Under the pieces are notes generated by a model. The model saw only the letters and a program-made list of their open reading frames with translations, had not been told where the DNA came from and searched no databases. A stretch of 33,502 bases of DNA from Planctomycetaceae bacterium (lineage in GTDB: Bacteria; Planctomycetota; Planctomycetia; Planctomycetales; Planctomycetaceae), in assembly GCA_947476295.1 (NCBI GenBank), contig CANJQC010000053.1, positions 1 to 33,502 of the forward strand. Reading direction: 5' to 3'. This document shows positions 1 to 33,502 of the stretch, piece by piece; within the stretch, counting starts at the first letter, position 1, and each line of letters begins with the position of its first letter. The translations under genes were made by a program, and so were the position numbers.

Positions 1-863
1 AGTTCCTGGCGAGTCAAGCTGCCCGGAATCGCTGTTGGACCAAATGCCGCATGCTGTAACGCCAGCGGATCCGTGGACTGCACCCAGTATCCCAGCGATG
101 TTCCCAGATCCATCAGAGGGTCTCCAATCGTCGCCATTTCCCAGTCAAGCACTGCAACGATATGGGTAAGATCCGTGTCATCCAGCATGACATTGTCATA
201 CTTGTAGTCGTTATGAATGACGCTGGCACCAGTTTCCGACGGCATGTGCTCATTCAGCCATTTCGCTACGCTGTCCATGGCGGGAACGATGGCTGTTTGT
301 GCCTGACTATAACGTTTTGTCCAGCCGGTGACCTGGCGTTGAACATAGCCTTCGGGTTTGCCCATATCCGACAATCCGGCAGCCTGATAATCAATCGCGT
401 GCAGTGCTGCAAGATTGTCGATCAGCGCGCACGACATGCGACATGCCATCTCGGCATCAATCGTCCTTCCTAGGGGCAGTTTCTTTCTCAGGATCAGACC
501 GTGACGACGCTCCATCAGATAAAACGGTGAGCCGATAATGTTTTCATCGTCGCAGTAGAGTTCCGGACGTGGTGCGGCAGAAAACACCTCGCTGAGACGC
601 GACAGCATCCGGAATTCACGGCCCATGTCATGCGCCGAGGCAACCTGGTTTCCAAATGGTGGTCGCCGAAGTATCAACTCCCTAGTGCCCAGTCGCAGCA
701 AATAGGTGAGGTTTGAATATCCATCCGGAAACTGTTCGACAGTCAGTTGTGCTCCGGAGTCGGGGAAGTTCTGGTGCAGGTAGTCAGCGAGCCGTTCCAC
801 AGGCAACTCCTCCCCCGCACGGACGGTCACCGGGCTGTTGAGATCGGTATTCATGAGAAGCAT
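1..863 (-). CDS. phosphotransferase family protein (APH fold, ACAD10/LvaA-like), C-terminus cut off by window edge
   Basis: Small-molecule kinase of the aminoglycoside-phosphotransferase fold. About 287 residues are visible before the gene runs off the left edge. The catalytic loop HNDYKYDN lies at residues 217-224 and is followed by VLDWEMATIGDP, carrying the second metal-binding Asp; the N-lobe has the LTYLLRLGTRELILRRPP segment seen in the acyl-CoA-dehydrogenase-associated branch. Proteins of this branch (N-terminal domain of ACAD10/11, LvaA of Pseudomonas) phosphorylate hydroxyacyl-CoA substrates; the substrate here is inferred. The start is uncertain: ATG at 863 or three codons in at 854, neither with a strong ribosome binding site. 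It lies about 50 bases downstream of the histidine-phosphatase gene on the same strand, so co-transcription is likely. An acyl-CoA dehydrogenase partner would be expected further left, outside the window. Confidence 0.85.
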   Translation of the reverse strand, partial: MLLMNTDLNSPVTVRAGEELPVERLADYLHQNFPDSGAQLTVEQFPDGYSNLTYLLRLGTRELILRRPPFGNQVASAHDMGREFRMLSRLSEVFSAAPRPELYCDDENIIGSPFYLMERRHGLILRKKLPLGRTIDAEMACRMSCALIDNLAALHAIDYQAAGLSDMGKPEGYVQRQVTGWTKRYSQAQTAIVPAMDSVAKWLNEHMPSETGASVIHNDYKYDNVMLDDTDLTHIVAVLDWEMATIGDPLMDLGTSLGYWVQSTDPLALQHAAFGPTAIPGSLTRQE

Positions 864-913
864 CCATCAATGAATTAGAGATAACTCAGAGCAGAGAAAG
901 CAGCCGCTTCGTT

Positions 914-1630
914 TCATCGCCAGGTCCACATTGCAGGGTCGCTGAGATGCGGAATCATGTTGAAGCTGTCGAGTGAGAAACGGTCGCGTGTGAATAAGAA
1001 TTCGGTGAGTGAGCTGTTGCGGATTCGCCAATTTAAGTCGAGGGCAGTCTGGTTCGAAACGTTCAGTGCATGCTGGACGACGCCACCAATAAAACCGCCT
1101 GACGAGAATATCACAGCTCGACATCCTTGTTCTGATTGTTCCTGGACGTGACGAATGACGCGTTCCACTCGTCCGCGAAATGCCGGCCAACTTTCGACAT
1201 CATCAGTGGGCTCTGCGATTTGCCAGTGATGCAACAGCAACTCGAACATCTTCTGGAAATCGCGCAGGCGATTCTGCTGGCCGACGCTGCAGCGGAATTC
1301 TTCCTGTAACTGAGCAAAGTCAGAATTCTGAGCAGCCAGTCGAGGAGCGAAAGATTTGAAAAGTCCATTGAGATCGTATTCGTCCAGATCCTGCAGCAGG
1401 ATCGGCTGAGGCCAGACAAAACCGGCCTGCTGATAGTCGTTTCCCGCGAGTTCGGCCGTTTGTTTCTGCCGAACTCGCGGTCCGGTATAAACACGGTTGA
1501 TACAAAGTCGCTGATCTGCCCAGTGTTTTCCCAACAGGCGAGCTTGTTGCTTGCCTAAATCAGAGAGCTGATCGTAGTCGTCGGAATCAAACGACGCCTG
1601 ACCGTGACGCACAAGAGTCAGCACACTCAT
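914..1630 (-). CDS. histidine phosphatase family (phosphoglycerate-mutase fold) protein with altered second-His site
   Basis: 238-residue cytoplasmic protein of the histidine phosphatase superfamily. The N-terminal RHG motif at residues 8-10 supplies the phospho-accepting His9, and RVRQKQTAE (52-60) matches the usual R-x-x-Q-T-A segment. Where classical members have SHGG with the second catalytic His, this protein reads FSSGGFIGG (about 175-183), so that His appears to be Ser. Phosphatase activity is therefore uncertain. The start ATG has a good ribosome binding site, GGAGA about eight bases upstream. Its first codon overlaps the stop of the upstream dehydrogenase by four bases, a sign of translational coupling. 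Its place between a CoA-type kinase and a dehydrogenase suggests a role in the same acyl-CoA pathway. Confidence 0.85.
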
Positions 1631-2436
1631 TGTTTTTCTCCAAACCGATCCTGCAGACGCCGCATGCCACGCAGCCAGCGATCATAGTCACTTGCCTTGT
1701 GCCGAAAGTACTCGGCTACCTCCGGGTGCGGCAGGATCAAAAACTGTTCTGTTGCCAGACCCGCAATGACAGCTTCAGCCACATCTTCCGGTTCGAGTGC
1801 CGTTTCCTGGATATGTTCCGCGATGCCCCCGGTTGTCTGGTACAGCATATCCGTGCGAACTCCCTGAGGACACAGGCACGAGACCTTGATGCCGTCTGCA
1901 CGATGCGTAATAGATAACCATTCCGCGAACCCGACTGCGGCGTGCTTCGTCACCGAGTACGGAGCCGATCCGAGTTGCGTCAGCAGTCCTGCTGCCGATG
2001 CAGTCTGCAGCAGGTAACCCTCGCCACGAGCAATCATGCCGGGCAATACGGCGCGTGCAGCATAAACATGAGACATCACATTCACTTCCCAGATACGCTG
2101 CCACTCTGTATCCGGAGCTTCTGCACCGCCCATCAGGATAATGCCGGCATTCGAACAAAAGAGATCAATCGGTCCCAGTTCGGATGTTGCGACTTTTACA
2201 AGATGCTGCAAATCGTGTTCAACACTGACATCGGTTTTGACAGCCATGCCACCGATACTTGTGGCGACTTCGTAGGCGAGTGTTTCGTTCAAATCGGAGA
2301 CAACGACCGCGCGAGCACCTTCAGCAGCGAATCGCTGACAAAGTGCCTTGCCGATGCCGCTGCCTCCTCCGGTCACCACGATAACCTTGTCACGAACTTC
2401 CATCAAACGGGCCTTTGCTCCTAGTTTCGTATGCAT
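1627..2436 (-). CDS. SDR family NAD(P)-dependent oxidoreductase
   Basis: Classical short-chain dehydrogenase/reductase, 269 residues as drawn. The cofactor motif TGGGSGIG is at residues 22-29, NAG at 96-98, the catalytic Ser at about 147 and the YxxxK pair at Tyr160/Lys164 (YSVTK). Asp38 after the second beta strand (VVSDLN) suggests NAD preference, which is an inference. Two starts are possible: ATG at 2436 with GGGAG very close upstream, or ATG at 2403 (MEVRDKV), which gives an N-terminus closer to typical family members; the longer form adds only eleven residues. It is the first gene of a minus-strand cluster of three, overlapping the next by four bases. The likely role is oxidation or reduction of a hydroxyacyl or ketoacyl intermediate. 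Confidence 0.88.
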
Positions 2437-2611
2437 TAACTCCCAACGCTAACGGCTCATCGTACCACACATCGTTATTGACGCATCAGAGTCCGATCCA
2501 GTTCGTACGCCAGTCAGGAAAATTTGCCGCACTGAACGCTGCTGTCTTTTTTGCGGATATAACGGTAAAAAGCTAACAAGTGCGTATGGAGACATCGTTG
2601 TCAGGAATGCG

Positions 2612-5095
2612 ATGTTCTCCGTAACTTCATCCTGCTCGGCCCACTTCAAAGCAAAAATCATGATGCCGTCAACGAATCCAGTGTGGCCTTCGAAAATAAT
2701 GTGGAACGGCAGCAGCAGTGAAGAAGGACTGCGGAATTCTAGGCACCTTTACGAATGGCGATCAGCCTTTGCTGTTCTGGGAATCGCTCTGCTCACACTG
2801 GTCACAGATAAAGCATCAGCCATCGATCTCAGCAAAGCGGTGATCCAGTCGCTGCCTGGAAGTCCTGCCGTTGCTTCCCGCTTTCTCGCGGAGCAAATTG
2901 GCAAACGCACGGGTATTTCTGAAATACAGATTCTACAGACCAGCGAACTGAAGCCAGTGGCTGGGATCGCTCTGGAGCTGTCTTCAGATTCGGGCCTGGC
3001 TGCAGAGGGCTATTCGATTCAGATCCGAAACATCGGTGGCGTTTCGGTGTTGCATGTCCGGGGTGCTGACCCGCGTGGTGTACTTTTTGGCGCAGGCCGG
3101 CTGATCCGTGAGCTGAGTTTGCGGCCAGGCAGCATTCAGGTGGAAAACAACCTGGCGATCACATCGTCGCCCAGGTATCCCATCCGAGGCCACCAGCTCG
3201 GTTACCGCAACACTGCAAACACGTACGATGCATGGGATGTCGAAACCTACCGCACGTACATTGAAGATCTGGCACTCTTCGGCACCAATACGATTGAACT
3301 CATTCCATTGCTTGAGCAGGGCGTACGCGACAGTCTGTTGATGAAGGAAGACCCGTGGACGATGAACGTCAAGGTGGCTGAGATCGTTACCGACCTAGGG
3401 CTTGATTTCTGGCTCTGGATACCAGCCACCGAAGACCTCACTTTGCCGAATCTGGCGCAGGAAGGGCTGCGTAAACGCCGCCAGCTTTTCGAAAGCATGA
3501 AGCACATCGACGCGGTTTTCGTTCCGGGTGGTGACGATGGCAGCAACGATGCACGGGTGCTCATTCCGTGGCTTGAACAACTCGCCTCAGAGCTGCATCA
3601 GGTCCATCCCGAGGCAACATTATGGATTTCGCACCAGACTTTTGCCCACGAGGAACTTGAGTATTTCTTCAACTACCTACACGAAAAACAGCCGACCTGG
3701 CTGGAGGGAGTTGTTTACGGACCGTGGACGGAAATGTCGCTGGAGGAAACTCGACGACGCACTCCTTCGCGGTACAAAATGCGGCGGTACCCCGACATTA
3801 CCCACAATGTCCGCTGTGAGTACCTCGTTCCCAGCTGGGACCGCGCCTTCGCTCACACGCTGGGCCGCGAGGCGGTCTGCCCGCGTCCCCTCGAGATGGC
3901 CAGCACACACAATCTTTACGCCCCATTGGCCGACGGCTTTGTCACTTATTCCGACGGAGCGCATGACGACCTGAACAAGATTATCTGGAGTGCGCGCGGC
4001 TGGGATCCAGATGCGAAGCCAGAGCAGATTGTCAGGGAATATAGTAAAGTCTTTTTCGGTGACGATGCCGCAGAAACGGGGATGCGTGCGCTGATCGGAC
4101 TGGAGACGAACTGGCAGGGACCGGTGGAAGAAAACGCTGCAATCCTGGAGACACTCCAACTCTGGCGCGAGTTGGAAAAGTCGCTGCTGGTGGATGGTCG
4201 AAACTGGCGATGGCAAATGTATGCCATGCGGGCCACGTATGATGCCTATGTTCGGGCCAGACAGATTTCGGCGGACAGGCAGGAAAAGAAGGCGCTCACG
4301 GCTCTGGCGAATGCGGCTGAAACGGGCATCCCAACGGCATTGGCAACCGCACGCGCCGCACTGGCAACTGAGTCCGACGCTACGGCCGCGAATCTGCGCC
4401 ACGAAGTCGAGACGTTCGGTTCGCAATTGCGGGAGAGCATCGGCTTTCAGCTGAGTACCGAAGCCCCGTATCTTGCAAGCAATTCGGAGCGTGGCGCTGT
4501 GCTTGACTATCTCGATCAGCCACTGAACGAACGAACCTGGCTTGAAGCCCGCTTCCGACAGATCGAATCGGAACAAAATCCGACTCAGCAACTGACCATG
4601 ATTCAGGAAATCGTCAACTGGGAGAACCCCGGCCCCGGCGGCTTCTACGATGACCTTGGGAACATCCGCAGTCAGCCTCATCTGGTGCGTCAGAAGCTGC
4701 AGGCCGCAGATCCGGGTGGAGTCGCGTCACCTCGCATCGATTTCAGCCAGGCGATGGACAACAAAAGTCATACGCTGAGCGACCAGCGTCTGTCGTGGCA
4801 CGACGTTGTGGAGACATTGTATGGAACGCCGCTGCGGATGCATTACGCAGACCTGGATCCGACAGCCCAATACCGCCTCCGTGTCACGTACTCGGGGCGT
4901 TACAACGCCACAATGACACTCACCGCAGACGGGGCCCATGAAATCCATAAGGCACTACCTCAACCCAGGCCAGTCTGGCCTGTGGAATTCAGTATCCCAC
5001 AAACCGCTACGGCGGATGGTCTGCTCGACCTTGAGTGGAATCTTGTCAGCGGTCGCGGTTGTCAGGTGGGTGAGGTTTGGTTAATCAGAGAGTAA
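2612..5095 (+). CDS. large exported glycoside-hydrolase-like protein (GH20/GH67-type N-domain plus barrel)
   Basis: 827 residues. A hydrophobic stretch at about 51-65 ending in KASA looks like a signal peptide cleaved near residue 70, so the long N-terminus may be overcalled; in-frame ATGs at 2660, 2663 and 2699 are alternatives. The ATG at 2612 has CAGGA seven bases upstream. Residues about 80-190 resemble the small domain preceding the barrel in GH20/GH67 enzymes (GADPRGVLFGAGRLIREL). From about 190 a TIM-barrel-like region follows (DLALFGTNTIELIPL), with an acidic VFVPGGDDG loop near 300-310. The remainder is helical, then a beta-rich C-terminus that could bind carbohydrate. I cannot assign a numbered GH family or name the catalytic acids with certainty. 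It stands alone between the dehydrogenase cluster and the DUF1501 gene. Confidence 0.6.
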   Translation: MFSVTSSCSAHFKAKIMMPSTNPVWPSKIMWNGSSSEEGLRNSRHLYEWRSAFAVLGIALLTLVTDKASAIDLSKAVIQSLPGSPAVASRFLAEQIGKRTGISEIQILQTSELKPVAGIALELSSDSGLAAEGYSIQIRNIGGVSVLHVRGADPRGVLFGAGRLIRELSLRPGSIQVENNLAITSSPRYPIRGHQLGYRNTANTYDAWDVETYRTYIEDLALFGTNTIELIPLLEQGVRDSLLMKEDPWTMNVKVAEIVTDLGLDFWLWIPATEDLTLPNLAQEGLRKRRQLFESMKHIDAVFVPGGDDGSNDARVLIPWLEQLASELHQVHPEATLWISHQTFAHEELEYFFNYLHEKQPTWLEGVVYGPWTEMSLEETRRRTPSRYKMRRYPDITHNVRCEYLVPSWDRAFAHTLGREAVCPRPLEMASTHNLYAPLADGFVTYSDGAHDDLNKIIWSARGWDPDAKPEQIVREYSKVFFGDDAAETGMRALIGLETNWQGPVEENAAILETLQLWRELEKSLLVDGRNWRWQMYAMRATYDAYVRARQISADRQEKKALTALANAAETGIPTALATARAALATESDATAANLRHEVETFGSQLRESIGFQLSTEAPYLASNSERGAVLDYLDQPLNERTWLEARFRQIESEQNPTQQLTMIQEIVNWENPGPGGFYDDLGNIRSQPHLVRQKLQAADPGGVASPRIDFSQAMDNKSHTLSDQRLSWHDVVETLYGTPLRMHYADLDPTAQYRLRVTYSGRYNATMTLTADGAHEIHKALPQPRPVWPVEFSIPQTATADGLLDLEWNLVSGRGCQVGEVWLIRE

Positions 5096-5187
5096 CGGCC
5101 AGCCGTTTGACTGGAACTCAAAGAGAAACGTAATGCGTGGAGGATCGCGTCGCTTCGGCATTCACCCTTACGGAGACAACAGGTCGT

Positions 5188-6600
5188 TCAGCCGAGGAGT
5201 TCCTGCACCACATGGCCGCCAACGTCTGTTAACCGAAAGTCACGGCCTTGAAAACGGTAGGTGAGTCGCTTGTGATCCAGCCCCAGCAGATGCAGGAGCG
5301 TGGCCTGGATGTCGTGAACATGAATGGGTGACGTGACAGGAAAGCAACCCAATTCGTCAGTTTCACCCAAGGTCTGGCCGGCGCGGATGCCGCCGCCGGC
5401 CAGCCACATGGTGAACGCTGCAATCTGATGGTCACGGCCGATGCCCGCGGTGGGTGACTTTTGACCGACGGCAGTGCGGCCGAATTCGCCGCCCCAAACG
5501 ACGAGAGTCTCGTCCAGCAGCCCACGATCTTTTAGGTCGGCGAGCAATGCCGCACAGGCGCGATCGGTCTGACCGCACATGGCGCTCAGACCTTGGCCGA
5601 GATTGCTGTGGTGATCCCAGTCGCCGTGACACAGATGGACGAACCGCACGCCTCGTTCGATCAGCCGCCGAGCCAAAAGACAGTTTCGCGCGAACGAGGG
5701 CTGTACGGGGTCGACCCCGTACCGTGCCAGCGTACTTGCAGTCTCGTGCTGCAAGCCAATCGCCTCGGGTGCCGTTTTGCTCAGCCGCCCGGCCAGATCA
5801 TACGCGGCATTGCGAGCCACGGTTTCAGGGTCGCCAGTGAGCCGATGGTGAATCGAATTGAGTTTGCGAACGGCGTCGATTACCTGCGCCTGGTCCGCGT
5901 CGGCAAAGTTTGTCGGGGGTGACAAGTTCAAAATCGGATCAGCGCTGTCGCGCAGCGCTACGCCTTGGTAGGCGGACGACAAAAAGCCTGCGGCGTAAAT
6001 CGAGCCCTTGGTTCGTGGCCGCATACCCGACTGTAACACCACGTAACCGGGCAGGTCGCGAGATTCGCTGCCCAAGCCGTAATTCACCCAGGCGCCAAGG
6101 CTTGGTCGGCCGAACTGACGCGTCCCCGTGTGCCAGAAGACTTCGGCCGGATGGTGGGGTATCTCCTCGGTCTGCACTGTCTTGACGATTGCCAGGTCAT
6201 CGACAACGCCCGCAGTGTGCGGCAGCAGATCTGAGACCTCGGCACCCGAGTCGCCGTAGCGTCGGAATTTTACATGCGTCCCCAGGAGGTTTGGCCGCTC
6301 CTCTGTGATCTGTGCGAATTTCATCCTTGCGAGGTGCTCGTCGCCGATCGGCCGGCCATCGAGTTCGCGGAGCTTCGGCTTATCGTCGAAGAGATCGAGC
6401 TGACTCGGACCGCCAAGCATGAACAGGAAGATCACTCGTTTGGCTCTGGCTGGAAAGTGCGGAGGTCGCGGCGTCAGCGGTGACGGATCAAGTTCGCCAG
6501 CAAGAATCGGCGCGCTGGCGAGACCCGCCAACCCCGCAAGACCGAACAGGCCCTCGCCAAGGAAGTGGCGGCGGTGATAATGAATGGCTTTGGTTGGCAT
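5188..6600 (-). CDS. DUF1501 domain-containing protein, Tat-exported
   Basis: 470 residues from ATG at 6600. The N-terminus MPTKAIHYHRRHFLGEG followed by a Gly/Leu/Ala-rich stretch is a twin-arginine signal, typical of DUF1501 proteins. A start at 6636 is also open, but 6600 is preferred because GGAGGAA lies about seven to thirteen bases upstream. Family hallmarks include KRVIFLFMLGGPSQLDLFD, the HTGTRQFGRPSLGAWVNYGLG region, HGDWDHHSN and TLVVWGGEFGRT. DUF1501 proteins are sulfatase-like in fold and nearly always paired with DUF1549/DUF1553 cytochrome proteins in planctomycetes; here the partner gene ends only 88 bases upstream. The biochemical function of the pair is not established, although a periplasmic role in processing complex substrates is often assumed. 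Confidence 0.9.
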   Translation of the reverse strand: MPTKAIHYHRRHFLGEGLFGLAGLAGLASAPILAGELDPSPLTPRPPHFPARAKRVIFLFMLGGPSQLDLFDDKPKLRELDGRPIGDEHLARMKFAQITEERPNLLGTHVKFRRYGDSGAEVSDLLPHTAGVVDDLAIVKTVQTEEIPHHPAEVFWHTGTRQFGRPSLGAWVNYGLGSESRDLPGYVVLQSGMRPRTKGSIYAAGFLSSAYQGVALRDSADPILNLSPPTNFADADQAQVIDAVRKLNSIHHRLTGDPETVARNAAYDLAGRLSKTAPEAIGLQHETASTLARYGVDPVQPSFARNCLLARRLIERGVRFVHLCHGDWDHHSNLGQGLSAMCGQTDRACAALLADLKDRGLLDETLVVWGGEFGRTAVGQKSPTAGIGRDHQIAAFTMWLAGGGIRAGQTLGETDELGCFPVTSPIHVHDIQATLLHLLGLDHKRLTYRFQGRDFRLTDVGGHVVQELLG

Positions 6601-6687
6601 CGGACGGTTCCTCCGCGGCAGCTCAGGCAGGGCCATGACGGGCGAGTTGCATGAGTCGTGGTGATTTTGCAGTCAGGTTATAGGTCG

Positions 6688-8988
6688 TCATTCTCGGGTC
6701 ACGAATTCATCGAGGTTGAGCAGCACTCGACAAACTTGTGTCCAGGCCGCCTGGTCAACCGATTCCACGGCTGACGCCGTGTTCGATGCGGCAAAGCGAA
6801 TACGGACGGCGGCCAACACGTTTGCCAGCGGTGGCCGCTCTTCGGCCGTGGGCGCGCGGCCGAGGCACAGGCGGAAGGCTCGGTCGAGTCGCTCGTCGCC
6901 GTCCGACGCTTCGTGCATCACGCGACCCGCCAGCGCCTCGGCGCACTCGGCAAAAGTGGGATCGTTCAGCAGCGTGAGCGCCTGCAATGGCGTGTTGGAA
7001 GACCGGCGACGCGTGCAGGCAGTGAGCGAGTCGGGAGCATCGAACGTTTGCAGGAACGGATGTGGTGTGAGCCGCCAATAGTGCGTGTACATGCTGCGGC
7101 GGTAGCGGTCGGCCCCGGGACTCGCGATCCATTCCGCCGGCGTGGCACGGCCGAGCATAACTCCCTCGTGCTGATATGGAAATACGCTCGGTCCACCGAG
7201 CTTCGGCGACCACAGGCCGCTTGCGGCCAACGCCGAGTCGCGGATGGCCTCCGCTTCGAGCCGAAGCCGTGACTGTCTGGCGAGCAGCTGGTTTTCCGGA
7301 TCGATCTCTTCTAAGTCAGCCTGGCGGTCCGACGACTGGCGGTATGTGGCCGAGCCAACGATCAGCCGATGCAGCGACTTCAATCGCCAGCCCCCATTGA
7401 CAAACTCAGTGGCCAGCCAATCGAGCAATTCAGGATGCGACGGTCTCGCCCCCTGCACACCAAAATCATTCTCCGTCTCGACGAGACCTTGCCCGAAAAA
7501 CCGCTGCCAGATGCGATTGACGGTGACGCGTGGCGTAAGCGGTTGCTGAGACGAGATGAGCCAGCGTGCAAAGTCGAGCCGCGTGCGTTGCCCTGTCGGT
7601 AAAGGCGGCAGGACATCGGGCACGTCAGGTGTCACCGCCTCGCCCGGCTGGGTGTACTCGCCGCGTATAAAAGTCGTCGTGGGACGCGATGCCACCGGTG
7701 TGACAAGCACCGGCGCCATGTCGAGTTGCGGAATCTGAGTTTTCAGCAAGTCGATCATCTGCGATCGCTCCTGGTGGCCGGGATCTTTGACCGCAGTCCC
7801 AGCGGCGAATTTTGCCGCATACAGATCGCGCTCGGAGACGAGCGCCGCAAGGTGCGCCCGCAGCGCATCGCGACTGGCCAATTGATCGGGCGGGGCTAAT
7901 TCCAGGACCGATTCGTCGGCCGCATTGAAAAATGCAAACATTTCATAGTACTCGCGCTGGCTGAGTGGATCGAATTTGTGTGCATGGCATTGGGCGCAGC
8001 CCAGTGTCAAACCCAAAAAAACGGTTCCGATCGTATTCACTCGTTCGACCACCGCGTCAAGTCGAGCCGGTTCGCTGCCGCCATCCTGCGGCCCGTTAAG
8101 CAAGAACCCGGTCGCGATCCGGTCGGCGGTCGAAGCACCTGGCAGCAGATCACCGGCAAGCTGCCTGACGGTGAACTCGTCGAACGGCACGTCATCATTG
8201 ATCGCCTCGATCACCCAGTCGCGATATTTCCATATCGAGCGTGGCGCGTCGGTCTCGAAGCCTGTGCTGTCAGCATAGCGGGCGGCGTCGAGCCAGTGTC
8301 TCCCCCAGCGTTCACCGTAATGGGGCGATGCGAGCAGCCGCTCGACCACGCGATCCCAGGAATCGGCCTTCTCGTCGGCTAGAAACGCGGCTGCCTCGTC
8401 CGGCGTGGGAGGCAAGCCGGTGAGGTCGAGTGTCACGCGGCGGAGCAGTGTTTGTTTGGCCGCCTCGGCAGCAGGTCGTAGGGCTGTGTGTTTCAGTCGT
8501 GCTAGGACGAAGTTATCAATCGCGTTGCGAGGCCAGGCTCCGTCGTTAACCCGAGGAACCTCCGGGCGCCGCAGCGTCTCGAAAGCCCAATGGCCACCCC
8601 AGACAGCACCTTCGTTCACCCAACGCCGGAGTAACTCGATTTCGTGGGCGCTCAATTTTCGGTTCGAATCCGCCGGAGGCATCCGTTCCTTGGGGTCCTG
8701 GCTACTGACCCGCTGCACGAGCTCGCTCTGCCCGCCGTTCCCCGGTTCAATGACCGGGCGGTCTGCGCGAAGTGCCCCTTCGCGAATATCCAACCGCAAT
8801 TCAGCCTGCCTAGATTGGTCGTCTGGCCCATGACAATGGAAGCACTTCGACGACAAGATCGGCAATACGTCGCGGTTGAAGTCGACTCGCTCCGGCGACT
8901 GAGCGTATGTCGCCGCAGAGCAATACCACACGGTCGCAATCACTGCGTACCGTGCGGCATGTGTACGAATAGGTGGTATCTCACGCAT
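6688..8988 (-). CDS. PSD1 and planctomycete cytochrome C domain-containing protein (DUF1549/DUF1553)
   Basis: 766 residues from the ATG at 8988; ATG at 9003 is an alternative. The open frame continues upstream to about 9354, but that part is a transposase remnant, not native protein. After a signal peptide ([14 protein letters not shown]) comes the PSCyt1 domain with heme motif CFHCH at residues 49-53. Next is DUF1549 ([35 protein letters not shown]), then a second CxxCH ([11 protein letters not shown]) and DUF1553 ([31 protein letters not shown]). The C-terminus is the usual [14 protein letters not shown]. These are exported, presumably membrane-associated c-type cytochrome proteins of unknown reaction. 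It forms the standard two-gene unit with the downstream DUF1501 gene. At 766 residues it is a compact member, without LamG. Confidence 0.9.
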
Positions 8989-8997
8989 GATAGTTTG

Positions 8998-9300
8998 CAG
9001 CATGGCAGATATCCTCAGAGCGTGTTTCCGCAGGCATTTTGTGTGCGGAAACCGCAGGGATTTTCTGGAGTTCAGTTTTAATTTGTGGTTGAATCCCTCA
9101 ACAACCCCCGACGATAACGCTCCATCTGCACGGGACCAGTGCAGAACCAGTTCGTGTTGGTTACGTAGAGTCTCTGCCATCGCTTGTAAAGGTTCGATCC
9201 AGCTCCGCATGTCTCGCGTACACCAACCGTCAAGGGAGCATCCAGCCCAACCGGCTGAGCAGTACGTCCAGAATCGCTGGAAGTCCTCTCGCATCAGATA
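8998..9300 (-). mobile_element. decayed 3' end of an ISL3-type transposase
   Basis: The translation starting YLMREDFQRFWTY and continuing through WAGCSLDGWCTRDMRS and SSGVVEGFNHKLKL matches the C-terminal part of ISL3-family DDE transposases, including the last catalytic Glu in VEGFNHK. Only about 100 codons remain. After KLNSRK the expected GFRT segment continues in a different reading frame (CGFRT, then a TGA stop, then GYLP), so there is a frameshift as well as a 5' deletion. An in-frame TGA at 9355-9357 marks the upstream limit of the open frame. No inverted terminal repeats were recognised. The remnant abuts the start of the PSD1 gene and happens to be in frame with it. Confidence 0.75.
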
Positions 9301-9438
9301 GCTGCGGACACATGATGGACAGTCGAACGCACCTGATTGACTGGAATAAATCGATCATTTTGCATGGCTCAATTCCCCTGCTTTTGCGCACGCGAGTCCC
9401 ACCGGACAAGAATTCAACGGCCAAACGGCGGTCGATGT

Positions 9439-9900
9439 TCACTTATGCGGCGAGTAATCAGTTGGCGTCATGTACACGGACTCTACTTTCTCGACCAGCT
9501 TGCCATCGCGCTGAGTTTCTTCGGCGACTTTCTGCCATTCCGGATCTTCACGAAACGCCTTCCATGACGCATCGGCGCTGGCTTTGTCCTTGTGAGCGAT
9601 GACGTAGATCAGCGTGTTTGGCTTGTCCACAGGAGTCCAGTACATGATGTTCTTCATGCCGTGCTTTTCGAACAGCGTCATGGTGTGATTCCGAAAACGG
9701 GCATTGAGTGCATCCAGTTTTCCTTCCGGCGTGTAGTACGTTCGAAGTTCATACAGCATTGGTTCTTCCTTTGCGGCAGTTTCCGTGTCGACCTTCTTTT
9801 TATCTTCAGCCAATCCAGATTGACGAGTGTCGAAATGAGAAACAGCAAGAGCGACGGCGATCCCACAGGCGAGACCGGACCAGAATTGAAATCGGTTCAT
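9439..9900 (-). CDS. NIPSNAP family protein with N-terminal signal or anchor
   Basis: 153 residues. The N-terminus (WSGLACGIAVALAVSHF) is a signal peptide or membrane anchor, followed by a charged linker. From residue about 48 the NIPSNAP ferredoxin-like domain begins: MLYELRTYYTPEGKLDALNARF, then HGMKNIMYWTP, and the characteristic WKAFREDPEWQKVAEE. The start has AGGA seven bases upstream. NIPSNAP proteins are small alpha/beta-barrel dimers of uncertain function; planctomycetes often have exported versions. It is transcribed away from the terpene cyclase and upstream of the transposase remnant that separates it from the PSD1/DUF1501 pair, so an original operon with those genes is possible. 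Confidence 0.9.
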   Translation of the reverse strand: MNRFQFWSGLACGIAVALAVSHFDTRQSGLAEDKKKVDTETAAKEEPMLYELRTYYTPEGKLDALNARFRNHTMTLFEKHGMKNIMYWTPVDKPNTLIYVIAHKDKASADASWKAFREDPEWQKVAEETQRDGKLVEKVESVYMTPTDYSPHK

Positions 9901-9982
9901 GGCATGTTCCTGAAAATGAATTCTACGTGTGCAACGTGCCGTCGCAGTCTAACATAACGGACACGACGGCGACGAGTGACTG

Positions 9983-10002
9983 CGGAATTCTTAAGAATTC
10001 CG
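9983..10002. promoter_or_regulatory. 20-bp perfect palindrome in the divergent intergenic region
   Basis: CGGAATTCTTAAGAATTCCG reads the same on both strands. It lies between the divergent NIPSNAP and cyclase genes, 82 bases upstream of the first and about 80-110 bases upstream of the second. The position suits a dimeric regulator, but no regulator family is recognised. Confidence 0.4.
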
Positions 10003-10081
10003 ATACGACGTTTACCAACTACGCATCCACCATGGGACAGTTGTCCAGACCCTGCAAAGTCACCCTCCAGCGGATTGGAAT

Positions 10082-11998
10082 GTGCCGCTGCCCGTATATA
10101 CTCCGCGTGCAATGTCTCATCCCTCCATTTCGCACCATGAAATCCTGTTGGCAACCGATCGCGTCAATGCGATGTTGCTTTCCAAACGCAATGACTACGG
10201 CTGGTGGACCGGGCGGTTATCGACGTCGGGGCTTTCGACCGCGACGGCTGTGATGGCGCTGCATAAAGCTGTCGTGGCGACGAGAGACGATGTTCAGCGG
10301 CTGCGATGGCAGAGACTGATCGATGGTGGATTGAAGTGGCTGGACGAACATCAGAACTCCGACGGCGGCTGGGGTGATACGGTTCTGAGTATCAGCAATA
10401 TCTCCACGACGATGCTGGCTCACGCCGTGTTTCGAGTTAGCGCCGCCGCGCAATGGAACGCGGTTATTGAATCCTCTGCGGCGTACATCGCAAAAGCCGG
10501 TGGTGTTGACGCTGTCATTAAACGTTACGGCAAGGATCGCACGTTCTCCGTTCCCATTCTGACTCACTGCGCGCTGGCGGGGATTGTGGATTGGAAGAAC
10601 GTGATTCCGCTGCCCTTTGAACTCGCCTGCGTGCCGCATCAATTGTATGCCGCAGTAAAGATGCCGGTCGTCAGTTACGCACTGCCGGCGTTGATTGCAA
10701 TTGGTCAGGTGATCTTCAAGCATCAGGGTCACTGGAATCCGGTGCTGCGATTGATCCGCCGCGCCGCCATCGCACCCTCGCTGAGAGTCCTGGAATCTAT
10801 CCAGCCGCCGAATGGAGGATTTCTTGAGGCGACTCCTCTGACCAGCTTTGTCTGCATGAGTCTGCTTGGCTGCGATTTGTTCGATCATGTGGTGACTCAG
10901 CGCTGTTTGAAATTCATCGAAGCGTCCGTTCGCGAAGACGGCAGTTGGCCGATTGATACGAGTCTGACGACGTGGGTGACTACGCTCAGTGTCAATGCTC
11001 TCGGCGAGCGGCAGGGCGTCAGCCGTTCGAGCGATCAGGAACGGACTCGGAGGGCTGACGCCCTGCCGCTCGCCATTCGCAATTGGCTGATTAACCAGCA
11101 ATACCGCAAAATCCATCCCTATACTCACGCAGCGCCAGGCGGTTGGTCGTGGACGGATTTGCCGGGCGGCGTTCCGGATGCTGACGACACTCCCGGAGCG
11201 ATGCTGGCGTTGATGAATCTGCGGCAACCGGACGAAGCGTTTTCATCGGACGAAGTCTCGTCGCTGCGTGCGGCGGCAACCTGGTTGCTGGACTTGCAGA
11301 ATCGCGATGGCGGCTGGCCGACATTTTGTCGGGGTTGGGGAACATTGCCGTTTGACCGGAGTTCCTGCGATTTGACTGCTCATGCCCTGCGAGCCCTCGA
11401 TTTGTGGCTAAAGCGGGTTTCGGGGACAGAAACGGGGTTGAAAACCCGCACCCAGCGGTCAATGCGACGCGGAATTCGGTATCTTCAAAACGTTCAAAGA
11501 ACGGACGGGACGTGGCTTCCGCTGTGGTTTGGCAATCAATTCAACGAAGACGACGAAAATCCCCTCTATGGAACGTCGCGAGTCGTCCGTGCTCTGGGTA
11601 CGATAGGCGAAGAATCGTCGGATTGCTGTCATAAAGCCGTGCGCTGGATTCTGGACAACCAAAACGACGACGGAGGCTGGTCGGCTCGTCGCGGTTTGGA
11701 AAGTTCCGTGGAAGAGACTGGACTGGCATTGGATAGTTTGGCGGGGTTAAAAATGGGGTCAGGCACCGTTGCCGGAACGCCCCAAGGGGTGCATGGTACA
11801 GCATTGCCTGACCCCGCTTTTAACTATGCCATTGACCGAGCGGCTCAGTGGCTGGCATTGCGAGTGAATAAAGGCACAGTGGATCGGCCAACTCCGATTG
11901 GCTTCTATTTTGCCCGACTCTGGTATTTTGAGGATCTTTACCCAATCATATTCGCGGCAGCGGGGTTAAACCGCTGGCGTGAGAATTCAAAAACTTGA
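10082..11998 (+). CDS. squalene-hopene-cyclase-like terpene cyclase (prenyltransferase/squalene oxidase repeats, DADDT motif)
   Basis: 638 residues from GTG at 10082, or 628 from ATG at 10112, which may be the real start; neither has a clear ribosome binding site. It is an alpha/alpha-barrel protein with QW-type repeats: QNSDGGWG (91-98), LQNRDGGWPTF (405-415), NVQRTDGTW (470-478) and NQNDDGGW (526-533). The motif PDADDT at about 365-370 corresponds to the DxDD proton donor of class II cyclases, and the C-terminus PIGFYFARLWYFEDLYPIIF is squalene-cyclase-like. The N-terminal WWTGRLSTSGLSTATAV segment fits a planctomycete branch. The substrate is unknown: squalene or a linear prenyl diphosphate. 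Two palindromic DNA elements lie in frame within the gene (11003-11074 and 11746-11824), adding about 24 and 26 residues at loops. It is followed by a prenyl synthase gene, implying one pathway. Confidence 0.82.
   Translation: MPLPVYTPRAMSHPSISHHEILLATDRVNAMLLSKRNDYGWWTGRLSTSGLSTATAVMALHKAVVATRDDVQRLRWQRLIDGGLKWLDEHQNSDGGWGDTVLSISNISTTMLAHAVFRVSAAAQWNAVIESSAAYIAKAGGVDAVIKRYGKDRTFSVPILTHCALAGIVDWKNVIPLPFELACVPHQLYAAVKMPVVSYALPALIAIGQVIFKHQGHWNPVLRLIRRAAIAPSLRVLESIQPPNGGFLEATPLTSFVCMSLLGCDLFDHVVTQRCLKFIEASVREDGSWPIDTSLTTWVTTLSVNALGERQGVSRSSDQERTRRADALPLAIRNWLINQQYRKIHPYTHAAPGGWSWTDLPGGVPDADDTPGAMLALMNLRQPDEAFSSDEVSSLRAAATWLLDLQNRDGGWPTFCRGWGTLPFDRSSCDLTAHALRALDLWLKRVSGTETGLKTRTQRSMRRGIRYLQNVQRTDGTWLPLWFGNQFNEDDENPLYGTSRVVRALGTIGEESSDCCHKAVRWILDNQNDDGGWSARRGLESSVEETGLALDSLAGLKMGSGTVAGTPQGVHGTALPDPAFNYAIDRAAQWLALRVNKGTVDRPTPIGFYFARLWYFEDLYPIIFAAAGLNRWRENSKT
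11003..11074. repeat. 72-bp palindromic element in frame inside the cyclase gene
   Basis: Two perfect 22-base inverted arms (11003-11024 and 11053-11074) surround a 28-base spacer that contains a smaller inverted pair (CGTTC/GAACG). The element is exactly 24 codons and encodes about GERQGVSRSSDQ..RADALPLA between the ALG and IRNWL segments of the cyclase, where homologous cyclases would normally continue without a charged insert. This is a REP/RPE-like insertion that kept the frame. Confidence 0.75.
11746..11824. repeat. second palindromic element in frame inside the cyclase gene
   Basis: Arms 11746-11765 and 11805-11824 are inverted complements at 18 of 20 positions, with a perfect 11-base core GGGGTCAGGCA/TGCCTGACCCC and an inner CCCC-AA-GGGG hairpin. 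It encodes a Gly/Pro-rich loop (GSGTVAGTPQGVHGTALPDP) between two helical segments. The core resembles REP-type repeats; no transposase is present here. Confidence 0.65.
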
Positions 11999-12013
11999 TG
12001 ATAGCGCAGCATC

Positions 12014-12089
12014 GTTTAACCCGTGTTCGCTGACCAGGCCGTCTGTTCCGTGATTGCGGAAAAACCTAGACCGCGACCACGGGTTAAAC
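12014..12089. repeat. inverted repeat between cyclase and prenyl synthase genes
   Basis: Twelve-base perfect arms GTTTAACCCGTG (12014-12025) and CACGGGTTAAAC (12078-12089) enclose 52 bases. It lies between the cyclase stop and the preferred GTG start of the next gene, so it would form a leader hairpin or is another palindromic insertion. There is no T-run to make it a classical terminator. Confidence 0.5.
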
Positions 12090-12145
12090 AGACGACCCAC
12101 CACCGACCTCCTGCCGAAAATCGCTCCTTTTTGGAGATCTTACCT

Positions 12146-14083
12146 GTGACAATTGCTCCTGTTGAAAAAAACTTCGTTGACGACGAAACCATGCGCTCTG
12201 AGTTTCCGGAAGAAACTCGAATGATGGACGACGACGATCCGGCTCCAGTGCGAAAGAAGGGCAAACGCCGCAGCACGACGCACCTGAAAGCTGTCCCGGA
12301 AACTCTGGAACTGCGAGAAAAGGTCAAAGCGGCCGCCGAAGAGTACGCTCGGCAGCTTGACCGCTGCCGCGCGTTTACACGCAATGAATTGGAACACCAC
12401 GGTCGCGCGCTGTTGGACCAAATGGGACTTCCGGAAAAATTCCTTGGCTTCTCGATGGTCATGGTCGGCAATTTTTTCTGGAAACAGCAGTTCCTCGCAA
12501 TTCCTTTCAATCGCCGGATGCTGCTGTTGCCACATTGTCTGAAGCACGCCGCAGGTTGTCCGGCGGAATACACCCAGTTCGGTCTCGACTGCGAGCGCTG
12601 CGGAGCGTGTTCGATTGCTGACTATAAAGTGCGAGCCGAACAGCTAGGTTACAAGGTACTCGTGGCGGAAGGCTCGCCGGTCGTTCTCAAGATTATCGTC
12701 TCCGGCTATATCGACGGCATTCTCGGAGTTGCCTGTTTGAACGTACTCGAAAAAGCCATCGACAAAGTTCTGATCGCGGGCGTTCCGTCATATGCCGTGC
12801 CGCTGCATTCAGGCGATTGCCTGAACACAACGCTCGACGATATCTGGGTCTGGGACGTGCTCGACAAGTACGAACCAATGCCAGAGAAGCCAACGACCAG
12901 CTATGTGCCGTTGATGCGGGCCTCTGCCAGGATGTTCGAATATGACTTCGATCGCCTGCTGCCGCGAGTTCGCACGAAAGATGAATCTCGCCGTCAGTCG
13001 CCCGTCGCATTCACTGAGGACATCGCCTACGACTGGCTCAGCAAAGGTGGCAAACGCTTTCGCCCGTTCATCACGCTGGCCGCCTGGCACGCTGCTTCCG
13101 GAAGCGGCTCGTTAACAATTGGCGATGCAACTCCTGAGATTCCCGATGCTGTCGCGCGAGTCGCGATGGCGATTGAAGCGTTTCACAAAGCGTCATTGGT
13201 TCACGACGATATTCAGGACGATGATCAGTATCGATATGGCCGTGAAACATTGCATCGACAGCACGGAGCCGGTCATGCGATCAACATCGGCGACTATCTG
13301 ATCGGCTTAGGTTATCGTTTGATTCATGCGGCTCGTGATCTAAGTCCCGAGATTGCGATCGATGTTCTCAACAGCATGTCAACTGCTCACATCCGCCTGT
13401 GCGACGGCCAGGGCGCGGAGATGGCGTTTCAGAAGTCACCGGACTGGAACCTGACACCGCTGGATGCGTTGCAGATCTATTCACTGAAAACGTCGCCTGC
13501 GTTTGAAGCAGCTCTGTATGCCGGGTTGCGAATGGCCGATCATACGCTGGCAAAGACGGATTTGGTCGCTCAATTCTGTCGTCACGTCGGCGTTGCGTTT
13601 CAGGTCCTGAATGACCTTAAAGACTGGCAGGGCGACACGGATAACAAGCTGGTTGCAGGTCAGGATGCCTTGGCGCTTCGTCCAACGGTGCTGCTGGCGT
13701 TGGCGCTGAAGGATGCGAATGAGCAGCAAAAGGCCAATCTGAAAGAAATCTTGGCCGAGACTTCCGGCGGTTCATCGAACCACAAGCATATTGAGCAATT
13801 GCGGGAGATTTTTCGAGCGTGTGACGTCTTCGAAAAAGCCGAATTCTATGTTGAGAGGTCTCGCCAAAAAGCCGAGGCGCTGGTAGCCGATATTGAAGAC
13901 GAGCAGATTCGGGATCTGCTGCAGTTCTTTGTCGAAACGGTTCTGGCGAGAGAACTGCCCCCAACGCCGCTCGAAGAAATGGGCACTGTGGTCGTGCCGC
14001 TTGGCAGTCGATCACTGTCACCGGCCTTGCCGATCGCTTCGGGATCGGTGGAACTGAAGATTTCGGAATTGAGTGCGAAGTAG
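12146..14083 (+). CDS. DUF116 - polyprenyl synthetase fusion protein
   Basis: 645 residues from GTG at 12146, chosen because GGAG lies nine bases upstream; an open frame extends back to 12023 through the inverted repeat. The N-terminal third is a DUF116 domain with clustered cysteines at about 131, 138, 149, 152 and 155 ([11 protein letters not shown], then CERCGAC), followed by [11 protein letters not shown] and [15 protein letters not shown], suggesting a metal or iron-sulfur site. The C-terminal part, from about residue 290, is an all-trans prenyl diphosphate synthase: GGKRFRP (301-307), first aspartate-rich motif DDIQDDD (354-360), [11 protein letters not shown], and second motif NDLKDW (489-494). 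RYG replaces the usual RRG after the first motif. It should condense isopentenyl diphosphate with an allylic diphosphate. Chain length is not predictable. It follows the cyclase gene by about 150 bases. Confidence 0.85.
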
Positions 14084-14100
14084 TTTGGGTCGTTGTCTCT

Positions 14101-15468
14101 ATGCGAACTTTAATCAAGGTTGTCGTGATCTTCGCCGTGCTTGGCGTGCTGGGCTATTTCGGATTTGTACAGGGGCGGGCATGGCTGGCTGAACGCAACA
14201 GGCCGCGATTCCGTACAGCCAGCGTGGAACAGGGCGATTTGCGAATCACGGTCAATGCAACCGGTGAAGTGCAGCCTACTCTATTCGTGCACATTGGAAG
14301 TTTCGTATCCGGGCCGATCAAGGAGCTGTTCGTAGATTTCAACGACGAAGTCAAAGTCGGTCAATTGCTGGCAAGGATCGACCCTCGGATTTATGAAGCA
14401 GCATTAGCTCGCGATGTGGCGGCGCTCGGAGCACGCGCAGGCGATGTGGCACGAGTGCAGGCAGAGCTGCAGCGTGCGCGTAACGATGAGAAACGATCCG
14501 CCGCACTGAAGGCCGAGAATGAAGACTTCATATCGCAATCTGAGCTGGATCAGTTTCGTTTTACTCGCATGTCACTCGAAGCTCAATTGCTGATGGCTGA
14601 ATCGTCAGTCATGCAGGCTAAAGCCACTCTGGCTAACTCCAAACTGAATGTGGACTATACCGAGATCAAGTCGCCTGTGGATGGAACAGTCATCGACAAG
14701 AAGATCAATGAAGGTCAGACACTGGCGGCGCAGTTTCAAGCGCCGGAATTATTCATTGTTGCGCCGAGAATGCGGGAAGAAATGCTCATCCATGCCTCCA
14801 TTGACGAAGCCGACATTGGATTGATCCGCAATGCCAAGGATTCAAATCAACCTCTCTATTTCTCTGTGGATGCGTATCCGGAAAGAGTGTTCAGCGGCGC
14901 GACAATCGAACAAATCCGGCTGAGTTCTACGATGAGTCAGAACGTCGTCACGTACCCTGTCATTGTATCCACCCCAAACCCGGATCTGAAACTGTTGCCC
15001 GGAATGACGGCTAACCTGACGTTCCAGATTAGTGAACTCAAAGATATCCTCAAAGTTCCAAATGCCGCACTGCGATATTTTCCAGACCCGACACTGGTGC
15101 GTGATGAGGACAAAAAACTGCTGGAACTCCATCTTGCGCCGGAGACGACTGAAGATACAGCGACCAGTTCTGAAACGCCACCGGTGGATGACATCGCCAA
15201 AGCCACCGTGGCTTCCAGCAGGCGCATTGTCTGGATTCAGGAGTCACAGGCGGACCGTCTCAGCGCCACTGACAAAGAAACATCGGAAACCAGTTCAACT
15301 GGCTCATCAGCATCAACAGCCGATGCATCTAGGAATTTGACAGGCAAGCTGCGTGGCATCCGCATCGAGATTGGTGACAGTGACTACCAGTTTACGCATG
15401 TCATCAGCGGCGATTTGAAGGCTGGTGATGAAGTGATCGTGGGCGTCAAACCGCCGGGGGCTCCATGA
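14101..15468 (+). CDS. efflux transporter periplasmic adaptor subunit (HlyD/MacA-like)
   Basis: 455 residues. A single N-terminal membrane segment (VVVIFAVLGVLGYFGFV) anchors it. It then shows the barrel-sandwich (biotinyl-lipoyl-like) half GEVQPTLFVHIGSFVSGPI, a coiled-coil hairpin at about 100-175, the second half YTEIKSPVDGTVIDKKINEGQT, and a beta-barrel domain. The membrane-proximal part carries a Ser/Thr/Glu-rich insert at about residues 345-420. Adaptors of this kind bridge an inner-membrane transporter to an outer-membrane exit duct. It starts 17 bases after the prenyl synthase gene and its last codon overlaps the permease start by four bases, so the two are translationally coupled; a shared transcript with the terpene genes is possible. 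Confidence 0.88.
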   Translation: MRTLIKVVVIFAVLGVLGYFGFVQGRAWLAERNRPRFRTASVEQGDLRITVNATGEVQPTLFVHIGSFVSGPIKELFVDFNDEVKVGQLLARIDPRIYEAALARDVAALGARAGDVARVQAELQRARNDEKRSAALKAENEDFISQSELDQFRFTRMSLEAQLLMAESSVMQAKATLANSKLNVDYTEIKSPVDGTVIDKKINEGQTLAAQFQAPELFIVAPRMREEMLIHASIDEADIGLIRNAKDSNQPLYFSVDAYPERVFSGATIEQIRLSSTMSQNVVTYPVIVSTPNPDLKLLPGMTANLTFQISELKDILKVPNAALRYFPDPTLVRDEDKKLLELHLAPETTEDTATSSETPPVDDIAKATVASSRRIVWIQESQADRLSATDKETSETSSTGSSASTADASRNLTGKLRGIRIEIGDSDYQFTHVISGDLKAGDEVIVGVKPPGAP

Positions 15469-16706
15469 GTTTTCTGCTGACGATCGCGGTGGCCGTCCGG
15501 GCGTTGCTTCGAAACAAAATGCGTGCCACGCTCACGGTGCTTGGCATCGTGATCGGCATTTCCGCCGTCACAACGATGGTGTCCATCGGCAGCAGTGCAG
15601 GACAACTTCTGCAGGATCAGTTGCAGTCGATCGGAACGAATTTTATCGTGGTTCAGCCGTCGTTTGAAAAGCGTCGAGGCGTGCAGAGTGGAAATCTGCC
15701 TTCTCTCACAAATGAAGACGCGATGGCCATCGGACGCGAATGCGAATCAGTGCTGGCGTATTCACCACTGGTTTTCGGAGTTAAACCGGTTGTTCGCGGC
15801 AACACGAACATGCAGCCCAAAGAAATGTGGGGCGTGGGTGTCGATTATCTGCGCGTCCGCACATGGGATATCGATGCTGGTGGTTTCTTCACCGAACGTG
15901 ACGAACGAGCGGGCAATTGCGTATGTGTCATCGGGCACACGATCGTACGGGAACTATTTCCGGCAGACAATCCAATCGGGCAACAGCTTCGGATCGGCAA
16001 CATCCCGTTTACCGTGGTTGGTGTGCTGGGAAAGAAGGGCGCTTCGCTCACAGGGGACGATCAGGATAACGTGATGTTGATGCCTTATACCACCGTTCAA
16101 AAACGCCTGCAGGGAACGTCATTCAACAATGTCAATGCGATCCTTGTCGGTGCGCGGGCTCCGGAACTGATCGACACAGCAAAAGCAGAGATTCTGCAGT
16201 TGCTGACAGATCGACACAGTATTGCACTTGGTCAGAAACCTGATTTTGAAGTCGTTACGAGTGCCCAGCTTTCGGAACTATTCGGCAAGATCACGGGTAT
16301 CATGACGGCACTCCTGGCATCGATCGCCGGGATTTCGCTGCTGGTTGGTGGAGTCGGCATCATGAATATCATGCTGGTCTCAGTGACGGAACGCACGCGG
16401 GAAATCGGCATTCGTATGGCCGTTGGCGCGCGAGGCCGGGACATTATGATTCAATTCCTGATTGAATCAGTGGTACTCAGCTGCTTCGGCGGTGCGATCG
16501 GCTTGGCCCTGGGAATCGGTGCATCCGTCGGTATTACCAAACTCATCAATTCGATCAGCAGTGGTGCCGACTGGCCGGTGTTTGTTTCGATCCCAGCCGG
16601 CGTCGTCGCGATGGTGTTTGCCGCCGTCGTCGGCCTAGTCTTCGGACTCTACCCCGCCTGGCGTGCCAGCCGCCTGGATCCGATCGACGCATTGCGATAT
16701 GAGTAA
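15465..16706 (+). CDS. ABC transporter permease (MacB/FtsX family), no ATPase domain
   Basis: 413 residues with the MacB layout: first membrane helix (LTVLGIVIGISAVTTMVSIG), a large periplasmic domain (about 45-260), then three membrane helices with the conserved GGVGIMNIMLVSVTERTREIGIRMAVGARGRD... cytoplasmic loop and a final SRLDPIDALRYE tail. It works with the adaptor encoded just upstream. The protein lacks Walker motifs, and no ATP-binding subunit gene follows: the next gene is on the opposite strand. The missing ATPase must be encoded elsewhere if the system is functional. Start overlaps the adaptor stop (ATGA). Confidence 0.9.
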   Translation: MSFLLTIAVAVRALLRNKMRATLTVLGIVIGISAVTTMVSIGSSAGQLLQDQLQSIGTNFIVVQPSFEKRRGVQSGNLPSLTNEDAMAIGRECESVLAYSPLVFGVKPVVRGNTNMQPKEMWGVGVDYLRVRTWDIDAGGFFTERDERAGNCVCVIGHTIVRELFPADNPIGQQLRIGNIPFTVVGVLGKKGASLTGDDQDNVMLMPYTTVQKRLQGTSFNNVNAILVGARAPELIDTAKAEILQLLTDRHSIALGQKPDFEVVTSAQLSELFGKITGIMTALLASIAGISLLVGGVGIMNIMLVSVTERTREIGIRMAVGARGRDIMIQFLIESVVLSCFGGAIGLALGIGASVGITKLINSISSGADWPVFVSIPAGVVAMVFAAVVGLVFGLYPAWRASRLDPIDALRYE

Positions 16707-16740
16707 GACAAGGCCCGGAAGTAAAAATACCCGTTTGACA

Positions 16741-16771
16741 CAAAAAATTGGCAGCAGGAACACCGCTGCCA
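16741..16771 (-). terminator. rho-independent terminator downstream of the PSD1-LamG gene
   Basis: Seven-base perfect stem TGGCAGC/GCTGCCA (16749-16755, 16765-16771) with a nine-base loop. Read on the minus strand it is followed by ATTTTTT, about 26 bases after the PSD1-LamG stop codon. On the plus strand it lies about 43 bases after the permease stop and is followed by GTTTCTT, so it may serve both convergent genes. Confidence 0.7.
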
Positions 16772-16796
16772 GTTTCTTCTGCCAGTGATCTTGACG

Positions 16797-19700
16797 CTAC
16801 TTTACGTATAGGAACTCGCTCGAGTTCAGAATGACATGGCACAGATCGGCCAGCGCTGCATGAGCGGGCGTCGCGGGTGTGTTGCTGCCTTGTTGCGCCG
16901 ACAGACGCAGTGCGTGGTCGGACGAATCTTCAAGAATCCCAGGGACTGGTTCGAATTGCCAAAAGCCGTGAGTCTCGGAAACAGGCTTCTCGGAAATCAA
17001 AAGCAGTTGTTGCACGGGCAACGCAGTGGAAGACAGTCGAACGTCATCCAGCAGGCCATCAAAGAAGCTGTCATTGGAACCAGTGCGGAATCCAAGACTC
17101 AGCGGGACCGAATTACTGACGTCTGAAGAAATACTGTGCTTGATCGCCGCGACCTGCATGAGTTCGTCGTCATTTGCCAGGTTTTTCAGGTAAAAAGTCG
17201 CCGTTCCGGAATCCGGCCCGGAAGCCGCAGGAGTCACGCTCACGGCAGCAAAGTACGGCGTATTCAATTCCACGTGCTGATCCGAAAACAAGGCGACTTC
17301 GCGGAGACCTTCCCCATCCGCGTCCCCGAACAGTTGCAGCACAAGCGTCTGCGGTTTGCGACGCGATGCCTTGCCAGTGACACCAAACGACCAGCCGGAT
17401 TGCTCTTTTTTCTCGTCCCATTTTGCGGCAATCGTCCGGATAGCTCCAGACTCGTAAACTGAACGTATCTGCAGACACGCCTCGACCGTAAAAGTCGCCC
17501 CATGGCGCAACTCAGCAGAATCAGCCGACAGTCTGAGCGGTCTTTCATTTGGATCAATAATCACCGCCTGACCATCACGGTGCGGAATTCGTCCGATCGG
17601 CACTGCGGCAAGTTCCATACTCGTGCGTTCGGAAGCAATGCGTTCAGTCTGCTCAACAATAAACTGCTGCGCATCTAAAACTTCTGCATCCGAAGGCCAG
17701 CGTCCCAGTGCGGATGTCCAAAGGGACTGCAGCCGCTCGCGCGTTCTTCTCAACTCCTCCGGGGCCGACGTTGCTGGATCCCCGGTCGCTGAATGTCCAA
17801 GGCGATCAGCAAACTTTAGACTGTGGTTCATCATGATCTGACTGTTGAATAACTGCAACGACTGCACGGGCGATGTCGTGGTGTCGCGAGACGACGTACT
17901 TGTGAAGAAGAGCGGCAGATCAAAAACATCCAGCAACGCATCGCGTTCGTTTCGCATCACTCGCAGGTAGATCGATCGGCGCGGAACATCAGATTGAACT
18001 CCGGGGCCGCCCGCCTTCAGATCCAGTTGCCCCGTGACTGCAAGAATGGCATCGCGAATCTGTTCAGCGTCCAGACGCCGAGTATTGAATCGCCAGTAAA
18101 ATCGGTTCGCGGGATCCACAATTTGATACGCCGCCAGCTGAGGATGTTGAGACGACTGTCGGTACGTCGCGGACGTCACGATTATTCGATGCAGATCTTT
18201 TAGCTGCCATCCGTTGTTGACAAAGTGATCTGTGAGCCAGTCCAGCAGTTCCGGATGCGACGGCGACCCGCCGAGCGTTCCAAAATCGCTGGCATTCTGC
18301 GCCAAACCTCGCCCGAAATGTCCCTGCCAGATGCGGTTAACAATCACGCGAGTCGATAGCGGGTTGTCGGCCTGCGTGAGCCATTTGGCCAGAGCCGAGC
18401 GTCGCCCCGTGGTTTTTTTATTCGCGTCAGGCGGATCAATCGCGGCGTCGCCTGAATCGATAATGCTCAAATATCCTGGTCCCACTTCGGTCAAACGTTT
18501 CGGAATGATCGTTGGCGGAGCATGACTGCCAACATCCGTCACAACCATCGCGGTGGGAAGCGCCGCGGGTCGCGCGCTGTTGTGTTTCTCCATGTTCCGA
18601 CGCAGTTCGAGCAAGCGATCTTTCCTGTCGCCTTTGATTTTGTCATCAAGCCGATCATATTCGTAATCCACCTGACGCCACGCCAGATTGCGCAACTGAT
18701 GTTCCAGCGGCGGCAGCGATTCCGCCGGTGCGTTCAGTATGTGCTGAATGTCCATCGGAAATATTTCTATCGCGTCCCGTGTGACTTTGCTGCGGTACGG
18801 TGCTTCAAGCTCCGCGATCTGAGTTCTCAGCTCGACAGTCTGAGTTTCCCATTCCAGCAGCTGCGATTCAAACGACTGCTGTTCCGCTGTTGCAGCCACC
18901 ACGAATTTGTCCTGGGGATCGATCGCTTCGAAGAATGCGCGCAGGCGGAAGTAATCCTTTTGAAGAACAGGATCAAACTTATGGTCGTGACATCGCGCGC
19001 ACTGCAGTCCGACGCCAAGGAACACGTCTCCCGTGGTGTCGGTAATCTCATTCAGAATAATGTCCCACTGGCCCCGCACGTCGCGGTTGTTGTATTCGTA
19101 GATCCAGTGTCGCATGTAGCCGGTCGCAATCAATGCGTCGGAGCTGTCAGGAAACATTTCATCCCCGGCCAGTTGTTCCTGCACAAAGCGATCCCAAGGC
19201 TTGTCACTGTTCAGCGAACGAATGATATAATCACGAAATCGCCAGGCGTCCGGACGGTAGTGATCGATTCGATAGCCATCGGAATCCGCGTAACGGACAA
19301 TGTCCAGCCAGTGCCGCGCCCAGCGTTCACCATAGTGCGGACTTGCGAGCAGGCGATCTACCAGCTTGTCGTAAGCTCCAGGATTAATGTCGGATACAAA
19401 GTTGGCAACCTCTTCTGCCGTCGGTGGCAAACCGATAAGGTCAAACGACAACCGCCGAATGAGGGCAGCTCGATCGGCTTCTGCCGCTGGCTGAAGATTC
19501 TGCTTCGCCAGTCCGGCGTGAATGAATCGATCGATCTCATTGCGACTCCAGCGATCTTCGGCGTCCACAGGAGGTGCGACTGCTTTCACGGGCTGCAGAG
19601 CCCACCAGGCACGTTCTTCATTGCTGAAGCCACGTTCTGCCTTTTTCATGGCGGCAGCACCAGCCTTCGCCCACGGGGCGCCGCGCCGAACCCATTCATC

Positions 19701-20126
19701 CAGTACGCCGATCGATTCATCCGGCAGTTTCTTGTCGGGAGGCATCTCATGCGATTCGTAACGCACGGCCTGCAGCATCAAACTGTCGTCGATGTTTCCC
19801 GCGACAATTGCCGCACCGGATTCGCCACCGGTCAGGATCGCCTCACGGGAATCCAGCCGCAAGCCGCCTTTCTGCTTGTCGTCACCGTGGCACGCATAAC
19901 AATTCTCCGCGAGCAATGGGCGGACTTTTGTTTCGAAGAATATCCGATCTGCCGCAGTGAATTGAAGCACGTCCTCCAACTTCTGCGGATCAATCTGTTC
20001 GTCTGCAAATACCGAAGACTGCGACGCCATTGCCAAAATTGTGATCAGGCACCATCGCAAAGGTCGCGACAGAATCATCGGTAACAACCGCCAGCAATTG
20101 CGATTTCGTATGACCCTGGATTGCAT
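16797..20126 (-). CDS. PSD1 domain-containing protein with LamG insert (DUF1549/DUF1553)
   Basis: 1109 residues. Start ATG at 20126 has GAGG seven bases upstream; Met17 is an alternative. The signal peptide spans about 20-41 (LRWCLITILAMASQSSVFA). PSCyt1 has the heme motif CYACH at 76-80. DUF1549 follows ([35 protein letters not shown]) with a second CxxCH (CARCHDHKFDP), then DUF1553 ([34 protein letters not shown]). A concanavalin-like LamG domain (about 860-1050, ending SFFDGLLDDVRLSSTAL) sits just before the terminal ADLCHVILNSSEFLYVK block, splitting the DUF1553 tail. LamG may bind polysaccharide or protein. There is no adjacent DUF1501 gene, unlike the other PSD1 locus. A DUF1080 gene lies upstream, separated by a terminator hairpin. 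Confidence 0.92.
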   Translation of the reverse strand: MQSRVIRNRNCWRLLPMILSRPLRWCLITILAMASQSSVFADEQIDPQKLEDVLQFTAADRIFFETKVRPLLAENCYACHGDDKQKGGLRLDSREAILTGGESGAAIVAGNIDDSLMLQAVRYESHEMPPDKKLPDESIGVLDEWVRRGAPWAKAGAAAMKKAERGFSNEERAWWALQPVKAVAPPVDAEDRWSRNEIDRFIHAGLAKQNLQPAAEADRAALIRRLSFDLIGLPPTAEEVANFVSDINPGAYDKLVDRLLASPHYGERWARHWLDIVRYADSDGYRIDHYRPDAWRFRDYIIRSLNSDKPWDRFVQEQLAGDEMFPDSSDALIATGYMRHWIYEYNNRDVRGQWDIILNEITDTTGDVFLGVGLQCARCHDHKFDPVLQKDYFRLRAFFEAIDPQDKFVVAATAEQQSFESQLLEWETQTVELRTQIAELEAPYRSKVTRDAIEIFPMDIQHILNAPAESLPPLEHQLRNLAWRQVDYEYDRLDDKIKGDRKDRLLELRRNMEKHNSARPAALPTAMVVTDVGSHAPPTIIPKRLTEVGPGYLSIIDSGDAAIDPPDANKKTTGRRSALAKWLTQADNPLSTRVIVNRIWQGHFGRGLAQNASDFGTLGGSPSHPELLDWLTDHFVNNGWQLKDLHRIIVTSATYRQSSQHPQLAAYQIVDPANRFYWRFNTRRLDAEQIRDAILAVTGQLDLKAGGPGVQSDVPRRSIYLRVMRNERDALLDVFDLPLFFTSTSSRDTTTSPVQSLQLFNSQIMMNHSLKFADRLGHSATGDPATSAPEELRRTRERLQSLWTSALGRWPSDAEVLDAQQFIVEQTERIASERTSMELAAVPIGRIPHRDGQAVIIDPNERPLRLSADSAELRHGATFTVEACLQIRSVYESGAIRTIAAKWDEKKEQSGWSFGVTGKASRRKPQTLVLQLFGDADGEGLREVALFSDQHVELNTPYFAAVSVTPAASGPDSGTATFYLKNLANDDELMQVAAIKHSISSDVSNSVPLSLGFRTGSNDSFFDGLLDDVRLSSTALPVQQLLLISEKPVSETHGFWQFEPVPGILEDSSDHALRLSAQQGSNTPATPAHAALADLCHVILNSSEFLYVK

Positions 20127-20157
20127 TGAGATGCCTCAAGTCATTCCTGAACTGCTA

Positions 20158-20209
20158 AGAACCCCTGAAAAAAACCTCCGCAGATCACGCAGGTTTTGTT
20201 AGGGGTTCT
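20158..20209 (-). terminator. nested hairpin terminator between the DUF1080 and PSD1-LamG genes
   Basis: Outer arms AGAACCCCT (20158-20166) and AGGGGTTCT (20201-20209) enclose an inner stem AAAACCT/AGGTTTT. On the minus strand the inner stem runs into TTTTTTT, a terminator-like arrangement about 30 bases after the DUF1080 stop. It suggests that the PSD1-LamG gene has its own promoter in this gap, although none was recognised. Confidence 0.6.
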
Positions 20210-20240
20210 AATAAAGACATTGACCACACTGCAGGAACCG

Positions 20241-21206
20241 CTACTTCTTGACAACCCAAATATTGCGGTACACCACGGGATTGCCATGGCCCTGAAGATA
20301 GATCACGTCAGGCGAATCCGCTTCCGGGTTCTTCCCCGGCGTCCCATGCGTCAGCTCAAGATCGTTATGAATAGCAATGCCGTTGTGCTTGATAGTGACA
20401 CGAGCGTTCTTCACTTTCTTGGCACCCTCGTAACGAGCTGCCGTGAAGTCCATGTCATAAGTCTGCCATGTGAGCGGAGGGAAGCAAGCGTTTACTTTGG
20501 GTTTTGAAATCTGATAGATCCCGCCGCACTCGTTGTTTTCACCTTCCAGGCCAAACGAATCTAGTACCTGGCATTCGTAGCGGCCTTGAATATAGACACC
20601 ACTATTGCCACGTGCCTGACCGCGTGCCGCAGGCTTGAATGGTGTACGAAACTCAATGTGCATTTTGTAGTCGCCGAACTTTTCTTTCGTCTCACAATCC
20701 GCCGCCAGCAAATCTTTCATGGTGATCTTGCCGCCTTCAAACTGATCTGCAGACGTTCCGTCAAACAACACGATCGCACCTTCTGGAGCTTTGGCACCCA
20801 GTGTCGGACTCTTACGTTCGACCTTTTTCAAGGTCCCCGTTTCTGTTCCATCTTTCGAATACAAAACGGCCTTGCCATCTTTCAGAATCGCATGGCCATG
20901 TTCTTCGGCAACGATTTTTGTTTCGCTGTCTATTGTTTCACCATGGGCCAGAATTTTTTCATCACCCGTCCAGCCATGACCAGGCAATCCTCCTGGATAC
21001 GCCACAGCGTCGAACTTGTGATCCCCCAGGGCGATGACCTGTAGACCGAGCGCAACGTTCCCGCTGTCGGTCTTGATTTCGCCTGCGTATTCGCCTTGCA
21101 GGACGTAGTCCGGGCCAGCCTCTTCGACCGTCAGGAAGGTGTCGTCTGCAACTACCACCGCCGCCAGCAAAGGCAGCACTGCCAACAAATGAAATGTCCG
21201 AATCAT
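20241..21206 (-). CDS. DUF1080 (3-keto-disaccharide hydrolase-like) exported protein
   Basis: 321 residues from ATG at 21206, chosen because the signal peptide MIRTFHLLAVLPLLAAVVVA begins there; the open frame further upstream shows no plausible protein. An N-terminal region (about 20-125) has beta-rich segments (VLQGEYAGEIKTDSG, GLPGHGW). The DUF1080 domain fills the C-terminal two thirds: GAIVLFDGTSADQFEGG, FGDYKMHIEFRTPF, RGNSGVYIQGRYECQVLDSFG, NECGGIYQISKPKVNACFPP and the terminal NPVVYRNIWVVKK. This concanavalin-like family includes hydrolases of 3-keto-glycosides and many uncharacterised exported planctomycete proteins. It is followed by a terminator hairpin and lies 139 bases downstream of the kinase gene. 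Confidence 0.9.
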   Translation of the reverse strand: MIRTFHLLAVLPLLAAVVVADDTFLTVEEAGPDYVLQGEYAGEIKTDSGNVALGLQVIALGDHKFDAVAYPGGLPGHGWTGDEKILAHGETIDSETKIVAEEHGHAILKDGKAVLYSKDGTETGTLKKVERKSPTLGAKAPEGAIVLFDGTSADQFEGGKITMKDLLAADCETKEKFGDYKMHIEFRTPFKPAARGQARGNSGVYIQGRYECQVLDSFGLEGENNECGGIYQISKPKVNACFPPLTWQTYDMDFTAARYEGAKKVKNARVTIKHNGIAIHNDLELTHGTPGKNPEADSPDVIYLQGHGNPVVYRNIWVVKK

Positions 21207-21345
21207 AAGATTTGATCTCGCTCTTTCCGTTCTTGAATCAACCACCCCTGAAGAGAGCCATTGACCGATGATCGGTTTCAGTCGCTCCTCAGGACAGCTT
21301 TGCATTGTAGAAACTTCTGCCCGAAAACTCGACGGACAGCAGGTA

Positions 21346-23712
21346 CTAAGCAGCCGGTTCGACGTTAACCACAATTGTTGTGTCTGTCTTCGAGCCAGGA
21401 GCCAGTTCAACGTCCTGCAACAGAGGCTCAACCTTCAGGCGGATTTCATATCGCCCTTTCGCATCTTTCGGCACTTGCCAGCGTAATGTTGCGGATCGCG
21501 GATCGATCTCGATCCCGGCTGGCGAACCTTCTGCGATTCGCAACTGCAGGACGCGCCCGATGAATGGAATGGGACGATCGGAAAGTTTCAATTCGAATGC
21601 TTCGCCAGCTTTCGTCTTCTGTTCTGCGACCGTTGGCAGAGACAATGCAATCGGCATCGGTCGGACGATCAGCGTGAGCAAGCCCGTCGCCAGGACTTCA
21701 TCTGTGTGTGTGTTGCACAATTCCACAGTCACCGTATGTCGGCCAGCATCGTTGTCGGACGTCAGCCATTCGAACAAACCTGTGACCGGATGTACCGACA
21801 TCCCCGGCCATTGATCTTTGCCTAGGCGATACGTCAGACCACTGTCCTCAGCAAGCGGCGGCGACGCAGCCATCGAAACTTTAATTGCCTGTTGTGTGAG
21901 GAATTTCAATGGCTGTGTGCGCGGTAACGAGCACCGAGTCATTCCGGCTTCCACAGTGACACGGTACGTGGTTTGTGCAACGACGATGGCAGAGCCCTTG
22001 TCCATAAAGATGCACTCGACCGGGAGAACATACTCCGCCGGCGACTGAAACTGTGAAATCGTCCATTCAACCAGACCTGTTAACGGATCAATTGTCGCTG
22101 CTGCCGGCGCTCCTGTTCCTAGGCGAAACGTCAGACTGCCAGCGGCCATGCCGCTCGGAACGGAACCGTCGAATTCCGGCTGATACCTCACGACCCTTAC
22201 ATCGCGCACGGAGGCCGGATACGCTGGTTTCAATCTGATTTTCGGAATGTTGGCGTTGGGATTCTGTGCAATGTAAGGTTGGCTGGGATTCGGCATTCGA
22301 TCGGAAGAAGAGTCGCGATTCGCAGTCAGGTAAACAGAGATGATCGCGATGGCCGCGCAGCAGAAAACCGTTGCAATCGTTTCCGCACTGCGGTATTTTC
22401 TGACGCCGATCGCGAGCGGGATCGCTGTTCGCTGTCGGACTTGCGGCAGGACCGGAAGCGTGACACTAAAAGCCTGATTCTGGTCATCATTCGTGGTGAG
22501 CATCAGATCCACAGGCGCGCCGGAATCCATTTCTTTCAGGAACTGACGGTAGCCGGCGTCCTGCGTATCAATCTCGCCGTTGCCGGCAACTCCCAGCACG
22601 AAACAGGAGTCTTTAAGTCCGGCGTCCAGCATGGCCTTTCGCAGAGATTCCTGAGTCAACTCACTACAAAACGGCGTAAGTGCGTTAATTACCTCTGCGG
22701 CGGTCTGAAATCGGGCACTCGGATCACGCAGCGTCATCCGTCGCAGGATGCCATCCACAACCTCAGGAATCTCGGGACGATGTTTTCTCGCTGACGGTGC
22801 GTCTTTTGAACACCGTGCCATGAGGACCTGCAACGGGTTGTCGCCAGGGAACGGCACACGTCCTGTGACCAAGCGAAAAAACGTGCATCCCAGACTATAG
22901 AGATCACTGCGAGCATCAACCGTGGCTGTATCCCAGCCCTGTTCGGGTGACATGTAGTCGGGAGTTCCCATGACCTGCCCTGCGCGAGTGACCGAAGTTT
23001 TTTCTTCGCCTTCGTCACTCAGTTGCACCAAGCCCATGTCCATGATCTTGACAGTGCCCTTGCCATCGGGCGACCAGTCGATCATCAGGTTTCCCGGTTT
23101 AATGTCGCGATGTACCATCTTCTGTCCATGGGCATGTTGCAGGCCGACGGCTGCCTGGCGAATGATGTCGCAGGCGACGCTGACAGGAATCTCGCTGATT
23201 CGCGACGTAATTCGATCCAGTTGATCGCCGTTCACATATTCCATCACCATGAAATCGACTTTGCCGACGCGACCTGCGTCCAGCGTGCGCACGATATTGC
23301 GATTGTTGAGCAACGAAGATGCGCGGATCTCGCGGCGAAATCGGCTCACGAGCGTTTGATTTCCAGTGAGCTTCCGAGACATAACCTTGATAGCGACGAC
23401 AGCTCCGGTTTTGACGTCCCGCGCTTTGAACACATGTCCCATGCCGCCCTTGCCGACCGGTGTCAGCAGACGATATTTTCCCAGAACGAAACCAGTCTGG
23501 CGTTTGAGCAACTGATTGGCTTGCCATTGCGTCAACAGTCCCTGCGTGACCAATTCCGTGGCAAGACTTTCCACGGTTTCAGCGTCCGGCTTAGCGGCAC
23601 GATCTTGGTGCAGGTGTTTCGCAGCGTTCTGCGCAGCGTCCCATTGCGCAGCTGGCAACAGCCCGCTGTGTTTGAGCAGCGATAAAAATTCCGCCACATG
23701 CAATTGCGCCAT
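21346..23712 (-). CDS. membrane-anchored serine/threonine protein kinase with extracytoplasmic Ig-like repeats
   Basis: 788 residues. A short N-terminal helical region (LATELVTQGLLTQWQANQLL) typical of planctomycete kinases precedes the kinase domain (about 80-350): glycine loop GKGGMG (87-92), VAIKV with Lys109, HRDIKPGNLM (201-210), DMG at 225-227 instead of DFG, and SPE at 255-257. One membrane helix lies at about 446-464 (IATVFCCAAIAIISVYLTA). Outside the membrane are three related beta-sandwich-like repeats (about 527-567, 626-665, 722-760) with the pattern LxxRLG...P...IDPxTGLxEW, similar to putative-Ig/cadherin-like repeats, possibly a sensor. The start has no obvious ribosome binding site. 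It is preceded by proC 65 bases upstream. Confidence 0.92.
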   Translation of the reverse strand: MAQLHVAEFLSLLKHSGLLPAAQWDAAQNAAKHLHQDRAAKPDAETVESLATELVTQGLLTQWQANQLLKRQTGFVLGKYRLLTPVGKGGMGHVFKARDVKTGAVVAIKVMSRKLTGNQTLVSRFRREIRASSLLNNRNIVRTLDAGRVGKVDFMVMEYVNGDQLDRITSRISEIPVSVACDIIRQAAVGLQHAHGQKMVHRDIKPGNLMIDWSPDGKGTVKIMDMGLVQLSDEGEEKTSVTRAGQVMGTPDYMSPEQGWDTATVDARSDLYSLGCTFFRLVTGRVPFPGDNPLQVLMARCSKDAPSARKHRPEIPEVVDGILRRMTLRDPSARFQTAAEVINALTPFCSELTQESLRKAMLDAGLKDSCFVLGVAGNGEIDTQDAGYRQFLKEMDSGAPVDLMLTTNDDQNQAFSVTLPVLPQVRQRTAIPLAIGVRKYRSAETIATVFCCAAIAIISVYLTANRDSSSDRMPNPSQPYIAQNPNANIPKIRLKPAYPASVRDVRVVRYQPEFDGSVPSGMAAGSLTFRLGTGAPAAATIDPLTGLVEWTISQFQSPAEYVLPVECIFMDKGSAIVVAQTTYRVTVEAGMTRCSLPRTQPLKFLTQQAIKVSMAASPPLAEDSGLTYRLGKDQWPGMSVHPVTGLFEWLTSDNDAGRHTVTVELCNTHTDEVLATGLLTLIVRPMPIALSLPTVAEQKTKAGEAFELKLSDRPIPFIGRVLQLRIAEGSPAGIEIDPRSATLRWQVPKDAKGRYEIRLKVEPLLQDVELAPGSKTDTTIVVNVEPAA

Positions 23713-23777
23713 TGCGGTGTTGTAACGATTGGTTGCGGAAAATCAATAATAATAATGTGTACATATAGCCTTGCGGT

Positions 23778-24614
23778 TTAGTCTATGGTCCCAAGGACCA
23801 CTGAACGCAGCGTAGCGGCTTCCACCGCGTCGATCAGCGCCGCGCGGACTCCGCCCTGTTCCATCGCGTGCAGGCCGGCGATTGTCGTGCCGCCGGGACT
23901 GGTGACCGAATCTTTCAGCACACCGGGATGCAGGCCGGTGCTGAGCAGCATCTCCGCCGCACCCGCGAGTGTCTGTGCCGCCAGTCGAGTCGCGATCGCA
24001 CGAGGCAGTCCCATTTTGACGCCGCCGTCACTCAGCGCCTCTATGATCTGAAACACATACGCCGGACCACTGCCGCTCAAACCAGTCACTGCATCCAGAA
24101 GTGGTTCAGGCACTGATTCCACAAGTCCCACTGTCGTCAGCAACTCACTAATCAGTTTTGCATCATCGCCAGTCGCAGCAGAACCAATCGCTAGGCCGCA
24201 GGCTCCCCGACCGATCAGACACGGTGTATTCGGCATCACACGAATTACGCGCGTCCCCTTAGGCAACCATTGCTCAAGCCGCGCGATGGGAATCCCGGCC
24301 GCAATTGAAACGACAAGCGGCGCTGATTTGCTGTTGGGCGTGAAGGATTCAGCCCATGGTTTGATGGCATCGCTCATCACCTGCGGCTTGACGGCCAGAA
24401 TGACGATCGTCGCTCCCTTGATGGCATCCGTGGCGGAATCAAACAGCCGCACACCTTCACCGACCTTCGTCTCAAAAGCCGCACGCGATGCTTCAATCGG
24501 ATCGTATCCGCTAATCTGCTCGAGCATGAGCAACTCGCGGACAAATCCAGCCGCCAAGGCTGTTGCCATTTGCCCTGTACCAATAAACGCAATTTTCTGA
24601 GTCAACCAGTTCAT
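23778..24614 (-). CDS. proC: pyrroline-5-carboxylate reductase
   Basis: 278 residues, the normal length. It catalyses the last step of proline synthesis, NAD(P)H reduction of 1-pyrroline-5-carboxylate, in the cytoplasm. The Rossmann motif IGTGQMA is at residues 11-17, followed by VILAVKPQVM, VIRVMPNTP (about 124-132) and the family signature region GLSGSGPAYVFQIIEAL near 180-196. The C-terminal signature TSPGGTTIAGLHAMEQGGVRAAL is complete, and all key segments are intact. It is upstream of the kinase gene on the same strand and downstream of a broken SRAP gene; no functional link to either is apparent. Confidence 0.95.
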   Translation of the reverse strand: MNWLTQKIAFIGTGQMATALAAGFVRELLMLEQISGYDPIEASRAAFETKVGEGVRLFDSATDAIKGATIVILAVKPQVMSDAIKPWAESFTPNSKSAPLVVSIAAGIPIARLEQWLPKGTRVIRVMPNTPCLIGRGACGLAIGSAATGDDAKLISELLTTVGLVESVPEPLLDAVTGLSGSGPAYVFQIIEALSDGGVKMGLPRAIATRLAAQTLAGAAEMLLSTGLHPGVLKDSVTSPGGTTIAGLHAMEQGGVRAALIDAVEAATLRSVVLGTID

Positions 24615-24846
24615 ATGATTTCTGCACTAAGCATTGTGAGGCTGATGATTGAGCCGCGAGTATAAGGAATGAGTCATCAATTGTTTAGCCTCCACGCCGG
24701 CGGCGTGAGCGAGTTTCTGCAGCCTAGACATTTTTGTCCGAGACTTCGCCAGACAGCGTCGCTTTGTCACCAGGCTGGTGAGGCACATTAACCACTGCTT
24801 CAAGCACGATTTTCGAACACCCGGCGGACATGGATGTCCATCCTGT

Positions 24847-25285
24847 CTACATAACGCATTCCGGCGAATCGACAATTGGACGGTTGACGATGGTTGAGAC
24901 CGCAGATCGAATCAGGTGTCCGTTCTCAAACGGCTTCAACAACGCTTGCAGTGCTGCTTTGTCGGTCGATGGATTCAGCCAGTCGCCCCAGGCTTCGACA
25001 GGAAGGATCACAGGCATTCGATCGTGGAGCGACTGCAGATCGGCGTTGGCGTTGATTGTCAGAATGGCGCAGGATTGCACAGTTTTTCTTTGCCCAGAAC
25101 GGAATAAGTCCCCAGCGGAGCATTACGGCTTCTCGGACGGCGGCTGCGGACTCCGCCACGCGAACGGTGAACACGGACTGCGTCGGTGCAATGTTAAAAC
25201 GGGGAACAAAATGCGGGAGATCTTGGAGCCCGAAAAGTTCCTGCAATCTGGGAGCTGGTGTTTTCAAAGTATAGCGTCCGCACAT
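24847..25285 (-). pseudogene. broken SOS response-associated peptidase (SRAP/YedK-HMCES family) gene
   Basis: From ATG at 25285 the reading frame begins MCGRYTLKTP, with the catalytic Cys2 of SRAP proteins, and continues through PRFNIAPTQ to LRWGLIPFWAKK. It then jumps straight to the family's C-terminal part, which is in another frame: SCAILTINANADLQSLHDRMPVIL, ending at the stop at 24847. The intervening 80 or so residues, including the NARSET and RCLIPADGFYEW-type segments that complete the active site, are missing. So there is an internal deletion together with a frame change near 25080. Intact members are abasic-site DNA-protein crosslinkers of about 220 residues. The product cannot be functional. 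Confidence 0.82.
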
Positions 25286-25432
25286 GCGGAAGACTCCCGA
25301 TGGAAACGCGACGTTCGCAGTCAAGTCAGACCATTTTGACAGAAGCTTTTGAAAAACCAACGCCGACAGCGTACAACTTGTTAGTTGAATTCGGCGAAGC
25401 ACTCAGAATTTGAAAGGCATAAGGTGTCTGTG

Positions 25433-26053
25433 ATGGATGATAAGACAAAGGCTGCACAGAACAAAGAACCGAAGTCCGATGATACCGCATCGCAAAAAGA
25501 CGCCGCGAAGAAGCAACTCAAGGTCGCAACATTTGGCGGTGGCTGTTTCTGGTGTACCGAAGCCGTTTTTTTAAAGCTTAAAGGCGTAGAAAAAGTCGTC
25601 AGTGGCTATACCGGAGGCTCGGTCAGGAATCCAACCTATGCGCAGGTCAGTGAAGGTTTCACCGGGCATGCCGAAGTCATCCGCATTGAATACAATCCGG
25701 ACGAAATCAAGTTCGAACAACTGCTCGATGTCTTCTTCCACACGCACGACCCCACGACAAAGAATCGTCAGGGAGCGGACGTTGGTACCCAGTATCGATC
25801 GGCGGTCTTCTTTCACGATGAAGAACAGAAAGAAGCTGCGAAGAAAGTGATCGCAGAACTGGACAAATCCGGCGACTTCGACGACCCCATCGTGACCACG
25901 CTGGAAGAAATGAAAGTCTTCTATCCTGCCGAAGATTATCACCAGGACTACTTCGCTCAAAACCCCGGCAACCCTTACTGCAAGGCAGTGGTCGGGCCGA
26001 AGGTGAGCAAGTTTATGAAGCGGTATAAGAATATGGCGAAGAAGGACGAGTAG
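25433..26053 (+). CDS. msrA: peptide-methionine (S)-S-oxide reductase MsrA
   Basis: 206 residues from ATG at 25433, chosen because AAGGTG lies six to twelve bases upstream; an earlier in-frame ATG at 25385 has no such site. It reduces methionine-S-sulfoxide in proteins. The active-site motif GGCFWC is at residues 36-41 (nucleophile Cys38). Other hallmarks are VVSGYTGG, GHAEVIRIEY, the FFHTHDPTT segment, QYRSAVFF and YHQDYFAQNPGNPYC. The first 25 residues are a charged Lys/Asp/Ser-rich extension without a clear signal peptide, so the location is probably cytoplasmic. The stop codon lies one base from the stop of the convergent DUF1573 gene, leaving no room for a terminator. Confidence 0.95.
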   Translation: MDDKTKAAQNKEPKSDDTASQKDAAKKQLKVATFGGGCFWCTEAVFLKLKGVEKVVSGYTGGSVRNPTYAQVSEGFTGHAEVIRIEYNPDEIKFEQLLDVFFHTHDPTTKNRQGADVGTQYRSAVFFHDEEQKEAAKKVIAELDKSGDFDDPIVTTLEEMKVFYPAEDYHQDYFAQNPGNPYCKAVVGPKVSKFMKRYKNMAKKDE

Positions 26054-26054
26054 C

Positions 26055-27176
26055 CTACTTCCAGATCAGGTTGATCGGCACGGTGACCATTTCTCTTGCG
26101 TCGCCGTCTGTGGCATTTAATGTCAGCACGGCCTGCTCAATGCCGCGCGCCGGAAGTTCACTGATCGATAGCTGCACGTTGACGGTCTGATGATCCGGAA
26201 CCGTGCCGGGAACAGATTCGTACTTGGCCACGATATCCGGTGGAAACGTGTCGCAGTGGGTGACCTTCCAGCGACTCGGAAGATCAAAGGCGATCACCAT
26301 CCCGACGGATTCTTCAGGGGCCGATGTGTTGAGCACGATCCGACCAGTCTCTGGTGACACTCGGACTGCGTCGGATGGATCTCGTTTGCTGTCACCGACC
26401 ATGACCGGAACCTGAATCATCGGAAACTCAGCGTCATCGGTGGCGATATTGATGACTCCGCGATGCCTCCCCTCAGGCGCGTTTTCGCGAAACTGGACGG
26501 ATACCGAGGTGCGACTCGCACCTTCACGATTGAACTGTCCGACAAGCTCCGCCGTGAACAGTGACGACGATCCCGAAACGCCGGTGACTTTCATCGGCTT
26601 GTCGGCAGATTTCGGTCGAAAATCCGACACTGTCACGATGTGCTGCTGACCAGCACTCACTGCTCCCATCACCATCAACACACGCGGTTCAACGATCAGC
26701 GACTTCTCCGGCAGCACGGCTTTCACTGCAAGAGTGACGTGACGCGGCTTCGGATCCAAATAAGACACCGTGACTGTATATTCGCGAAACCCGGACGGCT
26801 CGTTGCTTAATCGAATTGGCAGTGTCAGTTTCTCGATCGCTCCGGGATCTATTTCATTCGCACTGATATTCGGGGCAAGACAGCCGCAACTTGGCTCCAT
26901 GCCCGTGATCTGCACTTTTTCAGAGCCATTGTTTCGAAGATAAAACACGGGCGTCAGAGTCGGCTGTTGAGGGACTGGCGCAGGCCCGTAGTCGGCCAGA
27001 TATTCAGAAAACACCAGTGCCGGTCGACTTGTTGTCACAAGACATGGCGGCCCGTTGGAGTTTTGCGATCCAAACACGGCGGCAGTCAGGCATGGAACAA
27101 GAGCCAGCAATGCGACAATCCAGACAGGTGACGCACCGGATGCAACAATTCTTCGTTTTTTTTGTGCTGCGTTCAT
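26055..27176 (-). CDS. DUF1573 domain-containing exported protein
   Basis: 373 residues from ATG at 27176 (a TTG three codons earlier is also open). A hydrophobic segment at about 17-36 (WIVALLALVPCLTAAVFGS) is a signal peptide or anchor. The DUF1573 domain begins near residue 70 with FYLRNNGSEKVQITGMEPSCGCLAP; the Cys-Gly-Cys pair (97, 99) is the family hallmark. The rest consists of two or three immunoglobulin-like beta-sandwich segments (TLPIRLSNEPSGFREYTVTV, GVINIATDDAEFPMIQVPV). Function is unknown; the ASH-like fold suggests a structural or binding role in the periplasm. It is the last gene of a minus-strand run behind the nucleotidyltransferase, with a 65-base gap. Confidence 0.88.
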   Translation of the reverse strand: MNAAQKKRRIVASGASPVWIVALLALVPCLTAAVFGSQNSNGPPCLVTTSRPALVFSEYLADYGPAPVPQQPTLTPVFYLRNNGSEKVQITGMEPSCGCLAPNISANEIDPGAIEKLTLPIRLSNEPSGFREYTVTVSYLDPKPRHVTLAVKAVLPEKSLIVEPRVLMVMGAVSAGQQHIVTVSDFRPKSADKPMKVTGVSGSSSLFTAELVGQFNREGASRTSVSVQFRENAPEGRHRGVINIATDDAEFPMIQVPVMVGDSKRDPSDAVRVSPETGRIVLNTSAPEESVGMVIAFDLPSRWKVTHCDTFPPDIVAKYESVPGTVPDHQTVNVQLSISELPARGIEQAVLTLNATDGDAREMVTVPINLIWK

Positions 27177-27241
27177 GGTTGTCAATCACGGCGGGCCGGC
27201 GCGGCAAGTGGCCGCTGGTCCCACCCTGCGTTTCCTGCGTT

Positions 27242-28186
27242 TTATTTCACCGATGTACCATCGGAAATGGTGCATGGTCCAGTCACATGCGTGAACGGTT
27301 CGATGACGCAGTTTTCTCCGATCACAACGTTGCCGTCAATGACTGTAAAGGGTCGCACGACAGTATCGCGACCGATTTTTGCGCCGAAATTGATCGTTGT
27401 CTGTGCCGCGTTTTCGATCGTCACACCGGACAGCATTAACTCTGTCAGGATACGAGCCTGGATGCTGGTCTGCACTTCAGATAACTGCACGCGTGTGTTA
27501 ACGCCCAGAGCTTCCTCAAGCGTCAAACTGCAACTTGCAGCCACTTTGTGACCTTCATCCATCAGAATTCTCGGACAGTCTGTGAGATAGTATTCCGACT
27601 GCACGTTGTTCGGCTGCAGCTTGCGCAATGACTGCAGCAACAGTGGCGTGTTGAAGGCGTAACAGCCGGTGTTGATTTCCGTGATCTGACGTTGCAGAGG
27701 CGTGGCGTCTTTGTGTTCCACGATGCACGCAAACGCACCGGCTGAATCGCGGACGACGCGACCGAGGCCTTCGTTGTTGATCGTATTCGCAGTCCCGATC
27801 ACGCACGCTGCCTTTTCACCGGACTGCGCGTCCAGCAGTGCTTTCAGAGATGCCCCCTGAAGCAGCGGCGTATCACCCGCAAGGATCAGCACTGAACCGT
27901 TGTGTCCCGTGAGCGATGTTTCGCACATCATCACGGCATGGCCTGTGCCCTTCTGTTCTGTCTGTTCGGCGAACGTGACGTCAGGATGATGCGCCAGTGA
28001 CTTGCGGACCAGATCGGCTTTGTGCCCAACTACCACAACCAACTTTGTGACTCCGGCAGCCCGTGCGGCATCCAGCACATAGTCGATCATCAAACGTCCG
28101 CAGACAGGATGCAGCACCTTCGGTACTTCGGACTTCATCCGGGTACTCTTGCCGGCAGCCAGAATGATGGCGATCGGAGCGTCCAT
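27242..28186 (-). CDS. GlmU-type sugar nucleotidyltransferase, lacking most of the acetyltransferase domain
   Basis: 314 residues. The N-terminal domain is a full UDP-GlcNAc pyrophosphorylase: ILAAGKSTRMKSEVPKVLH (8-26), EQTEQKGTGHAVM, LAGDTPLL, EINTGCYAFN and SEYYLTDCPRIL. It should make UDP-GlcNAc (or a related nucleotide sugar) from UTP and the sugar 1-phosphate. After a helical linker only about three hexapeptide turns of the left-handed beta helix follow (INFGAKIGRDTVV, NVVIGENCVIEPF), then a stop. Canonical GlmU has about 450 residues with the acetyltransferase His beyond this point, so acetylation is not expected here. The start ATG is one base after the stop of the barrel-protein gene, implying translational coupling. 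Confidence 0.85.
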   Translation of the reverse strand: MDAPIAIILAAGKSTRMKSEVPKVLHPVCGRLMIDYVLDAARAAGVTKLVVVVGHKADLVRKSLAHHPDVTFAEQTEQKGTGHAVMMCETSLTGHNGSVLILAGDTPLLQGASLKALLDAQSGEKAACVIGTANTINNEGLGRVVRDSAGAFACIVEHKDATPLQRQITEINTGCYAFNTPLLLQSLRKLQPNNVQSEYYLTDCPRILMDEGHKVAASCSLTLEEALGVNTRVQLSEVQTSIQARILTELMLSGVTIENAAQTTINFGAKIGRDTVVRPFTVIDGNVVIGENCVIEPFTHVTGPCTISDGTSVK

Positions 28187-28187
28187 G

Positions 28188-29582
28188 TTAATACCGCAAC
28201 CCAATCTGTCCGATAAATCCGTCCCCAAGGCTAAATCCGGGAACCGTGTTGGCAAAATCAACATCGCGATCAAACACCCATCCGCCTTCGATAATCCAGC
28301 TGTACAGACCAGCGTCCATCTTCAGACCCAGCAGAAGACGCTTGTCGGCAAGCTGAACCTGATTGTCTGCGCTGACACCCGCATAGGTGTTGTTCACGCC
28401 ATACGCTTCGACATGGTATTCGGCTCGCACATAAATCCACTTCGACCAGTACGTTTCGTTCCCCAGAAACAGACTCACACGAGCTTCAGGGTACATCAAC
28501 TGCCATTCCCAGTAATCATCGCGATAGATCAGGCCGGCCCACGGAATCACAATGTTGTCCACTCGATCCCAGTATTGAGCACCAAGCCCCAGCGTCCAGA
28601 ACTGATCCAGTTGCATGAACAAAATGGCGCGTCCATCCAGCTGAAATCCCTCGCTGAACGCACCGGAATTGAAATCGGTGTTGATCGAAGGAGTGACCCC
28701 GAGACTAACGCTGTAAGGACCAGACTTCGGTGTTTCAAGTTCCAGATCATTCCCGAAACGAAACACGTTGCCAGGCAGATCCAGCGTGCCGCCTGGGCCG
28801 CTCCAGTTGCGCCAGGCAAACTGATGGGTCCAGTTCAGAATCCAGCCGGGACATGCCTGCACAGTATTCGTCAGGTCGTAATCGACACCAATGATATCCA
28901 TCTCACCAGTGACTCCGGCAGGCGCTCCGTGTACGTTGCCATTAGGCAACCATGAAGCATCCAGTCGACTGCTCCAGCCGAAGCGATATGGACTGCAAGG
29001 GTTGGCTCCGTACGCATACGCGCCCTGCGGAGGAATTCCCTGCTGATAAGGATTGGGAGCTCCATAAGGCGACATGCCGGGTTGACCAACGAACGGGTCA
29101 GATGTGATCGGCGGAGCAAACGCATTCCACGTTGTTGTGTCATCGTAAGGTGGCAAAGTCATATCTGGTGACGAAATAATCGGACCACCTGAATTCGGAA
29201 CACCAACGCCCGGATCGGACGGCTGAAATGTGCCTGCCGATGGAATCGCGCCAGCGTCTGGAGGTACCGGAACGGCGCCATCCTGAAAGAGCGTCATCGC
29301 GGTGAGCGTCGGCTCGTAGACCGACTGCTGCATCGCAACCGATCGCTGATACGCACCGCTCGGATGCTGATACGCAGCACTTGGGTAGCTGCCGTATGGC
29401 GAAGGCTGGCCACCTAAGTGATAGCCGCTGCCGTTCGGATTACCGCTGGAGTTCTGGTACGCATTGAAATTCTGGTATCCACCATTCGTGTAGGCCGACG
29501 GATATCCGGCCTGTGCGAGGGCGGTTTGCTGCGTTGTCAGCAAAAAAATTGCTGCGATCGCCGAGGAAGAAAACGTCTTCAC
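28188..29582 (-). CDS. outer-membrane beta-barrel-type protein with Gly/Tyr/Pro-rich N-terminus
   Basis: 464 residues from GTG at 29582, supported by AGGTGA about five bases upstream. A signal peptide (SSAIAAIFLLTTQQTALA) ends at about residue 23. Residues about 25-200 are rich in Gly, Tyr, Ser, Pro, Asn and Gln, with short repeats such as YPSAYTNGGYQNF and GSYPSAAYQHPSGAY, probably a disordered surface or periplasmic segment. From about 205 on, alternating aromatic and polar strands (FGWSSRLDASWLP, WILNWTHQFAW, FWTLGLGAQYWDR, WIYVRAEYHVEAYG) and the final GQIGLRY with a C-terminal aromatic residue indicate a beta-barrel. The nearest description is the planctomycete DUF6268/porin-like group; I am not certain of the family. 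It heads a minus-strand run with the nucleotidyltransferase and DUF1573 genes. Confidence 0.75.
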   Translation of the reverse strand: MKTFSSSAIAAIFLLTTQQTALAQAGYPSAYTNGGYQNFNAYQNSSGNPNGSGYHLGGQPSPYGSYPSAAYQHPSGAYQRSVAMQQSVYEPTLTAMTLFQDGAVPVPPDAGAIPSAGTFQPSDPGVGVPNSGGPIISSPDMTLPPYDDTTTWNAFAPPITSDPFVGQPGMSPYGAPNPYQQGIPPQGAYAYGANPCSPYRFGWSSRLDASWLPNGNVHGAPAGVTGEMDIIGVDYDLTNTVQACPGWILNWTHQFAWRNWSGPGGTLDLPGNVFRFGNDLELETPKSGPYSVSLGVTPSINTDFNSGAFSEGFQLDGRAILFMQLDQFWTLGLGAQYWDRVDNIVIPWAGLIYRDDYWEWQLMYPEARVSLFLGNETYWSKWIYVRAEYHVEAYGVNNTYAGVSADNQVQLADKRLLLGLKMDAGLYSWIIEGGWVFDRDVDFANTVPGFSLGDGFIGQIGLRY

Positions 29583-30178
29583 AGGATCACCTGCTGAGAG
29601 AGTGGAAATGGGCGAGATGTTTGACAGGTGGCTCGATTGAGCCTTTTGTTTCAGGCTGCGACTCCCGAAGAAATCGGGTTGAGGAGAGAGGAGTCGCCGC
29701 AGCTTGAGAGGAACTTCAGGGAATCATGAGGATTCAGCAAATGGCGTCAACACCAACTCGGACACTCTGGCAACCTACGCCCGCCTGATCCATTATTTCG
29801 CAGCTTTTGCCGATCAGGGTCCGGCTAAAACTGCCGGACAATTGATCAGATGTACAGTTTATGAAGCGGGGGACCTAGTGAGCGGTATGGCGTCAGCCCA
29901 CCAGTGCATTTGCGATTTCGGACACCACAAACAAGACTTCTGAATCATAGAGTTTGCAGGCCGTCTTCTGAGCGGACATCAGACGATGCGGGTTTATGGC
30001 TGGCTGCGGAGAGATATCTCGAAGAATTTCATACGCCGAAGCTGGATCGCCGGAATTCATCGATTCTGCAAGAAAGATGCGACACCTGCGGCCAAAGTTG
30101 CGCCAATGTCTGAAGCCACAAAATCCAAACTGGCCCGTGCGCGTCGGGAGTTCCGCGCGGCGTTTGAAATACTTGTAG
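29583..30178. other. gene-poor stretch upstream of the FecR/VIT pseudogene
   Basis: About 600 bases without a convincing gene. An imperfect hairpin (29655-29665 with 29690-29703, plus a small inner CCGA/TCGG stem) may lie in the leader of the barrel-protein gene. Short open frames exist on both strands (for example 29893-30060 minus, 55 codons, and 29904-30113 plus) but none resembles a known family clearly. The plus-strand piece containing LWLAAERYLEEF could be debris of an anti-sigma or FecR-associated gene; this is speculative. Confidence 0.4.
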
Positions 30179-33158
30179 GCTCGGATCAGCGAACTCCGCA
30201 GCGCGAGTTCCCTGCAGCTTAAAGTGAGCAAAGAGGGCCAGTCGGCCGATGTCTGGGTGCGGGCCCCTGGCCTGGTGCGATGGGAAGAGTTACCGCAGCG
30301 ATATCAGATTGCGGCAGGCTCGCGATTGTGGAAGATTGATGAAGCGGAAAACACCGCTTTGGAATTGGATTCTCCGTAGTTCCTTGGACCGCAACAGCAG
30401 ATCGATCTGATCGGGTTGCTGGATATGGGCGTGTCCGATGCGTCGAGACTGCTCGACGCCCGACTTGTGGAACAAGCCACGCGCGATGGGCGTGACTGTC
30501 TGGTGTATCGAGTGGCTTTGCCGACCGGAAAGGGCAACTTGGAAATAGAAGCGTCAGCCGATGCAAAAAGCCTGCAACTGGTAGAAATCTTAGCATGGAA
30601 ATCGGGAACCAAACGCACAGGTCCTCCGCTGGCGGAAATGCGACTGGTGTCGATGAATGTGCAGATTGCTGACGAAAAATTTGCTGTGACAAAATCACTG
30701 ACGGAAGACGGGCGTATCGGCAAGATCAGCGAGGCTCAGGGAATTGTTGTACTGCGACCGATGCTGGCAAAACGGTGGACTCCGATCTGTCGTGAGACGC
30801 TGCTTCGTCCGGGTGACTGAATTCGCACAGAATTGCGTGGGGCGAATGCGGTCGAAGTCACACTGTCGTCGGACGCGGAATTAACGCCTGGGCCAGGAAC
30901 GCTGCTCGAATGCATTTCACCCGTCGAGGCACGGTTGCATACAGGCACAGTTCAAACGATGTCTCCGAAGCAGAGAATATCGTTGACGAGTCGTGGAGAT
31001 TCTCCTTGCTGGGCCCACGCACGGAAAAACGATTTGTCGATATTGGCAAGACACTTCTGGTGCGAGTGGACCGCGACAAAAAACTGGTCGATGTCGCTCA
31101 GGCGCCGCCGTGGTTAGCTGGCTTTGAGGGCACGTCGAATAACGAATCACTGGGTTCATTGATCGGGACTCTGCCCGACGGTCGCAACGAGCCACTGACG
31201 GTCGGCTATCACAAGGTGAGTGTCGAAATTCGCGACCAGATTGCTCGTACGACGATCGAAGAATCGTTCGTCAATCACACGCCCGGACGACTGGAAGGCG
31301 TATTCCATTCTCCGCTGCCTCAGGATGCGTTTATTAGCGGTTTTGGCATGTGGATCGGCAACGATCTGATTGAAGCCGACGTCGTGGAGAAGCAGCGGGC
31401 TCGTGAAATCTACGAAACCATTCTTCGTGAGAAACGCGATCTAGGGCTGCTCGACTGGACTGGCGGCAACATTTTTAAGGCTCGCGTGTTTCCAATTGAA
31501 GCGCGGTCGGAAAAGCGAATCAAGATTGTGTACACGCAGGTATTGCCTCTGCGGGCTAACCGGTACCGGTACTCGTATGGTTTGCGAAGTGAGTTGCTGC
31601 GGACAACGCCGTTGCGGGAATTGTCGCTGACGATCACGGTCAATTCGGCACTGGCGCTGAAGAGCGTGACGTGCCCGACACATATGGCGCAGATCGTGAA
31701 CGCTTCGGTGTGCAGCGCCGGTTTGAGATGCGCGGCGGCGCACGATACTTTGCCGATGGTCGCGACAATGTCAACTTTGAATTGTTGCAACAGCAAATAA
31801 AACAAGCGGGCGACTGGCGATTAGGAATGCGGCAATAGATTCTGAACAATCTTGCCGGGTTGGGCCGCGATGCCGCTGTCCTTCAGCAGCAGGTGCAGAG
31901 CCTTGATGAGCTGAGGAGATTTTCGCTTTCGCGGGGCGCTAATCCTGTGTCCGGTTCGCGCAGCGCCGGCGGTCGCCTTGGCGAAGACTATTTCTTCATG
32001 AACGACGGTGTCTCATTGACTGCCAGATTCGGGGGTGGAGGTGGCAGAGGCTTTGGACTGAATGGGCCTGAACTGAATGGTTCTCTGCGTGACATCGACG
32101 GCGACGAACAACTCGTCACAGAGCTTGCCTCGCGCATCAAATCAGACAGCCGAGAGAGTTTCAGGCAACGCGATAAATCCGGCGAATCAGATCGGAAAGA
32201 CGCGCTGGAAGAATTTGCGGCCGATGACGAACTGCTGGTCGGGCTCCAAGAGACCGAAGGATCAATGGAACAATGGCAGAGGCGCGACTCGGAATTCAAA
32301 TCCTTCGACATCAACCTCTAAATGGGCGATATTTTTGATGTGAGTAAGGCGAAGAAAAACACCAGCGGAGGTTTGAGTGCCGCGATTGGCGGAAGGCGGA
32401 ACGAGTACTACGAAGGCGGCTACGGATATCCCCAGCCGGACTACATATTCTGGATCAATTCGCTGTTTCCCGTGCTCAGCCCTCCGCACGAGCCCATTGA
32501 GCCTCCAGCGGATCCGGAAGGCTGGTCGCCGGAAGCGATTGCTTTGGCGAAGAGCTTATTGCGGATCGAATCGCTGCAGGCTCGGGATGGCGGCATCGAC
32601 ATGCTCCGCGACACAGAGCAACTGCACCCTCGCTGGAACCGTTCTTCCGGTCGCAGCATTGATCAGGTCCTGTATTCTCCGACGGCATGGCTCACGCAAG
32701 GAAAAAATATCGGAGAGCAGACGCTCATGAATTACTGCGATGCGAACGAACGCATCGTCTATTCAAGGGCATTCCGTCTGGGCAGACGCCGTGCTTCAGT
32801 GGCGAGTGAACTCAGATCGCCGCCGTTGAGTCTGAACGATTTCTCACTGTCGCCGTTGCAACACGTGTACGCCAACTGGAACGTCGCAATTGAACGAGCA
32901 GGAGAGAATCAGGTCCGGTTGAATCTGACGATGAAAGACACAACGAACGTCGCACGCTTCACAATTGACACAGCTCGACATGTGCTGCTGAAACACGAAG
33001 TTATGAACGACGGCAAGGTCACGAATACAACGTCCTTTGACAACTTCGTCGAACTGGCAGACACCTGATGGGCTCGCAGAATTGTTCTGATCAATGATCA
33101 GGGGCAGGTGCTTTCTGATACGCAACTGAACCTTCAAGCCCTGACGAAGGATGAGTAA
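30179..33158 (+). pseudogene. decayed FecR/VIT domain protein gene
   Basis: Remains of one large exported-type planctomycete protein spread over several frames. The first frame (from about 30179) encodes a lipoprotein-carrier-like region (VSKEGQSADVWVRAPG...AGSRLWKIDEAENTALE) and then a FecR-like domain (ETLLRPGD-stop-IRTELRGANAVEVTLSS...LTPGPGTLLE). A frame change between about 30950 and 30990 leads into a VIT domain (EPLTVGYHKVSVEIRD, GRLEGVFHSPLPQDAFISGFGMWIG, EKQRAREIYETILREK). Another change near 31690 gives a Gln/Gly-rich part, and the von Willebrand A domain expected after VIT is absent. The C-terminal part is 32322-33158. In-frame stops interrupt it at 30377 (TAG), 30818 (TGA), 31836 (TAG), 32319 (TAA) and 33066 (TGA); the last frame closes at 33156 with TAA. 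No intact start was found. Confidence 0.8.
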
Positions 33159-33303
33159 GCTCAACGGTTGCAGCAACGAATGGCACTGTCGTGATCCGTC
33201 CAGCGCGCAACCTGATCTATAGGCGAACGGGAATTTTTAATAAACCGCCGTTCTTCGGAGTTGGTATTGATTGAAACGCCCGCTCCTGGCGATGATATGG
33301 AAG

Positions 33304-33346
33304 CCCTCCTTGGTTGACTTCTCACGGAAAACCAAGGAGGGTTTTT
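33304..33346 (+). promoter_or_regulatory. terminator-like hairpin that pairs with the ribosome binding site of the methyltransferase gene
   Basis: A perfect 12-base stem, CCCTCCTTGGTT (33304-33315) with AACCAAGGAGGG (33330-33341), has a 14-base loop and is followed by TTTTT. It has the shape of a rho-independent terminator. Its 3' arm also contains AAGGAGG, the ribosome binding site six to seven bases before the ATG at 33348, and its 5' arm is an anti-Shine-Dalgarno sequence. When folded it would both stop transcription and hide the start. Confidence 0.7.
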
Positions 33347-33347
33347 C

Positions 33348-33502
33348 ATGCGCCAGCCAGTACCCTTTCCTTCGGCATTGTTGCCAGCGGACGCAGTGGG
33401 CCGCGACTGTGCGACTGAAAGGCCGCGCGCATTAGAAATTGGTTGCGCAACGGGTGAATACCTTGTTCGATTGCAGGAAGCCGGATGGAATGCGACAGGA
33501 AT
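33348..33502 (+). CDS. class I SAM-dependent methyltransferase, N-terminal fragment cut by window edge
   Basis: The 51 complete codons from ATG at 33348 encode MRQPVPFPSALLPADAV, a short charged stretch, then RALEIGCATGEYLVRLQE. The LEIGCATG segment is motif I of the S-adenosylmethionine-binding Rossmann fold and is followed, at the usual distance, by AGWNATG leading to the second strand. The start is supported by a near-perfect AAGGAGG at the right spacing. The substrate cannot be inferred from this fragment. A hairpin overlapping its ribosome binding site suggests control of expression at the leader. Confidence 0.8.
   Translation, partial: MRQPVPFPSALLPADAVGRDCATERPRALEIGCATGEYLVRLQEAGWNATG

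Follow-up and report, generated by a model that had tools for sequence, protein, structure and literature searches.

A hairpin predicted to bury the Shine-Dalgarno in the leader of planctomycete IS4-family transposases, and its probable remnant before a methyltransferase fragment

The hairpin that directly precedes a methyltransferase-like frame at the end of the window (the whole 33,502-nucleotide stretch analysed, which is contig 53 of a genome of 5.99 Mb in 252 contigs) very probably belongs to the transposase leader of an insertion sequence of the IS4 family (NCBIfam transpos_IS4_1), with the Shine-Dalgarno sequence buried in its stem. The locus, earlier read as a switch that regulates a gene, is thereby reinterpreted as the remnant of a mobile element.

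The hairpin and its insertion sequence

By direct reading, the 5' arm CCCTCCTTGGTT (33304-33315, + strand) and the 3' arm AACCAAGGAGGG (33330-33341, +) pair perfectly over 12 bp around a loop of 14 nt, and both arms are supported by folding and covariation as well. TTTTTC follows (33342-33347, +), which is at once a U-tract and the 6-nt spacer between the Shine-Dalgarno and the start codon ATG (33348-33350). The geometry claimed by an earlier, sequence-only reading of this DNA was thus confirmed, and so was its claim that the 5' arm is an anti-Shine-Dalgarno: CCCTCCTT matches, as its reverse complement and without a mismatch, the Shine-Dalgarno AAGGAGGG (33334-33341), which is part of the 3' arm.

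RNA folding of 33290-33362 gave -29.5 kcal/mol (z -4.27), a stability reached by none of 200 dinucleotide shuffles. The window has two perfect inverted repeats of at least 12 bp with a loop of 3-20 nt (the hairpin at 33304 and a 13-bp one at 1444), and when the full window was shuffled 60 times with its dinucleotide composition preserved, four such repeats turned up altogether, in three of the shuffles. Given its conservation with compensatory change in relatives (see below), the hairpin is well beyond chance. The other perfect repeat (1444-1480, 13 bp) has a short loop. An Rfam search of bases 32000-33502 revealed no family at its gathering score, the sole match being on the opposite strand (E 0.79) with 18.7 bits, where the family requires 55, and gave no sign of a ligand or temperature sensor at the hairpin.

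This part of the window is read as the left end of an IS4-family element because homologous copies extend into a transposase and carry terminal repeats. The whole remnant, delimited by homology, spans 186 bp (33177-33362, +) and comprises the left end, the leader and five transposase codons. It begins with the left terminal repeat CGAATGGCACTGTC (33177-33190, +), a 14-mer that stands at both ends of complete copies, and it closes with the transposase frame remnant ATG CGC CAG CCA GTA (MRQPV; 33348-33362, +), recognised by shared codons: they are identical in loci L002 and L003, while L035/L004 has MRQPLSDSDESGKPEF. A query of 33200-33502 matched two further places in the window's genome, one with 82% identity along 33205-33362 and the other with 81% along 33203-33362, and the element is present in six of the 59 genomes searched, i.e., the window's own and five more of the same genus.

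Where copies reach far enough, a frame that mostly starts with MRQ comes next. In the longest close copy (L004/L035) it runs for 385 codons to the contig end and matches DDE_Tnp_1 (E 5.8e-16; 59.3 bits, cut-off 23) and NF033592 (199.8 bits, cut-off 115), so that an IS4-type DDE transposase is identified through this frame; the window keeps only five codons. The complete element measures 1635 bp in one many-copy planctomycete genome (L040-L052), where all 13 copies carry CGAATGGCACTGTC at both ends as terminal inverted repeats and 10 of the 13 are flanked by a perfect 9-bp target-site duplication. Several further loci also carry the repeat in both orientations, and the window has the left end only, without the right end.

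The 9-bp targets of these 13 copies are REP-like palindromes (exactly GGTCWGACC on at least one side in nine of the 13), many same-genus copies adjoin GGTGTCAGGAAC-like repeats, and the element seems to target REP sequences. A frame on the minus strand of L002 (730-1212), near GGTGTCAG-like repeats, resembles, by eye, REP-associated tyrosine transposases.

The methyltransferase fragment and its junction

The remnant runs into a class I methyltransferase gene of which only an internal piece is present (P0001; 33354-33502, +; orthologues L016-L025), which is in frame with the transposase start and is cut by the contig end, and the exact left limit of which lies within 33354-33363. From 33348 the frame holds 51 complete codons before the contig end, and its match to Methyltransf_23 (E 0.0037; 17.5 bits) is below the Pfam cut-off of 27. 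The best eleven matches outside the window's genome, from the same genus, are open frames of 372-402 residues, except for L022 with 288. The methyltransferase motif stands 152-192 residues after the preceding stop in 10 same-genus orthologues versus 39 residues in the window (a looser motif allowed 10 of the 11 to be read, L026 being the one in which it was not located; a strict QPVP pattern was found in four of the 11). By this comparison, the window frame is without roughly 130-160 N-terminal residues of its orthologues. QPVP is internal, shortly before the motif, in six of the 10 (L016, L018, L019, L020, L022 and L024), varies in three (QPV in L021, QPLP in L023 and QLVP in L017) and has no counterpart in L025. 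With such a longer N-terminal part in the orthologues and an internal QPVP in six of them, the methyltransferase "start" of the sequence-only reading turns out to be a product of the junction.

The junction lies where the transposase codons CAG CCA GTA coincide with the QPV of the methyltransferase; its exact point within this shared stretch is inferred. The neighbouring frame (32322-33065) found no match in 17 other genomes of the genus at E 1e-10, so that synteny is uninformative about the fusion. Deletion after insertion would be the simplest cause. The arrangement is not that of a mobile attenuator upstream of an intact cellular gene, because the methyltransferase frame is without its N-terminal portion.

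The junction could instead be an assembly error with no fusion in the cell, which we regard as possible but somewhat doubtful and which would leave the identity of the hairpin unaffected. Such an error would fit a junction that is 140 bases from a contig end in a 252-contig assembly, several same-genus copies whose contigs in related assemblies likewise end inside the element (L005, L009, L010 and L013), and a remaining methyltransferase part that was not found elsewhere in the window's genome (other matches to the orthologue query: residues 160-327, at most 35% identity). On the other hand, the common stretch CAGCCAGTA, itself an estimate, is with 9 nt short for an assembler misjoin in our judgement, and a second remnant, L003, is likewise in frame with a decayed gene, of DUF1553, the orthologues of which have no comparable shared stretch.

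This second solo left end (L003:1646-1984, in the window's genome) consists of the hairpin, the start and ~13 codons, in frame with a part of the DUF1553 gene, after which comes a truncated DUF1501 frame. The DUF1553 gene has one match in each of 18 genomes of the genus, and the broken copy at L003 is the only one in the window's genome. A shorter leader remnant in a same-genus genome (L006:1480-1560) stands upstream of a frame that resembles, by eye, a different methyltransferase.

Conservation of the hairpin and predicted burial of the Shine-Dalgarno

The hairpin stands directly before the ATG in all 26 loci that retain the transposase N-terminus, from 29 related loci found; the other three (L057, L060 and L063) match without that N-terminus. 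Independent cases are fewer than 26, because a single genome contributes 14 of these loci (L061 and 13 copies that are nearly identical). When 19 distinct copies are aligned, 99.5% of the cells in the outer 11 pairs are standard pairs and three pairs show two-sided change, while with 27 distinct copies 99.0% of the outer-stem cells pair and two-sided compensatory change is seen in four pairs (13 cells); under either alignment, none of 500 shuffles reached the covariation score. The covariation is real but uneven, since a single pair supplies 10 of these 13 cells, and the copies share a common ancestry. Thus the conservation and covariation once sought upstream of methyltransferase genes do exist for the stem, but upstream of transposase genes. 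The leader has the conserved stable stem holding the Shine-Dalgarno, with compensatory change, that marks leaders of the IS200 and ISPpu9 kind.

When 397 genomes of the class were scanned with a covariance model of the 19 copies, 19 genomes had matches. From its 44 match rows 20 loci were inspected (rows from the window's genome, opposite-strand repeats and further same-genome copies were omitted): a transposase lies downstream in 13 (four of them in the training set), and in 11 of these 13 the terminal repeat GAATGGCAC is found 123-138 nt upstream of the hairpin. The seven loci without a transposase are also without the terminal repeat, and their hairpins seem to be unrelated.

Further upstream, a second and weaker stem is predicted (33257-33290 in the window; alignment columns 100-105 with 152-158); it shows some two-sided changes and several broken cells, and overlaps the promoter predicted below. 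An attenuator in which the 5' arm would pair alternatively with a CCAAGG-like segment upstream of it was set aside, because the weaker second stem would compete with the 12-bp stem.

With the leaders anchored on the hairpin, a candidate element promoter (TTGATT, 18 nt, GATGAT; eight of 12 consensus bases) was placed at 33267-33296 (+), with a predicted transcript start at ~33301-33303, the foot of the stem. The candidate is weak by consensus, and a promoter consensus scan listed none at 33267-33296. The best -10-like hexamer begins 9-13 nt before the 5' arm in 18 of 25 leaders (a count made without a shuffled control), and AAG or ATG immediately precedes the arm in 14 of the 25. If the predicted start is right, the element's own mRNA would begin at the foot of the stem, and the lock should then extend to native transcripts.

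Alternatively, native transcripts might start inside the stem and be without the 5' arm, so that only read-through RNA is locked and the hairpin serves for protection of the IS10 type. We consider this rather unlikely. It is reportedly the logic of IS10, and the start-site prediction may be several bases off; however, the predicted start of 33301-33303 precedes the arm, the Shine-Dalgarno became mostly free in folding of 5'-shortened RNAs only with a 5' end at ~33310 or later, and the AAG or ATG just before the arm in those 14 leaders would suit a start there.

Burial of the Shine-Dalgarno was compared between 26 transposase starts (including the window, L002 and L003) and 45 control starts, the latter taken from the same loci and preceded by a Shine-Dalgarno-like motif, but being mechanical ORF starts rather than verified genes. 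The Shine-Dalgarno was paired with a probability above 0.95 in 24 of the 26 but only four of the 45 (Fisher p 1e-12), and a stem of at least 8 pairs covered it in 23 of the 26 versus seven of the 45 (Fisher p 1e-9). The measurement left out copies of L041 (L040, L042-L052 and L061), L004, L008 and L011 (contigs of L035, L054 and L062, respectively), the decayed frames L007 and L012, the same-genome copies L081-L089 and loci found later.

A profile search with the transposase covered 392 genomes of the phylum, of which 17 had matches, often much more diverged ones. Among these divergent relatives, L064 and L065 keep both the stem and the T-run; the U-tract is absent in L066, L067, L069, L071 (Shine-Dalgarno pairing 0.80), L072, L079 and L080, which keep a stem over a Shine-Dalgarno-like stretch; and L068 has a weak fold only, with no clear stem and a Shine-Dalgarno pairing of 0.69. 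Six divergent leaders stood outside the folding comparison, i.e., L075, with an uncertain start, and L070, L073, L074, L076 and L077, the N-terminus of which was partial or not placed. Thus it is burial of the Shine-Dalgarno that seems to be conserved more widely, and the terminator shape seems to be a trait of the closer group, because distant relatives lose the U-tract yet most of them bury the Shine-Dalgarno. Outside Planctomycetota, the same lock was not evident in 10 IS4-family relatives from plasmid records, for which the annotated starts are uncertain: pairing of positions -16..-5 exceeds 0.8 in two of the 10, and the stem of L123 reaches its ATG.

The anti-Shine-Dalgarno lock of the sequence-only reading is therefore supported by conservation and covariation, but as a lock of the transposase and not of the methyltransferase. 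Its alternative, that an earlier gene upstream left its terminator, which then took on the role of ribosome binding site, is not supported: hairpin, ribosome binding site and ATG occur together as a transposase leader, and distant members lock without a U-tract.

A different terminator reading, namely a pure intrinsic terminator which blocks transcription into the element and which overlaps the Shine-Dalgarno only incidentally, is very unlikely in our estimate. A G+C-rich stem followed by TTTTTC does have the shape of an intrinsic terminator, 16 of the 19 close copies have T5C or T6C after the 12-bp stem, and PMC2965389 describes insertion sequences with 5' terminators; yet the seven distant members named above keep the stem over the Shine-Dalgarno with no U-tract, and L053, L055 and L056 have the full stem despite an interrupted or short U-tract. 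A simple terminator consensus scan listed no site at the hairpin, which carries little weight since the maximum loop of the scan is 8 and the loop here has 14 nt.

Finally, a regulated leader that evolved for the methyltransferase itself (a riboswitch, a protein-operated lock or a thermosensor) is scarcely credible even with a frame that runs from the same ATG into the methyltransferase domain, for the same leader stands before transposases elsewhere, orthologous methyltransferases have a longer N-terminal part, and Rfam offers only the weak match on the other strand.

A possible double restraint and known systems

From the sequence, family, conservation, covariation and predicted pairing described above, we infer a block of translation, termination, a promoter position and a biological purpose as follows. 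The 3' arm would act as the transposase Shine-Dalgarno and ribosomes should fail to bind it, because the 5' arm is its complement. In close relatives the U-tract spacer before the AUG would also provide an intrinsic-terminator shape, and one hairpin would thus throttle the transposase twice: transcripts would be stopped at the U-tract, and the ribosome binding site would be hidden in those that pass. Transposase expression from read-through transcripts would thereby be kept very low, and native transcripts would be locked too if the predicted start at the foot of the stem is right. In the window, the left 186 bp alone would have survived, joined in frame to the N-terminally truncated methyltransferase frame.

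A wider proposal is speculative, and we think it unlikely: a two-way lock at the 5' end may silence the element's own transcripts across the planctomycete IS4 clade, transposition may need a factor that opens the stem (an antisense RNA, a protein or a shift of the start site), and solo left ends may be portable modules of lock, ribosome binding site and start that fuse in frame to host genes (the methyltransferase here and DUF1553 at L003). The leader is short and self-contained, and a few reporter constructs could therefore separate the terminator, the translation lock and the escape by start site. Such compact self-restraint of a transposase, with compensatory changes, comes from a phylum, Planctomycetota, for which no description of it was found in open-licence literature by title or the start of the abstract.

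Among known systems, work on IS10/Tn10 attributed to Davis et al. in 1985 reportedly found protection from external promoters, with the transposase start sequestered in read-through RNA. IS10 has a DDE transposase, as the present element does, but the native IS10 transcript is without the upstream arm, whereas the predicted native transcript here keeps it. The transposase of IS200, on the other hand, is of a class different from the IS4-family DDE type.

A close likeness is that to ISPpu9 of Pseudomonas putida, an insertion sequence in REP sequences: PMC8450116 proposes that the ribosome binding site of its transposase is hidden within the 5'-UTR, and a weakened fold raised a reporter 26-fold in that study. 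ISPpu9 differs in its long 5'-UTR, for which the antisense RNA Asr9 is the proposed opener (PMC8450116), whereas here a single short hairpin with a U-tract stands at the predicted 5' end. In IS200 of Salmonella, as given in a portion of PMC3196728, one stem-loop terminates impinging transcripts and another occludes the ribosome binding site; the two functions resemble those proposed here, but they belong to two separate stem-loops, whereas both shapes are present in one hairpin in our element. "Mobile attenuators", in the passages of PMC2965389 considered, include terminators that precede transposases at the 5' side and others, derived from insertion sequences, that precede unrelated genes of the cell, and these passages do not mention locking of the Shine-Dalgarno. 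The cellular cases are ascribed to 3' terminators of insertion sequences, whereas in the window a gene fragment continues in frame from a 5' leader that brings its own ribosome binding site and start codon. PMC2266710, which surveys the IS4 family across genomes, does not use the words "ribosome", "stem-loop" or "Planctomycetes" in the portion considered. The present leader is thus a known regulatory idea in a compact and well conserved form, in which terminator shape, Shine-Dalgarno, anti-Shine-Dalgarno and spacer are united in one hairpin.
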